Shown here one piece after another: positions 1 through 64,000 of a DNA stretch of 64,000 nt. The translations under genes were made by a program, and so were the position numbers. Numbering within the stretch: position 1 is the first letter of the stretch; each line of letters begins with the position of its first letter. Below the pieces are notes generated by a model. That model made no database searches, was not told the origin of the DNA, and saw nothing but the letters and a program-made list of their open reading frames with translations. The DNA comes from Methanosarcinales archaeon (GTDB taxonomy: Archaea > Halobacteriota > Methanosarcinia > Methanosarcinales > Methanoperedenaceae), in NCBI GenBank assembly GCA_905339155.1, contig CAJPFJ010000010.1:62001-126000 (forward strand), read 5' to 3'.

Positions 1-238
1 AGTTGAACAGTACAAAAAAGCTTATGAAGACCCGGACCTTACCGGCCTTTTGATGCTATTCGGCTCTACTGATCAAATAATAAGTTCATTCAAAGTTGAA
101 GGTGACATAAACAATGGGTATTGTGCTGGCTATGACGATAAGGGGAATGAACTTATAAAAGTCCCAATGAAAGAACCCATAATTATCAGAGAGGAATACG
201 ATGAACAGAGAAATGTGCGAAGATTTAATGTTACGTGA
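1..238 (+). CDS. NarH-like iron-sulfur subunit of a type II DMSO reductase family enzyme, 3' end only
   Basis: Only the last 78 codons are in the window; the frame is open from base 2 to the TGA at 236-238. The stretch EDPDLTGLLMLFGST followed by a DQII..F segment resembles the C-terminal end of the four-cluster Fe-S beta subunits of nitrate reductase, ethylbenzene dehydrogenase and similar enzymes, where an LFGST motif is typical. No cysteine clusters lie in the visible part. The next genes (TorD chaperone, EB_dh subunit) fit a complete alpha-beta-gamma molybdoenzyme operon whose catalytic subunit lies upstream of the window. Family assignment is fairly safe; the substrate (nitrate being the likely one) is inference. 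Confidence 0.7.
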   Translation, partial: VEQYKKAYEDPDLTGLLMLFGSTDQIISSFKVEGDINNGYCAGYDDKGNELIKVPMKEPIIIREEYDEQRNVRRFNVT

Positions 239-254
239 TAAGGAGAGGATGAAC

Positions 255-767
255 ATGTACAAAACTTTGTCATTGGCTTTCTCTTATCCTGATGAACATT
301 TCTTCAACCTGTTTTCTTTCACAGATGCAGAAAAGAAGGAACTTATTTTGGAATATGACAGGCTTTTCAGGGCAAAAGATATCTGGCTTTATGGGACAGA
401 GTACACAGCTCTGAATGAATTCCAGAGGGTTCAGTATCTATCTGACATCATGGGCTTTTATAAAGCATTTGGTCTTGAACCTGAAAACGATAGACCGGAT
501 TCACTGCATATCGAGCTTGAATTCATGCATTATCTTGTCTTTAAGAGATTTCATGCATTGGAGAAGGACGAAGCAGATTCAAATGAAAAAGCATTTATCT
601 GCCTTGATGCCCAGAAAAAATTCTTCAATGAGCACCTCTACCCTGCGGCAAGGAAGATAGCAAAAGCAATAATTTCCCAAAGCAACAATAATTTTTATGT
701 AGAAACTGCGAATGACATGCTTGAATTTTTAGAATCAGAAGAGAAAATTTTTGGGAGGGATACATAG
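255..767 (+). CDS. TorD/DmsD-family molybdoenzyme chaperone
   Basis: A cytoplasmic helical chaperone of about 170 residues that would bind the catalytic molybdoenzyme subunit during cofactor insertion and before Tat export. The family signature is visible as PENDRPDSLHIELEFMHYL near residue 90, matching the acidic, ELEFM-containing core of TorD/NarJ relatives. The frame is open from an ATG at 201, but that start would overlap the preceding gene by 38 bases; GGAGAGG at 242-248 places the start at ATG 255 (ATG 249 is too close to it). It sits between the NarH-like and EB_dh genes, as expected in a type II DMSO reductase operon, and ends directly before the next ATG. Confidence 0.82.
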   Translation: MYKTLSLAFSYPDEHFFNLFSFTDAEKKELILEYDRLFRAKDIWLYGTEYTALNEFQRVQYLSDIMGFYKAFGLEPENDRPDSLHIELEFMHYLVFKRFHALEKDEADSNEKAFICLDAQKKFFNEHLYPAARKIAKAIISQSNNNFYVETANDMLEFLESEEKIFGRDT

Positions 768-1622
768 ATGAAAAAAAATAATGTTATTTTAATAATCATT
801 GTTACAATATCTTCAGTTGCACTGGCTTATTGTGGATTAGAACTTTCAAGTGGAATACTGGCTGCTACACAAGCATCTCAAATGCCAATGGAGGTTCAGT
901 TCATTGACAAAGATATAGATCTTGAGAAAGGCATTTTTCCTGAGATATGGGAGTCCATCCATCCAATCGATATAGAGATGGAATATCAGGTCATGGTATT
1001 ACCCTGGGGAAAGAGTTTGATCAACCCCGTTACCGTAAAATCATTCCACAACGGAAAGGAAATTTACTTTTATATGAGCTGGAAGGATGATACTGAGGAT
1101 AGAATTATCGGGACAAGCAGGTTCTCTGACGCAGCTGCAATCATGTTCCCTATTGGAAATAATGTTCAAAATTCCACAATTATGATGGGATTCATGGGAA
1201 ATGGGTCAAATATCTGGCAGTGGAAAGCAAGCCAGGATAGAGAGTACTGGTTAAAAGAGACATCAAAAATTGAGGCTTATTCAGATTATTATTATCCTTT
1301 CGAAGATAATGAAACATTAGTAGTTTCAAAGGTAACACCCGGATCAGCAGTCAATGACCTTATGGTAATAAGAGTGGGTACGCTTACGCCCAAACCAGCC
1401 CAGAATGTGCAGGGTAGAGGCCTATGGGATAATGGAACCTGGCAGGTGGTATTCAAGCGTTCCCTTGACATTGCCGACCCGGAACATGATGCTGATTTTA
1501 ATATGGTAAAGAGGATTGCATTTGCCGTCTGGAATGGCGCAAATGGTGACAGAGGAGGAAGAAAGTCCATAACTCACGACTGGACAACGCTTGAGATAAT
1601 ACCTGTGGGGGGAACAAAATGA
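768..1622 (+). CDS. ethylbenzene dehydrogenase-type heme b gamma subunit (EB_dh domain)
   Basis: A 284-residue exported protein with an N-terminal hydrophobic signal (MKKNNVILIIIVTISSVALA) and an EB_dh-type beta-sandwich thereafter. Typical family features are the early VQFIDKDIDLEKG strand, the GKEIYFYMSWKDDTED segment, the DAAAIMFPIG segment, and a WQVVFKRSL strand near the end. In ethylbenzene dehydrogenase and chlorate or selenate reductases this subunit carries heme b and passes electrons to or from the Fe-S subunit outside the cytoplasmic membrane. The gene starts right after the TorD stop behind GGAGGG, and its stop overlaps the next ATG (ATGA), so the genes are translationally coupled. 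Confidence 0.8.
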   Translation: MKKNNVILIIIVTISSVALAYCGLELSSGILAATQASQMPMEVQFIDKDIDLEKGIFPEIWESIHPIDIEMEYQVMVLPWGKSLINPVTVKSFHNGKEIYFYMSWKDDTEDRIIGTSRFSDAAAIMFPIGNNVQNSTIMMGFMGNGSNIWQWKASQDREYWLKETSKIEAYSDYYYPFEDNETLVVSKVTPGSAVNDLMVIRVGTLTPKPAQNVQGRGLWDNGTWQVVFKRSLDIADPEHDADFNMVKRIAFAVWNGANGDRGGRKSITHDWTTLEIIPVGGTK

Positions 1623-2065
1623 AAAATAGTATGAAGTTTTTCATCATGGTTCTCGTTCTTCTGGCCATTCCTATAGTCATACTTGCTCAAACAGAAGAAC
1701 CAAAGGAGAAGGTGATTACCATCAATGCCCAACAGTTCTCCTATACACCAGGCACAGTGGAGGTGAACAGGGGGGACAGGGTAACCATCAGGTTAATCAG
1801 CACGGATGTGCACCACGGCTTATACATCGACGGCTACGAGGTTTCAACAGATGCGCGTCCCGGACAGGATGGGAGCTTAACTTTCGTCGCAAATGATACC
1901 GGAAAATTCGTAATGCGCTGCTCTGTCACATGTGGGCCTTTCCATCCGTATATGATAGGCTATCTCAAGGTCAAGCCTGACTACCGGCTCTTTGGATCAA
2001 TATGGCTTGCGGTGGGGATATTCATTGGTTCGGTTTTACTTGTATCAAGGAGGCAGAAGCCATGA
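1619..2065 (+). CDS. membrane-anchored cupredoxin with a CuA-type site (first copy)
   Basis: A 148-residue protein: signal or anchor segment at residues 6-23, a cupredoxin fold, and a C-terminal membrane helix at about 122-141 ending in RRQKP. The loop CSVTCGPFHPYM gives C101, C105, H109 and M112, the spacing of the dinuclear CuA centre of COX2 and nitrous oxide reductase; H65 or H66 in DVHHGLYI would supply the second histidine. It is an electron-transfer protein outside the membrane. There is no cytochrome oxidase or N2O reductase gene in this operon, so its partner is probably the molybdoenzyme or the membrane Fe-S protein that follows. The start overlaps the preceding stop. Confidence 0.82.
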   Translation: MKNSMKFFIMVLVLLAIPIVILAQTEEPKEKVITINAQQFSYTPGTVEVNRGDRVTIRLISTDVHHGLYIDGYEVSTDARPGQDGSLTFVANDTGKFVMRCSVTCGPFHPYMIGYLKVKPDYRLFGSIWLAVGIFIGSVLLVSRRQKP

Positions 2066-3468
2066 CAGAAAAGATACTTGGATTGATCCCAGTTGACTGG
2101 AGATTTGAGCTTACCTCGCTTCCCTACGTCAGAAAAATACTCAAGAGCAGATGGATGCCTTTCCTGCCCATCGTGCTGAACCTCTTCGTATTCACGGTAA
2201 TACTGATGGCAGGTTACGTGGGAGGTGTTTCGGCAGGAAATTACAACTTTGCGGTAATGTTTGTATGGATAGTCTGGTGGCTTTTACTGATGATGGTCAT
2301 GGTGCCATTTTTCTCAAGGATATGGTGCATGGTATGCCCGCTTCCTGTTTTCGGTGAATGGATCCAGAGACTCGGTTTCATGAAGGTGAGAAATAAACTC
2401 TTTGGACTTAACAAAAAATGGCCTAAATCATTGAAGAACATGTGGCTGGTGAATTTCCTGTTCCTGGCCACCACATATACCTCAGGCTTCTTAACGACAC
2501 GTCCGATAGCTACTTTCATACTGCTGATGTCGGTAATCATTAGCTCCGTCGTTCTAATGGTTGTATTTGAGAAGAGAAACTTCTGCAAGTACATTGGATG
2601 CCCTGTGGGAGGTTTTCTGGGGCTTTATTCGAACATGGCAGTAACAGAGATACGCGCAAAGGATCCGCAGATATGCAAGGACCACAAACATAAGGATTGT
2701 GTGATCGGGAATGAAAAAGGTCACGCCTGTCCATGGATGATACTCCCGTTCGACATCGGGAGAAATACTTACTGCGGCATGTGCCTTGAATGTTTCAAGA
2801 CCTGTCCCTATGATAACATGGCAATTAACCTCCGACCGCCTGCCACAGATTTACTCGTAGATAAGAATCGCGGACTGGATGAGGCGTGGAAGGCCTTTAT
2901 CATGCTGGGCATCGCCATATTCTTTTTCCTGGTCATGCAGGGCAATATGGGGTTCCTGAAAGATTGGGCAAACGCAAAGACAACAGAAGGCTATCTCACT
3001 TTCGTTGCACTGCACTCAATTTTCAATCTACTGCTGATTCCGGGAGTGTTCTTTGTCTTTGTCTATGCTTCCCGCACCCTTGGCAATAAGGAGATTCCGC
3101 TTAAGAAATTATTTACTAATTTCTCCTACACGCTTGTGCCCCTGGGATTGATAGCATGGATAGCCTTCAGCTTCGGCTTACTCTTCCCTAGCAGCAGCTA
3201 TGTGCTGCATGTGCTCTCTGACCCGTTTGCATGGGGTTGGGACCTCTTCGGGACAGCAAAGTTTCCCTGGACGCCTTTTCTGACAGGGGTGATGCCCTAC
3301 TTCCAGATAGGAACTCTGCTATTCGGGCTTGTCTTATCGCTTGACATAGGCTTCAAGATATCCAAACAGACATTCCAGAAAAGAGACGAGGCTGTCAGGG
3401 GTTTCATTCCCATCGCGGCTTTCCTGACAGCAGTAACAATATTCCTTATATGGCTCTTCACAGGGTAA
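2062..3468 (+). CDS. NapH/NosR-like polytopic membrane protein with 4Fe-4S cluster motifs
   Basis: A 468-residue membrane protein with about eight or more hydrophobic segments, the first near residues 33-60. It carries a C-x2-C-x2-C-x3-CP ferredoxin motif (CGMCLECFKTCP, about residue 235), plus cysteine pairs MVCPLPVFGEW and FCKYIGCPVGGF that recur in NapH/NosR relatives. These proteins carry electrons between the quinone pool or membrane and extracytoplasmic redox partners. AAGGAGG at 2047-2053 fixes the start at ATG 2062; a longer in-frame start at 2002 lies inside the preceding gene and is not used. Flanked on both sides by CuA-type cupredoxins, it is a likely electron conduit for the molybdoenzyme. 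Confidence 0.8.
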   Translation: MTEKILGLIPVDWRFELTSLPYVRKILKSRWMPFLPIVLNLFVFTVILMAGYVGGVSAGNYNFAVMFVWIVWWLLLMMVMVPFFSRIWCMVCPLPVFGEWIQRLGFMKVRNKLFGLNKKWPKSLKNMWLVNFLFLATTYTSGFLTTRPIATFILLMSVIISSVVLMVVFEKRNFCKYIGCPVGGFLGLYSNMAVTEIRAKDPQICKDHKHKDCVIGNEKGHACPWMILPFDIGRNTYCGMCLECFKTCPYDNMAINLRPPATDLLVDKNRGLDEAWKAFIMLGIAIFFFLVMQGNMGFLKDWANAKTTEGYLTFVALHSIFNLLLIPGVFFVFVYASRTLGNKEIPLKKLFTNFSYTLVPLGLIAWIAFSFGLLFPSSSYVLHVLSDPFAWGWDLFGTAKFPWTPFLTGVMPYFQIGTLLFGLVLSLDIGFKISKQTFQKRDEAVRGFIPIAAFLTAVTIFLIWLFTG

Positions 3469-3481
3469 AGAGGTGAAAAAA

Positions 3482-3892
3482 ATGGAAAAAAAACAACTTA
3501 TGGAGATCATTGCGGGGATTCTTGTGCTTCTGGCTACAGTCGGCACCATTGGTGCTGCGCTCCTTTATGATGAACATCTATGGGGAGGGCTCAGAACCAT
3601 CGAACTCACTGCACAGGCCCCTGAAAGGGGAAACTGGAACATACAGGAGATACATCTGGTCAGGGGAGAACCTGTAAGGATAAAGATCAGGAACATAGAC
3701 ACTGTGAGCCACGGTTTTGCCATCCCGGAGCTCGGGATAAGCCTCAACGGCACCGGAGAGATCAAGCCAGGCAATGTGGGGGTAATCGAGTTCACCCCAG
3801 ATAAAACGGGTGATTTCTTGTTTACCTGCACAACGTGGTGCAGTGCCCAGCACATGCAGATGACAGGCAGGATAATAATTTCAGAAAAATAA
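3482..3892 (+). CDS. membrane-anchored cupredoxin with a CuA-type site (second copy)
   Basis: A 136-residue protein with one N-terminal membrane helix (about residues 8-29) and a cupredoxin domain outside. The loop CTTWCSAQHMQM gives C116, C120, H124 and M127, again the CuA ligand spacing, with H77 in DTVSHGFAIP as the other histidine. It differs in topology from the first copy, which is anchored at its C-terminus. A GTG at 3473 is possible, but AGAGGTG there is better read as the ribosome-binding site for ATG 3482. Two CuA-type proteins around one NapH/NosR-like protein suggest a relay; which one docks to which partner cannot be told from sequence. Confidence 0.8.
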   Translation: MEKKQLMEIIAGILVLLATVGTIGAALLYDEHLWGGLRTIELTAQAPERGNWNIQEIHLVRGEPVRIKIRNIDTVSHGFAIPELGISLNGTGEIKPGNVGVIEFTPDKTGDFLFTCTTWCSAQHMQMTGRIIISEK

Positions 3893-3911
3893 TCTATTAT
3901 AGGAGGAAGAT

Positions 3912-5123
3912 ATGAGTTCAAAAGTAATATATGGAGCAATAATTGGTTTCATAGCCATATGGATAATCCCGGTGGTTCAGGCTAATGAAGAATTTCAGTC
4001 AAGTTATACCTGCATCGAATGCCATCCTGACAGGTACGAAGAATGGACGCATTCCACACATGCCCTTGCAGTGAGCGATCCGGTCTTTGAAGCATCGTAC
4101 ATGAGAGCACTCAAATCTGACCCACAATACAGGGAATACTGCCTGGGCTGTCATTCTCCCATTACCAGGGCAACAAAGGATTTCAACCTCACAAAATCGA
4201 TTTCCGTTGAAGGGGTTAGCTGCAGCTTCTGTCACTCGGTCACAGGTGTTGAAAAGAACAATTATATTTTCAATGGGAGCAACCCGATGCAGGGTCCATA
4301 TTCTGATTCAAAGACAGACGCACATACATCTGCATATTCTGACTTACTCACAAAATCCGAGTTCTGTGCAGGCTGTCACGAGTTCTCAATTAACGATGTG
4401 CCGGTTTATGAAACATACTCTGAGTGGAAGGAAAGTCCCTATGCGGCTGAGGGAAAACAATGCCAGGACTGCCACATGGAGGTTAAACGTGGCGAAGCAG
4501 CAAAGAACGGGACAATCAGGGAAAAGGTTTACCAGCATTTCTGGTACGGGGGACATTCAGGATTGTTCCTGGATAAAGCGTTTGATTTGAAAGAGGACTC
4601 GATCCAGGAGACGGGGAATATGATCAAAGTGACGCTCAACATCACTAATAGTAATGTGGGTCACAAGGTTCCGAGCGGTTTCCCTGCGCGAAAAGTAGTT
4701 TTGCACTTCACTGCAAGCGACGAGAATGAGCAGGAGATATATAATGAAAATAGAGTTTACGCCAAGACCCTTGTTGACCAGTACGGCAATGAAGTGGCTG
4801 ACTTCTGGAAGGCAGCATCCATATCAAAAGATAATAGAATCAAACCCAGAGAGAGCAGAATTGAGGTATTCGAGTTCAAGGTGCCCGATAGTTCGGAAAA
4901 AGTCAAGACGAAAGCGACATTGGAGTATCAGCTTGAAGCAGAGATTATCACCAAATCTTTGGAATCTATGAACCTGGAAATCGCACAGACGAGTAAGACG
5001 ACATCGCTCAACAGGACAATTGGAGTAGAAGCAACGACATCAAAGAAAACGCCAGGTATTGGATGGATTGGAGCTATTGCAGTTATGATGGCTGTTTCCA
5101 TGATATACAGAAAGAAAAACTGA
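3912..5123 (+). CDS. pentaheme c-type cytochrome, membrane anchored
   Basis: A 403-residue secreted cytochrome. A signal peptide (MSSKVIYGAIIGFIAIWIIP then VVQA) is followed by five CxxCH heme motifs: CIECH, CLGCH, CSFCH, CAGCH and CQDCH, all in the first 190 residues. The arrangement resembles the cytochrome c-554/c-552 family. After about residue 215 comes a heme-free beta-rich domain, then a C-terminal hydrophobic helix (WIGAIAVMMAVSMIYRKKN) that would anchor it with the hemes outside. It follows the CuA/NapH-like genes in the same orientation (GGAGG at 3901-3905) and is a likely electron donor or wire for the upstream molybdoenzyme. No CxxCK catalytic heme is present, so it is not a nitrite reductase. 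Confidence 0.85.
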   Translation: MSSKVIYGAIIGFIAIWIIPVVQANEEFQSSYTCIECHPDRYEEWTHSTHALAVSDPVFEASYMRALKSDPQYREYCLGCHSPITRATKDFNLTKSISVEGVSCSFCHSVTGVEKNNYIFNGSNPMQGPYSDSKTDAHTSAYSDLLTKSEFCAGCHEFSINDVPVYETYSEWKESPYAAEGKQCQDCHMEVKRGEAAKNGTIREKVYQHFWYGGHSGLFLDKAFDLKEDSIQETGNMIKVTLNITNSNVGHKVPSGFPARKVVLHFTASDENEQEIYNENRVYAKTLVDQYGNEVADFWKAASISKDNRIKPRESRIEVFEFKVPDSSEKVKTKATLEYQLEAEIITKSLESMNLEIAQTSKTTSLNRTIGVEATTSKKTPGIGWIGAIAVMMAVSMIYRKKN

Positions 5124-5170
5124 ACACTATGCAAAATAAGACGAAGTACCAAAAAAGGAGGTGAGAACCA

Positions 5171-5422
5171 ATGATCGGATCTACAGAGATGATATTGATA
5201 TTCGGTGTGATAGTACTTCTTTTTGGAGCAAGTAAGCTCCCTGAGCTTGCAAGGTCCATGGGGAAAGCATCTGGTGAATTCAAGCGTGCTCAGCGAGAGA
5301 CCGAACTTGAAATGCGCAGGCTCGACGAACCTATCCGCCAGGAAGCTGGAAGCATCTCGCAAAACGTGCAGAAGCTTGCATCAGATCTTAATATCAAAAC
5401 AGAAGGAAAGCTTCATGAATAA
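5171..5422 (+). CDS. tatA: Sec-independent translocase subunit TatA
   Basis: An 83-residue TatA/E-type protein: a short membrane helix MILIFGVIVLLFG, then the family hallmark FGASKLPELARSMGKASGEFK forming hinge and amphipathic helix, and a charged tail. TatA oligomers form the pore for folded, cofactor-loaded proteins exported by the twin-arginine route. A strong AAAAAAGGAGGTGA ribosome-binding site lies at 5152-5165. Its place between the exported molybdoenzyme operon and molybdopterin genes suggests it is dedicated to exporting that enzyme; TatC is not in the window. Confidence 0.9.
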   Translation: MIGSTEMILIFGVIVLLFGASKLPELARSMGKASGEFKRAQRETELEMRRLDEPIRQEAGSISQNVQKLASDLNIKTEGKLHE

Positions 5423-6350
5423 TATGCTCATGGATCCTTATGGCCGGGTAATAACAAGTCTGCGTATATCAGTAACGCAGAGATGTAACTTAGGTTGTAT
5501 CTATTGCCACCAGGAAGGTGAGAATGGCAATTCCATATCTGAAATATCCCCCAAAACAATTGCCAGGATTGTAACGGCTGCAACCGAATATGGAGTAAGA
5601 AAAGTGAAATTTTCCGGGGGAGAGCCGCTTATGAGGAATGATTTTGAAGAAATAATAGCAGCATTACCTGAATTGAAGGATGTTTCAGCCACCACCAATG
5701 GCGTTCTTCTTTCAGAACGGGCAGCATCACTGGCAAAGAACGGTCTTAACCGTGTGAATATAAGCCTTCCTTCACTGAATAAGGAACATTATAAATTCAT
5801 AACCGGTTCCCGGCATGGGCTTCCCCGGATCATGGAGGGGATAAATGCTGCAATCGACGCTGGTTTAACTCCTATGAAACTCAATATGGTTTTGTTGAAG
5901 GGCATCAATGAATTTGAAATTGATAAAGCTATTCAATTTGCATCCAGATTCGATGGGAATTTGATATTGCAGCTGATCGAACTTATGAATTTCAAGAATA
6001 CCAGCCAGTACACGGTAGATATAGATTGCATAGAAAAAATGCTTGAATCAAGAGCAACCTATATGTATGAACGCAGGATGCATCGGAGAAAAAAATATTT
6101 TATAGATGGAGTTGAAGTGGAACTGGTAAGACCTATAGATAATTCGAGTTTCTGCGCGAACTGTAACAGGATGCGTTTAACTTCAAGCGGAAAATTGAAA
6201 CCCTGCCTGATGAGGAATGATAACCTGATAGATATTCACGAAGAAGCCACCGTCCCGGAAATCAAAGCAATGCTTGAAAGAGCGGTGCAGAGACGAGAGC
6301 CGTATTATAAAGAACTGAACTCGAAAAATATGATTTTATTGAAAACATGA
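5415..6350 (+). CDS. moaA: GTP 3',8-cyclase MoaA (molybdenum cofactor biosynthesis)
   Basis: A 311-residue radical SAM enzyme for the first step of molybdopterin synthesis, converting GTP to 3',8-cyclo-7,8-dihydro-GTP. The N-terminal radical SAM cluster is C24-x3-C28-x2-C31 (TQRCNLGCIYCH); FSGGEPLMR follows as the SAM-binding GGE motif. The second cluster is CANCNRMRL plus a later cysteine in LKPCL near the end. The gene starts at ATG 5415 inside the last codons of tatA (GGAAAG precedes it); the frame is open further upstream, but that reading crosses tatA and is rejected. It overlaps moeA by four bases, giving a cofactor module for the neighbouring molybdoenzyme. Confidence 0.9.
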   Translation: MNNMLMDPYGRVITSLRISVTQRCNLGCIYCHQEGENGNSISEISPKTIARIVTAATEYGVRKVKFSGGEPLMRNDFEEIIAALPELKDVSATTNGVLLSERAASLAKNGLNRVNISLPSLNKEHYKFITGSRHGLPRIMEGINAAIDAGLTPMKLNMVLLKGINEFEIDKAIQFASRFDGNLILQLIELMNFKNTSQYTVDIDCIEKMLESRATYMYERRMHRRKKYFIDGVEVELVRPIDNSSFCANCNRMRLTSSGKLKPCLMRNDNLIDIHEEATVPEIKAMLERAVQRREPYYKELNSKNMILLKT

Positions 6351-7528
6351 ATTCACCGATAGCACTTGAAGATGCGCTTGAAAAAATAAGAATGTTAAAG
6401 AATAATTATTACTTCAGGCGCGAATCAGAGGATATCACTCTGATTGATTCGATAGGAAGAGAACTCAGCGAAACCATTTTTGCAAATTCAATATCGCCAG
6501 AATTCGATATAGCAGCAATGGATGGTTTTGCTTTTAATTGTGAAGATAAGTTTCCTCTGAAGATCATGGGGAAAGTGTTTGCAGGTGATAACCTTCTAAG
6601 GATAAAAAGGGGAGAAGCACTTGCAATAACTACAGGCGCATTGCTGCCAGAAGGAGCGAATGCTGTGCTGAAAATAGAGGATGCCGATGTAAAAAATGAC
6701 ATACTTTTTGGAAATACCTTGCCGGAATGGAAAAATGTCTTCATAAAGGGTTCGGATTACAGGGAAGGCGATATGATATTTGAAAGACATCACCGCATAA
6801 TGCCCCAGAGTACTGCACTTTTATACAGCCTTGGTATAGAAAAAGTGTCAGTATATAAAAAGCTGAGGACAGGTATAATATCCACAGGAACTGAGATACA
6901 CAATGGCACAATAAAAAATACAAACGCAGTGCTGATCCAGGGTTTTATGAACGAGCTGGGCTGCGAATCCACATTTATAGGAACTGTGCCTGATGACTAT
7001 GAGGAAACAAAGAAAATGCTGCTTGACTCATGCGAAAAATATGATATTGTATTCTCAACAGGCGGCGTTTCAGTGGGTGAGCGAGACTACATTTCAGATA
7101 TCATCAAGGAAATCGGTGAACTTGTATTCCATAAGGTTGCCATAAGACCGGGAAAACCCCTGGCTGTTGGAATAGTTAAAGACAAACCGGTTTTCGGTCT
7201 GCCGGGCAAGCCCACAGGTGCGTTTGCAGCTCTTGAAATGGTGCTTCGCAGCTATTTCACAAATATACCCAGGGCCACATGTGAGCTTATTATAAACGAG
7301 GATATTGTACTCGATGAAAAAGGTTTTGATTACATTCTCTTCATGAAAATTAAAGAAAATTCTGCAAATACCATGGGGTATAAGAATTCAGGAATGAAAC
7401 TTTTTGATAAGAAATATGAGACCGGGATAATTTCTTCATCACCGCGCTCAACTGTCGTGGACGGTTATGTTGTAACTGACAGGGATATTAAAAAAGGGGA
7501 AGCTGTTAAAATCAATCTTTTCAGCTAG
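6347..7528 (+). CDS. moeA: molybdopterin molybdenumtransferase MoeA
   Basis: A 393-residue cytoplasmic enzyme that inserts molybdate into adenylylated molybdopterin. Domain order is as in MoeA: an N-terminal MoeA_N region with AAMDGFAF (residues about 60-67) and ITTGALLPEGANAV, a central MoCF-binding domain with FSTGGVSVGERDY and FGLPGKPTGA (the GLPG-type loop), and a C-terminal beta domain. The start codon overlaps the moaA stop (ATGA). Together with moaA it supplies Mo cofactor within the locus. Confidence 0.9.
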   Translation: MNSPIALEDALEKIRMLKNNYYFRRESEDITLIDSIGRELSETIFANSISPEFDIAAMDGFAFNCEDKFPLKIMGKVFAGDNLLRIKRGEALAITTGALLPEGANAVLKIEDADVKNDILFGNTLPEWKNVFIKGSDYREGDMIFERHHRIMPQSTALLYSLGIEKVSVYKKLRTGIISTGTEIHNGTIKNTNAVLIQGFMNELGCESTFIGTVPDDYEETKKMLLDSCEKYDIVFSTGGVSVGERDYISDIIKEIGELVFHKVAIRPGKPLAVGIVKDKPVFGLPGKPTGAFAALEMVLRSYFTNIPRATCELIINEDIVLDEKGFDYILFMKIKENSANTMGYKNSGMKLFDKKYETGIISSSPRSTVVDGYVVTDRDIKKGEAVKINLFS

Positions 7529-7542
7529 GAAGATGAACAAAT

Positions 7543-8130
7543 ATGGATGAAAAAATAATAAAACTTGCAATCGATCTGCACGGTCATCTGGCGCCGGGAA
7601 TAGCCCTGGGGCTTCGAATGAGTGAGCTTTCTCTTTCATACATGGGCCTAAGTAAAGGAAATAAGTATCTTATCGGAATATCCGAAACAGCACGCTGCCT
7701 TGCCGATGCCATGCAGGCTGCAACGGGCTGCACTCTTGGTCATGGAAATGCCTTTGTTGAAAATTATGGGAAACTTGCGATCACCATAGGGGATATAAAA
7801 ACAAAAAAAGGAGTGCGAGTTGCTCTTATGGATGAGACGAATAATCTTTCTCCTCTTATGAATAAATGGATGATGCGCCTTGGAAAACTAACTCATGAGG
7901 AAGAGAATGAACTCGGCATCCAGTTGCTGAAATTAGAGGACAAATATTTTTTAATTCAAAACGTTGAGATAAACAGGAATCAAGATTTTGATAATTCCAA
8001 AATTATCAGGTGCCAAAAATGCAATGAGTCAATTCCAATGGGTCTGGGAGTCTTGAAGGAGGATATCACCTATTGTAAAGCGTGCAAGGGCGAAACATAC
8101 TATGCATTACTTGAAACTCAAAAAGCATGA
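7543..8130 (+). CDS. FmdE-family protein with C-terminal zinc ribbon
   Basis: A 195-residue protein of the FmdE family, first described in formylmethanofuran dehydrogenase operons. The N-terminal part has the family start DLHGHLAPGIALGLRM and the segment ETARCLADAMQAATGCTLG with its conserved cysteines; the C-terminus has a zinc-ribbon with RCQKCNESIP and YCKACKGETY (two CxxC pairs, about residues 155-185). Precise activity is unknown; the family tends to sit next to molybdenum or tungsten enzymes, as here directly downstream of moeA (15-base gap). It need not mean that a formylmethanofuran dehydrogenase is encoded nearby. Confidence 0.8.
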   Translation: MDEKIIKLAIDLHGHLAPGIALGLRMSELSLSYMGLSKGNKYLIGISETARCLADAMQAATGCTLGHGNAFVENYGKLAITIGDIKTKKGVRVALMDETNNLSPLMNKWMMRLGKLTHEEENELGIQLLKLEDKYFLIQNVEINRNQDFDNSKIIRCQKCNESIPMGLGVLKEDITYCKACKGETYYALLETQKA

Positions 8131-8148
8131 TCATTTTGGGAAAATAAA

Positions 8149-8889
8149 ATGAATTTGGAGGAGATCATCCTTCTTTTTGTCCTTATCTTAGCGGCAGGAT
8201 TGCTGTATTCAAGCGTTGGCCACGGTGGAGCATCAGCATATTTAGCAGTAATGGCGCTATTTGGACTGGCACCTGAAGTAATGAAGCCAACAGCTCTCGT
8301 ATTGAATATTCTCGTTGCCAGCATCGCCACAGCGCAATTCTTCAAAGCTGGCAGTTTTTCATGGTCCACCTTTTGGCCTTTTTCTATAGCTTCGATCCCA
8401 TTCGCATTTATTGGAGGTGCTCTATCTTTACCAGGTTCTTTATATGAGCAAGCTGTTGGTCTTATTTTATTGTTCGCAGCTGTTCGGCTTTTTCAATCGA
8501 AGCAGTCAGAGAAAAAAACTGATGTCAAACCCCTATCAATCCCTGTAGCTGTACTCTGTGGGGGTGGAATTGGTTTATTATCTGGATCCATTGGTATAGG
8601 GGGTGGTATCTTCTTGAGCCCATTGCTCATGTTAACTGGCTGGGCTGGAGCACGGCAAACTGCGGGAGTTTCAGCAGCATTCATTCTTGTGAACTCTGTG
8701 GCTGGTATCCTGGGGCATTTAGCAAGTATGAAATTTATACCCGTAGATATTGGATATTGGGGATTAGCAGCAGTTCTTGGAGGGATAGTGGGCTCTCATC
8801 TGGGTAGTCAAAAACTTGCACCCACAATACTTTATCGCTTGCTTGCGGTGGTGCTTGTTATTGCAGGCCTTAAGCTATTGCTTGTGTAA
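8149..8889 (+). CDS. TauE/SafE (TSUP) family membrane transporter
   Basis: A 246-residue polytopic membrane protein with about eight hydrophobic segments. Family hallmarks are the duplicated glycine-rich loops: SSVGHGGASAYLAVM near residue 25 and GSIGIGGGIFLSPLLM near residue 147, the second preceded by GGGIGLLSG. TSUP proteins move sulfite, sulfonates or other sulfur-containing or organic anions; the substrate here cannot be read from sequence. It lies 18 bases after the FmdE-like gene in the same direction and is probably the last gene of that transcript, since nearly 300 non-coding bases follow. Confidence 0.82.
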   Translation: MNLEEIILLFVLILAAGLLYSSVGHGGASAYLAVMALFGLAPEVMKPTALVLNILVASIATAQFFKAGSFSWSTFWPFSIASIPFAFIGGALSLPGSLYEQAVGLILLFAAVRLFQSKQSEKKTDVKPLSIPVAVLCGGGIGLLSGSIGIGGGIFLSPLLMLTGWAGARQTAGVSAAFILVNSVAGILGHLASMKFIPVDIGYWGLAAVLGGIVGSHLGSQKLAPTILYRLLAVVLVIAGLKLLLV

Positions 8890-9168
8890 AGTAAAAATCG
8901 CTTTCGTGCTGCTTTAATCAAGGCCGCAAAATCTTGCCACTATATTTGCAAGCCCCCAGTATATCCGCCCGTCCAACATTTTTGTCCATAACTGCTATAA
9001 CTTCGCACTCTCGTTTGAATACCTTAATTTCCTGAGACCGTTACATTACGTGTTGGTGCAATTAAGGCAGTTCGATGTTATCAAACATCGAATATGAATT
9101 GACGCCCATGGTATGTATTGTATTCTTGACCTTTATTTGCTCTAAAAACACCATAACATTTTAATTGA
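8890..9168 (+). other. intergenic spacer with a possible decayed ORF on the minus strand
   Basis: No intact gene is seen between the transporter and bioB. On the minus strand, 9031 down to 8918 reads without a stop as an EIKVFKRECEVIAVMDKN-like peptide and continues VGRADILGACKYSGK, with protein-like composition but no start codon and a frame break just upstream. It may be the tail of a decayed gene; I cannot name a family. The right end must contain the promoter for the biotin operon. Confidence 0.3.
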
Positions 9169-9199
9169 TTGTCAACATTTCCACCACAAAAGTTAACAA
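9169..9199 (+). promoter_or_regulatory. BirA-type biotin operator upstream of bioB
   Basis: An inverted repeat TTGTCAAC (9169-9176), a 15-base spacer, then GTTAACAA (9192-9199). The arms are complementary at seven of eight positions and match the known bacterial and archaeal BirA box pattern TTGTnAAC-N14/15-GTTnACAA. It ends 11 bases before the bioB ATG at 9211, so bound BirA (biotin protein ligase with an HTH domain, not in this window) would block transcription of the biotin operon when biotin is plentiful. An in-frame TTG that could extend bioB falls inside this operator and is therefore not taken as the start. Confidence 0.8.
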
Positions 9200-9210
9200 C
9201 TCCTCAAATC

Positions 9211-10185
9211 ATGCTAAAAAAAATCGTTGCCAAAATCGAAAAAAATGAATCTATAGACTTCTCGGAAGCATTAGAGCTCATTCAACTGGAAGGAAAAGAT
9301 TGTATGGAATTATTCTCCCTGGCAAACCATGTGCGCTCAAAGCTCGGTGACAGGGTTGACCTGTGTTCTATCGTTAATGCAAAGTGCGGCTTATGCTCCG
9401 AAGACTGCAAATTCTGCGCGCAATCGGTACACAACGATACAGAGATAACACCTTACCCAATGATGGAAGAGGAAGAGATCCTCAACATGGCACAACTGAT
9501 GGAAGAAGAGGGAGCTGCCCGATTTTGCATCGTTACAAGTGGAAAAGATGTAGGTGGGGAAGATTTTGAAAATATGCTAAGTTCAATACGACGGATAAGA
9601 AAGGAAACCCGTTTATCGGTGTGCATTTCTTCGGGCATGCTCACAGCTGAGCGCGCTTTAGCCCTGAAAAGTGCGGGAGCAACGAGATTGCATCATAATC
9701 TTGAGACCTCAAAAGGTTTTTTCAATAAAATATGCACCACACACACGTATAATGACAAAATAAAAACCATTCATATTGCAAAGGAGGCTGGCCTTGAAGT
9801 CTGCTGCGGCGGGATAATCGGAATGGGCGAGTCGGTAAGAGACCGCCTGGAACTTGCTTTTATACTTCGGGAACTGGATGTGGATTCCATCCCCATAAAT
9901 ATATTAAATCCCATTAAAGGAACGCCTCTTGATAATGAAAAACCAATAAAACCCCTTGATATCATGAAAACAATATCAGTTTTCCGTCTCATTCTGCCCG
10001 GAAAAAATATACGAATAGCCGGTGGTCGCGAGAAAAATCTCCGGGATCTGCAGGGTTTATGTCTTCTCGCAGGCGCGAACGGGCTGCTTCTTGGCAATTA
10101 TCTCACCACCCAGGGTAGAACGCCGCGCGATGACATTATGATGATAAATGACCTTGGACTTATTCCGGGAGGTGTTCATGTTTAG
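9211..10185 (+). CDS. bioB: biotin synthase BioB
   Basis: A radical SAM enzyme of 324 residues that inserts sulfur into dethiobiotin to give biotin. The SAM cluster motif C-x3-C-x2-C is visible as CSEDCKFCAQS near residue 58; further family segments are HHNLETSKGFF, CCGGIIGMGES and the ending PRDDIMMINDLGLIPGG. The length is normal. The start at ATG 9211 is chosen because an earlier TTG lies inside the BirA operator; there is no clear ribosome-binding site, which fits a short-leader or leaderless archaeal message. It is the first gene of a five-gene biotin operon. Confidence 0.92.
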   Translation: MLKKIVAKIEKNESIDFSEALELIQLEGKDCMELFSLANHVRSKLGDRVDLCSIVNAKCGLCSEDCKFCAQSVHNDTEITPYPMMEEEEILNMAQLMEEEGAARFCIVTSGKDVGGEDFENMLSSIRRIRKETRLSVCISSGMLTAERALALKSAGATRLHHNLETSKGFFNKICTTHTYNDKIKTIHIAKEAGLEVCCGGIIGMGESVRDRLELAFILRELDVDSIPINILNPIKGTPLDNEKPIKPLDIMKTISVFRLILPGKNIRIAGGREKNLRDLQGLCLLAGANGLLLGNYLTTQGRTPRDDIMMINDLGLIPGGVHV

Positions 10186-10948
10186 CGTCAGAATGAGAGC
10201 GGAAAAAAACGAAAAACATATATCAGGAGCAGAGACCCTCGTTGAGAAAAAAATGATCTTGGCGACTATCACGGAACTTGCCCAACGGGCGTTATCTCAT
10301 GAAAAAGGAGAGCCAGATTTCATAAATATATCAGTTGAATCGTTAAAAACCCCGGTCAAGAAACTAACTTCCCTTCCGCTTATCTTGAGGCATGTTGAAA
10401 ATGAAACCGAAGGAAAAACACTTGCAAGGAAATTGCTTCTTGAACTTGGAATACCGAAATTGTGCATTGAAAAAAGCATCTCTCTTCTTGAAAAAGGACC
10501 GGCAGATGGTGAAAATATGCGGGGTGCGATTATTATGGATCTTAATGGGAATAGGCTTGAGCCCGACATAGTTCGAGGCATCCGGGCATCCCACATTGGG
10601 ATAACGGAAGAAGCTTCAAAGGCACTTCAAACGGCGATTTCGGATATGGGATTGTCAGCTTTTTATACATATATCAGTGATGCGCTTGTGCTTGCAACAA
10701 AAGTAGCATCTGTCAAAGGGACGCTCGGGGAACTTTGCTGGTCTGATGACCCTTCATATACCGCAGGTTATGTTGCGTCAGGAAAAATGGGATACATCCG
10801 TATACCGCATTTGAAAAAGAAAGGCGACCCCTACGGAGGGCGCGTGTTTTTTATGGAAAATATCGACCCTGGATATTATATTAATGAGATGGAATGTGCT
10901 CCGGTTCTGGTCAATAGATTTGGCGGAATAAGGAACTGTAAAGAATGA
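10178..10948 (+). CDS. bioW: 6-carboxyhexanoate-CoA ligase BioW (pimeloyl-CoA synthetase)
   Basis: A 256-residue ATP-dependent ligase that activates pimelate to pimeloyl-CoA, the acyl donor for BioF. Family segments include the start MFSVRMRAEKNEKHISGAE, the RGAIIMDLNGNRLEPDIVRG core with its RGIRASHIG continuation, and the ending IRIPHLKKKGDPYGGRVFF. GGGAGGTG at 10167-10174 selects ATG 10178, which overlaps the bioB stop. BioW use implies pimelate rather than the ACP-bound BioC/BioH route, and neither bioC nor bioH is in the cluster. Confidence 0.9.
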   Translation: MFSVRMRAEKNEKHISGAETLVEKKMILATITELAQRALSHEKGEPDFINISVESLKTPVKKLTSLPLILRHVENETEGKTLARKLLLELGIPKLCIEKSISLLEKGPADGENMRGAIIMDLNGNRLEPDIVRGIRASHIGITEEASKALQTAISDMGLSAFYTYISDALVLATKVASVKGTLGELCWSDDPSYTAGYVASGKMGYIRIPHLKKKGDPYGGRVFFMENIDPGYYINEMECAPVLVNRFGGIRNCKE

Positions 10949-11975
10949 TAAATATAAACAAATCGAGGCTTTTTATGAAACAACAACAGGTATTGAAATT
11001 AAAACGATCGACGAGGAATGAAACTGCCAACATCGCCGTTCTTGGCGCTGGCGGTCTTGGAATGGCAGCAGCAAAAATGCTGGCAAAGAAAAAGGAAATG
11101 AGACTTGCGGCCATAGCTGATAAGACAGGGTATATTATTGATCCCAGAGGGATAGACCCAGTGCTTCTTGAGACTAAAAAGCCCGGTGAAATTGGTATCA
11201 ATACCGATGACGCTATTACCCATATCATTGAAAATTCACAGGAATTCGATGGTATTTTCTTAGCTCTCCCAAACCTTGCGAACAGCTTTATCCCTGATAT
11301 TGTATCAAGGTTTGCCGATGCGGGTTATAACGGAGTGATGGTTGATGCCATGAAACGATCGCAGGCAGTTGAAATGATCTTTGAACTGGATGATGTTATA
11401 CAGGATGCAGGTATCACATATATTACAGGCGCCGGCGCCACTCCAGGATTGCTGACATGCGCTGCCGCGATAGCTTCGAATTCTTTTATGGAAGTAACAG
11501 GGGTTGACATAAATTTCGGAGTGGGAGTTTCAAACTGGGAATCATATCGTGCAACAATAAGAGAAGATATCGCGCATCTTGAGGGCTTTGACCTTCAAAA
11601 AGCTGCGGACATGACCTGTGCCGAGATAAAGCTGGAGCTTGATAATAGAAAAGGAATTCTACACTTGCACGATATGGAACATGCGGATGATGTGCTTCTT
11701 GAAAGGGCCGGGATCGTATCTCGTGAAAAAGTCACAGTTAGCGGAGTTGTTGATACGCGAAATCCCAGAAAACCTGTAAGCACTACGATGACACTCACTG
11801 GAAAAACCTTTGATGGAGCGGTTTCAAGCCATAAATTCATACTGGGGGATGAGACCACAATGGCAGCTAATGTGGTTGGACCTGCTCTTGGATGGATGAA
11901 AGCCGGTCTTGAGTTCCATGCAAGAGGTATATATGGCGTATTCGGCTCAGCTGAACTGATGCCAAGATTCGTTCT

Positions 11976-11979
<4 letters not shown>
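10945..11979 (+). CDS. bioU: BioU-type dehydrogenase replacing BioA in biotin synthesis
   Basis: A 344-residue oxidoreductase with an N-terminal Rossmann motif (AVLGAGGLGMAAAKML, residues 31-46) of the saccharopine-dehydrogenase-like type. It sits where bioA would be, between bioW and bioF, and no aminotransferase BioA is present. In cyanobacteria the Rossmann-type enzyme BioU carries out this step as a single-turnover enzyme, giving up the amino group of its own lysine (Lys124 in Synechocystis) to 8-amino-7-oxononanoate. Here K137 in the motif VDAMKRSQAVEM (K127 if the ATG at 10975 is used) is the best candidate for that lysine. The start overlaps the bioW stop (ATGA). Family membership rests on context plus remembered motif similarity. 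Confidence 0.8.
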
Positions 11980-13842
<1,863 letters not shown>

Positions 13843-13942
13843 CGATATACACTATATCCTCCCCTCTTAAAATGATACCAGTCTTATGATGCATCAGGAG
13901 ATCAATTGAAATAGATGCACGCATCAAGAGCACCAGTTTGCG

Positions 13943-14272
13943 TTAGTGCTCTTCGTTCTCTAACCTTTCAAGGAGTTCTCTGACCCAGCTATAGGTCATT
14001 ATCATTTTCGGGAAGCCTACCGTGTTAAGGGTTAGCAAGACGGTATGATATATCTCCTCTGGTGTGGCTCCTGCCTCAAAGGCTTGAGTGACATGCGAGC
14101 GAACTGCGCCGTGCAACTGGGCTGATGCTGCCATACCAAGCTGTATTAGATGGCATGTCTTTTTATCAAGGGGTCCACTGGTATGTATCAGGTTGCCTGT
14201 TTTTTCATGTGCTTCCCAGACCTCTGGGTACTTTTCAATAAAGGATGTGAGTGCATCTGAGAATTTCTTCAT
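13943..14272 (-). CDS. carboxymuconolactone decarboxylase (CMD) family protein without CxxC
   Basis: A 109-residue single-domain CMD/AhpD-fold protein. The core helix KTCHLIQLGMAASAQLHGAVRSHVTQAFEAGATPEEI is cut here as KTCHLIQLGMAASAQ followed by LHGAVRSHV; GATPEEIYHTVLLTLNTVGF is the family signature. The AhpD-type CxxC pair is absent (the position reads SAQLH), so it is not a thiol peroxidase partner, in contrast to the second CMD protein at 51.8-52.2 kb. Function unknown beyond the fold. It stands alone, convergent with the biotin operon and divergent from tusA. Confidence 0.8.
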   Translation of the reverse strand: MKKFSDALTSFIEKYPEVWEAHEKTGNLIHTSGPLDKKTCHLIQLGMAASAQLHGAVRSHVTQAFEAGATPEEIYHTVLLTLNTVGFPKMIMTYSWVRELLERLENEEH

Positions 14273-14423
14273 TTCGTGCTCTCCTTAATTATGTGAGTGA
14301 GTCCTTTCCTATTAAAGATTTCTGCTCAATAAGCCAGCGTATCCTTACAGTCAAATAATTTTGTTCATACTCGATGCACTGGTTGCAAGTGGCTATATTC
14401 AATAGCTATAGATCACATTTTAG

Positions 14424-14447
14424 ATTATAGTTGATAGCGGTTAAATT
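14424..14447 (+). promoter_or_regulatory. recurrent AT-rich upstream motif, copy A (before tusA)
   Basis: ATTATAGTTGATAGCGGTTA followed by AATT, pointing toward tusA 214 bases away. Near copies, each oriented toward the next gene, lie at 29690, 32821, 35789, 49736 and 55758. The shared core is about TTATAGTNNATAGYGRTTA. It may be a promoter element (TATA-like) or an operator; the sequence does not decide. Confidence 0.45.
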
Positions 14448-14554
14448 CTTAAGTTAATAAGATATAAACGATTGAAATAGAACCACAGAGGTTGATAAAA
14501 AACTATAAACATTGTCAATATAATCACATCAATGTAAAAGCCTCTATAGATTCA

Positions 14555-14585
14555 TGATGATGCGTAAGCTTCTGGCCCATCATCA
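14555..14585 (+). other. hairpin with following T-run in the tusA leader
   Basis: TGATGATG (14555-14562) and CATCATCA (14578-14585) form an eight-base stem around a 15-base loop, followed by ATTTTTAG. It lies about 75 bases before the tusA start. It could be an attenuator-like or terminator-like structure in the leader, or chance; being in a divergent spacer it is not needed to end any known upstream transcript. Confidence 0.3.
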
Positions 14586-14660
14586 ATTTTTAGTTATAAA
14601 AAATTAGTAAATATCTAGGATTGATACCGTGCAATATAAAGAAAATAAAAAGGTGAATAA

Positions 14661-14915
14661 ATGGTAGAAGATATGGTTTCTAGCCAGTTGGATATCAGAG
14701 GAGTGATGTGCCCTATTAATATTGTTCAGATTAAGCTGAAATTGAAAGAAATTGAAAACGATGGTATTTTAGAAATAGTTCTTGACGAAGGAGAACCGAT
14801 GCAAAATGTGCCACGTTCGATAAAAAAAGAAGGGCACAAGGTAGTAAAAGTTGAAAAGATTCCTGAGGGCTGCTATAAACTTCTAGTAAGGAAAAATGGA
14901 GGTGGTTTGAAATGA
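14661..14915 (+). CDS. TusA-family sulfur carrier protein
   Basis: An 84-residue cytoplasmic protein of the TusA/SirA fold, which carries sulfur as a persulfide on one cysteine. The active site is C17 in LDIRGVMCPINIVQIK; the usual CPxP reads CPIN here. The later GEPMQNVPRSIKKEGH segment is typical. AAGGTG at 14650-14655 precedes the ATG. It overlaps the sulfite-reductase-like gene by four bases, so sulfur transfer and siroheme-type chemistry appear linked in this transcript. Confidence 0.88.
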   Translation: MVEDMVSSQLDIRGVMCPINIVQIKLKLKEIENDGILEIVLDEGEPMQNVPRSIKKEGHKVVKVEKIPEGCYKLLVRKNGGGLK

Positions 14916-15907
14916 TAGATAAATCTGTAAAAGATAAAAGCAATAAAGTAAAAGTAGATACGGAAGTTGAAGGGAAAACGGGGGACATAGATTTCAATAC
15001 TCTCAAATCCGGGGGTCTGATCAAGCAAACGCAAAAAGATTTGTTCACGGTCAGACTTCGCTGCCCAGGAGGCAGGGTCCCACTTTCAAAGCTTGAGAAA
15101 ATTTTAGAAGTAGCAAAAAAATATGCCGGAGACTATGTACATCTTTCTGTCAGGCAGTCTATTGAATTACCGTATGTTGATTATCATGATTTTAAAAAAT
15201 TAAATGAGGAGCTATCAGAAGCTGATCAGAAGATTGCCTCTTGCGGCAGGCGGGTCAGGGTGCCCACAGCATGTTCCGGCTGTGAGTATAATCCAAACGG
15301 CATCATGGATACACAAAAAATGGCAGAAGTTGTAAATGAAAAATTCTTTGCACATCCAATGCCCCATAAATTTAAGATCTCATTTTCAGGATGCCCCATA
15401 GATTGCGCCCGCACTTCTGAAAACGACCTTGGGTTTCAGGGTGCTGTCGAACCCAAATGGGTTGAAGAACTATGCATTGGATGCCGCATTTGCGCCAGTG
15501 CTTGCAGGGAAGGAGCCATAGAGAGCGATCCTGAGAGCGGAAAACCTGTATTTTACGCTCAAAAATGTCTTTATTGCGGGGACTGTATCCGCTCGTGCCC
15601 GACAGATTCATGGCAGGAAGAGAGAAAGGGCTGGATTATCCGGGTCGGTGGAAAGCATGGAAGACATCCTGTCGTGGGTCGCAAAATAGCCGAGTTTGTG
15701 AGCGATGAAGATATTCCGGAGTTCATTGAAGCGATTATAAAATGGTACGAAAAAGCAGGCAAAACATGTGGAACTTTGCGGATCGGGGATATTCTGAGAA
15801 TGCCTGAACAATGGAATGATTTAATTAGCGAATTAAGAATTAAGTTTGATAAGAAACTGCTCCCGGATCCAAAAATGCCGTATAAGAATGAGATACACTT
15901 TGAGTGA
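14912..15907 (+). CDS. sulfite/nitrite reductase-like siroheme protein with ferredoxin domain (copy 1)
   Basis: A 331-residue protein of the single-chain sulfite reductase group found in methanogen relatives. An N-terminal ferredoxin-like half-domain (residues about 34-105, with VRLRCPGGRVPLSKLEKI and YVHLSVRQSIELPYV) precedes the siroheme-cluster region RVPTACSGCEYNPNG (C121, C124) and SFSGCPIDCART (C161, C165). Inserted after it are two 4Fe-4S motifs, CIGCRICASACREG and CLYCGDCIRSCP. It is shorter than DsrA/B and lacks the F420-oxidising part of Fsr. Likely substrate is sulfite or nitrite, not provable here. GGAGGTGG precedes the start inside tusA. A paralog lies at 39588-40565. Confidence 0.8.
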   Translation: MIDKSVKDKSNKVKVDTEVEGKTGDIDFNTLKSGGLIKQTQKDLFTVRLRCPGGRVPLSKLEKILEVAKKYAGDYVHLSVRQSIELPYVDYHDFKKLNEELSEADQKIASCGRRVRVPTACSGCEYNPNGIMDTQKMAEVVNEKFFAHPMPHKFKISFSGCPIDCARTSENDLGFQGAVEPKWVEELCIGCRICASACREGAIESDPESGKPVFYAQKCLYCGDCIRSCPTDSWQEERKGWIIRVGGKHGRHPVVGRKIAEFVSDEDIPEFIEAIIKWYEKAGKTCGTLRIGDILRMPEQWNDLISELRIKFDKKLLPDPKMPYKNEIHFE

Positions 15908-15913
15908 GGAAGT

Positions 15914-16177
15914 ATGTATAGAGTCAAAGCATATAAAAATCAGGATGGAGTCACTCTCCATCTCCTTGGGAAAGATGGGCAGTGGGAAGCAGATAAGTTA
16001 ACGATGTTATCAGACTTGATAAGAAGATACAACATCCCTTTTGTTCACATACCTATGGGAAAAACATTATTTGAAATAAAAATAATCTCATCTGATGATA
16101 TACATTCAATTCTTTTTGAATTGGAGAGAAATGGTTTTATTCTGAGTTCAGAGTCCTTACAATATATAGGAAAGTGA
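15914..16177 (+). CDS. small stand-alone nitrite/sulfite reductase ferredoxin-like half-domain
   Basis: An 87-residue protein that I do not recognise by name. Its layout, with LTMLSDLIRRYNIPFVHIPM then a KTLFEIKIIS strand and a DDIHSILFELERNGFIL helix, resembles the half-domain that occurs twice in nitrite and sulfite reductases (strand, helix, a strand matching YVHLSVRQSIEL in the neighbour, then a helix). No cysteines or cofactor motif are seen. It begins six bases after the sulfite-reductase-like gene behind GAGGAAG, so it may complete or regulate that protein. The domain call is by pattern only. Confidence 0.5.
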   Translation: MYRVKAYKNQDGVTLHLLGKDGQWEADKLTMLSDLIRRYNIPFVHIPMGKTLFEIKIISSDDIHSILFELERNGFILSSESLQYIGK

Positions 16178-16240
16178 ACCTATTCGTTACTCTACTAATA
16201 TAAACAATTAAATAATTTTAATTAAATATAGGTAAATCTA

Positions 16241-16741
16241 ATGGAATGGGAACCTGACGCCGCAAAAGAGATAGAAAGAATACCTGAACATATGCGCAGA
16301 ATGGCAAAAATGGGTATAGAGACTTCGGTAGAGAAAAAAAGTAAGAACATCGTATCTATAGAGGATGTCAAGGAAGCTGCACAGCGCTTCAACTCTTTAA
16401 TGAAAAAGGATGAAAAGACCACAAAGATCGCAATTGTCAGATGCGACATCGTAAGTGAGACCTGCCCAGGCATGGCATGTTTCAAGGCATTCAACAAAAG
16501 GAAAGTTCATTTTAGCGATTACGGTGAAGCTGAGATTATCGGTTTTTTCACCTGTGGAGGCTGCCCTGGAAGACGAATCTTCAGGCTTGTGGATAGCCTT
16601 CTCAAACATGGCGTGGATGTAGTTCACCTGAGTTCATGTATGCTCATGGAAGGGGGTTATCCCAAATGCCCTCATATAGAAGAGATCAGGCAGATGATAC
16701 TTAAAAAAGGCGTGAAAGTTGTGGATGGAACGCACCATTGA
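16241..16741 (+). CDS. PCP_red-CGGC fusion protein
   Basis: A 166-residue two-domain protein. Residues 1-50 (MEWEPDAAKEIERIPEHMRR and onwards, with E27 and VSIEDVKEAAQRF) match the small helical PCP_red domain known from the C-terminus of protochlorophyllide reductase subunit B and from many anaerobe redox proteins. Residues about 62-164 match the CGGC domain: IAIVRCDIVSETCPGMACFKA, then FTCGGCPGRR and LSSCMLMEGGYPKCPH, a cysteine-rich pattern suggesting metal or Fe-S binding. Function unknown. It lies 63 bases after the half-domain gene, same strand, and is likely part of the sulfur/redox transcript. Confidence 0.7.
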   Translation: MEWEPDAAKEIERIPEHMRRMAKMGIETSVEKKSKNIVSIEDVKEAAQRFNSLMKKDEKTTKIAIVRCDIVSETCPGMACFKAFNKRKVHFSDYGEAEIIGFFTCGGCPGRRIFRLVDSLLKHGVDVVHLSSCMLMEGGYPKCPHIEEIRQMILKKGVKVVDGTHH

Positions 16742-16806
16742 GAGATTCTTAATACACAATGCAAAATGTCTAACTTTATTGAACTTTAAGTTCAATTGCT
16801 TAAGTC

Positions 16807-17073
16807 CTATATTAAATGCTCACTACTGATTACTGCCGCATACCTCTCCGTGATCATCGCCCGCTTGAGCCTGAACATGACCTTCTGCTTATCGAAATTG
16901 AACTGCTCGGCCAACGTCCTGATAAGCCTCTTCTTTGATGCGCCTTTTAAGCTCATCTCTGCCATAATGCCATCCACGAATTCCTTGCTAAGGTCAGATT
17001 CCTTCTTTGCTTCCGGCCTTGGTTCAGGAACTGCCTCTTCTGTTTTGACTCCTTTCTCTACTTCTTCTGCCAT
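16807..17073 (-). CDS. small uncharacterised protein at the 3' end of the Hdr operon
   Basis: An 88-residue protein with no recognised family. The first 35 residues are acidic and low in complexity (EEVEKGVKTEEAVPEPRPEA); the rest (SKEFVDGIMAEMSLKGASKK, then RLIRTLAEQFNFDKQKVMFR) looks like two or three amphipathic helices. Starts at 17082 (GTG), 17079 and 17073 are possible; GAGGTG just upstream fits ATG 17073 best. It follows directly on the FwdB/FdhA-like gene and is the last gene of the minus-strand operon, so a small subunit or assembly role is possible. Confidence 0.6.
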   Translation of the reverse strand: MAEEVEKGVKTEEAVPEPRPEAKKESDLSKEFVDGIMAEMSLKGASKKRLIRTLAEQFNFDKQKVMFRLKRAMITERYAAVISSEHLI

Positions 17074-17078
17074 TCCCA

Positions 17079-18491
17079 TCACCTCGAAATCTCAACAGGC
17101 GTAATAATTCCCTTCTCTATCCCGAACCTGTTTCCTGTAAGCAAAATATTATCCTGGACAGGCGCAACCTTGAATCTCTTTTCAACGACGTTTCCGTTTG
17201 ATTTTATCTTTAACGTCCCGCCTTTTAATAGCTTTAGCGCCCTGACTGTGTTCAAATTCAATTCTACGAAATCATTGTCATCGGCAAGGTTGAACCATGT
17301 GAAAGGATTATACACATCAATAAGAACTGGCTTAGCCTCCAATGCCTTCGGCGCTGCCTGTATTGCACCGTATCCGGGTCTTTCGTATTTCGGTACGGTA
17401 AATTCATTAATTTCCGTAATGCCGATCGCTTTCTTTACAGATTCATGAAGTTCATTGAAATCAAATTTGGCGCCTACAATGGTCCCAAGCACGTAAAGCC
17501 CGTTTATTCCGCTGCCGCCAAGAGCCTGCATCCTCCCTTCATTATTTATGAGCGTACCTTTTTTCTTATAAAGCGGCTCATGGGCTATCACGATATTAGC
17601 TTTTGCAGGGACTGCCTGGCCTGTCTGGATTATCAGGTTCGTGAGCTTTGAAAGAGTCTCAGGGGGTATCAACACCGACGGATCGGATTCAAGAGCAAAA
17701 AGCGTCTTTATCGTTCCTTTATTAATATCATCAACGAGTTGTGCCAGGGATTTTTGTTTTGCATCCTTTGACAGTATATATGCGCCAGTTGAATTCGCAA
17801 AAGGTTTGAGGAATGTTATTTTTGTACCGCTGTTCTTTGCAAGTGAAAGCACATTCTTTACCTGCTCCATATCCGAAAACGGATGGAAATCAGCAATAAT
17901 GAGTGAGTCTTTTGTGAGTGTAAGTTTTGAGGTATCGTTCGGTCTGATGTTCTCATCTGCCAGCGGCAGGTCTTTCCACCAGACTGCTGTTATTTTTGCG
18001 CCTTTACTCTTTGCAGAAAGCAGGCGTCGTACGATCAGAGGATACTGCTCGTACGGGTCAATAAAAAGCACAATATGTTTTGCGGCCTCGATCTCGCTGT
18101 ACGGAATTCCTACGCTGATCGTCTGGTATGTATCCTTCGGAAGCGCTTCAAAATTTACTCCTGTGCATAAATATGATTCGGCGATCTTCTGGAATGCAAG
18201 AAGCTCTTCACATGTGGTATTGCCTGATGAAAGAAATGCAACAGAATCCTTACTTGCTAAAATTCTCTTTGCTGCCTCCTTTGCAGCATTGTCAAGCGTT
18301 ATTTTTTTGCCATCTAAGGTCGATTTTACAGGTGCAAAGAACCTTGGAAGGCTCACTCCGAACCTGCACAGTTTTCCGGCATTGGCAGGCGATGATTTTC
18401 TGAAATCAACTGCCAAATCGGCATTTTTGCGGATATAGAGGCCGCAGCCGAAATTGCAGCCAGGACATATTGTTGAATAAACATCGCTCAT
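17079..18491 (-). CDS. molybdopterin oxidoreductase subunit, FwdB/FdhA-like
   Basis: A 470-residue molybdopterin-dinucleotide enzyme chain. C9, C12, C16 and C42 (CPGCNFGC and later KLCRFG) form the N-terminal 4Fe-4S motif. C94 in SSGNTTCEELLAF is where FwdB and formate dehydrogenases carry the metal-binding Cys. Shorter than formate dehydrogenase FdhA and close to FwdB in length, it lacks much of the standard C-terminal cofactor domain but ends in a VELNLNTVRALKLLKGGTLK dinucleotide-binding-like segment. Within an Hdr-MvhD-FrhB operon it would feed electrons from, or deliver them to, a substrate such as formate; the substrate is not known. ATG 18491 overlaps the preceding stop. Confidence 0.72.
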   Translation of the reverse strand: MSDVYSTICPGCNFGCGLYIRKNADLAVDFRKSSPANAGKLCRFGVSLPRFFAPVKSTLDGKKITLDNAAKEAAKRILASKDSVAFLSSGNTTCEELLAFQKIAESYLCTGVNFEALPKDTYQTISVGIPYSEIEAAKHIVLFIDPYEQYPLIVRRLLSAKSKGAKITAVWWKDLPLADENIRPNDTSKLTLTKDSLIIADFHPFSDMEQVKNVLSLAKNSGTKITFLKPFANSTGAYILSKDAKQKSLAQLVDDINKGTIKTLFALESDPSVLIPPETLSKLTNLIIQTGQAVPAKANIVIAHEPLYKKKGTLINNEGRMQALGGSGINGLYVLGTIVGAKFDFNELHESVKKAIGITEINEFTVPKYERPGYGAIQAAPKALEAKPVLIDVYNPFTWFNLADDNDFVELNLNTVRALKLLKGGTLKIKSNGNVVEKRFKVAPVQDNILLTGNRFGIEKGIITPVEISR

Positions 18492-18694
18492 CTTAAATAC
18501 CACTCTTTTGTAAATCTTCCCAGAGGACGAGTCTCATTAACAAAATGCAGAGGAGTTAATCCGGGAGCGTTTCTCATAGCCTCCATAGATAACATCCCTT
18601 TTCCCAGAGATGAAAATAAATCCAGCCTGCATCCGAGTTCATCAGGGTTCTTCTGCGGCTTATTTTTACTGTTTAAATTAAAATCTTCACTCAT
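18488..18694 (-). CDS. small uncharacterised protein in the Hdr operon
   Basis: A 68-residue protein between the FrhB-like and FwdB/FdhA-like genes. No family recognised; no cysteine cluster (one Cys in DELGCRLDLF) and no membrane segment. The C-terminal half (SMEAMRNAPGLTPLHFVNE) looks folded. Both ends overlap neighbours (8 bases with the gene before, 4 with the gene after), so it is very likely translated in step with them. A docking or adaptor role for the molybdopterin subunit is a guess. Confidence 0.6.
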   Translation of the reverse strand: MSEDFNLNSKNKPQKNPDELGCRLDLFSSLGKGMLSMEAMRNAPGLTPLHFVNETRPLGRFTKEWYLR

Positions 18695-19841
18695 TTAATT
18701 TCACCTCGAAATAGGGGGGCTTTTGCATATCCATCCCTGGCTCATATTTCAACTGCTCCTGCACAGGATTTGCAAACCTCCTGTATAATCTTGTAAGCGG
18801 AATATCAACCGGGCATACGTCACTGCACTGGCCACACCCGATACATGCATCTGCAAGATGCAAAAAGCGAACGAGATGATACATCGACATCTTATAAGCA
18901 TCGCTTCTGGAATGATACTCTGTGCACTTTGAAACATCACCGCACGAGCACGTCGGGCAAACTGTCTTGCATGCGCCGCAGTCGATGCAGTGCTCAAGCT
19001 CTTTCCTGAAATATTCAAGTCTTCCATTCTCGATCGGGACAAATACTTTGCCTTTCCATTTCTTGCCAAGGTCTTCCATCACGCCTTTGATCTTGGCGCG
19101 CATTGCAATACCTTTATCATCAGGCTTTTGCACCTGCACATATCCAGCATCAATCGCATTCTGGAGGAGTTTTGCGCCTTTTTCAGAGTTGATCTCCACG
19201 AATGTGGCTTTTCCCACAAGGTCTCCTGTAACGCCCCAGTTGCCACATGCGATATCAGAATTGTTTGGTACCTTTATCGTACAATAGCGGCAGCTCTCGC
19301 GCCTTCCGAATCCCTTCTCCTCAAGTTCATCAATGGTTATTGCATGTTCTTTCCCATCTTTTGTCTTAAAGATAAGTTTTCCCTTCTCGATCTCTTCACC
19401 GTGGACATCTTCAGGCTTGATCTTATACATCACTTCAAGCATCTCGCGTGTGACAGCAGGATGCATCGACCCGCCGCAGTTCAATCCAACGATGAAAGTA
19501 TTATCAAGATTTATTGCATTGCGCTTTCCCTGCTCGATTATTCCCCGAACATCGCATCCTTTGGCAGGAAGAGCGACTTTGAGGTTCCTGTTCGCGATCA
19601 GCTTTGCAAAGTGGCTCGGAACAGAGTGCAGTGAACCTGCTGCGTTCAGGACTTCATTCACATCAGAAGTAATTATCGGAACAGCTTCAAATTCATTTAT
19701 CTTCTTCAAAACGACAACAGCCTCCACAAGCTTCTTTTCAAGTGCCGCTGCCAGCATTGAAGTCACAAGACCGCCTGAGCCTCCGCGCTTTCTCACGTCT
19801 TCTTTTGTTGACCATCCAACATACATCTCTCCCTTTTCCAT
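18687..19841 (-). CDS. FrhB/FdhB-type F420-linked subunit fused to an HdrC-like ferredoxin
   Basis: A 384-residue iron-sulfur flavoprotein. The N-terminal two thirds match coenzyme F420 hydrogenase/dehydrogenase beta subunits: RGGSGGLVTSMLAAAL at about 20-35, ALPAKGCDVRGI, GLNCGGSMHPAV, and CRYCTIKVPNNSDIACGNWG. The C-terminal third holds two 4Fe-4S sites, CIDCGACKTVCPTCSC and CIGCGQCSDVCPVDIPLT, as in HdrC or glycerol-phosphate dehydrogenase-type ferredoxins. It would exchange hydride with F420 and pass electrons to the Hdr complex. It starts one base into the MvhD gene end. Confidence 0.85.
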   Translation of the reverse strand: MEKGEMYVGWSTKEDVRKRGGSGGLVTSMLAAALEKKLVEAVVVLKKINEFEAVPIITSDVNEVLNAAGSLHSVPSHFAKLIANRNLKVALPAKGCDVRGIIEQGKRNAINLDNTFIVGLNCGGSMHPAVTREMLEVMYKIKPEDVHGEEIEKGKLIFKTKDGKEHAITIDELEEKGFGRRESCRYCTIKVPNNSDIACGNWGVTGDLVGKATFVEINSEKGAKLLQNAIDAGYVQVQKPDDKGIAMRAKIKGVMEDLGKKWKGKVFVPIENGRLEYFRKELEHCIDCGACKTVCPTCSCGDVSKCTEYHSRSDAYKMSMYHLVRFLHLADACIGCGQCSDVCPVDIPLTRLYRRFANPVQEQLKYEPGMDMQKPPYFEVKLNE

Positions 19842-20308
19842 TACGCCACCCCCTCAGGTTTCAATGGACTTGGGCCAAGTTTCTTTATCTGCGCTGTGAC
19901 ATCGCGGATAAAATTGGCGAATTTCTCGCCTTCGCTTGCCGATATCCAGTTGAGCTGAAGCCTCTCTTTTTCAATACCAAGCTCGTGAACCACGTTTTCA
20001 AGATATTTGTATTTTATCTTTGTCTTATCATTCCCGTTAACATAATGGCAGTCGCCAATATGACAGCCTGTGACAAGAACTGCATCAGCGCCTTCCAGGA
20101 ATGCATTGAAAACATGCAGCGGGTCGATCCTGCCTGAACACATGACACGTATGATCCTTGCCGAAGCCGGCTGCTGGAATCTTCCCATACCCGCGCTGTC
20201 CGCGCCTCCGTATGAACACCAGTTGCAGCAGAAGGCCACGATCTTGGGTTCCCAACCGTTGGTTGTTGAGACGTTTAAAGAATTAATTGAACCTTGTTCT
20301 TTGTTCAT
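19841..20308 (-). CDS. MvhD-family 2Fe-2S electron-transfer subunit (second copy)
   Basis: A 155-residue protein of the methyl-viologen-reducing hydrogenase delta subunit family, the piece that links an electron-donating module to HdrA. Conserved cysteines are visible in [27 protein letters not shown] and [11 protein letters not shown]. The ending [17 protein letters not shown] is family-typical. In known complexes MvhD binds a 2Fe-2S centre. It is about half identical by eye to the copy at 22777-23385. In ancestral order it would directly follow the HdrA gene, but the 154-residue AT-rich ORF now lies between them. Confidence 0.87.
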
Positions 20309-20769
20309 AAATCCTCCACGATCGCATAGTATCTAATTTTCTTAACAGGTTTTCCACTTTTTAAAAGCCTAAAATGATTTAGATTTTTCATAGGTTGTAA
20401 AGGAGTGATTTTATTGAGTAAAAAGGCATAATCATTTGGCGAGTATTTAGACGATATAGGCTCAAAAAATTTTAATCTAAATTTTGGGACATATTGTTGT
20501 ATGTTTGGAAAATCCAGTTCCATTATTAGTTTAACATAATCAATTTCAAATTCATAAGAAATCTTTTTGGTTTTGTAAATATAAAAATATCCTGTAGATA
20601 TATCATCATATTTCCAAGGGGATTTTCGAATTACTGACATTGAAGCACCTGGAAAACCAACATTCCAAAAAACTTTATTATTTGCTTTCATATGTTCGAT
20701 ATGGTCAGCAACGTTTAGTAAACTCGGATTCGAAGCCTCTTGTCCTACAGGAATAATAAACGCGCTCAT
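20305..20769 (-). CDS. AT-rich uncharacterised ORF inserted in the Hdr operon
   Basis: A 154-residue protein with no confident family. The pattern [10 protein letters not shown], then [18 protein letters not shown] is reminiscent of EVE/ASCH (PUA-like) modules that bind modified nucleic acid bases, but this is weak. It has no cysteine, unlike every neighbour, and its DNA is clearly richer in A and T than the flanking hdrA and mvhD genes. Its ATG overlaps the hdrA stop and its stop overlaps the mvhD start, so it reads through within the operon. Composition and lack of a redox motif suggest recent insertion. Confidence 0.6.
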
Positions 20770-22775
20770 GCTGCCACCTCCTGGAACTTAAACACGTTCT
20801 TGATCTGCGCAAGCAGCTGGTTATTCTTGAAGTGGCTTTGCTCAAGCGCGCCAGTCGGGCAGGCTGCAACGCATGTTCCGCAGCCCTTACACAATGCCTT
20901 GACCACATTCGCTTTATTTTCTTTCTCATCGAACTTTATTGCCTGGAACGGGCACATTGGCACGCATACCTGGCATCCCACACACACATCAGGATTTACA
21001 ACTGCTGTGATACCTTCTGTTATGGCTTTCTTGTTCTTAAGAAGAATCGTCGCCCGTCCTGCGCATGCGCTCCCCTGGGATACCGCATATGGGATATCTT
21101 TTGGACCTGAAGCGCAGCCAGCGAGGAATACGCCATCTATGGTGGTATCAACAGGCTTGAGCTTTGGATGCGCTTCCATAAGCAGACCATCTGCAGCTTT
21201 TGATAATTTCAATAATTTTTGTATCTGGCCTATCCCTTCATTCGGAACAATGCCAGTAGCCAGCACCAGGAGATCAAACTCAAGGTTTCGCATTTCCCCG
21301 GCGAGAGTATCCTCAACCCTTACTTTGATATTTTTTGTAACAGGGTCTTCTTTCACTTCAACAGGTTTTCCGCGAAGGAACTTAACGCCAAGGTTTCGCG
21401 ATCTGTTGTATGATTCTTCATAAGCCCGAAATGGTGTCCTGATATCGATATACATAACCGTATGGTCAGTCTCAGGGCGCTTTTCCTTGAGAAGCTGCGC
21501 GTTCTTTATCGTGTACATGCAGCAAACGCCAGAGCAATAGATGTTGGTATTTTTATCGCGCGAGCCTACACAATTCACAAATCCTACGCGTATTGGTTCT
21601 TTGCAATCAGATGGACGCACTACATGGCCGCCAGTTGGCCCTGCTGCATTCAGAAGTCTCTCAAATTCCATGGCAGTAATAATATTATCATATAAACCGT
21701 ATCCGAAATCGTGCCGCGGTTCAGGGTCATAGGTCTTAAAGCCCACAGCTCCTATGATGACGCCCACATTAAGATCAGTATATGAAGTCTGCATATCATA
21801 GTTTATTGCACCGCTTGCGCACGCTTTTGCACATGCCTTGCAGTTGATGCAGTTCTCTTTGTCAATAAGGGCGCGAAGAGGGACAGCCTGTGGGAAAGGA
21901 ACAAATATGGCTTTTCGTGTCCCAAGCCCTTCATTAAAGTCATATGGCACTTCGATCGGGCAGACCTCACTGCACTTGGCACAGCCCGTGCATTTGGTGA
22001 CATCAAGATACCTGGGTTTATGCTCGATCTTAACATTGAAATTGCCAACATAGCCATCCACAGCTTTCACTTCTGAATAGCTCATTATCTTAATATTTTT
22101 GTTCCTTGCTACTTCCACCATCTTTGGACCAAGGATGCATATGGAACAATCGTTCGTTGGGAACACTTTATCAAAGCGCGCCATCCTGCCGCCTATTGAA
22201 GGCTCCTTCTCAATGAGATAAACCTGGAAACCCATATCGGCAAGGTCAAGCGCCGATTGCATTCCCGCAACGCCTGCACCGATGACAAGAGCTTTATCAG
22301 TTACAGGTACTTCGCTTGCCTGAAGGGGTTCAAGCAGCTTTGATCGCTCAACACCCATTCTGACAAGGTCTTTTGCCTTCTCGGTGGCTTTTTCCTTCTC
22401 CCACATGTGGATCCATGAACAATGATCCCTGATATTTACAAATTCAAGGAAGTACTGGTTCAATCCCATCTGCTCGATACAGGCCCGGAAAGTGGGTTCG
22501 TGCGTCTTGGGAGAACATGCAGCTACAACAACGCGGTTGAGGTTGTGCTCTTTTATCTTCTGCTGTATGTCAGCCTGCCCTGAATCGGAACATGTAAATT
22601 TATTAACGGATGTAACCTTAACGCCATGTAAAGTTCCAATATAATCCGCTACCGCTTTTGTGTTGACGACGCCTCCGATATTAACGCCGCATTCGCATAC
22701 GAACACACCGACCCGTTTTTCTTCAATATCTTTTTCAACAGTACCTTTGCTTTTAGTACCTTTATTATCACTCAT
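20766..22775 (-). CDS. hdrA: heterodisulfide reductase subunit HdrA (second, single-length copy)
   Basis: A 669-residue flavin and Fe-S protein, the electron-bifurcating centre of Hdr complexes. Domains in order: N-terminal HdrA domain with VGVFVCECGVNIGG and ACSPKTHEPTFRA; FAD-binding Rossmann fold (ALVIGAGVAGMQSALDLADM) with inserted ferredoxin CTGCAKCSEVCP and CINCKACAKACASG; and a C-terminal ferredoxin CVGCQVCVPMCPFQ plus CKGCGTCVAACPTG. The start MSDNKGTKSK at 22775 is one base past the MvhD stop, with AAGGAAG before it; the frame stays open to 22883 only across a repeat element and is not used. Confidence 0.9.
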   Translation of the reverse strand: MSDNKGTKSKGTVEKDIEEKRVGVFVCECGVNIGGVVNTKAVADYIGTLHGVKVTSVNKFTCSDSGQADIQQKIKEHNLNRVVVAACSPKTHEPTFRACIEQMGLNQYFLEFVNIRDHCSWIHMWEKEKATEKAKDLVRMGVERSKLLEPLQASEVPVTDKALVIGAGVAGMQSALDLADMGFQVYLIEKEPSIGGRMARFDKVFPTNDCSICILGPKMVEVARNKNIKIMSYSEVKAVDGYVGNFNVKIEHKPRYLDVTKCTGCAKCSEVCPIEVPYDFNEGLGTRKAIFVPFPQAVPLRALIDKENCINCKACAKACASGAINYDMQTSYTDLNVGVIIGAVGFKTYDPEPRHDFGYGLYDNIITAMEFERLLNAAGPTGGHVVRPSDCKEPIRVGFVNCVGSRDKNTNIYCSGVCCMYTIKNAQLLKEKRPETDHTVMYIDIRTPFRAYEESYNRSRNLGVKFLRGKPVEVKEDPVTKNIKVRVEDTLAGEMRNLEFDLLVLATGIVPNEGIGQIQKLLKLSKAADGLLMEAHPKLKPVDTTIDGVFLAGCASGPKDIPYAVSQGSACAGRATILLKNKKAITEGITAVVNPDVCVGCQVCVPMCPFQAIKFDEKENKANVVKALCKGCGTCVAACPTGALEQSHFKNNQLLAQIKNVFKFQEVAA

Positions 22776-22776
22776 T

Positions 22777-23385
22777 TCACTCACTTCCTTGAACATTAAC
22801 CGCTGACTTGTTAGCCGATGCATTAAATCTGCGTTCATCTGCGTCCCGATTACCCTTCGGGAGCGGGAATCCACGTATGCCATCGGAGCATACGTGTCTG
22901 CGCCCTTCCGAGGCGCGACTCGGAATCTGCGGTTCTATCTTATGCTTGACCGGGTTTTCTCCGAGTTTCTTAATCTCTTCTGTAAAATCTTTTATGACTT
23001 CTGAAAATCTCAATCCTTCGCTTGCTGAGATCCACTCAAGCCGGAGCCTCTTATCAAGCCCAAGCTTTACAAGAGCCTTTTTGGTGTTATTGATCCTGAT
23101 CTCTGCATTCTTATTACCGTCTATGTAATGGCAGTCCCCGATATGGCATCCTGCGACAAGGACTCCATCAGCTCCTTCTTTTAGCGCTTTCAGAATAAAT
23201 GCAGGTTCAACCCTGCTTGAACACATTATCCTGAGTATCTTAACAGTTGGAGGATACTGGAACCTGCTCACGCCTGCAAGGTCTGCCCCAGCATAGGAGC
23301 ACCAGTTGCAGCAAAAAGCAAGAATATTTGGCTCCCAACCGTTTCCTGCCTGCGCGGGCTTAACAGCAGCTGTTTCTATACTCAT
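22777..23385 (-). CDS. MvhD-family 2Fe-2S electron-transfer subunit (first copy) with an inserted-repeat tail
   Basis: A 202-residue protein. Residues 1 to about 150 are a normal MvhD subunit ([52 protein letters not shown]). The last 50 residues have no family match: they are the in-frame translation of a hairpin-rich repeat element at 22826-22935, which extends the C-terminus with an Arg/Ser/Gly-rich tail. The reading frame and the downstream ribosome-binding site for HdrA survive. It overlaps the double HdrA gene by four bases. Whether the tail affects docking to HdrA is unknown. Confidence 0.85.
   Translation of the reverse strand: MSIETAAVKPAQAGNGWEPNILAFCCNWCSYAGADLAGVSRFQYPPTVKILRIMCSSRVEPAFILKALKEGADGVLVAGCHIGDCHYIDGNKNAEIRINNTKKALVKLGLDKRLRLEWISASEGLRFSEVIKDFTEEIKKLGENPVKHKIEPQIPSRASEGRRHVCSDGIRGFPLPKGNRDADERRFNASANKSAVNVQGSE
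22826..22935. repeat. REP-like palindromic element inserted in the mvhD 3' end
   Basis: The segment is bounded by AATCTGCGTTCATCTGCG on one side and AATCTGCGG on the other and holds three hairpins: TCCCG/CGGGA arms near 22844-22868, a perfect nine-base stem 22872-22880 with 22888-22896 (CACGTATGC/GCATACGTG), and GCGCC/GGCGC near 22900-22916. The phrase ATCTGCGTTCATCTGCG recurs at 32965. It looks like a small mobile palindromic unit that inserted in frame. Confidence 0.65.
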
Positions 23386-26300
23386 ACAGTCACCTCCACA
23401 AAGCCTTTGTCAATCAAAATACTTTTAACACCCTTTTCAAACGCATCTATGGCCTCACCGATTTCTTTTGATGAGAAATGCTGCGCAGTTATAGCCCCAG
23501 CAGGACAGGCAGCAGCACATGAACCGCAGCCCTTGCATGAAGCTGCGTTTATTTTTGATTTCTTCGTAGTATATGTGACTTCCTCCACTTTTACGGTCAC
23601 ATCATACAATGAAGGGGCATTATAAGGACAAACCGTAACGCATGTGCCACATCCGATGCATTTTGCTTCATTAACTACTGATATGGCGCCCTCTGTCTCG
23701 ATGAATTTGCGTGACAGGATCGTGCACGCCCTTGACGCTGCGGCGCTTGCCTGCGATATTGCTTCCTCGATAAGCTTTGGAGCCTGGGCACTTCCGCACA
23801 GGAAAACACCGTCGGTGGCAAAATCCACTGGTCGCAATTTGGGATGAGCTTCAAGGAAGAATTTGTTCTTATCAAGAGGGATCTTAAAGAGCTCGTTGAT
23901 CTCCTTATTCTCACCTGCGACAAGAGGTGTACTCAAAACGATGAGGTCTGATGCTAACTCAATATCCAGGTTAAGCATGGCATCATGAACGATTACCGAC
24001 TCGTTTTGCACTTTTGGCAGTTTCTCAGGTTCGTATTTAATGAAAACAACGCCAAGGTCTCTTGCAGTCTCATAGAGCTTCTCCATTATGCCGTATGTTC
24101 TCATGTCACGGTAAAGAACATAGACGTTTGTGCTGCTGTTTGCTTTCTTTATCCTTATCGCATTCTTGACAGCATCAACGCAGCATGTGCGGCCGCAATA
24201 TTCTCGTTCTTTGCTGCGCGCTCCCACACACTGGATCATTGTTACATTTTTAGCGCTGATACTCTTTCCCAGCATTTTCTCAAGTTGCGCCTGCGTGACA
24301 ACGCGTGGATCTTTTCCATACTCGAATAATCCCGAAGGCTCAAGGTTAAGGGCGCCAGTCGCAACCACAGCCGCGCCAAAATCAACTGGTAGTTCCTTTC
24401 CACCTGCAAGAATAGTTCCTTTGAAATTGCCAAGATAACCTTCGACCTTGATCAGTTTTGCCTCGTTTATGATCTTAATATTCTTGTTCCCGCTCACTTT
24501 GCCTATCAGTTCTTTTAGCACATCGGCAGGTTTTTTGCCATCGTATAATTCCATCATTTCACGAAGCATTCCGCCAAGTTCTTTTTCCTTCTCGATCAGT
24601 GTCACATGATAGCCATTATTGGCAATATCAAGTGCAGCGGTCATGCCGGCTACACCACCGCCAAGTACTACCGCTTTGTTAATGAGATCGACTTTTTGCT
24701 TGTAAAGGGGCTGGAAAAGCGCAGATTTTGCCACAGCCATCTGGACTATGCCTTTTGCCTTTTCTGTGGCCCTCTCTTTCTCTTTTGAATGCACCCATGA
24801 GCAGTGCTCGCGGATATTTGCCAGCTCGAAAAGATAAGGATTAAGTCCAGCCTCGCGGCATGTGTTCTGGAATAAAGGTTCATGGGTACGCGGCGTGCAT
24901 GATGCCACTACCACGCGATTAAGATCATTCTTTGAGATGGCGTCTTTTATCGTGACCTGTGAATCAGAAGAGCATGCATAAAGCATTTCCTGGGCATGTG
25001 CTACTCCTGGCAGGGTCTTTGCATATTCCACGACATTGGGGACATTTACAACACTTCCGATATTTATTCCGCAGTGGCAAACGAATACGCCTATGTGCGG
25101 TTCAATCGAGAGTTTTTTCTCATCGGGGAATTTTCGTTCCTTAATGAGCGTCCCGCGTTCCGGGGAGAGCAGGGCGGCGGCCTTTGATGCGGCAGCGCTT
25201 GCCTGTGCTACGGTGTCAGGGATATCCTTGGGACCCTGCGCCACACCGCATACATATATTCCGGCTACACTTGTCTCCACAGGATTTTCGATACTTGTGG
25301 CGATATTTCCGAAATCATCAAGTGCAATTCCTGAGGACTTTGCAAGAGCTTGGGTCGAATCAGCCGGGTCAAGCCCGATGGAGAGAACGACCATGTCAAA
25401 ATTCTTGCTCACAAGGTCTCCCGTATTGAAATCTTCGTATTTCAAAGAAAGAGAATTATCTATGCCAACCGTTACTTCAGACGGGCGGGAGTTGATGTAC
25501 TTAATACCGTATTCCCTCTGCGCCCTGTTATAGAATTCCTCGAAATTCTTGCCATAAGCTCTTATATCGATATGGAAAATGGTAATATTAAGTTCAGGAT
25601 CATGCTCTTTTGCGATTATGGATTCCTTGGTGGCATACATGCAGCACACTGAAGAGCAGTGCTTCCTGTCGATCCTGGGATTTCGTGAACCAACGCACTG
25701 GATGAATGCAATATTTTTCGGGACTTTCCCGTCTGTTTGTTTTGTGACATGACCCTGCGTGGGGCCGCTTGCGCTCAACAGGCGCTCGAACTGGAGTGCT
25801 GTTATGACATCAGGATGATCGAACCTGTATTGTTTCAGGATCGAAGGGTCAAACGGCTTAAAACCTGTAGCGAGCACCACTGAGCCAACATCGAGTTCCA
25901 CTTCTTTATCCTTTTGTTCATAATCAACAGCTTTTGGGCCGCATACTTTCTTACATACTCCGCATTTGCCTTTTGTGAGGTAAATGCAATGTGCAGCATC
26001 GATCGTCGCAACCCTTGGTATAGCCTGCGCGAATGGGATGTAAATGGATTTACGCTTTGACATGCCTGCATTATATTCATCGGCTACTTTAGATGGGCAT
26101 TTTTCAGTGCATGATCCGCATCCTGTGCATTTTGTCTCATCGACATATCGGGCTTTATTAACGACTTTTACTTTGAAATCACCGGCTTTGCCAGTTATGG
26201 ACTTGACATCGCTGTATGCGAGTAATTCTATATTGGGATGGCGCGCGGTCTCCACAAGTTTCGGGGAAAGGATGCACATGGCGCAATCATTCGTAGGGAA

Positions 26301-26441
26301 TGTCTTGTCAAGCTGGGACATTACGCCGCCAATGCTTGGTCTTGATTCAATAAGATAAGTTTTAAAACCGCTGTCAGCAAGGTCAAGTGCTGCCTGTATT
26401 CCCGCTATTCCACCGCCAACTACCGCTACTGAGCCTTTCAT
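23382..26441 (-). CDS. hdrA: double-length HdrA fusion (two HdrA flavin modules and ferredoxins)
   Basis: A 1019-residue fusion. Residues 1 to about 425 form an HdrA FAD module beginning directly at VVGGGIAGIQAALDLADSGF, with CTGCGSCTEKCP and CGVCKKVCG inserted clusters. At about 440 a second complete HdrA starts with its N-terminal domain (IGVFVCHCGINIGSVVNV, SCTPRTHEPLFQ), followed by a second FAD domain (VLGGGVAGMTAALDIANNGY) and a C-terminal ferredoxin with CIGCGTCVTVCPYN and CKGCGSCAAACPAG. Standard HdrA is about 650 residues. Two flavin centres in one chain would replace an HdrA dimer. It overlaps hdrB by four bases. Confidence 0.9.
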   Translation of the reverse strand: MKGSVAVVGGGIAGIQAALDLADSGFKTYLIESRPSIGGVMSQLDKTFPTNDCAMCILSPKLVETARHPNIELLAYSDVKSITGKAGDFKVKVVNKARYVDETKCTGCGSCTEKCPSKVADEYNAGMSKRKSIYIPFAQAIPRVATIDAAHCIYLTKGKCGVCKKVCGPKAVDYEQKDKEVELDVGSVVLATGFKPFDPSILKQYRFDHPDVITALQFERLLSASGPTQGHVTKQTDGKVPKNIAFIQCVGSRNPRIDRKHCSSVCCMYATKESIIAKEHDPELNITIFHIDIRAYGKNFEEFYNRAQREYGIKYINSRPSEVTVGIDNSLSLKYEDFNTGDLVSKNFDMVVLSIGLDPADSTQALAKSSGIALDDFGNIATSIENPVETSVAGIYVCGVAQGPKDIPDTVAQASAAASKAAALLSPERGTLIKERKFPDEKKLSIEPHIGVFVCHCGINIGSVVNVPNVVEYAKTLPGVAHAQEMLYACSSDSQVTIKDAISKNDLNRVVVASCTPRTHEPLFQNTCREAGLNPYLFELANIREHCSWVHSKEKERATEKAKGIVQMAVAKSALFQPLYKQKVDLINKAVVLGGGVAGMTAALDIANNGYHVTLIEKEKELGGMLREMMELYDGKKPADVLKELIGKVSGNKNIKIINEAKLIKVEGYLGNFKGTILAGGKELPVDFGAAVVATGALNLEPSGLFEYGKDPRVVTQAQLEKMLGKSISAKNVTMIQCVGARSKEREYCGRTCCVDAVKNAIRIKKANSSTNVYVLYRDMRTYGIMEKLYETARDLGVVFIKYEPEKLPKVQNESVIVHDAMLNLDIELASDLIVLSTPLVAGENKEINELFKIPLDKNKFFLEAHPKLRPVDFATDGVFLCGSAQAPKLIEEAISQASAAASRACTILSRKFIETEGAISVVNEAKCIGCGTCVTVCPYNAPSLYDVTVKVEEVTYTTKKSKINAASCKGCGSCAAACPAGAITAQHFSSKEIGEAIDAFEKGVKSILIDKGFVEVTV

Positions 26442-27364
26442 TGTGCTGCCTCCGCTTCAACTGCTGTTGCTATTTTTGCCTCTACCTTTTTCTCAGCTGG
26501 TTTTTCTTTTCCGATGGATGCAATAAGTTTTGAAGCTGAAACCATGTTCTTATCCAGTTCAAGTTCTTTTTCGCCCAGATCCATCGCAAGTCCGATAAGC
26601 TGGGTAAAATAAAGCACTGGCATATCGATCACCGTGTTATGGGCTTTTTCGATCATTCCCTGCTGCCCGTCAAGCAGCATGTGGCACATTGGGCATGCAA
26701 CCACTATACAGTTAGCACCTCTGGCTTTTGCTTCGTCGAACAATTTCTTCGTGAGAATGAATGCATAATCCTGTTTGCTCATCAGAAGATTGCCGCCGCA
26801 ACATTTCGTTTTCTGGGTAAAAGGCAGACATTCGGCGCCTGTCGCCTTAATAATATCATCAAGGGATGTGGGATTTTCAGGATTATCGAATTTACATATC
26901 TCTGATGGACGTATAAGAAGGCAGCCGTAATATGGGACTGCTTTTATGCCATTCAGGGACTTTTTGAATTTCGTGGCAAGGGTTTCTGTTCCCAGGTCAT
27001 TTACAACGACATCCAGAAGATGTTTTATATTTACACCAGTATATTTTTCATCGAGCGCTTTTTCGATCTTTTCCCTGAAACCGCTATCCGTTTTCATGGC
27101 TTTATCAGCTCTTGAAAGATTATGCGAGCAAATGCTGCATGGGATGACAAGATCAAGACCTGTTTTTTGAGCCTTGAAATTATTTCGGGCAGATAAGCCC
27201 ATGGAGAGTTCCTTGTCAAAAATCGCCTCAAGCGCTCCGCAGCAGTTCCAGTCATCGATTTCTGTAAGCTCAATGCCAGCCGCTTTGCATATTGCCTTTG
27301 TGGATGCATCGTATTCGCGGGCTGTTCCGTGGAGCGTACATCCAGGATAATAAGCAAGCTTCAT
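26438..27364 (-). CDS. hdrB: heterodisulfide reductase subunit HdrB
   Basis: A 308-residue protein with two CCG domains that bind the noncubane 4Fe-4S clusters where disulfide substrates are reduced. The first has YYPGCTLHGTAREYD, CCGALEAIF and PCSICSHNL; the second YYGCLLIRP, KCCGGNLLMS and VACPMCHMLL. The last 35 residues are an Ala/Lys/Glu-rich extension not needed for the fold. It follows hdrC with a four-base overlap. The substrate in this operon need not be CoM-S-S-CoB; related complexes act on other thiols. Confidence 0.9.
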   Translation of the reverse strand: MKLAYYPGCTLHGTAREYDASTKAICKAAGIELTEIDDWNCCGALEAIFDKELSMGLSARNNFKAQKTGLDLVIPCSICSHNLSRADKAMKTDSGFREKIEKALDEKYTGVNIKHLLDVVVNDLGTETLATKFKKSLNGIKAVPYYGCLLIRPSEICKFDNPENPTSLDDIIKATGAECLPFTQKTKCCGGNLLMSKQDYAFILTKKLFDEAKARGANCIVVACPMCHMLLDGQQGMIEKAHNTVIDMPVLYFTQLIGLAMDLGEKELELDKNMVSASKLIASIGKEKPAEKKVEAKIATAVEAEAAQ

Positions 27365-27927
27365 TTTTCCACTCCCTCAAATATGCGCTTGATCTCGCCT
27401 TTTCCTTTTATCGTATGCGGCAGGATGCTTAATTTCCCTTTTTTCCACAATTCAAGACCCATTGGAGCATAACCGATCGCTCCACCTATACCTTTTGTCT
27501 TTAGCATGAACGTGCCGCTCACACCTGCTTCATACCATTTTCCGTTCTTCTTGACCGAGTCGATGAAAAGATGATCAAAAAGCGGTTTGTGATTAGTGAG
27601 CTTGATCTTGCCGGCTTTTGCCTCGCGCTGTGCGATCGCGCGTATGGCTCCAATGACTTCTGTAATTTTGACATCCTGCGGGCATCGTTCATAGCAGATA
27701 TAGCATGAAGCGCAAAGCCAGAGTGACTCATCAGAAAGCACTTCTTTTCTCATGCCAAGGATGGCTTTTCTAAGTATCATTCGCGGGTTGTAGGTTTTAT
27801 CGATTTCGGTGACCGGACATCCAACAGTACAGCCCGTGCAGTTGAAACATTTTTTAATATTCTCGCCGCCCGGTTCTCTGGATATTTCATATTTAAAATC
27901 CGGGTCAAGATCAGTTGATTTTATCAT
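27361..27927 (-). CDS. hdrC: heterodisulfide reductase subunit HdrC
   Basis: A 188-residue ferredoxin-like subunit that passes electrons from HdrA to HdrB. The two 4Fe-4S motifs are CFNCTGCTVGCPVTEI (about residue 28) and CASCYICYERCPQDV (about residue 72). The C-terminal region (GGAIGYAPMGLELWKKGKLS, then PHTIKGKGEIKRIF) is typical of HdrC. ATGA overlaps link it to genes on both sides. Confidence 0.9.
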   Translation of the reverse strand: MIKSTDLDPDFKYEISREPGGENIKKCFNCTGCTVGCPVTEIDKTYNPRMILRKAILGMRKEVLSDESLWLCASCYICYERCPQDVKITEVIGAIRAIAQREAKAGKIKLTNHKPLFDHLFIDSVKKNGKWYEAGVSGTFMLKTKGIGGAIGYAPMGLELWKKGKLSILPHTIKGKGEIKRIFEGVEK

Positions 27928-28952
27928 TTTCCCGCCTCCAGCTGCCGCGCAAGGAATACGCTTAAGTCCACAATATCAAGATCATACTTCTTTGTTGCAT
28001 CTTTTTCAGTTTTAAGGCAATTAAAATGCGCAAGGCACTTTGAACATGTTGTGATCAGGGTCTTTGCGCCTGTAGCTTCTGCTTCGTTCATGCGTGCAAT
28101 GCGAAGCGCCTTTGTCTGCTCGTTGCAGTTCATGAAATTACTTACTCCGCAGCACAGGGCATTTTGTTTTGAATGCTCCATCTCTTTTACGATCACGCCA
28201 TTTGCAGTGAGTGCATTTCGCGGTGCGTCATATACACCCATGTGCCTGCCAAGCCTGCATGGGTCATGGTAGGTAACTTGCTTATTGATCTTCATTCCAA
28301 GCTTATCATAGAGTTGCGATGTATGAACGACTTTTATTCCGAGGTCATAATCCTTCGAAAATGTGCGGTAACATTCTGCGCAGCTTGTGACAAGGGTATC
28401 AATGCCGCTTTCTTTGATAGATTTCTTATTATAATTCTTTAACCTATCGAAAACATCTTTTTTCCCTTGCCATAGAACATCATGACCACAGCATTTCATA
28501 TTCATGACCTGCGGTTTTATACCCAGTTTATCAAGAAGCTTGAGTGACGATGTGGTAATTTCCCCGAAATTGGTTTTTACATCGTGAAGGAACAGGTCGA
28601 GTGAGTCCACACATCCTGGAAAGAATCCATATTTCGAGTCTGATGTTTTATCGGGAATGTTCCCGTTCAGTTTTGAGCTCAATTCCGCCATTTCCGTAAA
28701 AACACCAAGATGAGCAATATCCAGGGGCTGTTTCCCATTCCTCTCTTCACGTATAAAGCCAAGGAAATCCACCTGCTGCGGGCATTCGATCGGACAGAGG
28801 CCGCATGTCAGGCATGTCCAGATGTCTTTTGTTTCAAGCCCATACACACTGGCATTATATATTGAACTGCGTGGTGAGGTCTTCGAAACCCGGCGCATTG
28901 GGCATATGGATGTGCATTTTCCGCATTGATAACAAGATTGTACGTTACTCAT
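27924..28952 (-). CDS. HdrD-like iron-sulfur protein (HdrC-HdrB type fusion), first gene of the operon
   Basis: A 342-residue protein. N-terminal ferredoxin motifs CYQCGKCTSICPMRR (residue 7 on) and CLTCGLCPIECPQQV are followed by two CCG domains: GFFPGCVDS, KCCGHDVLW, SCAECYRTF and then YHDPCRLGRHMG, LCCGVSNF, TTCSKCLAHF. This is the HdrD layout, so the operon has two separate sites of noncubane-cluster chemistry (this and HdrB). It may act on a second disulfide or receive electrons from one. No gene lies directly upstream on the same strand for 110 bases, so the operon promoter is expected there. Confidence 0.85.
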   Translation of the reverse strand: MSNVQSCYQCGKCTSICPMRRVSKTSPRSSIYNASVYGLETKDIWTCLTCGLCPIECPQQVDFLGFIREERNGKQPLDIAHLGVFTEMAELSSKLNGNIPDKTSDSKYGFFPGCVDSLDLFLHDVKTNFGEITTSSLKLLDKLGIKPQVMNMKCCGHDVLWQGKKDVFDRLKNYNKKSIKESGIDTLVTSCAECYRTFSKDYDLGIKVVHTSQLYDKLGMKINKQVTYHDPCRLGRHMGVYDAPRNALTANGVIVKEMEHSKQNALCCGVSNFMNCNEQTKALRIARMNEAEATGAKTLITTCSKCLAHFNCLKTEKDATKKYDLDIVDLSVFLARQLEAGK

Positions 28953-29063
28953 TTCGTATCCACCATCGTTAATTCTGGTTAAATGTTCATAAATTTCGAT
29001 AGAATTTCATCATCAATTAATACTTGAATTCATGAGGATACAATGTCAATCGATTTGTGTTCT

Positions 29064-29585
29064 TTATTTTTCCTGTTCAGTAGAGATCATACAAAAAGTA
29101 TCCTCTGCTTTTGCATTTGGATCTATAAGGCCAAGTAGTCGTTCGTCTTCAACATTGATTCTCTCATCAGTCTTGCTTTTGAATCCATATTTGCCGTAAT
29201 CGGTAAGAGTTGGTTTCCTCTTCATATAGTTCCCTTGTTTGAATTCAAAGGAAAAAGGAAGCACCCGTTCACATGCCTTTTTGACGCTATCCATTGCACG
29301 TTCATCATCAACTTCGACTAAAATCTCTCCGACCATTATGTGCAATTCGAAAGCACAATCTCCGACATGAATTATTTTTCTTTCAGGATGGTTTACATCT
29401 GTGCCAGTCCCGGGTCCACACATGACTTTTTTGGGAAGGCTTTTTCCATTAATGAGCATTCTGATCACACCTTTGACATGATCAATCTCGTTTAAGGTTT
29501 TTTCAACAGTTTCCGGTTGTAACAATCGAGCCGGGAATATTCTTATCTGTATGGGTTTATTCTTGGCTATTTTATCTTGAACCAT
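29064..29585 (-). CDS. mcrD: methyl-coenzyme M reductase operon protein D (McrD)
   Basis: A 173-residue McrD, an accessory protein of methyl-coenzyme M reductase thought to help assembly or activation. Family segments are IQIRIFPARLLQPETVEK, CGPGTGTDVNHPERK (glycine- and cysteine-containing loop) and FELHIMVGEILVEVDDE. GGAGG precedes the ATG. No mcrA, mcrB, mcrG or mcrC genes are next to it, so it is a stand-alone copy. It is the strongest single marker in the window that the host is a methane-metabolising archaeon. Confidence 0.9.
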   Translation of the reverse strand: MVQDKIAKNKPIQIRIFPARLLQPETVEKTLNEIDHVKGVIRMLINGKSLPKKVMCGPGTGTDVNHPERKIIHVGDCAFELHIMVGEILVEVDDERAMDSVKKACERVLPFSFEFKQGNYMKRKPTLTDYGKYGFKSKTDERINVEDERLLGLIDPNAKAEDTFCMISTEQEK

Positions 29586-29689
29586 TTTTTATCCTCCATT
29601 TCCTTCTATATTTTTATGATTTTATTTGGTTAATCGTATTATTTTTGGTGTTGAGCATTCAATTAATTTTAACTCACCGCTCACGAATA

Positions 29690-29713
29690 AACTTAACCAC
29701 TATAAACTATAAT
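29690..29713 (-). promoter_or_regulatory. recurrent AT-rich upstream motif, copy B (before mcrD)
   Basis: On the minus strand ATTATAGTTTATAGTGGTTA then AGTT, about 105 bases upstream of the mcrD start and pointing toward it. It differs from copy A at only a few positions. The surrounding 258-base spacer between mcrD and the end of cheW holds no gene. Confidence 0.45.
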
Positions 29714-29843
29714 AAAAATAGCTAATTCAATCTATATGTTATAGCAGTTAGATTTATCTGTTAAAAATATCAAGAACATGTGATTGAAAATATTCAAAAA
29801 TAACATGATAGGAGATTAAGAGTTGAATAAAAGATTGATTGGG

Positions 29844-30386
29844 TTAGCTGCAGTAACCCTGATTTAAATCAGCTTGTGCCTCCGCAACATCTGCCGATAT
29901 TTTACTGATATCATGGAGTTCATTTGCGCCAAGTATCTTATCAAGGTCAAGCAAGATAAGAAGCCTGTCTTCCATTTTGCCCACGCCGCGCACATATTCC
30001 GTGCCGATCTTATTTGCAATGACTGACGGTGCGGGTTCTACACTGCTTGAGGGAAGGCGGATGACCTCGCTCACGGAATCAACGATGAAGCCCATAACGG
30101 TCTCGCCGATATCCGCAACAATGATACGGGTGTTCTCATCCTGTTCCTTGCTCTTCATGCCCATTATCACATCAAGATTGATAACCACGATTATCCTGCC
30201 CCGAAGGTTTATTATTCCTTTCACATAGCCTGATGCCTGGGGTATCTTGGTGATATTGGTCATGCGGATGATCTCCTGCACGTTCATTATCTCCACGCCG
30301 AACTCTTCAGGGCCGATATTAAAAACGACGAGCTGGAGCTCGTCGCCTGATTTTTCTTTTGCGTCCTGGGGTTGTTGTTCTGCCAT
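29844..30386 (-). CDS. cheW: chemotaxis coupling protein CheW
   Basis: A 180-residue CheW that bridges chemoreceptors and the kinase CheA. Two SH3-like halves are visible: LQLVVFNIGPEEFGVEIMNV, VKGIINLRGRIIVVINL in the first, and VMGFIVDSVSEVIRLPSSSV, GVGKMEDRLLILLDLDKIL in the second. The last 20 residues are family-atypical. It lies eight bases after the chemoreceptor gene in the same direction. CheA and the other chemotaxis genes are not in the window. Confidence 0.92.
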   Translation of the reverse strand: MAEQQPQDAKEKSGDELQLVVFNIGPEEFGVEIMNVQEIIRMTNITKIPQASGYVKGIINLRGRIIVVINLDVIMGMKSKEQDENTRIIVADIGETVMGFIVDSVSEVIRLPSSSVEPAPSVIANKIGTEYVRGVGKMEDRLLILLDLDKILGANELHDISKISADVAEAQADLNQGYCS

Positions 30387-30394
30387 GATGCCAC

Positions 30395-32692
30395 CTATTT
30401 TATAAGGTCTCCAAGGCTTTCTCCCGGAGTGGATGGTCCCGGATTGTTCCTGGCTTCAACTTCTTTTTCTTTATTTGCCGCCTTGCCTTTTGAGGCTGGC
30501 TTTTTTTGCCCTTCTTTTACAGCTTTGTTTTCAAGAACCGGTTTATGCTCTATTCTTGAAGGTTCATGTACCTGTTTTACAGCCGTTGCTACAGTTTCAC
30601 CGATATTGAACTTACCCACTTCTGCCTGCAATTCATTGGACAATTTTGCAAGTTCCTGGGCTGCATTCACAAGCTGATCCATTGATGCCGACTGCTCTTC
30701 GGCAGCTGCTGAGGTTTCCTGTGTGCCCGCCGCTGATTCTTCGCTTATGGCCGAGACGTCCTCTACGGAAGCTGTGACTTCTTCGACTGAGGCTGACTGT
30801 TCTTCTGCCGCTGCCGCGATTTCCTGCACCATCGTGGCCACGTCCGCTGCGGCCTTGACTATCTGGTTGATCGCACCGACTGTTTCCTCAATGGTCTTTG
30901 CACCTTCACCTACTGTTTTTGTGCCCTGCTCCATTGTGGTCACGGCCTGCTTTGTACCCTGCTGGATATCTTTTATCAGGCCGGTGATCTGGTTTGCAGC
31001 GCCTCTTGATTCTTCCGCAAGTTTCCGGACTTCATCGGCAACTACCGCAAAACCCCTGCCGTGTTCTCCTGCACGGGCCGCTTCTATAGCTGCGTTTAAG
31101 GCCAGGAGGTTTGTCTGGTCTGCGATATTTGTTATCACGCCGATAATTTCTCCTATCTGCTGGGATTTGCCGTCAAGCTGTTTTATCACCGTTGCTGAAT
31201 TATCCACGGTTGACTGGATCTCAGACATCTTATTAGCAACATCGGCTGACATCTTTCCCACCTGCTGGGCTGTCGTGCTGGCAGCTGTCGCACCTTCTGC
31301 CGCTTTCTGGGAGTTCATTGCGACCTGCTGGACACTTTCTGACATCTCCTTCATGGCACGGCTAACTTCAGCCATCTTGGAGGCCTGAGAGCTTACGCCT
31401 GTGGCAATATCCTGGGTGGTATTTGAAATCTGGTCTGTTGAGGCTTTCATTTCCTCGCTTGATGCCGAGAGTTCCAGGGCAGTTGCAGAGACGGTATACG
31501 AAGTTCCCTGCACCTTTGCAACCAGGGAGCGAAGGTTAGCAAGCATAATCTTGAAGGATGAGGCAAGCTCGCCTATCTCATCGCCAGTATCTTTAATGTC
31601 AACGTCTTTTGTGAGATCACCGGTGCTTATCGCTTTTGCGCTGTCATGGAGACGTGTAACAGGTTTTGTGATCTTTCGGGTTATAACCAGGGCTACTGCA
31701 ACTCCCACAATTATGCCTAATGCGAGCAATAGTATAGAGTTGCGCTTCATTGCATTTTGTGTCGCAATTACGTCAGTACTTGCCTGCGCCATACTATCTT
31801 TCTCTTTTTCTATAAGCACATTAATCTCGCCCTGAAGAGCTGCCAGATCGGTAGCAGCAACCGTGCGCAGGTAGCTGACTGCCTGGAAGTTGTCTGGGCT
31901 CTGGCGAATTCTTATCATAGTATCAGGAAGCGGCGCGAACTCGCTAAGGGTCATGCCGAGCTCTTCTGTCATCCTCTTCTGCTCAGCCGTTGCTTCATTC
32001 AGTTTGGATTGAGCTACAAGCCTTGAGTAAGCATCCTCCACTTTCTTGGTAGATATTTCGTACTCTTTCAGGAATTTCGGATCGGCGTCTATTAAGTAGC
32101 CTCGTAGTCCCGAAATTCTGCGTCCCATGTTGCCCCGGACATCGGCTGCTGCCAGGAACGTGGTTTGTGTATATGAAGAGGGCGGTTTTGAAGCAAGCAG
32201 TGCAATAAGATCATCTATCTGCTTGTTGAACTTATCCACTACAGGTGTAGCTGTTTGTGCCAGGTAATGGGCAGCCCTGTTGTCCTCATCACTACGCCGC
32301 ATCTCGAACATTTTCGGAGGATGCCGCACGAACTTCTCTCTTGTCCTGCCTATCTTTTCAACCTGAGCTTTTCCTTCGGCATTGTCAGAATCCCTGAATA
32401 CATCTACAAGGTGGGCATACGCTTCATCTGCAATCTTAACCCCGGCCTCGTATTCACCTACGAATTTCTCATCTTTCGTGGCGAGGAATCCTCTGATTCC
32501 CTGTCCCTGCGTTGTATAGCCTATGAGCAAATCCTGCGATGCTATAATCGTCGGACTATTTACCTCTACAATTTCCGTGTTCTTATCGCTGAGCGTACCA
32601 AGCATGCTCAGCATCGACAGAACAAGAACCGCTGAGAGCGCAAGCAGAGCTGCAAAACCTCCGCCTATTTTTGTTCCTACGTTTGCTTTCAT
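30395..32692 (-). CDS. methyl-accepting chemotaxis protein with a four-helix sensor domain
   Basis: A 765-residue transmembrane receptor. TM1 is at about residues 12-34 and TM2 at about 318-336 ([19 protein letters not shown]); between them is a long helical sensor region with two similar repeats (KFLKEYE and [19 protein letters not shown] and [12 protein letters not shown]), suggesting a double four-helix bundle. A HAMP domain follows, then the signalling hairpin with the tip [20 protein letters not shown] and [21 protein letters not shown] Glu/Ala/Ser-rich segment near 620-690 resembles methylation helices. The ligand is unknown. It is co-transcribed with cheW. Confidence 0.9.
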
Positions 32693-32820
32693 GATTTTTA
32701 TTCCTCCAATCTGATTGAATTCCTTTACTTAATCCCGCTTTCATGCATTTGCCTTTTACTGCACGGTTTTCTGTGACACTGGGCAACGGGATGTAGTTAT
32801 TATGATGATAATAATGTATA

Positions 32821-32843
32821 AAGTTTATTACTATAAATAATAA
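32821..32843 (-). promoter_or_regulatory. recurrent AT-rich upstream motif, copy F (before the chemoreceptor)
   Basis: On the minus strand TTATTATTTATAGTAATAAA then CTT, about 130 bases upstream of the chemoreceptor start. It is the weakest match to the shared core (TTATAGTNNATAGYGRTTA) but has the same orientation toward its gene. It sits in a 334-base gene-free spacer that also holds the ATCTGCG repeat. Confidence 0.3.
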
Positions 32844-32964
32844 GTGAAATTACAAATTCAACTATAATATATATGGTAAATCAATTATACACCTGTATTC
32901 TATTACAACTTAGGGGTTACGGAAAAATAACAAAGTTAAATTTGTGGTTCAAAAATAATAAAAT

Positions 32965-32985
32965 ATCTGCGTTCATCTGCGGTTT
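32965..32985. repeat. ATCTGCGTTCATCTGCGG repeat unit
   Basis: The phrase ATCTGCGTTCATCTGCGG matches the left boundary of the palindromic element at 22826 but stands alone here, without its hairpins, 60 bases outside the left end of the insertion element. It may be a solo remnant of the same repeat family. Confidence 0.5.
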
Positions 32986-33026
32986 GTTTTTCAAAATTTG
33001 CCACTTTATTTTTCGTCAAACCCTTA

Positions 33027-33059
33027 CAGGTTGTCTCGATATTATTCTCACATAGGCAA
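33027..33059 (+). repeat. left terminal inverted repeat of the insertion element
   Basis: Starts CAGGTTGTCTCGATATTATT and ends CACATAGGCAA; pairs with 35564-35596 on the other strand with four mismatches. Confidence 0.8.
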
Positions 33060-33074
33060 CTTTTTGAAATCATT

Positions 33075-35429
33075 TTAAGCAGGTATAAATAATCGTATAT
33101 CAGAAAAATTTATGGGGCTCTTTGAGCTTTCCCATCCTTTTGACAAATGGTATAAGCCTGCACAGCATAAAATGAGTTCAGCCGAAACAAGAAGAAGGCC
33201 AGCTCCTTGTCTTTCAACTCTTGTATTGCTTCCTTCCATTATTCTCGATTTCCGTTTCATATAATTTGACCTCTCGACTGCAAGGCTTACATCATCAATA
33301 GGTATGTCTTTTTTACAAACATTAGCAAGTATCAGATATCCAAGGTCTTCCACAAGCTGGCGGACATTTACTCCCTCAACATACACATGCTTTTTCATTG
33401 CCATTACTCTTCCCAATGTTGGTTCTTCTCTTAGCAGCTTACCTACTTTATTCAGAAGCGGTATGTTTTTCCTCAGCCTTTTAAGCCTGCTTTTCCCTAA
33501 CTGCTTCTCCGGTTTATGATGTATCCTTCCTGCAGCAACAACACCATGACTCAGAAATACCATCCCAGCGGACACTCGGCTGGTAGTATGACCGTTCCCG
33601 CAATATAGCTGCACACTATCACCACAAAGCCTGGACCTGTGCCATGACCTCAACAATATTCATTCTGAATCAGTGGAACGATAATCACCTGAATATATCG
33701 GGGTCATATCAATAGCTACTGCCCTCAGATCGGCCATTCCAATTGTGTGGTATCTTCCATGGTATCCTGCCAGTATGCTCTCTTTCCTTCCTTCTATACC
33801 CGTTGTATCTATCACTACTGCTTCTACTTTTCTACCGCTTAACGTGTTTATACAGCGGTTGATAAATCTCAACTCAAGCCTTAAAGTCTCCTCTGTCATA
33901 TAGCGTTGAATAAAATATTGAAGGTTCCAGAATTGCTCTGAATCCCTGTATCGCAAGTTTCTGCCCAGGAAGCCGATAGCATTATAAAGCCTCTCCGCGA
34001 ACTCCTCTTCATTATATTCTATGGAGAAGATACCATCAGTCTGTCTTCTGAACATGCATTTGTGTTCATCAAACCAGTTCGGAATGGTCTGCCGCACATA
34101 GCGTGATACTTCATTGAGTACCTCAGAAAAATCTATCCATGAAGGTGGAAGAACATCTTCGTTCTTATCTTCATCAGTATAAACAATGGAATTATAAAAA
34201 GCCTCTATATTCACCGGAAAGATACCAGAGATCAACTGTTCGAGAACATTTGAATTAAGGAACTCGTCGTCTGGACTTATATTGACATTTTTTATCCTGG
34301 TTCCAAGATCCTGATAGTAGTAACTACTGTGGAAGGTTATTTTACCATGTCGTATGTAATTGATCAGATGGTCAATTGCAAGAAGTCTTGCAACCTCCTC
34401 ATTTCCATTGTCGATGGCTCCTATGAGATCGATATCTCTAGCAAGGGATTTCCTATCTTTCTCCCCCAATAGATGCCAATCACTTTTTCCCGTAGCCAAT
34501 TGGAAAAACAGCCTTCCTTCGTCATTGTGGAAATCTACAACCTCTTTCATGCCAACGATGAAATTCTCCAGAATCTGAGAAATCAAATCATAACTCTTTG
34601 AATATCTTCTTATGAGTTCCACTCTTGCTGTCGTTTCTTCATCCAGAAATGGATTTGAGATATTCTTGATCATTTCCATATCGAGTGATGACATCAAAAC
34701 CATCTCTTTCAAGCTATCCCGGATGGATTTCAAAGATTCTTTACGAAAATGGTTCTCCATTTTCTGTCGAGAAGCATTCATTGATTGTTGAATACGTCCC
34801 TTTCTATGAATAAGTTCAGCAATAAGCAGGTCGTTGCATTCTATAATAAAGGCATCCTGAATTTCGAAAATGAGTCTTTTCTGAATCTCTACTTGCTGAC
34901 CGTGTGGTATTGAAGTGAGGAGACTCGATAGATGTTTTCTTCGTGTCAGGATATGAGGGTAATAACTGATTGGATCGACGTCATATGTGGAAAAACATTC
35001 TTTCGCTTTTTCCAGACGGTCATAGATGGCAGCCAGGTCAGTTCCGCCATAACTCTTGAGACAATGAAAAGTGAAGATGTTAGATAACGAATTTCTTGCT
35101 TCTTCAACCGAATACTGAGGCGGTATTTTGATTTTATTGATCTTAAACCAATCAAGAGGATCTTCAAGAAGAGTTTGGTTTACCCAGCGATAGAAAGTAG
35201 AAGGAGGAATGGCTCTCTCGCCTCTGATTTTATGGACACTTTGTAAGTCAGAGAGTATATGGTTCTTGACTTCCTGAGGATTGGAATGGATGCGTTTTCT
35301 TATTTCTAAAAACTCGCTATGAGTTATACGGGACCGATACTTTCCTAAATAAATAAGGTTGGAGAAATCTTTATCCTCTTTTATCCATTTTGAAAGCTGT
35401 CTTCTGAGCCCGTGACCTGAAACACCCAT
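33075..35429 (-). pseudogene. transposase gene (Tn3-like), interrupted by an in-frame TGA and lacking a clear start
   Basis: Two open stretches, 35429-33660 (589 codons) and 33656-33075 (193 codons), lie in the same frame and are separated by one TGA at 33660-33662 and one further codon. Joined they would give a protein of about 784 residues. The part before the stop has VEAVVIDTTGIEGRKESIL and AVAIDMTPIYSGDYRS, with aspartates placed as in a DDE catalytic core. The part after continues with YCGNGHTTSRVSAGMVFLSH and basic helices. At the N-terminus a helix-turn-helix (TDISDLAKEMGVSGHGLRR) begins upstream of ATG 35429 without a start codon in frame. Both faults suggest an inactive copy. Confidence 0.72.
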
Positions 35430-35563
35430 TTCTTTGGCAAGGTCAGATATATCAGTGCCAAAGTAACCACCCTTCTCGTCTTAAAAGAGAACATAATCCC
35501 GCCGTATTCTCATGTATAAAACATGTCAATAGATTACTATCTGGGTTTAAATGTTTCTGAATG

Positions 35564-35596
35564 TTGTCTATGTGGGAATTACATCGAGACAACCTG
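35564..35596 (-). repeat. right terminal inverted repeat of the insertion element
   Basis: On the minus strand it starts CAGGTTGTCTCGATGTAATT and ends CACATAGACAA, matching the left end at 29 of 33 positions. CTTA follows outside at 35597-35600. Confidence 0.8.
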
Positions 35597-35973
35597 CTTA
35601 GCGTTAATGTCCACCGACTTCACGGGGTAAATTCATAGCATGAATGATAAAACATGGGCACTCCTGGAAATACAAATGTTGCTTTTGAGTCGTACCTTTA
35701 TTATTTAATTAATTTTTTTCAATTTGCGTAAATAGTTTATAAATTGCTATGCTAGAATTATATTTAATAGCTAAAAAATCCTGTTTGAATTATAGTATAT
35801 AGTGATTAGTTTTTTAAGTTTGTAGAATAAAGAACTAATGTTCATAAAATAGGAAGGAAGACGAGAAGCAAATCAGAGAGGGTGGTGAGGAGAGTGTAAT
35901 AACAAAGTTAAGAGGTGGGAGAGGGAAATTGGTAAGGGAAAAATAAAAAAAAACGACAGAAAAGAGACGAGAA
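35597..35973. other. 377-base AT-rich spacer between the insertion element and the amidohydrolase gene
   Basis: No gene seen; an open frame on the minus strand near 35835-36269 is an antisense shadow of the amidohydrolase start. The spacer contains the AT-rich upstream motif at 35789-35812 and a purine-rich run at 35850-35960 just before the gene. Confidence 0.5.
35789..35812 (+). promoter_or_regulatory. recurrent AT-rich upstream motif, copy C (before the amidohydrolase)
   Basis: ATTATAGTATATAGTGATTA then GTTT, oriented toward the amidohydrolase ATG 162 bases away. With copy A it also shares the preceding TAGCTA about 23 bases upstream and the TTTTTTAAG-like sequence after it, so similarity extends over roughly 45 bases. 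Confidence 0.45.
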
Positions 35974-36696
35974 ATGATAATAGATGCACATAACCATGCA
36001 GGCGGTCCGGACAGGGGCGATGGAAAGAGGCAATCTGCGGAGGAAATAGTGGCTGAAATGGACAGGCTCGGCATAGATAGGGCAGTGATATTTCCGTTCA
36101 GCGAGAGAACTCCCGGTACATCGTTCTCTTTTGCGAACAACAGTACTGCAGAGGCTATCAATAAATATCCAGACAGGCTGATAGGATTTGCAAGGCTTGA
36201 CCCCAACTTTGGAAAAAAAGCAGTCGAAGAGCTAAGACGTGATGTTGGTATTGGGCTTGTTGGACTCAAGCTTCATCCTTCAAGCCAGAAGTTCTCACTC
36301 AGAAGCGAGTACCTGAAAGAAATACTCAAAGAAGCTTCTGTGCTTGATATTCCAATTATCTTTGACTCCGGTAAAAAGGAATCGCCGCCAGAACAGTTTG
36401 GAGAGCTGGCAGAATTATTCCCTGATGCAAAGATAATTCTGGCACACATGTTAGGAGATTTTCTCCCGGTAGCTTTACATCACCAAAATATCTATCTTCA
36501 GACAACCGGCATGCCACGAAAAGAGATTATCCAGGAAGCGGTTGAGGATCTCGATGCTGAAAGAATAATCATGGGATCAGACTCCCCATATATCAGTATG
36601 GAATCGGAACTTACAAAAATAAAATCGCTAAATATATCTGAAATGGAAAAAAAACTTATTATGGGGGAGAATATGAGACGCATAATGCAGTTGTGA
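35974..36696 (+). CDS. amidohydrolase-superfamily metal-dependent hydrolase
   Basis: A 240-residue TIM-barrel hydrolase of the amidohydrolase_2/TatD-like type. Metal-binding motifs are visible: DAHNHAGG at residues 4-11 (HxH), KLHPSSQKF near 105, HMLGDF near 150 and GSDSPY near 206 (the final aspartate). The middle (YPDRLIGFARLDPNFGKKA) is typical of the family. The substrate is unknown. It stands alone; the small membrane protein gene after it is on the other strand. Confidence 0.82.
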   Translation: MIIDAHNHAGGPDRGDGKRQSAEEIVAEMDRLGIDRAVIFPFSERTPGTSFSFANNSTAEAINKYPDRLIGFARLDPNFGKKAVEELRRDVGIGLVGLKLHPSSQKFSLRSEYLKEILKEASVLDIPIIFDSGKKESPPEQFGELAELFPDAKIILAHMLGDFLPVALHHQNIYLQTTGMPRKEIIQEAVEDLDAERIIMGSDSPYISMESELTKIKSLNISEMEKKLIMGENMRRIMQL

Positions 36697-36749
36697 GTTT
36701 TGAAATATTGAGCAGATACTGAAAAATAAAGAGGAAGTCAAGACAAAAC

Positions 36750-37151
36750 TCAGCTTTTTGTTGCTATCTTTGGCGGTATGATCGAACGCGCCACATTATA
36801 AACAAAGATGTAAATAGCCAGAAGCGATATCGAACCAAATACCTCGGTCCCGAGCAGATAGCTGTTACTTGCATACCTGTAGGGCATGGTGAAAGCAAGG
36901 CCAATGAGCCCTATGTTCTGAAGCCAGAATTGTATCTCAGCGAGGCGGAGGCTGTACAGGTCAGTGCCTGCGAATACCGGTAGAAGATGGTATCCCACAC
37001 CAAATATCATCATTGAAACGAAGCCTATGAGGAGCACATGAGCGTGGGCGGGTGTAAGTGGTGATGAGTTTAAAACCATTGCGAATCCCATGGTGCTGCC
37101 TATGAGCAAATAAACCAGGCTTGCCCAGGCAAACTTAAGCGGTATTTCCAT
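36750..37151 (-). CDS. small haem-copper-oxidase subunit I-like membrane protein
   Basis: A 133-residue protein with four hydrophobic helices (about 8-28, 40-60, 74-94, 103-124). The segment SPLTPAHAHVLLIGFVSMMI plus GVGYHLLPVF resembles part of subunit I of cbb3 oxidases and NO reductases, with histidines at the N-terminal side of a helix. It is far too short to be an oxidase. Such short homologs are often found near denitrification or NO-response genes; here it lies next to DUF1858 and close to hemerythrin. Possible heme binding or NO-related role is inference. Confidence 0.6.
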   Translation of the reverse strand: MEIPLKFAWASLVYLLIGSTMGFAMVLNSSPLTPAHAHVLLIGFVSMMIFGVGYHLLPVFAGTDLYSLRLAEIQFWLQNIGLIGLAFTMPYRYASNSYLLGTEVFGSISLLAIYIFVYNVARSIIPPKIATKS

Positions 37152-37178
37152 GTTTTCCCTTCGCTGAAAATTTTATAT

Positions 37179-37382
37179 TTATACCGTCTCTGCTGCCTTA
37201 TTCAATTCGTCAAGCAATTGATTAATATCCACCCTGTGCATCCTGCAGAAAAATTCCAGATTTTCGGATGGCAATTGTCCCACATATTTTGGCATTCCGT
37301 GTTTGATAAATACATCCCTGGTGGCTGGATATTTTGTTATTACATCGTTTAATTTGTTATCTTTGGTTATTTTGTCTACCAT
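37179..37382 (-). CDS. DUF1858-domain protein
   Basis: A 67-residue protein consisting of one DUF1858 (ScdA/Ric N-terminal-like) domain: LNDVITKYPATRDVFIKHGM, then ENLEFFCRMHRVDINQLLDE. The usual C-G pair near the middle reads KYVGQ here, and a single Cys remains (FFCRMH). In bacteria this domain occurs with hemerythrin-like repair proteins for iron centres damaged by NO; a hemerythrin gene lies 356 bases away, divergently. It is probably co-transcribed with the small oxidase-like gene. Confidence 0.75.
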   Translation of the reverse strand: MVDKITKDNKLNDVITKYPATRDVFIKHGMPKYVGQLPSENLEFFCRMHRVDINQLLDELNKAAETV

Positions 37383-37452
37383 AAATTCCTCACATCCATA
37401 TTAATTATCTTTTGTCTTAAAACTATTTATTTTTTTGTTTGTTCGTGTTATT

Positions 37453-37596
37453 CTATTTGTTCTCAGTTTCGCGCGCTTTGCTCTGTTTCTCTTTTTCCTC
37501 CCATATATTTTCTAACTTATTCCTGGTTTCCTGAAATAATTCTTTTATATTATCTTTACTGCACAGTTCAATTTTTTCCCCGCAATAGTGAACATC
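37453..37596 (-). pseudogene. possible decayed small metal-binding (TRASH-like) ORF
   Basis: The minus strand reads open for 47 codons as DVHYCGEKIELCSKDNIKEL then FQETRNKLENIWEEKEK and a TAG stop at 37453-37455. It is preceded at once by a TAA and has no start codon. The C-G-E-K..C pattern and helical, charged tail look like a real protein end, perhaps a TRASH/YHS-type metal site, but the N-terminal part is gone. The rest of the 355-base spacer (37383-37737) holds only the hemerythrin promoter region. Confidence 0.3.
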
Positions 37597-37702
37597 TTAA
37601 ACATAATGGATATGCATATGAATAAAATCGTTTACAAGATTCTTATTTCTTTACAGCTATCTCCTGTGCAAAAATCTCAGATTTTACTGGAATAATCACA
37701 AC

Positions 37703-37720
37703 AAATATATATGGTAAATC
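37703..37720 (+). promoter_or_regulatory. putative promoter for the hemerythrin gene
   Basis: AAATATATATGG is a good archaeal TATA-like box about 25-35 bases before the ATG at 37738, which would give a leaderless or very short leader transcript. The 17-base phrase ATATATATGGTAAATCA here also occurs at 32868-32884. Confidence 0.4.
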
Positions 37721-37737
37721 AGTAATAGGGTTTGATT

Positions 37738-38268
37738 ATGTTGCCCATAGACCCATTGATGATTGAACATCGTCTCATAGAAAGAATGATCAACCAGGTT
37801 CGTAATGAAATAGAACAAATAGAACTTGAAAAAAAGATCGATATAGTATTCATTGATGCTGCCATCGATTTTATCAAGATATATGCAGATATGACACATC
37901 ATGGTAAAGAGGAGAACATCCTTTTTCGAGATCTTTCCAAAAAGCAGATATCAAAGCAACACCAGAAAATTATGAATGAGCTGATTGATGAGCATAAATA
38001 TGGGAGAAAACTAACTCAAGAATTAGTGAGGGCAAAAGAGAAGGATATTCAAGGTCAAGGAGAAGATTTTCATAGAGTGCTCGGGCTTTTAAATCAATTG
38101 GTTGAATTTTATCCGGAACACATTAGAAAGGAGGATAAGCATTTTTTTATCCCATGCATGGATTATTTTAGCCAAAAAGAGAAGGAAGACGTGCTTCAAG
38201 AGTGTTGGGAGTTTGATAGAAAAATGATTCATGAAAAATACAAATCAATTGTAGAACACTGGAGTTAA
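37738..38268 (+). CDS. hemerythrin-like domain protein
   Basis: A 176-residue four-helix protein with the di-iron ligand pattern of hemerythrin-like domains: H in MIEHRLIERM, THHGKEENILF (H-x3-E) near residue 60, NELIDEHKYGRK near residue 83, and YPEHIRKEDKHFF (H-x4-D) near residue 126. It could bind O2 or NO, or protect or repair Fe-S proteins. The TTG at 37732 is rejected for ATG 37738. Neighbouring DUF1858 and oxidase-like genes point to nitrosative stress rather than oxygen transport. Confidence 0.82.
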   Translation: MLPIDPLMIEHRLIERMINQVRNEIEQIELEKKIDIVFIDAAIDFIKIYADMTHHGKEENILFRDLSKKQISKQHQKIMNELIDEHKYGRKLTQELVRAKEKDIQGQGEDFHRVLGLLNQLVEFYPEHIRKEDKHFFIPCMDYFSQKEKEDVLQECWEFDRKMIHEKYKSIVEHWS

Positions 38269-38300
38269 AACTGTCCGATCTAAAAGGATTATAAATGCTT

Positions 38301-38380
38301 GAGCAGTAACGATGAAAGTTTCATACGGTTCTTAACGAAGGCGAGTAATCACCCTCTCTTATTCGATTATGAGGGGCGCA
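38301..38380 (+). mobile_element. group II intron 3' end remnant (domain V-like)
   Basis: GAGCAGTAACGATGAAAG followed by TTTCATACGGTTCT (38301-38332) has the form of group II intron domain V: a GAGC-type start with the AGC triad, a GAAA tetraloop, and a closing ACGGTTC strand. One stem pair is mismatched (A opposite G). A second stem (CCCTC near 38352, GAGGG near 38371) follows, in the place of domain VI. No reverse transcriptase or upstream intron domains are present, so this is a fragment. The remainder of the 344-base spacer to 38612 contains no gene. Confidence 0.5.
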
Positions 38381-38612
38381 CTCTAGCAATCACCAAATGC
38401 CGTATATGATAATACAGACTGAGGTTGGGAGTTCCATATCTTCAACCGAGGCCAGACTGGAATGAATACAAAACCTTAATAATGAAAGAAGGTTAGAAGA
38501 CCGGGTTATTGAATTTTTTTAATCGCCGGATTTTGAATTATATTGAGTCGATAGCAAGGATTTAAGGTCACCATATTGAACACCACAAATACTAATATGA
38601 TTTTTCAGATAC

Positions 38613-39584
38613 TCATTCATCTTTTTCCATTACGACCACCGACCCATCCCGCATTCGCACAAGTCTCTCTTTCTTTATCCCATATTTTCGATAGCTCATT
38701 GCCTCAACATGGCCCAAACCGAGATTTTTCATTATCAGGTTCGCATCTTCCTGCAATATAACAAGCTCTTCGATCGGTGGTGCGGTTTTGATTTTCTTTT
38801 TTGCAAAAATTACCCCGTCTTTCAGATTTGCGCCCACGAACCCTTTTGAATCGTTTAAAATCAGCGTGCCATTTTTCATGTATGCGCCAGCGAATTCATC
38901 TGTCATGCCTTCTACAATAACCACACCACCATCAAGATGCGCACCAGTGTTCATGCCTGCATCTCCCAAGACATGAACCGTGCCTTTCTGCATCAACAGC
39001 CCTGTGCCGTTGTAGGCATTTCCCTTTAGTATGACAAGAGCCTCACAATTACATCGTGCGGCCACTGTCCCGCGAAGCATTCCATCATCCAGCACAAGAT
39101 GCCTTTTTCGCTCATCATAATCATTCCAGACAAGAACATCTTTTCCCAGCCCTTTACAGAGTATCTCGGTTATTGATCGGAACTTTCGATAACCTGGCTC
39201 ATCTGACACAACCTCTACTACATTTCCGAGAGGTTCTTCTATAAGCCCTTTAACATTAACATATATCACTCCTGAAACCATACCCATACCCATTTCAGAA
39301 GAAACATTTCCATCGATGTATATCTTTCCTGCTTTTTCAGGCGCTCCGCTTCCCCCGAAATGCACGAGGTCAGCGCCCAGGCTGTAAGCAAGCCTCTTCC
39401 CAACGCTGCCAGTAATACGCACATCTTTGCCTTTTCTTAATTCATTCACCAGCTCTTTGTATGTAAAACTCGTGTTTTCTTGAGAAGGAATGATACCGGT
39501 GGGACGGATCATATTACTCTGCCATGTGAAATTATACGTGTAATCGCAGAGATTATCAACTGGTTCTTTCAGTTTCAGTTCCAT
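38613..39584 (-). CDS. GXGXG-repeat (glutamate synthase domain 3 / FwdC-like) protein
   Basis: A 323-residue protein built on a right-handed beta-helix with glycine-spaced repeats (DAGMNTGAHLDGGVVIVEGM, DEFAGAYMKNGTLILND, GFVGANLKDGVIF). This is the domain seen in the glutamate synthase C-terminal domain and formylmethanofuran dehydrogenase subunit C, where it has a structural role. The first 60 residues are less regular. It follows the second sulfite-reductase-like gene by three bases and ends the long minus-strand transcript. No glutamate synthase partner is nearby, so a scaffold role is more likely. Confidence 0.75.
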   Translation of the reverse strand: MELKLKEPVDNLCDYTYNFTWQSNMIRPTGIIPSQENTSFTYKELVNELRKGKDVRITGSVGKRLAYSLGADLVHFGGSGAPEKAGKIYIDGNVSSEMGMGMVSGVIYVNVKGLIEEPLGNVVEVVSDEPGYRKFRSITEILCKGLGKDVLVWNDYDERKRHLVLDDGMLRGTVAARCNCEALVILKGNAYNGTGLLMQKGTVHVLGDAGMNTGAHLDGGVVIVEGMTDEFAGAYMKNGTLILNDSKGFVGANLKDGVIFAKKKIKTAPPIEELVILQEDANLIMKNLGLGHVEAMSYRKYGIKKERLVRMRDGSVVVMEKDE

Positions 39585-39587
39585 AAA

Positions 39588-40565
39588 TCAAATATCTCCA
39601 TACCTGGGGAATGCTTCCGCAGCTCCGGGCCAGAATATAGTTTTCCATTTCGGCTGTTCAATATCCTTCTGCGTAAGAAGATACTCTCCAAAAATATCTT
39701 TCATATGTTTTCTGTAATCGTCGATTCCTATCCTATCAATGGTGAAACCGATGCGTTCCCCTGGCTTGCCTCTGGATTTATACCAGTCAAGGGTTCCATC
39801 TATCACATCAAAGACCTTTTCATCGGGAACGAATTCAGCAACTGGATACGCCGCATGTGGGTTCTTTCCGTGTTTTCCTCCCACATATACGGCATGCCCC
39901 ACATTTTTTGCAACAAGAGCACTGGATGGACATACGTTGATGCAGTCCCCACAGGATACGCACATTTCCCATATTCTTTTTGGAAGTTCATTTACCATTT
40001 CAAGCGCGCCTGAATGGCAGGAGTGGATACACAGACCGCAGCCCGTGCACAGACTTTCTACCAGTTCAGGCTTTACCATGCCCTGAAAACCCAGATCCAT
40101 TTCACGGGTACGCATGCAGTCGATGACGCAGCCAGTAAATGCCATCTTGAACTTGTGATGCGTCCTTGTACCAAAATATCGTCTGTCAACTTCCGTAGCG
40201 AATTTTTGAGTATCTGTCCATCCTCTCGGATTGTACTCACAACCGCCGCACGCAGTCGGAACACGGACCCTGCTCCCGCATGTGGCTATGGGTGAATGCC
40301 AGAGACTTCCAAGCTCTTCGACCACTCTGGTCAAGTCCTTCATGTTGATATACAGTATTTCAGGGGACATACGTGCCGATAGATGTACCGTTCCATCACC
40401 ATATTTTTCAGCAACATCAGCCAGTTTCCTCAGCTTGGCCGCTGTCAAGCGCCCACCTGGAGCCCTGCATCTCACTGCGACCAAGTCTTTCTGTCGCTGC
40501 GGGATGAATCCCCCACTTTTAAGTTCCTCTGCGGTTATGAGTCTTGGTTTTTTATCTTGTGTCAT
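39588..40565 (-). CDS. sulfite/nitrite reductase-like siroheme protein with ferredoxin domain (copy 2)
   Basis: A 325-residue paralog of the protein at 14912-15907 with the same order of parts: half-domain (LVAVRCRAPGGRLTAAKL, GTVHLSARMSPEI), siroheme-cluster region (SRVRVPTACGGCEYNPRG, then FTGCVIDCMRTREMD) and two 4Fe-4S sites (CTGCGLCIHSCHSG and CVSCGDCINVCPSS). Key cysteines are kept. It lacks the longer N-terminal extension of copy 1. Its place downstream of narGHJI suggests nitrite as well as sulfite as a possible substrate. The next gene upstream ends 13 bases away. Confidence 0.8.
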   Translation of the reverse strand: MTQDKKPRLITAEELKSGGFIPQRQKDLVAVRCRAPGGRLTAAKLRKLADVAEKYGDGTVHLSARMSPEILYINMKDLTRVVEELGSLWHSPIATCGSRVRVPTACGGCEYNPRGWTDTQKFATEVDRRYFGTRTHHKFKMAFTGCVIDCMRTREMDLGFQGMVKPELVESLCTGCGLCIHSCHSGALEMVNELPKRIWEMCVSCGDCINVCPSSALVAKNVGHAVYVGGKHGKNPHAAYPVAEFVPDEKVFDVIDGTLDWYKSRGKPGERIGFTIDRIGIDDYRKHMKDIFGEYLLTQKDIEQPKWKTIFWPGAAEAFPRYGDI

Positions 40566-40578
40566 ATATGCTGAGTAT

Positions 40579-40965
40579 TCAGAGTTGAGTGCTTACTTCC
40601 TTCACCTTTATAACAAGCGCTCCTCTTGCCCACGGAAATTTTTCCTTTGCCATCTCGGCGAATTTTCCTGAGGTCTGGAGTTCACCTTTTCCAGAGATGC
40701 AGCATCCCTGTCCAGGACCGTAGTTTCCCTGAACTTGTTTTGAAGCGATCAGCAGTTCCACACGATTGTTCTTTTTGAGATTTTCCTCGGTTATATTATA
40801 ATGCCCGGCAGGAATAATGACAACTTCCTCGCCCTTGACACTCATATCTCTTACATAATCTCCCCACGTCGCTACAACATGGGGGCCATTATCGCTACAG
40901 GTTACTATTGCTACCCATTCTGTTTTATCCATAACTTCTTTACATTTTCCTTCGATCTTTGCCAT
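40579..40965 (-). CDS. pyridoxamine 5'-phosphate oxidase-like flavin-binding protein
   Basis: A 128-residue split-barrel protein. The family pattern is visible as TEWVAIVTCSDNGPHVVATW, VVIIPAGHYNITEENLKKN, VELLIASKQVQG and the closing ARGALVIKVKEV. These proteins bind FMN, F420 or heme and usually act as small oxidoreductases; the cofactor is not clear here. It lies between the nar genes and the second sulfite-reductase-like gene on the same strand and may serve that transcript. Confidence 0.75.
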   Translation of the reverse strand: MAKIEGKCKEVMDKTEWVAIVTCSDNGPHVVATWGDYVRDMSVKGEEVVIIPAGHYNITEENLKKNNRVELLIASKQVQGNYGPGQGCCISGKGELQTSGKFAEMAKEKFPWARGALVIKVKEVSTQL

Positions 40966-40991
40966 ATTGCTCTTCTCCTTAAATCATTGAT

Positions 40992-41309
40992 TTATAACAT
41001 CTCTACAACGATTTTGACCTTCTCATCCCAGGCAATCCACGGTATCAGTTGCCTTAGAACTGCCGCTGCATCGTAACGTTCCGGCATTTTAAGTTTTCTT
41101 CTTTTTCCGCATGCAACCTCAAACATATTGCTTTGAATTTGCTTTAAGTTTAAGTGCTCGGATTGATCTGAAATCGTTTTTCCACAAGCACATTCAAGTG
41201 GTTTTCCATCGAGTTCCCATTTTTTTAAAAGTTTCTCCTGCAACTCTTTTCTTATTACAGGCGGTTCTTTTACTTTCAATTTTTCAATCAACTCTTGTTT
41301 TGTTATCAT
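40992..41309 (-). CDS. uncharacterised protein in the nar-sir transcript
   Basis: A protein of about 105 residues with no recognised family. A middle segment LECACGKTISDQSEHLNLKQ and a later FEVACGKRRKLK repeat an ACGK motif, so two of its cysteines lie in matching settings and might bind metal. The C-terminal RYDAAAVLRQLIPWIAWDEK is helical. GGAAG favours the ATG at 41309 over that at 41324. It follows the TDT transporter gene closely. Confidence 0.55.
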   Translation of the reverse strand: MITKQELIEKLKVKEPPVIRKELQEKLLKKWELDGKPLECACGKTISDQSEHLNLKQIQSNMFEVACGKRRKLKMPERYDAAAVLRQLIPWIAWDEKVKIVVEML

Positions 41310-41330
41310 TTTTCTTCCGTTCATCCCGCT

Positions 41331-42395
41331 TTAAAAGCCAGTGATCTTTTTGGTTATGACTAACCGGTTCACAATGCTACGAACCATTCCGATAAAGGTG
41401 ATAACCCAGGCAACCAGAGCAGCATAAATGAAATAGCGAGAAATTAAATAAAACGGAGCCAATCCTGTAGCTTGTGCAAATACGAGAGTGCTGGTGGTGT
41501 ACATACCAAATGGGAAAACAATGCTCCAGTATTGTGGATCATATCCCAGTGGAAATCGTTTATAGACATGGCGCCATGCGCCCAGAATTAAGAGCAGAGG
41601 TATCCACCATGTGGCAGTTGCCCAGAAGAACAGGGTAAATCCTTTAAGAAATGGAAGAATTTCTTGAAGAAAAGCCCAGTGGTTGGTGTTCTGGATGAGT
41701 CTGGCTCCTGCAAGCGTTGTAATCGCCGCAGCTCCCATGTTGACCCAGTAGAGAGCAGTAAAGGATTTAGGAAGAGGGCGGAAGAATATGAGTCGGTAGA
41801 AGATCAGAGAGATGATCAGTAGGTACAACATGGCGCCAAACAGATACATGAAAAGTGTGAAAAAAAGAATGGTCTCCTGCCCGGCCGGAAAACTGGAGAC
41901 AACCAGCGTGCCAAGGACCGAGATTGATTGGATCGCAACAACAGAGATTAGCCAACCTCCATGGATTCCTGTTTCCAGATCCGGTTTTGGTTCATGTACT
42001 ACCATGGCCGTGAAGAATGTATATACATGGATGAACCACAAGAGAATTCCTGTAAACCAGAGATATATTGCAGTGGCGTAATCTCCAGAAATGATCACAT
42101 ACTGACTTCCGAGCACGCACGTCCCTGCAACCACTGTAAAAAACCCCGGCCCACGAACATGATCTATTAAATCATCAATAAAGTCAGGAAAGTACCTGAG
42201 CAGTCGGATCAAAGTGAGAAGCCACAAAATCACATACGCTGCTTTGTTTATTAAAAACAGCGGCCAAGCTAAATAGGCCATTCCAAGCATAAATGAGGCG
42301 ATAGAAACAATGCCTGTTGCCATGACCAGTGCAAAATAACCAGGGTAAAGCTCGCGCACTCCAGTTAGCATGTTTTCTTTCAATTTTGATGTCAA
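41331..42395 (-). CDS. TDT-family (TehA/SLAC1-like) anion transporter
   Basis: A 354-residue membrane protein with about ten helices. The family start LYPGYFALVMATGIVSIAS and later FFWATATWWIPLLLILGAWR are typical of tellurite-resistance/C4-dicarboxylate/SLAC1-type channels. Related plant channels conduct nitrate and chloride. It lies 20 bases behind narI, the place where nitrate/nitrite transporters such as NarK often sit; a role in nitrate or nitrite passage is plausible but not shown by the sequence. Confidence 0.82.
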   Translation of the reverse strand: MTSKLKENMLTGVRELYPGYFALVMATGIVSIASFMLGMAYLAWPLFLINKAAYVILWLLTLIRLLRYFPDFIDDLIDHVRGPGFFTVVAGTCVLGSQYVIISGDYATAIYLWFTGILLWFIHVYTFFTAMVVHEPKPDLETGIHGGWLISVVAIQSISVLGTLVVSSFPAGQETILFFTLFMYLFGAMLYLLIISLIFYRLIFFRPLPKSFTALYWVNMGAAAITTLAGARLIQNTNHWAFLQEILPFLKGFTLFFWATATWWIPLLLILGAWRHVYKRFPLGYDPQYWSIVFPFGMYTTSTLVFAQATGLAPFYLISRYFIYAALVAWVITFIGMVRSIVNRLVITKKITGF

Positions 42396-42414
42396 GACTC
42401 TTCTCCCGTTTGGC

Positions 42415-43092
42415 CTATTTCGACCTCTTGCTTTGTCGTGATCGATTCCAGATTACAACCTGGTAGGGTCGCCATAGATAAGAGAACGGAAATGTCACCA
42501 GGTGCATCAGCCGGGTAAAAGGAAAGAGCGCAATTATAACGAATCCACCTATGATATGAAGCTTGACCAGCCACGGCAGTGTGACAATGTATTGAATCTG
42601 CGGGTCGAATGAAAGCAAGGAGACAAGGTAAGGAACAGCGGTGTACAGGTACCACTGTGAGCCCCATCTATAGAACAGGGCAACCATGAAACCCATATCA
42701 ACCTGAACCAGAAGGGTAGCCACCAGAATCCAATCCATGACCGAGGTTACTCTGAATACGCGGGCGTTGTCAAGACGCCGTAGCAGGAGCAAACCCAGTC
42801 CTACAAGGGTGAATAAGGCCAGTGCAAGACCGCTGACTTCCAGCACATAGAGGTGATCAGGCACGATCATCCAGGCTGAAGGAAAAATCAATGCCAGCAG
42901 ATGGGCAAGCAGAATAGCCAGGATGCCATAATGCCATGGCACAGATCCCCAGAACAGGGTATTTTTTTCAAGGAACTGGGAAGAAAAACTTGAGTAAGAG
43001 ATTCGATCGTTGAAGTATCTGTATATCCCCACAGCAAAAGCTAAAATAATAGCCACATATGGAAATATCCCAAACAGCACAAAATCAAGCAT
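42415..43092 (-). CDS. narI: respiratory nitrate reductase gamma subunit NarI
   Basis: A 225-residue membrane subunit with five hydrophobic segments and the two heme b groups that take electrons from quinol to NarH. Matching segments are the opening VLFGIFPYVAIILAFAVGIY with RYFNDRISYSSFSSQFLE, the histidines in WHYGILAILLAHLLAL near residue 55, and PWLVKLHIIGGFVIIALFPF, FTRLMHLVTFPFSYLWRPYQ near the end. Length is as in bacteria. It ends the narCGHJI set. Confidence 0.9.
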   Translation of the reverse strand: MLDFVLFGIFPYVAIILAFAVGIYRYFNDRISYSSFSSQFLEKNTLFWGSVPWHYGILAILLAHLLALIFPSAWMIVPDHLYVLEVSGLALALFTLVGLGLLLLRRLDNARVFRVTSVMDWILVATLLVQVDMGFMVALFYRWGSQWYLYTAVPYLVSLLSFDPQIQYIVTLPWLVKLHIIGGFVIIALFPFTRLMHLVTFPFSYLWRPYQVVIWNRSRQSKRSK

Positions 43093-43094
43093 TG

Positions 43095-43619
43095 TTAAGC
43101 CTCCTTTTTATATTGCCTGAGCGCCGCCTCAAGAGCTTTAAGCGCAATAAAGTACTGGCTTTGTGACTCGTTTTCAGAACCTTTTCCTCCTGTCATTAGC
43201 GTGAGCGCAGGGAGCAAAGCTTCGCTTATAATCTCATCTCGCACATCTACTTTATCACACACGGCTATGAAGCGTAGCAGCACGGTCAGATGATCTGGCA
43301 GTTCGTTTTCTGCAGTGAAGCCACACGCATTATAACGCTCTTTTAGCCCGATCAAAAACATGCTGCGTTCATAGCTCTCCCCAAAAAGGTAGTGTCCAGC
43401 GTAAAGGCAAGATGTTGCGTTCAGGTCAAAAGTTGAGGAATATATCTCTTGCAGCCGATTCAGAGGCGTTCCTTCAACAAAGCCTCTGAATTCACCAAGC
43501 ATAGCCCCCGCCTCAGGGTTCGTTGTTATAGTCTCACTTTGACACTCCTGTACCACTTTGAGCAGGTTTGACTGCGGGTATTCCAGTATATCAGCGAAGA
43601 GACTGATGATCCGTTCCAT
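43095..43619 (-). CDS. narJ: nitrate reductase assembly chaperone NarJ
   Basis: A 174-residue cytoplasmic chaperone required for cofactor insertion into NarG. Family features are ILEYPQSNLLKVVQECQ at the start, YSSTFDLNATSCLYAGHYLF near residue 70 and the ENELPDHLTVLLRFIAVCDK motif near residue 105. It starts three bases after narH and ends two before narI, so the four subunits are made together. Confidence 0.88.
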   Translation of the reverse strand: MERIISLFADILEYPQSNLLKVVQECQSETITTNPEAGAMLGEFRGFVEGTPLNRLQEIYSSTFDLNATSCLYAGHYLFGESYERSMFLIGLKERYNACGFTAENELPDHLTVLLRFIAVCDKVDVRDEIISEALLPALTLMTGGKGSENESQSQYFIALKALEAALRQYKKEA

Positions 43620-43622
43620 AAT

Positions 43623-45155
43623 TCACCCTCTCCTCTTAATGATTTTTCGAAATCCAAAACCTGCATCCTGCTTATGAGTGTCTGGATCAACGGTTGTCTC
43701 GATATTCATTTCCCTTGCCAAAGGCGGGATTACAAAATGTTCTTCAAAAGTTGACCTTGATGTCAGTTGAAAGATTGCTAAAGCCTCCTCTTCCGTGGTA
43801 CCACCCGAAACAAGGGCCTGCTGTACCTCAGAGGCTGGAATATCCATCACACTTTTAGCACGCATATATATTCGGACTGCAATGAGTTTTCGGTATACTT
43901 CTTCAACAATCTTTTTATTTCCTGCAGCAAAAAGGTCGGCCATGTAGCTCAGGGGTATTCTTGCCTGTTCAAGTGAAGTTAACAGGGGAATCATACCTTT
44001 TTCACCTGCGCCAGCAACTTCATAGTGTCCGTTTTTCATCGTCGCCAGCACTGGCAAAAGCGGCGGCACATAAAAAAGCATGGGCAGTGTACGGAACTGT
44101 GGAGAAAGTGGAAGAGCTATTTTCCATTGTTTTACAAACTTGTAAACAGGGGATTTCTGGGCAGAATCGATCATGGCATCTGATATACCATTGGCTTTTG
44201 CGGCAGCTATAACTTGAAAATCAAAAGGATCCTGTATTATTGCCCTTTGTGCCTCCACAAGGTCGGTATCATTTACAGATGCAGTCTCCTGTATTTGGTC
44301 TGCGTCATAGAGCAATATGCCTAGAAAGCGGATGCGCCCTACACAAACGTGGAAACAGGCTGGGGCATGCCCGCTCTCCAAACGTGGATAGCACAGGATG
44401 CACTTTTCTGATTTGCCTGTGGCCCAGTTATAGTAGACTTTCTTGTATGGGCATCCTGACACACACATGCGCCATGCGCGGCATTTCTCATGACTGATAA
44501 GCACTATACCATCCTCGCCCCGCTTGTACATAGCGCCAGGATTGACAGCGCCGGCAGGGCATGCTGCCACACAGCCCGGGTTTAAGCAGTGGTTGCAGAT
44601 GCGAGGGACATAAAAAAACACATTTCGCTCCACTTCATTCAGCAGGTGCCGCTCTTCCTCGGTAATGTTTTTAAGAACTGGATCGTTTTTGGCATATAGC
44701 TGCGAGCCACCCAGGTCATCATCCCAATTCGGTCCGGCTTCTATATCAATGGGCTTACCCGTAATAAGAGAAACAGGTCGTGCAGTGGGCTGGTCATCCC
44801 CCTGAGGGGCATTGAATAGCTCTTCGTACCTGTATGTCCATGGTTCATAGTAATCGTCTATGGTAGGCAGTGAGGGATTAAAGAAGATATTTGCCAGCGC
44901 CCCTATCCTGCCTTGCAGTTTCAGGCTAAGCTTATCTCCTTTTTTCTCCCACCCACCTTTATATTTATCCTGGTCCTGCCACAATGTTGGATATCCAGTG
45001 CCGGGCTTTGTTTCAACGTTATTCCACCACATGTATTCAGTGCCTTTGCGGTCTGTCCAGATGTTCTTGCAGGCAATGCTGCATGTGTGGCAGCCAATGC
45101 ATTTGTCTAAATGGAAAACCATTGAAACCTGCGCGCGTATGTCCATTTTTACCAC
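43623..45155 (-). CDS. narH: respiratory nitrate reductase beta subunit NarH
   Basis: A 510-residue Fe-S subunit. All four cysteine groups are visible: [13 protein letters not shown] at about residue 18, [14 protein letters not shown] at about 185, [15 protein letters not shown] (a tryptophan in place of one Cys, the sign of the 3Fe-4S cluster) at about 225, and [20 protein letters not shown] at about 250. Length and layout equal bacterial NarH. It overlaps narG by seven bases. Confidence 0.93.
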
Positions 45156-48100
45156 TCCAGCTTCGTAATCTTGCGCACCAGCACATAGGTATCGCGATTG
45201 CAGCCCGTAGGCCCCCAGTAATTAAAGCCATAAGTAAACTGTGCATAGCCCCCCGCCAGTTCCACAGGATTGATGCGTATCCTAGTAAGGCTGTTGTGCC
45301 CTCCGCCCCGTCTTCCACCGCGCAGCTGGGATTTAGGCATAGATGTACGCTCTGGAGAGTGGTAAATCATGCATGTTCCAGGCTGTACACGCGAGCTTAC
45401 TGCTGCGCGGGTGACCATAACTCCGTTATCGTTATAAACTTCTACCCAATCATTATCCAATATCCCTATTTTTTCCGCATCCTTATCATTGAGCCAGCAT
45501 GGTTCAATCCCTCTGGATAATGTGCGCATGTGGATATTATCTGAATATGTGGAGTGTATGTGCCACTTGCCATGGGGAGTGAGGAAATTGAGTTTGATGC
45601 CCTTCTCATCCTGCAAGCTCTGTTCTATTTCGTTCATCTTTTCGGGATCGAGTTTGGGCTTGTAGGCAGGCAGATGCTCGCCAAAATCCAGGTAATAGGG
45701 ATGGTCCATATAGAAGTGCTGACGTCCTGTGAGTGTGCGCCAAGGTACGAGCCGTTCCACATTCATACACCAGGCGGCGTAGGCCCTGCCGTTATTGACT
45801 ATCCCTGTCCAGCATGGACTTGTGAGTATACGCCTAGGCTGCCTTATTATGTCGCCAAATGTCATATTCATTCCGCGCATGTTTTCAGCTAGATCAGAAA
45901 GAGGTAGACCCACTTTCTCCTCTTCATGCTTGAAGCCAGCATAAGAAACCTCCCCATTAGTTTCAGGAGCAAGGTAGAGCACAAGATTGGCAGCATCCAG
46001 CGCATCTTCAAGGCTTGGGTACTTCTGTCCATTCCACGATACACAGCGCCTGTGCCATGGGTCAGGCGTGCCTCCGGTGGGGTTTTTCAGCAGTTCATCA
46101 TAGAATTTTGCAACCGGAATGTTGACGCCGTTGCCTGTGATGCCGTCCTGACTCACAAGCGGACCAAATGAAATGAAACGGTTGTACAGGTTTACATAGT
46201 CGCGTTCCAAAATTCGAAGGTGAGGCATGGTTTTTCCAGGGATCGGGTTGCACTCGCCCAGAGTCCAATCGCGAACCTCTGGTTGAGCAAGTTCGTCGGG
46301 CGTATCATGCATGAGTGGAGAGGCAACTATATCCTTGAATGGCTCAGGGAACACCGAAGGGGAAAGTTCGCTCACCTTCTTAGCTAAAGCTTTGAAAATA
46401 TCCCAGTCGGTTTTGGACTCCCATACAGGTGGCACGGCAGCGCCGAGATTGTGAATAAAGGAATGAAGGTCCGTGGTATTCAGGTCGTTCTTTTCGTACC
46501 ACATGGCTGTGGGCAGGACGATATCCGAATATAAAGCCGAGGTATCCAAACGGAAATTTATATCCACTACAAGATCCATCTTGCCACGTGGAACAGGCTC
46601 CCGGAATATAACTGATTTCACGCTTTCTTTAGCATTTTCCCCTGCAACAGCATTATCATGCGTGCCAAGGTAGTGGCGCAGGAAGTACTCATGTCCTTTG
46701 CCACTGGATAATATGGCATTGGCCCGCCAGACGAACCATATCCTTGGGAAGTTCTGCTGCGCATCGGGATCGTCTATGGAAAAACGCAATTTACTTGCTT
46801 TAACTTGCTCCACTACCCAGTGGATGATCTCATCATTGGTACGTGCACCTGCCTCTTCTGCCATACGAACGAGATCGATAGGGTTGCGATCGAATTGTGG
46901 AAAGAAGGGCATCCAGCCCATGCGAACTGCTTTGGCGACCAGGTCTATAGCATGACCCTTGGCCCAGCGAGCCTCAGGTGGCACAGAGGCATATTCTGTA
47001 AAACTGCTATCATGACGCCACTGATCGCTATGAACATAGTGCCATATTGTGGTTTGCTGACGTCTTGGAGGCTTAATCCAGTCAAGTGCGAAAGCTATGC
47101 TTGTCCATGGAGCAATTGCGGCAAGCTTCTCCTGGCCCACGTAATGGTTCATGCCACCGCCATTGCGCCCGCAACAACCACACAGTAAAAGGGCAGTAAT
47201 GGGAGCCCGGTATGACAGATTGTTGTTGTACCAATGATTCACACCGGCACCTATTATAATCATGGAACGTCCCTGCGTCACTTCAGCATTGCCTGCAAAC
47301 TCTCTTGCAAGGCGAATCACGGTCTCTCTACCTATGCCTGTATGCGACTCCTGCCATGCCGGTGTATAAGGGATGTCATCATCATAGCTTTTCGGATAAT
47401 CGCCAGCCAAACCCCGATCAATACCGAACTGCGCCATCATCAAATCAAAAACCGTCGTTACAGGCACCCGCCCTTTGGTAGTTTCCACGTATTTTACAGG
47501 CACACCTCGAAGCATGGTACTGCTATGAGTAAAATCCTCGAATGATACCTGAAATACCTCATCATACTCGTCCAGGAATGTGAGAACCGGATCTATAGGA
47601 CTGTTATCCAGTCCATCTTCCATCTTGAGGTTCCATTTGCCCTTTTCCTGTCCCCAACGAAACCCTACTGTGCCTTTGGGCATTCGCGGTTGGTTATCGT
47701 ATACCAGCGGCTTCCAGTTTCCATTTTCTACATTCTTGTATCGGCTCAGCATATATGCGCGGAGTAGCTGATCTGGTTTGTAGGTTTTCTCATCCTTCCC
47801 GAGCTGTACAAGGAAAGGGGCATCAGAGTAACGCTTGAGGTAGTCGATGAAGTACGGTACCTCTCTTTTAACATAGAACTCGTTGAGAATGACATGGTTA
47901 ACAGCCATCCAGAGCGCAGTATCCTCTCCTGCTCTGACCGGAAGCCACCAATCGGCATATTTAGCCACCTGGCTGAAATCCGGAGAGAGAACCACGAACT
48001 TTGCTCCTTCATGGCGTGCCTCCGAGACAAAATGAACATCAGGGGTGCGTGTCATACTGAGGTTTGATCCCATGGAAACAATGTATTTGGCATTGAACCA

Positions 48101-48778
48101 GTCAGCGCTCTCGCATACATCTGTCTGGTCGCCCCAGACTTCAGGGAAGGCATTGGGGAGATCTGCATACCAGTCGTAAAAACTCATGTTCACACCTCCC
48201 AGAAGCTGCAGGAAGCGCGAGCCTCCAGCATAGGAGAAGTAAGACATAGCAGGGATGGGAGAGAAGCCAAAGATACGGTCAGGCCCCCATTTCTTTGCGG
48301 TATAAAGGCAAGAAGCAGCAATGAGCTCAAGCATCTCATCCCAGGTTGCACGGCGAAAGCCTCCCTTACCCCTTGCATGCTGGTAACTGGTGCGCTTCTG
48401 GTCATCTTCAACGATCGAACCCCACGCTTCTATCGGATCATCGTACTTTGCTTTTGCCTCAAGCCAGAGATCAAGAAGAGCACCACGCACATAAGGATAT
48501 TTTACACGCAGAGGACTATAGACGTACCATGAAGCACTGATGCCGCGCTGGCATCCACGGGGCTCGTAGGGCGGCAAATTTGCCTCAAGGAGTGGATAAT
48601 CCGTAGCCTGCATTTCCCATGTAATTATGCCATCCTTAACAAACACATTCCAGGAACATCCACCGGTGCAATTAACACCGTGTGTACTGCGAACTATGTT
48701 ATCATACTGCCAGCGGTTGCGGTAGAACTCCTCCCAGAGGCGTCCTTTAGGGTTTATCAAGTCTTGAATCCAGCTCAT
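45149..48778 (-). CDS. narG: respiratory nitrate reductase alpha subunit NarG (cytoplasm-facing type)
   Basis: A 1209-residue Mo-bisMGD catalytic subunit that reduces nitrate to nitrite. The N-terminal 4Fe-4S ligands H33, C37, C41 and C76 are in [11 protein letters not shown] and PRGCQRG; the Mo ligand aspartate lies in [20 protein letters not shown]. There is no twin-arginine signal; the start [20 protein letters not shown] is like that of bacterial membrane-bound enzymes facing the cytoplasm. This differs from the exported nitrate reductases expected in haloarchaea and Methanoperedens and suggests acquisition from bacteria. The narC-G-H-J-I order recalls Thermus. Confidence 0.94.
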
Positions 48779-48782
48779 GCCT

Positions 48783-49646
48783 TCACCTATATTTCAAAGA
48801 ATCTCGCACATTACTTAGACGATGCCGCCAGATGATGTGCGAAAGCAATAATAGTCCCACCATTCCTATCAACGAAAACACCACGATCATAATCAAAGCT
48901 TGCTTGGGTTGTTCAGGTGCAGATTGCTGCAAAAAAGCCTTAAGGTCGGCCTGCTCCTGTAGAGTGAGTGGACGATTGCTATATATGGGGCTCATCGTAG
49001 GAAAGGGGACGCTGGCTAGAACTGATGCAATCCCGGCTTCGCCATATTTACTATAGGAAAGTGTAAGGTCGGGTCCCAGAGTACCCCCTTCCATTATTCC
49101 CGCAATGCTGTGGCAGGCTATGCAGGAAGAACCCCCGTTCTTGAAAGGGATGGACCCCGTGAACAGAGCACTGCCAGTTTTTGCGTCACCGGTCAGTGTT
49201 TCTACAGGAGAGGGAACTGCTTGAGCAGGAGTTATGGAAGGTTGCGTTGCCTGAATACCTACAGCCTCAAGGTACGCCACAACATCATCTGCTTCAGCTT
49301 CTGAAAGCCCCATGTTGGGCATGGGAATGTTATTGTATTCTTCAAGCAATTTGATAGCAATTGGGTCTTTATCAGCTAAAACCTTGTCTGGTTCGGATAT
49401 ATAACGTACTAGCCAATCTCGATTCCTCAGGCTAGTTACATCTTTCAGGTCAGGCCCTATCTTCTTGCCGCCACCAATACTATGACAGGAAATGCACTTA
49501 TCGGTATAGATATCTTCCCCTTTCATTGCTTTTTCGTTAAGATTTGAAGCTACGGAAGGATGGATTAATCCAATCATAGCTAATAGTAAAAGAAGCAGCT
49601 TGGAAACTTTACCCACATAGTTGAAGAAATTTCTCACTGTTAACAT
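48783..49646 (-). CDS. diheme membrane cytochrome c of the nar operon (NarC-like)
   Basis: A 287-residue protein: signal or anchor at residues 15-34 ([18 protein letters not shown]), first heme CISCH at 51-55 with [18 protein letters not shown] supplying the distal Met region, a Pro/Ala linker near 135-150, second heme CIACH at 175-179, and a C-terminal helix at about 252-272. It lies four bases upstream of narG. In Thermus, NarC is a diheme cytochrome in the same place that links quinol, NarI and outside electron carriers; the same role is likely. Its N-terminus is duplicated as a relic before the qNor gene. Confidence 0.85.
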
Positions 49647-49735
49647 TTGGACCTTTAATTCTTATATATGAAGATTTGTTAATAATCGTCGCTTGATAAT
49701 TGTTCTCATTCGCTAAGATAATACACTAATGTAAA

Positions 49736-49759
49736 TAGCTATTCGTTATAGATTATAAT
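49736..49759 (-). promoter_or_regulatory. recurrent AT-rich upstream motif, copy D (before narC)
   Basis: On the minus strand ATTATAATCTATAACGAATA then GCTA, 90 bases upstream of the narC start, oriented toward it. A TATATAAG-like box also lies nearer, at about 49661-49669. The TAGCTA phrase that precedes other copies occurs on both sides here. Confidence 0.4.
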
Positions 49760-49805
49760 GAAATATCGTAAAATAGCTATACTCAATAGCACTTACATGG
49801 CAATC

Positions 49806-49918
49806 GGTAATAGCAAGTGAACAGTCGTACCTATCCAACCTCATTTTTAATCACGATCTTAACCCCAAAGGCATCTATAATGCTCTTTGTTACGTGCAGT
49901 CCAATGCGTGTACCCCAT
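49806..49918 (-). pseudogene. histidine kinase C-terminal fragment (HATPase_c relic)
   Basis: The minus strand reads GTRIGLHVTKSIIDAFGVK then IVIKNEVG, followed after a frame shift by GTTVHLLLP. This is the ending of a sensor kinase ATPase domain (G-x-G-L-x-x-x-K-x-I-I then I-x-V-x-N-x-x-G-x-G-T-T-V). Stops and a frame change show it is dead. A homologous fragment lies at 55499-55585, in the same position relative to a narC-like N-terminus. Confidence 0.6.
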
Positions 49919-49929
49919 ACTTTCTTGAC

Positions 49930-50114
49930 GCAGATGTGTCAACTGATAAAAGTCTCTTCGCTTTCATGCTCCACGATCGCTGCGTATTTTTCAGTGTTCT
50001 TCTGACAACGGAGCCGTCTGAATAGCTTATGGAACCGACAATATCAATGGCTCTCGCCACAGGAAAGTCATTGGGCTTGAAACTCAGGTCATCTGTCTGA
50101 TTATGCGGATTCAT
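49930..50114 (-). pseudogene. possible cupin N-terminal fragment
   Basis: From ATG 50114 the minus strand reads MNPHNQTDDLSFKPNDFPVA then RAIDIVGSISYSDGSVVRRT and LKNT. The SYSDGSVVRRTLKN part resembles the start of the intact cupin at 52303 (EYSPGSIVSKTLKQN). The frame then runs into the kinase relic. It starts five bases after the FprA stop. A fragment left by recombination is the simplest reading; a real short fusion gene is less likely. Confidence 0.4.
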
Positions 50115-50118
50115 AATA

Positions 50119-51303
50119 TCACTTCTTTAGATTCTTCGCGAATTGCTTCCCGAATTGTTTACATTCTTCCAGTTCATCAGCTGTTGGATTATACCTGAAC
50201 TTTATTCCGGGGACAGCCATCTCGATGCCGGCACTCTTTAGCCCATCTTCTATGACACCCACCGACTCCCCGCTCCAGCCATATCCACCGAATGCCGCCC
50301 CGGCCTTATTCTTGAACCGCAGACCTTTCATGGCCTCTATAAGGGCACCCACAGCCGAAAGTATCCTCCTGTTTATTGTAGGCGAGCCGACTATGACACC
50401 CTTCGATCTGAATATCTCTGTTATGATATCGTTAATATCACTCTTTGCAATGTTGAACAATTTGCAAGGCACCCCGCTCTCATTCAGACCGGATGCGATG
50501 GCCTCGGCCATGGATTTAGTTCCATTCCACATGGTATCATAGGCAATAACAACAAAGTCCTCCTGGTACGCATCAGCCCATTCGTAATACTTCCCGACAA
50601 TGTCCAGCGCGTCCTTGCGCCATATCACGCCATGACTCGGTGCTATCATATCCACAGGCACATTCATTGCCTTGAACTCCTCAATCTTCTTTTTCACAAG
50701 GGAACTGAACGGGGTCAGGATATTGGCATAATATTTCATTGCTTCCTGAAACAGTTCGCACTGGTTGACCTCATCATTATACATAGCTGATGTAGCATAA
50801 TGCTGGCCGAACGCATCATTGGAAAGCAAAAGGTCAGCGCCCTTGACGTATGTGAACATACTGTCAGGCCAGTGCAGCATCGGGGCCTCCACAAAGACAA
50901 GCTCGTATTTTCCTATCTTTAATGTGTCACCTGTCTTCACCTCATTGAACTTCCAGTCCATGTGATGATGGCGGTGGATCATATCGTGACCATTCTTTGT
51001 GCAGTATATCTCAGCATCCGGTATCTGCGACATAAGATGTGTCAGGCTTCCGGAATGATCGGATTCTGAATGGTTCACGACAACGGCATCGATGTTATCA
51101 AGTCCGAACTCAGCATCAAGCCTGGCTACGTATTCTTCCTTAAATGGAGTCCAGACGGTGTCCACAAGTACGTTCTTTTCGTCCTTTATCAGATAGCTGT
51201 TATAAGTACTGCCACGGTGTGTTGATAACTCCTCACCGTGGAATGTCTTTATTTCCCAGTCCTTAATACCTACCCAGAATATGTTCTCTTTGATTTCTAT
51301 CAT
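50119..51303 (-). CDS. A-type flavoprotein FprA (F420H2 oxidase / NO reductase type)
   Basis: A 394-residue flavodiiron protein. The metallo-beta-lactamase-like half holds the di-iron ligands in NHSESDHSGSL (H78, E80, D82, H83), with further ligands in MLHWPDSM and LLSNDAFGQHYA. The flavodoxin half starts at about residue 255 (VVIAYDTMWNGTKSMAEAIA) and has GSPTINRRILSAVGALIEAM. In methanogens it reduces O2 to water with F420H2; relatives reduce NO. Here, near qNor and hemerythrin, either role fits. No ferredoxin or rubredoxin domain is fused. Confidence 0.9.
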   Translation of the reverse strand: MIEIKENIFWVGIKDWEIKTFHGEELSTHRGSTYNSYLIKDEKNVLVDTVWTPFKEEYVARLDAEFGLDNIDAVVVNHSESDHSGSLTHLMSQIPDAEIYCTKNGHDMIHRHHHMDWKFNEVKTGDTLKIGKYELVFVEAPMLHWPDSMFTYVKGADLLLSNDAFGQHYATSAMYNDEVNQCELFQEAMKYYANILTPFSSLVKKKIEEFKAMNVPVDMIAPSHGVIWRKDALDIVGKYYEWADAYQEDFVVIAYDTMWNGTKSMAEAIASGLNESGVPCKLFNIAKSDINDIITEIFRSKGVIVGSPTINRRILSAVGALIEAMKGLRFKNKAGAAFGGYGWSGESVGVIEDGLKSAGIEMAVPGIKFRYNPTADELEECKQFGKQFAKNLKK

Positions 51304-51321
51304 GGTCTCACTTCACTGATG

Positions 51322-51393
51322 TTAGGCTTTTTCCAGAGCCAGTTTTGCAGCCTTAACAACAGGCCCATCCATTGTATCGCAGTGTGGTGGCAT
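51322..51393 (-). pseudogene. truncated DUF6448-like gene start
   Basis: Behind a good GGAGG the minus strand reads MPPHCDTMDGPVVKAAKLAL then EKA and a TAA: 23 codons. HCDTMDGPVVKAA is, as far as I recall, the characteristic start of a small protein family of unknown function (DUF6448). Only the first helix remains. It lies 18 bases upstream of fprA. Confidence 0.5.
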
Positions 51394-51534
51394 AATTTAT
51401 CCTCCGGATCAATATTTTGTTTCCATTTCTCCGTTTTTAATTTGACACCCTTCAAGTATTAATTTTTTTTCCTAAACTATAGCTCTTTTATTTTACTTCA
51501 GGTATATCACTTATTATATTTTTGTATTTAGTTA

Positions 51535-51783
51535 TTATATCCTTTTCTTCCCATTTTCATACACATGTATGCATGTAGCAGGACAGCTTTCTGCAGCTTC
51601 GATGTTGCACTTCACATCGTCCATCTCTCTTTCTTCATTCTCACCTATTTTTTTTGACCCCTTTAAATGGGAGAAAACGTCATCAGCCATCTCCCAGAAT
51701 TCAGGGCAGGTATTGACGCAGTTCTCACATGCTATGCATAATGGTCTTTCAATTTCTACCTTAAACTTTGCCACACCCTTCAC
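51535..51783 (-). CDS. single-cluster 4Fe-4S ferredoxin
   Basis: An electron carrier of about 80 residues. CIACENCVNTCP gives three cysteine ligands plus one more Cys, and the fourth ligand region is ESCPATCIHVYENG near the end; this is the one-cluster archaeal/Desulfovibrio ferredoxin layout. The start is unclear: TTG 51795, GTG 51783 or GTG 51774 are in frame, all within the 3' end of the AhpD-like gene, so the two genes overlap by 14 to 35 bases. Coupled expression with the thiol-type AhpD-like protein is likely. Confidence 0.78.
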   Translation of the reverse strand: MKGVAKFKVEIERPLCIACENCVNTCPEFWEMADDVFSHLKGSKKIGENEEREMDDVKCNIEAAESCPATCIHVYENGKKRI

Positions 51784-52150
51784 ATCCGAAATCAACTTTG
51801 AGCAATTTTCTTATTGCGTTCTTGCAAACATTGACCCCCGGAGCTCCAGCGGTGACATAGACTACTCCAAGTGTATCCAGGATCTCCTCCTTAGTGGCGC
51901 CATGGTGAATTGCGCTTTTCATTTGTGATTCTGCACAGTCTGGACAGAGCCGCCCCGCCACAACAGCGAGTGCCATCAGTACTTTTATCTTTGCCGAAAG
52001 AGCCGTTTCTGACCAGAGCGCTTCATCGCTGTCGCGGTACAGCTTAAACCATTCAGGCGCGTGCTCTCCCACAAGCTGCTGGATCTCGGGTATGAAACCC
52101 ATGCTTTTTTTTGTAACATCTAATTGGTCATTAATTTCTTTTTTTTCCAT
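51761..52150 (-). CDS. AhpD-like carboxymuconolactone decarboxylase family protein with CxxC
   Basis: A 129-residue CMD protein. Unlike the copy at 14 kb it has a redox CxxC (AGRLCPDCAESQMKSAIHHG, about residue 75) and a second pair at the very end (DFGCEGCGKV). GATKEEILDTLGVVYVTAG is the family signature. A thiol-based peroxidase-support or electron-transfer role is likely, and it shares its transcript and a reading overlap with a ferredoxin. Confidence 0.82.
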   Translation of the reverse strand: MEKKEINDQLDVTKKSMGFIPEIQQLVGEHAPEWFKLYRDSDEALWSETALSAKIKVLMALAVVAGRLCPDCAESQMKSAIHHGATKEEILDTLGVVYVTAGAPGVNVCKNAIRKLLKVDFGCEGCGKV

Positions 52151-52302
52151 GAATAAACCTCTATTCTTATGATTATTCTATTCAGTCGCAGATTTAATAA
52201 ATGTACCCCTATTATGACACTTTAAAATTATTTGTGGAAATTACCCGATACGCAACAAAGACTATTTCTGCAATGGTTAACCACATTAATATGTGAATCA
52301 AT

Positions 52303-52611
52303 ATGGCTGAACCCATCAATTTAAAGGATTACATCGAATACAGTCCTGGATCAATAGTCAGTAAAACCTTAAAACAGAATTCGGCAGGTACTATAACTTT
52401 GTTTGCTTTTGACTCTGGACAGGAATTGAGCGAGCATTCTGCACCATTTGATGCAGTTGTACATGTTATCGAGGGAGAAGGAAGTTTCCTAATTGGGGGA
52501 GAGGAACATAATTTGAAGGATGGAGAGTTGATAATAATGCCGGCAAATGTGCCACATGCTGTCAAAGCAGTGCAGAAGTTTAAAATGTTGCTCACAATGC
52601 TTCGGGCTTGA
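52303..52611 (+). CDS. small cupin-domain protein
   Basis: A 102-residue single cupin. Motif 1 is ELSEHSAPFDAVVHVIEGEG followed by SFLIGG and motif 2 is DGELIIMPANVPHAVKA. Metal-binding histidines are H48 in motif 1 and H88 in motif 2; the second histidine of motif 1 is replaced (FDAVVH). Function unknown; it is monocistronic by context. A decayed relative appears at 49930-50114. Confidence 0.82.
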   Translation: MAEPINLKDYIEYSPGSIVSKTLKQNSAGTITLFAFDSGQELSEHSAPFDAVVHVIEGEGSFLIGGEEHNLKDGELIIMPANVPHAVKAVQKFKMLLTMLRA

Positions 52612-52910
52612 ATTTCTTCCAGGTTCTTACAGCAAATGACTGCCAATGATCATGTGCCGTTTAGAGCCTGTTCGATGCATATTGTTGTTCTCCAATGTCT
52701 TCAAGAAACTGATGGCTAATCCTGCGGAAACGAGTATTATACATGGATGGGCGAACAAAAATTTAACATAATGATATTTAAATTAGAGAGGATGACCAGA
52801 TGAAGTGGATACTTTTTCATCCTTGACCCCGTTCATCCGTGCTTTATAGCGGTATTCCTTTTTAACTGAGTACGGTTAAGTTTTTTATAGTAAGTATCCT
52901 TTTGCATCAA
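52612..52910. other. 299-base gene-free spacer between cupin and qNor genes
   Basis: The two genes converge here. No open frame or clear terminator hairpin was found; some AT-rich runs occur near 52870-52895. I see nothing else in it. Confidence 0.5.
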
Positions 52911-55172
52911 CTATCTAAAGATGAGCTCCTCCTCTTTTATGGTGGCTTCTTTCCGCCTCGTTATAGTAGTGACCAAGAAGTATAGGAGGGGCAGTACTCC
53001 GAAAACGATGATGAGAGTATCGGGAATAATCCTCAAACTGCCAAGTAATTGGAATGTAGGCGAGTTGAAGAACTCCGGCGACCTTGCATACCAGACGCCC
53101 CCCGTGGCCGAGGTGGTGTAGCCAAGTTGCAGGAGCCCGGCCAGGAAAAGGGTTCCTAAGGACATTATAAGGAAGCCTGCATTCAGGGCCCAGAAGGAAA
53201 GTTTGATGGGCCTCTCATCCCAGAATTCGGGCTTGACAATTCCCCGATAGGCTATGAGTATGAGGGCGATAGCGAGCATTCCGTATACCCCGAACAGGGC
53301 TGTGTGGCCATGGTTCGTGGTTAGATAGGTGCCATGTTCATAATAATTGGCTACGGGTGTTGTTAGGATGAACCCGAAGGCTCCGGCACCGAGAAAGTTC
53401 CAGAGGGATGAAGCAATAAGGAACCTCATTGGCCATTTATAAGGGAATTTAACTCCTATTTTTTCCATGTGGCTCTGCTCTCTCCATGCCCGGGCTACAA
53501 GGGTGATGAGGGGAATGGGCTCCAGAGTGGAGAAGACGCCACCCACGCCTACCCAGAAGGCAGGATCCCCGAACCAGAATAAGTGGTGTCCTGTGCCGAT
53601 GATACCCGTGATGAAAGCAAGGACGGCAGATAGATAGACTACCTTGAGTGCCCCTTCCTTTCCCGCCAGACCCAGGGAGACGGTAACGAGTGCTATTATC
53701 GCTACGGCAAAGAATTCGAATATAGATTCTACCCAGATATGAACCATCCACCAGCGCCAGTAATCCGCCATGGTGATGTGGATCTCTCTCCTGACAAGGA
53801 ATGTGAAAGCATAGAAGCCCACAATTGCGATGGCACTGTAGACGTACATGTGGGGCAGGTCCCCTTTCTCCTTTCCTTTCTGGAAGATGCTCTTTACTAC
53901 TCTATAGACTAAGAAGAGCCAGATAACAAGACCCAGGAAGAGGAGAATCTGCCAGATACGTCCCAGTTCCATGAACTCCCATCCCTGGTGTCCAAACCAG
54001 TACCAGAGGTCTCCACTCAGGAGGCCCTTTATACCAGCTGCCTCTCCCAGGAGACTGCCCACTGCAACTATGAGAACTGCAATAAATAGCACATTCACCA
54101 GGAGTCCTTGATGCTTAGGCTCTTTACCGATCAGGAGCGGGGACAGGTACAGAGAAGCCCCGATCCAGGAGACAGCAATCCAGAAGATTGCCAGTTGAAG
54201 ATGCCAGCTCTTTATCAGGTTGTAAGGCAGGAGAGTGGCAATAAAGTCCAGGCCGTAGAATGACAGAGGATTGACGGTGTAATGGCTCATAAGGCCCCCC
54301 ACGAGGGTCTGTGCTAAGAAGAGGGCTATTGCCACTAGGAAAAACATACCTGCCTTTCTCTGGCTGGAAGTTATTGGAGCATTAGCTATAGCCACTGCCA
54401 CCTCGGGATTCTGTGGACCTCCACCCCAAAAGCCATAAGCATGGATGATGTATACGACAATACCCAGTGCTACGATCATAGCAAGGAGTGAGACATATGT
54501 CCAGAGGATTGACACTGCAGGTAAGTCGTTACCCACGGAGGGGTCTCTAGGCCAGTTTGTTGTATAGGTGTAATCCTTCCCGGGTCTATTGGTACCTGCG
54601 GCCCAGCCAGTCCAGAAGAAAAAGGCAGCGAGGTCATCTCTCTCATTCTCGCTTTTTATTACTCCCGGCAAGATATTGTAATCTCTGGAGCCCTCCGAGA
54701 ATATCTTCTGGTAATATTCTCTTATCTTTTGGTAAGCATATGCCTGAGAAGGGGTAAGAGTAAGAACATCTTTTGAATAATCGTAACTATTTTCCTTGAT
54801 CTCGGAAATAACCCTCGCATCCACAGCCGCCTTGGAGCCTGCGTCCAATTGGATGTAAGGCGTCTTGTAGAGTTCTGAAGCATAGTAATTCCGCATCTCT
54901 TGCCCCATCATATGAAGGGATTGAGCTGAAAAATCCGGTCCTCTTATAGTCCCATGGCCCCAGATAGACCCCAGGTCCATGAGCCCATATTTCTGCCATA
55001 CTCCTTCTCCGCTCTTTATGGCCCCACTATCTGTGAGAATTTTGTCACCTGCTACGACCTTTCCAGGGTAAGGGACAGTATCTTTGGAGGTGTAATAACC
55101 CCCAATCAGCAAGAATATAATTGACACGACGAAAGCCAAAAATAAAACTATCTTATAAACTCTTGATACCAT
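52911..55172 (-). CDS. norZ: quinol-dependent nitric oxide reductase (qNor, NorZ-type)
   Basis: A 753-residue single-chain NO reductase that reduces 2 NO to N2O with quinol electrons. After one N-terminal helix comes an outside domain (EGVWQKYGLMDLGSIWGHGT, residues about 55-75), then 12-13 helices. Active-site motifs: HIWVESIFEFF (FeB His and Glu), GTGHHLFWFG (paired His) and GHTALFGVYGML after YYEHGTYLTTNH (heme histidines). These match ordinary qNor rather than NO dismutase. It overlaps the narC-like relic at its start and stands alone on its strand. Confidence 0.92.
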   Translation of the reverse strand: MVSRVYKIVLFLAFVVSIIFLLIGGYYTSKDTVPYPGKVVAGDKILTDSGAIKSGEGVWQKYGLMDLGSIWGHGTIRGPDFSAQSLHMMGQEMRNYYASELYKTPYIQLDAGSKAAVDARVISEIKENSYDYSKDVLTLTPSQAYAYQKIREYYQKIFSEGSRDYNILPGVIKSENERDDLAAFFFWTGWAAGTNRPGKDYTYTTNWPRDPSVGNDLPAVSILWTYVSLLAMIVALGIVVYIIHAYGFWGGGPQNPEVAVAIANAPITSSQRKAGMFFLVAIALFLAQTLVGGLMSHYTVNPLSFYGLDFIATLLPYNLIKSWHLQLAIFWIAVSWIGASLYLSPLLIGKEPKHQGLLVNVLFIAVLIVAVGSLLGEAAGIKGLLSGDLWYWFGHQGWEFMELGRIWQILLFLGLVIWLFLVYRVVKSIFQKGKEKGDLPHMYVYSAIAIVGFYAFTFLVRREIHITMADYWRWWMVHIWVESIFEFFAVAIIALVTVSLGLAGKEGALKVVYLSAVLAFITGIIGTGHHLFWFGDPAFWVGVGGVFSTLEPIPLITLVARAWREQSHMEKIGVKFPYKWPMRFLIASSLWNFLGAGAFGFILTTPVANYYEHGTYLTTNHGHTALFGVYGMLAIALILIAYRGIVKPEFWDERPIKLSFWALNAGFLIMSLGTLFLAGLLQLGYTTSATGGVWYARSPEFFNSPTFQLLGSLRIIPDTLIIVFGVLPLLYFLVTTITRRKEATIKEEELIFR

Positions 55173-55363
55173 AATATTACCTCCACAGCATATTCATATT
55201 CTCTCTGGAATTTAAAAAACTTTCTGTTGAATGAAATTTTGCCTTTTGCTGTTTTTTCATTAAGATTTGAAGCCATGGAAGGATGGATTAATCCAATCAT
55301 AACCAATACAAAAAGGAGTAGCATGAAAACGTTACTCGATGTGTTGAGTGAATTCAGATGCAT
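55148..55363 (-). pseudogene. duplicated N-terminus of the narC-like cytochrome, truncated
   Basis: A 71-codon frame whose residues 12-43 ([20 protein letters not shown] then SNLNEKTAKGK) match residues 16-43 of the intact diheme cytochrome at 48783-49646 almost exactly. After that the sequence diverges and no CxxCH heme motif is left. The DNA around it is also similar to the region before narC, including a histidine kinase relic beyond. It overlaps the first 25 bases of the qNor gene and may now serve only as its leader. Confidence 0.7.
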
Positions 55364-55498
55364 TGTTATGCTTATAACATTTCATCTCAATTATTTGGAC
55401 TTCTCCTTCCTGTATATCATCTGTTCCTACTTCTTGCAGATTTGTTAATAATCACCACATATTCAATAACGTCTTAATTGACAATAGGTCAGAGCATG

Positions 55499-55585
55499 TA
55501 GACAGTAGTCCCTTTTCCAACTTTGCTTTCAATCCATATTTTTACCTCCAAAGGAATTCTATAATATTCTTTGTAATGTACATTC
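55499..55585 (-). pseudogene. second histidine kinase C-terminal fragment (HATPase_c relic)
   Basis: The minus strand reads MYITKNIIEFLW in one frame and KIWIESKVGKGTTVY in the next, together the G-box end of a sensor kinase ATPase domain with a frame shift in between. It corresponds to the relic at 49806-49918. The wider spacer 55364-55828 holds no intact gene. Confidence 0.55.
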
Positions 55586-55757
55586 TAAGAAAGTAAAGCC
55601 ATAATTTTTTGCAATTGACGCTTCAACCTGATAAAAATGCGTAAATAAGCGGCGTTTTTTAATGGGCACTCATCTACCTGCGGAAGTGCGGACTTATAGA
55701 TTATATATAGATATAAATACTAATTATATTATATGATATATTAAAAATATTGTTTTA

Positions 55758-55782
55758 CTTATAATTTGTAATAGTTAGTTTT
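55758..55782 (+). promoter_or_regulatory. recurrent AT-rich upstream motif, copy E (before the NifH-like relic and nrfHA)
   Basis: CTTATAATTTGTAATAGTTA then GTTTT, 47 bases before the ATG at 55829 and oriented toward it. If active it would drive nrfHA through the NifH-like relic. Confidence 0.35.
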
Positions 55783-55828
55783 ATATAATATAAGGTCACC
55801 AATAGGCTGTCGTTTATAGGAGGAGTAA

Positions 55829-56173
55829 ATGAGACAGATATCAATATACGGAAAAGGTGGAGCAGATAAGTCCACGGAGACATATAACCTTACCACAGCA
55901 CTTGCTTCGATGGGTAAACGAGTGATGCAGATAGGCTGTGATCACGGAGCTAACTTTACGGGGATGCTTCTGAGAGGAAAAAACCAAACAACCATTGTTG
56001 CTATCCTCAGAAGCTTCAACACCGCAGACATCAGATCTGAAAATATTTTGCGGAGAGGGTGCATTGGTATAAAATATGTTGAATCAGGAAGGGCAGAATT
56101 TATGGTACTTCCTTGCACTAGCGGGGCAGCAAAGCTCACAAATTGCGTAAATCTTAATATTATAACAAGGTGA
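55829..56173 (+). pseudogene. NifH/CfbC-like ATPase gene, truncated and degenerate
   Basis: A 114-codon frame behind GGAGGAG. It begins MRQISIYGKGGADKSTETYN, clearly the start of a nitrogenase-iron-protein-like ATPase, but the P-loop GKGGxGKS has become GKGGADKS (Asp for the key Gly). The later MLLRGKNQTTIV, GCIGIKYVESG keep family shape while the CxGRG cysteine region is missing (VLPCTSGAAKL). Intact members are about 270-290 residues; this one stops at 114. CfbC (coenzyme F430 synthesis) or NifH origin cannot be separated. It runs to three bases before nrfH. Confidence 0.7.
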
Positions 56174-56176
56174 AAA

Positions 56177-56680
56177 ATGAAAATTTTACTCATTGTTGGA
56201 ACCATTGCTCTGATCACAATAGGATCGGGTATGTATGTCAATGATTCAGGCACATATATCAACGATTCGGGTATGCATGTCAGCTATTTTACTGAGTACC
56301 TTGGAAATAACCCCTCTACCTGTAACAACTGCCATGTGATGGATGCAGTTTACGAAGGCTGGTATCACGGCGACCACAAAAACCATGCCGTCTGCGCTGA
56401 TTGTCATCTCCCACATGATCTTGTTCCCAAGTATATAGTGAAAGCTGAATCTGGTTTTCATGATATCACAGCCTTTATCTCTGGTAACATTCCTGACACT
56501 ATTCGTGCCAAAGAATCTTCGCAGGAGATCATTCAGGAGAATTGCCGCCGCTGCCATGCACAAACCGTAGAGAATATCGCGGATGGCCAGATGGATTCTG
56601 GGCGCTACTGTTTCAACTGTCATCGAACCGTGGGGCATGGAGAACCAGGCATCTCACTCTTACCCTACAAGGAGGGGTAA
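56177..56680 (+). CDS. nrfH: cytochrome c nitrite reductase small subunit NrfH
   Basis: A 167-residue membrane tetraheme cytochrome that takes electrons from quinol and hands them to NrfA. One N-terminal helix precedes four CxxCH hemes: CNNCH, CADCH, CRRCH and CFNCH. The segment CHVMDAVYEGWYHGDHKNHA is typical of NrfH. Between helix and first heme there is a short tandem repeat (YVNDSGTYINDSGMHV). It overlaps nrfA at TAATG. Confidence 0.9.
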   Translation: MKILLIVGTIALITIGSGMYVNDSGTYINDSGMHVSYFTEYLGNNPSTCNNCHVMDAVYEGWYHGDHKNHAVCADCHLPHDLVPKYIVKAESGFHDITAFISGNIPDTIRAKESSQEIIQENCRRCHAQTVENIADGQMDSGRYCFNCHRTVGHGEPGISLLPYKEG

Positions 56681-57987
56681 TGAGACGCTCAATTTTTATC
56701 TTTATTTTGATAACTATCACAATGGCTATAGCAGCGGCATTAGTCATGTCATTGATCTTTATCAAGAATCAGCCAGGGTCAACTCGCGGAGTTAATCCTC
56801 TGGTAGAAGTAAATGTTATGGAGCCTGATTCTGCTCAATGGGGACTGAACTTCCCCAATGAATACTCAACTTTCTTGCTCACTAAAACCAATCAAGCCCG
56901 CACCACGTATGGCGGGTCCATGCCCTATTCAAAATTGGAGGCAGATCCGCGTCTTGTCACTTTATTTGCAGGCTACAGTTTTAGCAAGGATTACAATGAA
57001 GAACGCGGGCATCTTAATAGCCTGAGCGATGTGCATAGCACCAAACGTGTCAACGATAAAACACCTGGCACATGCTTCTCATGCAAGAGTGCCGATAATC
57101 CCCGCCTATGGGGAGAGATGGGAATGGCAAAGTTTGACAATAGTTCCTTTAGCGAACTTGGTAAGCATATAAACAACCCGATTGGCTGTGCCAACTGTCA
57201 TGAGGCTAATACGATGCGCCTGATTGTTACCAATCCTGCCCTGGATGAAGCTCTGAAAGCTCAGGGCAAAGACTGGCAAACTTTTACGCGCCAGGAGATG
57301 CGCACTGTTGTATGCGCAAACTGCCATGTGGAATATTACTTCGCAGGAGAAGGCAAATACCTGACCTTTCCCTGGAAGAATGGCACGAAGATTGAAAATA
57401 TAGCCACATATTATGATGACATAGGATTCAAGGACTGGCTGCATAATATCACTGATGCGCCAATGATCAAGATGCAGCATCCCGACTATGAAATGTACAC
57501 TGCAAATAGTACGCATTACACGGCAGGGGTGGCTTGCGCTGATTGCCACATGCCTTACATCCGTGAAGGTGCTGCTAAGTTCTCCACTCATGACGTTAAA
57601 AGCCCATTGTTGAATGCTAATGTAGCGTGCGGTGCCTGCCATCGGGATGTGGACTATGTGAGTGCGCGGGTTGCTGTGATCCAGAGTCAGGTGCGGGAAA
57701 CCATGAACACTACTGAAGATGCACTCATTGAGGCAATTACGGCGATTAAGGCCGCATCGGCGCAATCCAACATGAATACTACAGCTCTGGAAGAGGCCCG
57801 ACGACTGCACCGCGAAGCACAGCTCCGTTGGGATTTTATCAACGCTGAAAACAGCATGGGCTTCCACAACCCTGAAGAAGCCCTGCGCATTTTGGCTGCT
57901 TCAACCGATCTTGCCCGTCAGGCCCAACTGAAAGCAGTACAGGCTGCTGGCAACCCAGCATTATCCGGAACAGCAGTCGTTAATTAG
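56680..57987 (+). CDS. nrfA: ammonia-forming cytochrome c nitrite reductase NrfA
   Basis: A 435-residue pentaheme enzyme reducing nitrite to ammonium outside the membrane. The catalytic heme has the diagnostic CxxCK motif (CFSCK, residues 132-136); four further CxxCH hemes are CANCH, CANCH, CADCH and CGACH. The active-site region KMQHPDYEMYTANSTHYTAG is present. An uncleaved or cleaved N-terminal hydrophobic segment (residues 4-29) directs export. GGAGGGG and the TAATG overlap with nrfH fix the start at 56680; a longer open frame upstream lies in nrfH and is rejected. Confidence 0.94.
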   Translation: MRRSIFIFILITITMAIAAALVMSLIFIKNQPGSTRGVNPLVEVNVMEPDSAQWGLNFPNEYSTFLLTKTNQARTTYGGSMPYSKLEADPRLVTLFAGYSFSKDYNEERGHLNSLSDVHSTKRVNDKTPGTCFSCKSADNPRLWGEMGMAKFDNSSFSELGKHINNPIGCANCHEANTMRLIVTNPALDEALKAQGKDWQTFTRQEMRTVVCANCHVEYYFAGEGKYLTFPWKNGTKIENIATYYDDIGFKDWLHNITDAPMIKMQHPDYEMYTANSTHYTAGVACADCHMPYIREGAAKFSTHDVKSPLLNANVACGACHRDVDYVSARVAVIQSQVRETMNTTEDALIEAITAIKAASAQSNMNTTALEEARRLHREAQLRWDFINAENSMGFHNPEEALRILAASTDLARQAQLKAVQAAGNPALSGTAVVN

Positions 57988-58101
57988 ATTTAAATTGAGG
58001 TATACTGAATGTTTTCTTTCATCTAATAATTATGTCTCATAAGCGCAAGTGATATAACTGTGCGTATAAAAAAGGCAATAAAAACTTGAAGGGAATTCCA
58101 A

Positions 58102-58863
58102 ATGCGAATATGTGTTGCATATAATGGCAAATTCGGAGAACGTGTTATAGGGAATCTGATAAACTACAAGAATTTCTGCATTTCCTGTGACAAATTATGT
58201 ATCTTTTGCAGGGACGATAAAGCACTTAATTTTACTGATAATATTATTGGAATATACACTCAACCTTCAAATCTGCCGGTTTATATAGAAGAGCCAGCGA
58301 AATATATGCCCCCCACCCTGCCAGAAAACGATGTATTGTTAGCTATAAATCTGCATCCCGATATTATCAGCGAACTTCCAAACCTTGCAAAGGATTCAGG
58401 CACTCGTTTGATTATAGCTCCCGTTGAAGAGCCAAACTGGTTATCTGCGGGTTTGAAAAATCAAATCAAAGAGAAAAGCGAAAAGCTTGGAATAGTTTTT
58501 ACTGCTCCTAAACCATTTTGCTCTCTCAAAAAGGGAGACAATCCATTAATAGACCATTTTATAGAGCATTTCAAGATAGGCTTCCCCAGATTAAAAATCG
58601 GGGTTAAAAATAACAATATTGTAACAGTACAGGTTTTATGCAGCCAGCCATGCGGATGCGCTTATTATGTAGCACAGAAACTCAAAAACACTCATTCAGA
58701 TGATAAATTGGATGAGATTATATCAAATGCGCACCATGCATATCCCTGCACCGCTAGTATGGAAAGAGACGCTGAACTTAAAGATACTATACTGCATAAA
58801 GCAGGATATATTATCAGAAAGGCGGTTCATGATGCTCTTTTCATCGAAAATAACGATAAATGA
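58102..58863 (+). CDS. DUF166-family protein
   Basis: A 253-residue protein of an archaeal family (DUF166) of unknown function, sometimes labelled thymidylate synthase without support. Family features seen: opening MRICVAYNGKFGERVIGNL, cysteine-containing CISCDKLCIFCRDD, LAINLHPDIISELP, and CSQPCGCAYYVAQKL with AHHAYPCTASM near residues 175-215. The many conserved cysteines suggest metal or Fe-S binding. It lies 114 bases after nrfA in the same direction. Confidence 0.75.
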   Translation: MRICVAYNGKFGERVIGNLINYKNFCISCDKLCIFCRDDKALNFTDNIIGIYTQPSNLPVYIEEPAKYMPPTLPENDVLLAINLHPDIISELPNLAKDSGTRLIIAPVEEPNWLSAGLKNQIKEKSEKLGIVFTAPKPFCSLKKGDNPLIDHFIEHFKIGFPRLKIGVKNNNIVTVQVLCSQPCGCAYYVAQKLKNTHSDDKLDEIISNAHHAYPCTASMERDAELKDTILHKAGYIIRKAVHDALFIENNDK

Positions 58864-59606
58864 CATCCCTGCACTTTACAAATATGAAATTTCAAAGCTG
58901 CATATTTGATACCGATATAGATATAATCCCTATGTTCAAGAGAAGATTAGCTCAGGCCAAGCTCGCAAACCTCAGCATCTTTGTCATAATATTGCAGCCC
59001 ACATTGTTATCAAAGAACTCATGCACAAAAGCATAGGGCAAAAGTGCATTACGATAGAGCAGCAAACCCATGGACTGAACTGATATCGAACTTGCACTGC
59101 TTTCCAGTGGAAGTATTTATTTACTCGACATCTGCCTCTGAGATCTTATAAAGAAAAAGATCCATAATGTGTCTGTTGTTCAGAGAAATAGTCTATTCCG
59201 AGATTCCGCCTGACTGCGATGTTCTCAGTATTCTCATATAGCCATATGGTTGATATATATATGATACTGCCAATCCTCTTTTTGCATAGGATTCCTGTCC
59301 AAGATATTATAAGGATGCACCCAATCCAGTTGTCTTCAATAAAATCACAGCAACATATTTTCGAGTAGCACTCTTCCTTCAATTTGAAGTTCATCCGTCT
59401 TGATGGTAATGAACCACTAATATTTACCCCATAAAGCGGACTCAGGGTATGGTAAATATAAGCGGCACTCTGAGCAATAAAGTGGTGCTTCGAGCAGCCG
59501 CAAGTCAGGGAAGAAAATGACCAGATAAGCAAAGGTTGCGAAATATTTACTCATGCCCTTTTCCATGATTTGGTTATGTATCTGTTAAAAAGGAGAATCC
59601 AAAACA
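58864..59606. other. 743-base region without a confident gene
   Basis: Short open frames occur on the minus strand (for example 59532-59146, 128 codons, and a piece near 59120-58970 reading LLPYAFVHEFFDNNVGCNIM), but they have no clear start signals or family match and the first is rich in Cys, Ile and Trp in an unnatural mix. The region may contain decayed genes at the boundary of the mobile element to the right. Confidence 0.4.
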
Positions 59607-59840
59607 ATGTCAAACAACGATGTGGCAGAAATACGGGCCACTTTAAAAAACATTGGTGTTTCAGCAGCATCGGAACAAATTAAAAACTCAGACCGTTCAA
59701 TGTTACGGGCAAGGAAGCTTAACGAAATGCCACCAGACGTCTGCCAGGCAGCAGGCGTTAATCCCTCCGCTCTTTATAAGGGCAGTTCAACGCCAATTCA
59801 TGTTGCAGACGTGAAGGAAGACGGCAATTGGGTAACCTGA
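59607..59840 (+). CDS. small uncharacterised protein
   Basis: A 77-residue ORF behind a good AAAAAGGAGA site. The N-terminal half (MSNNDVAEIRATLKNIGVSA) is helical and charged; PPDVCQAAGVNPSALYKGSS follows, with one Cys. No family recognised. It stands alone near the start of the mobile-element-like region. The good ribosome site favours a real gene, but the C-terminal end may be truncated. Confidence 0.45.
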   Translation: MSNNDVAEIRATLKNIGVSAASEQIKNSDRSMLRARKLNEMPPDVCQAAGVNPSALYKGSSTPIHVADVKEDGNWVT

Positions 59841-60246
59841 AAGTGAAAGTAGTGCAGATATGGGACAACACATCTGATAAGATTACCCCCTCAAGCAAAC
59901 TTGCTGTTTTTAGAAGACAGATAGAACCATGAATCCATTTTTTTAATGCCCCCTACGCGTATAACCCTTTCCTACCATCGAGTGTTGGCTGAGATAGGAT
60001 TGTAGAAAAAGAGATCATAATCCACCAAGGAGAAACTGGGAACTCATCAAGGCGCTCCACTCGTACCTAACGGATTGCAAAGAGAATGGTTACCTGTGCG
60101 GTCTGAAATGGATTGTTTTCGCTCTTTTGGATATGTTGTATTGTTCCAAAATACTTTTACATAAAAAATCATTTATCTTAACGATATATTTAATACTGAC
60201 CGTTGAAAGGTGTATTTTATTAGTTAAAGCCGTTAAATCCACTAAA
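59841..60246. other. 406-base spacer before the portal remnant
   Basis: No intact gene. A frame on the plus strand is open from about 60000 into the portal remnant, but without a start codon or sensible signals. I see nothing else in it. Confidence 0.4.
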
Positions 60247-60753
60247 ATGTTCGGCATAAATCTAATCAGATTTTTCAGGAAAACCCAGGCCGTCGTAGCC
60301 GAAGCCTATAGAGGAGCAAGCAAGATGGGCAAAGGAAAGAATCTGAAATCTTCCGATGTTACGGCAGATTTCGAGAAGTTTGAGAACTTTTTCTATCAGG
60401 ATTCCCATGTGTTCGGGATAATCACCTGCATAGCAGACAGCATGTCTGAGTCCGGGTTAACTTTCGTCCACCCTGACAGGGATACCTCATAGCAGGCGAA
60501 TAACATGGTCTCTGAGTATGAGATGGATACCATGATATCGGAGCTTACTGTTGCAAACATGGTATTTGGGAACTCATTTACCGTACTTGATCCGGCTGAG
60601 TCCGACTTTGACTTCCTGGAGCAGTTGAATCCGAGATACATTACTGTTCAAAAGAATAGTGAGACTGGAAGGCACGATGGATGGAAGTATACAGAAGAAG
60701 AATTTGATTCCACGCTCACGATCGAACAGACCCTTCACAAATCCTTATTATAA
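60247..60753 (+). pseudogene. phage portal-like protein fragment interrupted by an in-frame TAG
   Basis: Read in one frame, the piece from ATG 60247 to TAG 60490-60492 (ending TFVHPDRDTS) and the piece to 60753 (QANNMVSEYEMDTMISELTV, then MVFGNSFTVLDPAESDFDFL and EQLNPRYITVQ) form about 168 codons. The layout, with VFGIITCIADSMSESGLTF then a VFGNSF loop and a L-x-P-R-Y-I-x-V strand, fits the N-terminal half of phage portal proteins. It ends far short of a full portal. TAG serves as a normal stop for torD, bioB and moeA here, so it is best read as a disabling mutation. Confidence 0.5.
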
Positions 60754-60904
60754 CCCCATCGGTCTCACACACTCTACCACCCACGATTTATCTATAAAAC
60801 AATAGTGTAGCAGCCTGGCAACACCCCCAATAATAAAGTAGCTTCAGCTATTCTCCCCTTAAAACCCCTCCTTCCAAAAACAAACACTCCAAAACAACCA
60901 GATT
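60754..60904. other. 151-base spacer between the portal relic and the VirB4-like gene
   Basis: Convergent spacer, C-rich on the plus strand (for example AACACCCCC, TTCTCCCCTT). No gene or clear terminator stem was found. Confidence 0.4.
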
Positions 60905-63900
60905 CTATTCATTCTGTATAGTTTTTTCACCCAGCAGTTCTTTTATCTTCTCCTCCAGGCGAGTTCCCCTCGGAATAACTATTTCGTCAGTTTCTATCGA
61001 AAGCGCGACCTCTTTTACGCTCTGAGTATTCCCCACAAAAAACAGACGACCGTACTTGTTTTCGCAGTTTTTCCTCTTCTCGGTCAATCTCTTCGGGTCG
61101 TTATATCCAGAGGTCTGGTACTCAAATGCCATTGGTCCGTCCGGCAGCCAGGCAACCACATCAGCGTCTTCATAGTGATTAACCTCGACTTTGATATTTC
61201 TGTCAATGAAATATGCCGCTATCTGGATGACGCTCAGATAGTGTTCTTTGCTCTGGTTCAGGATGAGTTCGTTATTTAGCTTCTCCTTTTCGATATATGC
61301 AAAGACCTTCCCGCTTCCTATCGCGCGCTGAGTCCATTCCACGAACCTTTCCGCCCTGAGTACTGTTGTGTCGCCATTTATCCAGTCGGACATGATCACA
61401 CCCTGCTCTTTTGCGAAGGATTCAAGATCAGGATGAACAAACGTATAAGCAACCTGGCGCTCCTGTTTTCCGAACAGGATCTGAGCCTCAAGATCGGAGG
61501 CTACTCTTTGCATATGATAGGTAGTCGCGTATGGGTATCCCACTGATACTGCGCACATGCCTGGCCTGGAGCAGGATAATAAGAACTGTGCATCGTTATT
61601 CGATAGCTTGAAGAACCTCACGACATCGTCAATACTCTTCCCGATATTCAGTCCATATACCTCAGAGATAAAGATGTTCGCCCTCAGCTCAGGACCGATA
61701 CTTACAAGGTCAGATAGCTGCTGAGACCCGATTATTATTCTGACTCCGAAACTGCCTGCCTGTTTCAGCATTCGTGAGAACTCATCCTGCAGCCTGGCGT
61801 TCTTCAGAAACACCCCTGCCTCATCGATCATGATCGTTGTCTTTCTTTTTGACTTTATGTTGAATCTAAGGGCAAGGATAGCCGTGAGAAGATAATTCAT
61901 AGCCTCCTGGGTATCCTGGGGAATTGCAGACAGGTCTATGACCGTATATTGCTTTGTCAGGTCCACGTTAGTTGGATTAGAAAGCCATCTCAACGTATTT
62001 CTGAGAGATGATGTTCTGCTATATACTGCTTCGATAGTCGCATCTGATTTGTATTTCTTTTTATCCCTCTCCCATATATCATATAAATCAAGAAAGGTCG
62101 GCTGTTTTTCCTGTTTCCAGGTTTTCCTATCTTCCGGTGAAATTCCAAACTTTGCATAGAGCTCCACCAAGGTCTCTCCAATATATGAGATTTGTTTGTG
62201 AGTCCTGTCCCCGCCTGTCAGCAGGTTCAGGAAAAACTTGACAGTATTCAGGTGCTCATAGAATTTCGAGATCGGATCGAACTGCACGTTCTCATTAAAG
62301 ATTATCTCAAGCGGATTGATGTTGTAATATGTCTTGCCTTCTGGCTGCCTTCCAAGGTTAATTATCTGGCTTACGTCACTGAAATACTCTGCTACTGCGA
62401 GATAATTTGTTGTTGAATCCGGCTTATTTGTTATGTAGATGGCATCATCACCGTTCAGGATCGTTCTTATTCCGGTTATTGCCATGGCCGTGGTCTTGCC
62501 TGACCTCGTTGGGCCGATCATCAGTGTGTGGCTCGCTCCGAGCTTATCCAGGTCTATTATTATCTCCTGGTTCGTGTGAATATCATTCCCGAAATAAACC
62601 CCGTGCGATGAGACCATGTTGTTCGGGCCGTTCACCAGAGGCGTGATCCTCGAGATACCCGACGTGGGGAGCCAGACCGAGATCTTCTCATCATAGTAAG
62701 GCAGGAACTGGGTGCACTGGATAGTTTCCAGGATCCTGCCGTTTGGCACGCGGTTCATGATATTGTTCGCGCTCAGGATAGCCCTTACCTTTGAAATCCC
62801 TGCAAGCAGTGATGTGTATGAAGGAGAAAAGACTGTGATAATGAAGTTTATATCAAACATGCTCTCCTTTCCATCCTTGATCTGGGCATAGAGCGCCCTC
62901 AGGTCTTCCTGGTCAAGCCCCATATCAAATCGCGCTGTCTGGTTGTTCTGGAGCGATTCCTCGTTCCCTTTGATAGTGTTCATCGCTCTTTTGATCTCAA
63001 CAAGCGCTTTGGGAGAATCTATCGGGAATATACTCTGGTCTATCCTGATCACATGTTCTTCGCTTGCAGACAGCCTATAGATCTGGGTCAGTATTTCAGG
63101 TGAAAGCGTCGGGGGAAACCCGCTTACCCCTCCGACAGGGATTCCCACGATTATGCAGGAAATGTACTCGGAATTGTTGACCAGAAGATGATCCCTGTTA
63201 TCCACGATCGAGCCCTGCATTATCTGGCGCAGTGTATTCTTCCAGACCGCTTTCTCTCCGTAGAGTGCTGGAGTCCTGTTAGATTGAACCTGGTATCTTG
63301 TATTATCATTTGCAAAGATATTGTATATCTTATCCCGCTGTGTTATTACAGCGGATACGGTGTGGGCTGCCTGCAACCTGTTCAGCACACCAGGCAGGAG
63401 GGTCATCATCAGGGTCTCTATTTCATCAGAATTCGATATTACTGAGATGAATATCTTCACGTCCCAGTTCGTGGTCTTTGGGGTCCTGGAAGATAGATCG
63501 TGCAGAGAATACAGCAGAGCCTTTTCATTATGGGATCTTGGTTGATTTACCTGCTCCATTACCATTCTTTCCACAGGATTCAGATAAGGTATCTGGGAGC
63601 TTGCACGAACCTTCATTAAAGTCCTGGGCTGTATCGAATTCAGGAATCCGCTTACCCTGGCAATATTTAGCGCCAGTTCCTCATCATCTAGCCAGCGCGT
63701 ATCGCATCCCAGGATCACTCCGAACCTGTTATCCCCGAAGTCTATTACTCCTGTTTTCGATATGTTCTTCAGGCTGAATCTATACAGCTCAGAGACCTGT
63801 TTATCCGGACTTGAAACGCTTGAATATCTATCAAGCCCTTTTAATTTTCTGATCTTATGAGCGAAAATTATTTTTGATTCGACCAGAACTTCATGGGTTC

Positions 63901-64000
63901 TTGCATATTTATAATAGAGTCCCCATAATATTGATAAAGCTATGAGATTTAGTAAAAGTCCTGATATTCCCTCTCCCGCTCCGATTACTATTGTTGTCAG
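60905..64000 (-). CDS. VirB4/TraC-type conjugation ATPase with a C-terminal nuclease-like domain, 5' end outside the window
   Basis: The frame is open from 64000 to the TAG at 60905, so at least 1031 residues are visible and the true start lies beyond the window; an ATG-like start at 63718 is internal. The visible N-terminus has a membrane segment (GLLLNLIALSILWGLYY), then a long VirB4-type domain. The ATPase has Walker A GPTRSGKTTAM and Walker B TTIMIDEAGVFLKN. The last 130 residues (YEDADVVAWLPDGPMAFEYQ, then KRKNCENKYGRLFFVGN) resemble a PD-(D/E)xK nuclease fold. It points to a conjugative or integrated element extending to the right. Confidence 0.8.
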   Translation of the reverse strand: MTTIVIGAGEGISGLLLNLIALSILWGLYYKYARTHEVLVESKIIFAHKIRKLKGLDRYSSVSSPDKQVSELYRFSLKNISKTGVIDFGDNRFGVILGCDTRWLDDEELALNIARVSGFLNSIQPRTLMKVRASSQIPYLNPVERMVMEQVNQPRSHNEKALLYSLHDLSSRTPKTTNWDVKIFISVISNSDEIETLMMTLLPGVLNRLQAAHTVSAVITQRDKIYNIFANDNTRYQVQSNRTPALYGEKAVWKNTLRQIMQGSIVDNRDHLLVNNSEYISCIIVGIPVGGVSGFPPTLSPEILTQIYRLSASEEHVIRIDQSIFPIDSPKALVEIKRAMNTIKGNEESLQNNQTARFDMGLDQEDLRALYAQIKDGKESMFDINFIITVFSPSYTSLLAGISKVRAILSANNIMNRVPNGRILETIQCTQFLPYYDEKISVWLPTSGISRITPLVNGPNNMVSSHGVYFGNDIHTNQEIIIDLDKLGASHTLMIGPTRSGKTTAMAITGIRTILNGDDAIYITNKPDSTTNYLAVAEYFSDVSQIINLGRQPEGKTYYNINPLEIIFNENVQFDPISKFYEHLNTVKFFLNLLTGGDRTHKQISYIGETLVELYAKFGISPEDRKTWKQEKQPTFLDLYDIWERDKKKYKSDATIEAVYSRTSSLRNTLRWLSNPTNVDLTKQYTVIDLSAIPQDTQEAMNYLLTAILALRFNIKSKRKTTIMIDEAGVFLKNARLQDEFSRMLKQAGSFGVRIIIGSQQLSDLVSIGPELRANIFISEVYGLNIGKSIDDVVRFFKLSNNDAQFLLSCSRPGMCAVSVGYPYATTYHMQRVASDLEAQILFGKQERQVAYTFVHPDLESFAKEQGVIMSDWINGDTTVLRAERFVEWTQRAIGSGKVFAYIEKEKLNNELILNQSKEHYLSVIQIAAYFIDRNIKVEVNHYEDADVVAWLPDGPMAFEYQTSGYNDPKRLTEKRKNCENKYGRLFFVGNTQSVKEVALSIETDEIVIPRGTRLEEKIKELLGEKTIQNE

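Follow-up and report, generated by a model that had tools for sequence, protein, structure and literature searches.

The gene cluster described here, which lies on the minus strand of a 64,000-nucleotide stretch of Methanosarcinales DNA (the window), probably encodes a soluble flavin-based bifurcating or confurcating Hdr machine. It would belong to the 'type II HdrA-Molybdop-FdhB' kind known from the literature, in an expanded form to which another HdrA and a protein resembling HdrD have been added. This cluster system is already known from papers published between 2015 and 2026, and the type II kind is also covered in PMC9012536, PMC5690323 and PMC4683180; what is new here is the replacement, within the same cluster of three relatives, of HdrC-HdrB by a QmoC-like subunit. 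At stake is the recycling of ferredoxin and thiols in Methanoperedens, a nitrate- or metal-respiring methane oxidiser, and the natural swap from HdrC-HdrB to a QmoC-like subunit provides a comparative test of the acceptor and direction of the machine.

The cluster consists of 12 minus-strand open reading frames running from 28952 to 16807, none of which contains internal stops. Its 11 joins comprise eight 4-base overlaps, one 1-base overlap, one 8-base overlap and a single 1-base gap, a count that presumes that HdrAI starts at Met37 and by which 10 of the 11 joins are overlaps. The genes named in the original prediction were all recovered by Pfam and NCBIfam in their predicted places and on that strand, with assignments to FlpD/MvhD (twice), HdrA, HdrB, HdrC and FrhB/FdhB plus ferredoxin domains, and with a Molybdop_Fe4S4 match in the last large chain, while Rfam and tRNA scans of the window gave no matches. 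In the direction of transcription the features are:

28953..29063, minus: gap of 111 bases that separates hdrD from the same-strand gene preceding it; putative promoter region of the cluster
27924..28952, minus: HdrD-like protein, 342 aa, with two 4Fe-4S motifs and two complete CCG motifs
27361..27927, minus: HdrC, 188 aa, with two 4Fe-4S motifs
26438..27364, minus: HdrB, 308 aa, with both CCG motifs complete
23382..26441, minus: HdrAII, a fused double HdrA of 1019 aa ('type II')
22777..23385, minus: MvhD1 (FlpD family), its tail within a stretch containing a short dispersed repeat
20766..22883, minus: HdrAI ('type I'), a single, complete HdrA that likely starts at Met37 (22775)
20305..20769, minus: orf154, without a family match, optionally inserted where mvhD2 starts
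19841..20308, minus: MvhD2 (FlpD family), of the clade that adjoins frhB in relatives
18687..19841, minus: FrhB/FdhB-ferredoxin protein of 384 aa, whose nearest counterparts in solved Hdr complexes are FdhB/ElpB
18488..18694, minus: orf68, a variable filler frame overlapping both neighbours
17079..18491, minus: MopB, 470 aa counted from its ATG, with a molybdopterin-oxidoreductase fold; the frame is open from a GTG at 18503
16807..17082, minus: orf91, a conserved helical domain of about 50 aa behind a variable linker

Although twelve frames are indeed present, the conserved cluster comprises ten genes rather than the twelve initially counted, because orf68 is a variable filler and orf154 an insert. 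A filler frame of 68-183 aa occurs in 18 of the 28 Methanoperedens-type loci that hold both frhB and mopB and is absent from the other 10, and with its varying length and sequence orf68 was rejected as a conserved subunit. The insert orf154, located at the join of hdrAI and mvhD2, was seen elsewhere only in BLZ2 and in one further locus (L072) and matches no Pfam, NCBIfam or PHROGs family. The small frame orf91 accompanies hdrAI; its family matches remained at chance level (DUF167 at 0.064 for the homologue of L085, a PHROG of unknown function at 0.056) and a fold search was uninformative (best E 0.47).

The three HdrA flavin modules foreseen in the original prediction were confirmed. HdrAI aligns end to end with a solved HdrA (5odc_A) and keeps Cys197, E356 and K409 (5odc_A numbering, with positions counted on the printed alignment), so that together with the two CCG motifs of HdrB the features of a canonical HdrABC are in place. 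HdrAII adds two flavin halves of thioredoxin-reductase type, both with GxGxxG, between which Cys197 and the N-terminal domain are complementary: in the N half Cys197 and the inserted ferredoxin domain are present and the N-terminal domain is missing, whereas the C half has the N-terminal domain and the C-terminal ferredoxins and lacks Cys197 and the inserted ferredoxin. Equivalents of E356 and K409 were located in the N half by alignment and in the C half by eye. The two predicted CCG-type proteins likewise have complete cysteine motifs in the window, the HdrD-like one giving TfrB/LdhH-like family matches below cutoff. In a tree of 26 chosen rows MvhD1 and MvhD2 fall in separate clades, that of MvhD2 adjoining frhB in one-HdrA clusters as well, and FrhB comes nearest to 7bkb_E, 9t1s_M and, at 5.5e-88, 8rvu_E, the FdhB and ElpB chains in structures of Fdh-Hdr and Elp-Hdr complexes.

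These components support the predicted Hdr-type system that could link F420, ferredoxin and a disulfide, and the best reading of them appears to be a reversible F420/ferredoxin/CoM-CoB Hdr machine with MopB as a linker; similar proposals are found in PMC12054007 and PMC4683180. In such a machine FrhB would exchange hydride with F420, and electrons would pass from the FrhB clusters through the single cluster of a catalytically dead MopB to MvhD2, which would dock on an HdrA. The HdrA flavin would then split electrons to, or merge them from, ferredoxin (by way of the inserted ferredoxin domain) and CoM-S-S-CoB (by way of HdrC-HdrB). HdrAII would act as a built-in asymmetric HdrA dimer, one half serving as the mobile arm and the other providing flavin and ferredoxin outlet, and MvhD1, for which the cluster contains no separate donor, probably wires HdrAI to HdrAII. 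The sequences themselves establish which genes are present and conserved, the cysteine and flavin residues, the missing ligand-column Cys and the two MvhD clades, and from these we infer complex formation, electron path, direction and the role of MvhD1.

The direction is unsettled, since standard potentials (those given in PMC4683180) put confurcation to F420 about 39 mV per electron uphill (the mean of -500 and -143 against -360 mV). It is possible, if somewhat short of an even chance, that the enzyme acts chiefly as an F420H2-driven bifurcating ferredoxin reductase, in which two serial bifurcations push ferredoxin to low potential, as proposed in 2025, and not by confurcation in methane oxidation. 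This alternative concerns direction and is compatible with the machine outlined above. Electron flow from F420H2 to ferredoxin and heterodisulfide would be downhill by the same amount per electron at standard potentials, the figure for a menaquinone acceptor, as in the QmoC-like variants, is about 70 mV, and the E/K flavin residues occur in all three modules (by eye in the C half). However, the outcome depends on cell ratios, and the inserted ferredoxin domain that would serve as outlet is missing from one of the three flavin modules.

Gene order in relatives was the comparison suggested with the original prediction, and the Methanoperedens-type loci retrieved agree across the part covered in each, except for three in which hdrC-hdrB is replaced. 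This order is conserved far beyond chance, and an hdrAI orthologue with at least 88% identity is present in 29 of 31 genomes of the genus (search cutoff 1e-100). The two genomes in which none was found have completeness values of 87% and 68%.

In relatives, the claim that both HdrA/MvhD sets belong to one operon was partly contradicted. In one locus seen whole (L091) the two sets are divergent, which counts toward separable units, and another (L088) shows the same split as far as its contig reaches. Only one of the two HdrA types is found in L101 (Methanolobus), L107 (a GoM-Arc1 record), L103 and L111, and in L090, L092 and L106 the second set is present with no match to the hdrD set in the 5.7-6.4 kb upstream. 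All of this fits a single operon for two co-expressed enzymes, HdrD-HdrC-HdrB-HdrAII-MvhD1 and HdrAI-MvhD2-FrhB-MopB-Orf91, which would not form one particle. We nevertheless regard two enzymes as less likely than one machine, given that a single F420 module and a single HdrBC serve two HdrA, that MvhD1 would be left without a donor, and that both sets are contiguous in Methanoperedens and also in L097, L104 and L105.

The original prediction further proposed formate or another Mo/W substrate, which is not supported, as the Cys of the ligand column is absent from all 32 Methanoperedens-type MopB rows, the window included, where Thr, Ala, Val or Ile replaces it. The placement of this column rests on sequence alignment. 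By contrast, all 18 rows taken from ANME-2, Methanosarcinales and Methanosarcinaceae records hold a Cys-His pair there, which in Methanolobus is part of an ECHP motif. Since the ligand-column Cys is missing and K229-P230-F231 is invariant, the cofactor site expected in this FwdB/FdhA-like chain seems largely lost, and what remains is four invariant cysteines (C9, C12, C16 and C42) for one 4Fe-4S cluster. Pfam detected no molybdopterin domain in MopB beyond Molybdop_Fe4S4 (E 0.001). The AlphaFold model is poor, its mean pLDDT being 59.5 and residues 89-129 falling below 50, and Foldseek with this low-confidence model ranked NuoG and formate dehydrogenases best, ElpA following at ranks 29-30. 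An earlier alignment had placed the Cys of an 'LCTG' motif near the ligand site; several of the Methanoperedens-type rows carry Tyr in place of this Cys.

A last large subunit working as a formate (or other Mo/W) dehydrogenase, so that the machine would make or use formate, is accordingly very improbable in our estimate, and a working Mo/W enzyme in this genus was set aside on the predicted loss of the ligand. Fdh-alpha is the best NCBIfam match of MopB, yet with 43.9 bits against a cutoff of 666; a conserved Cys has been described in ANME homologues (Chadwick 2022); the Cys-His motif above also counts in its favour; and a 2026 paper on BLZ2, whose protein is 98% identical, names the genes fdhAB and ties HdrABC to formate. 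The residue table argues against this reading for Methanoperedens and may also account for the contradiction between two papers.

The predicted 'distinct complex' is not new as such, because the same make-up was published in 2025 (PMC12054007). The system of that paper has in common with the window the fused double HdrA, HdrBC, MvhD and FdhB/FrhB-type F420 subunit, as well as a Molybdop that has a Pro-Phe pair and no ligand Cys, plus an extra HdrA and HdrD, in ANME. HdrAII, with two thioredoxin-reductase domains, stands in one cluster with HdrBC, MvhD and FdhB/FrhB, and the window and 31 other Methanoperedens-type rows appear to have such a Molybdop, the P-F of K-P-F probably being the published pair. 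The same paper states that the Cys is absent from every sequence of the clade, unlike the 18 rows with a Cys-His pair found here. A precedent is the F420H2-dependent Elp-Hdr complex of Methanothermobacter marburgensis, for which PMC12350162 reports structure (8RVU, 8RVV, 8RVY) and activity and which shares an F420-binding FdhB-like subunit, an FdhA-like linker without the Mo cofactor, an MvhD homologue (two in the window) and HdrABC. However, ElpA is truncated to 342 aa and lacks the molybdopterin-binding domain, whereas MopB has 470 aa and, in its low-confidence model, a part rich in strands towards the C terminus; and ElpABC-HdrABC is described there as a symmetric dimer, whereas HdrAII is fused and asymmetric. 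A catalytic FdhA with Cys/Sec ligand, as in FdhAB-HdrABC, does not seem to be encoded by mopB.

Qmo-type complexes are HdrA-like flavoproteins with QmoC, a subunit that joins an HdrC-like FeS part to a membrane cytochrome. The window differs in having HdrC-HdrB and no QmoC, and its genome yielded no full-length QmoC-like match; the likeness lies in three of the 31 Methanoperedens genomes (G002, G005 and G011, the only ones with full-length matches), in which a QmoC-like membrane gene and a divergent hdrAII stand in place of hdrC-hdrB. None of the three QmoC-like genes reaches the family cutoff (for the one scanned, 191 bits against 300). In each genome qmoC overlaps hdrD, and the divergent hdrAII overlaps mvhD1, by 4 bases; an assembly error is unlikely because three differently named MAGs, nzgw24, Ig 1 and LFW-280_3_2, share the cassette with these overlaps on both sides. 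Their divergent hdrAII form one clade, unlike the genes on either side (AU p 0.001). The HdrC-HdrB end thus looks like a swappable high-potential module, and the QmoC-like part is probably quinone-linked. Tentatively, the locus can be read as a modular electron hub that exchanges its high-potential end laterally as a cassette. Most species would have HdrC-HdrB-HdrAII for CoM-S-S-CoB, and three would have QmoC-like-HdrAII', probably for menaquinone and located at the membrane, with no change in HdrD or in the F420 arm (HdrAI-MvhD2-FrhB-MopB-Orf91); the result would be a membrane-bound F420:ferredoxin:quinone enzyme, with MvhD1 wiring the two flavin units. None of the papers searched mentions QmoC, or Qmo by its full name, alongside Methanoperedens; PMC12054007 describes no exchangeable QmoC-like version, and its main text, like those of PMC9012536 and PMC7327174, does not contain 'Qmo'.

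A redox mobile element of 'Ca. Methanoperedens BLZ2' has been described (PMC13079737, 2026), and a BLZ2 contig of 129,614 bp, which probably corresponds to its published shared region, carries the same cluster (MopB 98%) together with narG and two cooS. Over some 95 kb this contig can be aligned with that of the window (151,967 bp) at 94.8-100%, the two contigs having different ends and no terminal repeats among their self-matches. The contig of the window thus appears to resemble the region reported on the mobile element, a likeness suggesting that this redox module is able to move as a whole. A grouping of both copies from the window's genome with both from BLZ2 and with LFW-24, which bears on duplication versus transfer, was not rejected (p 0.22). 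An in-frame stop suspected in the genome's HdrA paralogue proved to be merely the stop preceding its start codon, and shortened frames were seen in two MAG copies, hdrAII of L067 and hdrD of L066.

The cluster comprises twelve minus-strand ORFs, read from 28952 to 16807 in the window, whose order, with families from Pfam and NCBIfam, is as follows.

28952-16807, minus strand: hdrD, hdrC, hdrB, hdrAII (fused double HdrA), mvhD1, hdrAI (single HdrA), orf154, mvhD2, frhB-ferredoxin, orf68, mopB (molybdopterin-oxidoreductase fold), orf91

The original prediction of twelve overlap-linked genes is borne out, as ten of the eleven joins overlap (eight by 4 bases, one by 1 and one by 8), the remaining one being a 1-base gap provided that hdrAI begins at Met37. 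The upstream same-strand neighbour terminates 111 bases before hdrD, and an opposite-direction gene group lies beyond the downstream end (14661-16741, plus strand); by eye, these convergent genes include one resembling TusA, one for a small FeS protein akin to sulfite reductase and one of the CGGC type. The mvhD1 and hdrAI open frames share 107 bases (22777-22883) across a repeat-bearing stretch, and the repeat at this junction, of 25-33 bases, occurs at seven other places in the genome among the matches listed.

MopB was present in 25 of 30 genomes (the window's own, 17 of the same genus and 12 of the same order), including all 18 of the genus, while an hdrAI orthologue of at least 88% identity was found in 29 of 31 genus genomes (cutoff 1e-100); of the two others, G010 is 87% complete and has parts of the cluster scattered over small contigs, and G034 is 68% complete. 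A single scan across genome contigs yielded 52 loci, which were compared gene by gene, and those termed Methanoperedens-type, by record name or, for records named 'uncultured archaeon' or 'Euryarchaeota', by MopB identity (63-98%), match the window's gene order over the part covered, except where hdrC-hdrB is replaced. Shortened frames were seen in hdrAII of L067 and hdrD of L066. The family-less orf154 (20305-20769), which sits where mvhD2 begins and in the window shares 4 bases with each neighbour, was found there, in the window's counterpart in the relative 'Ca. Methanoperedens BLZ2' and, at 36% identity and in the identical position, in one other species (L072:3744-4232). ORFs resembling orf68 (68-183 aa) fill the frhB-mopB gap in 18 of the 28 loci having both genes and are missing from the other 10; words such as NSSGLTPL and QMNADERR recur in them, and their length differs among species (window 18488-18694). 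Since orf154 and orf68 each overlap their neighbours in the window, it is suggested that translational coupling is under selection in this cluster. By our count, orf91 is present in all 35 loci that have hdrAI and extend at least 148 bases past mopB, and was not found in L103 and L107, both devoid of hdrAI, with 10 kb downstream covered; L111 ends at mopB. This ORF (16807-17082) accompanies hdrAI and encodes a helical domain of about 50 aa, preceded by a linker rich in K, E, A and P whose length varies greatly.

In three genus members a single gene encoding 369-374 aa stands inside the cluster, replacing hdrC-hdrB:

L085 (nzgw24), 1233-2342: QmoC-like membrane gene
L079 (Ig 1), 1094-2218: QmoC-like membrane gene
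L076 (LFW-280_3_2), 1685-2794: QmoC-like membrane gene

Residues 6-354 of the L085 protein match NCBIfam qmoC (3.4e-56; 191 bits, under the cutoff of 300), and five hydrophobic segments are seen in each of the three proteins, along with conserved histidines. No hdrB was found among the cluster ORFs of these loci; hdrD is retained in all three, with both CCG motifs present in that of L085. Of 31 genus genomes, three have a full-length match to qmoC, in each case within this cluster. The hdrAII next to it shares only 54-56% identity with that of the window, and the three such sequences form one clade (SH-aLRT 100, branch 1.12) in a tree of 30 rows, each 980 aa or longer. On hdrAI, mvhD2, frhB and mopB (28 rows, truncated loci left out) a single clade of the QmoC-like loci is rejected (AU p = 0.0012), as it is (p = 6e-5) for L077 and L108, which form one clade on hdrAII and share a third cassette type (hdrC 57-58%, hdrB 47%, hdrAII 62%), both test groups having been defined by their cassettes, and a quick flank tree having been viewed before the tests. 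Cassette and flank trees are incongruent for the three QmoC-like loci. Elsewhere in the phylum, the QmoC-like protein was matched (1e-15) in 41 of 392 sampled genomes, all of one other family (best identity 49%), and of seven such places inspected six had HdrA-like and two MvhD-like genes nearby. Literature searches pairing Methanoperedens with QmoC or with the full name of Qmo gave no match, preprints, most subscription journals and supplementary files being outside their scope, and none of PMC12054007, PMC9012536 and PMC7327174 contains 'Qmo' in its main text; passages of PMC5690323, PMC6019823 and PMC7327174 were also consulted.

Potentials quoted in PMC4683180 are -500 mV for ferredoxin, -360 for F420, -143 for CoM-S-S-CoB and -80 for menaquinone, from which we calculate means of -321 mV for ferredoxin plus heterodisulfide and -290 mV for ferredoxin plus menaquinone. 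Set against F420, these values place the heterodisulfide version near equilibrium and make it reversible, whereas in the QmoC-like version, should menaquinone be its acceptor, reduction of ferredoxin driven by F420H2 is favoured.

The predicted three HdrA flavin modules are recovered as three flavin sites in HdrAI and the HdrAII halves (residues counted by us on the printed alignment, numbered as in the solved HdrA 5odc_A). HdrAI retains Cys197, E356 and K409; the N half of HdrAII keeps these and the inserted ferredoxin domain and is without the N-terminal domain, which the C half possesses together with C-terminal ferredoxins, its E and K being placed by eye in a stretch outside the alignment. 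No TNDC motif was found in the C half, nor any cluster motif within residues 600-900; with the inserted ferredoxin domain missing there, a ferredoxin outlet is predicted at only two of the three flavin sites. HdrAII shows the Cys197/N-terminal complementarity described by Chadwick et al. (PMC9012536), in a chain order opposite to that which they state for HdrA3/4.

MopB has an invariant K-P-F and, for one 4Fe-4S cluster, four cysteines that are likewise invariant. In an alignment with one FdhA fragment and three FwdB from the window's genome, two of which read Cys-His and one Cys-Gln, its ligand column is Thr, Ala, Val or Ile in all 32 of the Methanoperedens-type rows (window, L060-L087, L108, L110, L023) and Cys then His in 18 of 18 others (L088-L102, L104-L106); it lacks Cys in L103, L107 and L111, and the L109 row does not reach it. 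In the portions consulted, PMC9012536 describes this Cys as retained in ANME and PMC12054007 as absent from all sequences, and the alignment suggests that both are right, each for part of the family, although the Methanolobus example of the latter conflicts with the Methanolobus row here (PECHP). The best matches of the AlphaFold model (pLDDT 59.5) are NuoG and formate dehydrogenases, with ElpA ranking lower, so that MopB, unlike ElpA, is not obviously truncated; a model this weak does not allow the cavity to be assessed.

Other arrangements occur, L102 (partly masked) being left out of this comparison. L097, L104 and L105 (ANME-2 or Methanosarcinales records) have the complete cluster in a single direction. 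In L091, which groups with a Methanogasteraceae record in the quick flank tree, an hdrD-C-B-AII-mvhD1 set diverges from an hdrAI-mvhD2-frhB-mopB-orf91 set, and L088 is alike as far as its contig reaches, ending in hdrD; L090, L092 and L106 have the latter set, with no hdrD-set match in 5.7-6.4 kb upstream. L101 (Methanolobus) reads hdrC-hdrB-hdrAI-mvhD2-frhB-mopB-orf91, and L103, L107 and L111 read hdrC-hdrB-hdrAII-mvhD2-frhB-mopB. In a quick tree with long branches flagged (26 chosen rows, from 15 loci and the window), MvhD1 and MvhD2 fall into separate clades, each with SH-aLRT 99, and the frhB-adjacent MvhD is of the MvhD2 kind whichever HdrA accompanies it.

A second copy of the cluster lies in the window's genome (G000:C59; MopB 85%, hdrAI 93%), and BLZ2 likewise carries two. 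Its 129,614-bp contig bearing the 98% copy also has narG and two cooS; the part consulted of PMC13079737 reports such a gene set on a 156-kb circular element, of which 129 kb is common to the chromosome, and names the cluster's last genes fdhAB. From size and gene set, this contig probably represents the shared region. About 95 kb of it aligns to the window's 151,967-bp contig in inverse orientation (94.8-100%, pieces over 800 bp), the two (G017:C27 and G000:C10) being largely collinear.
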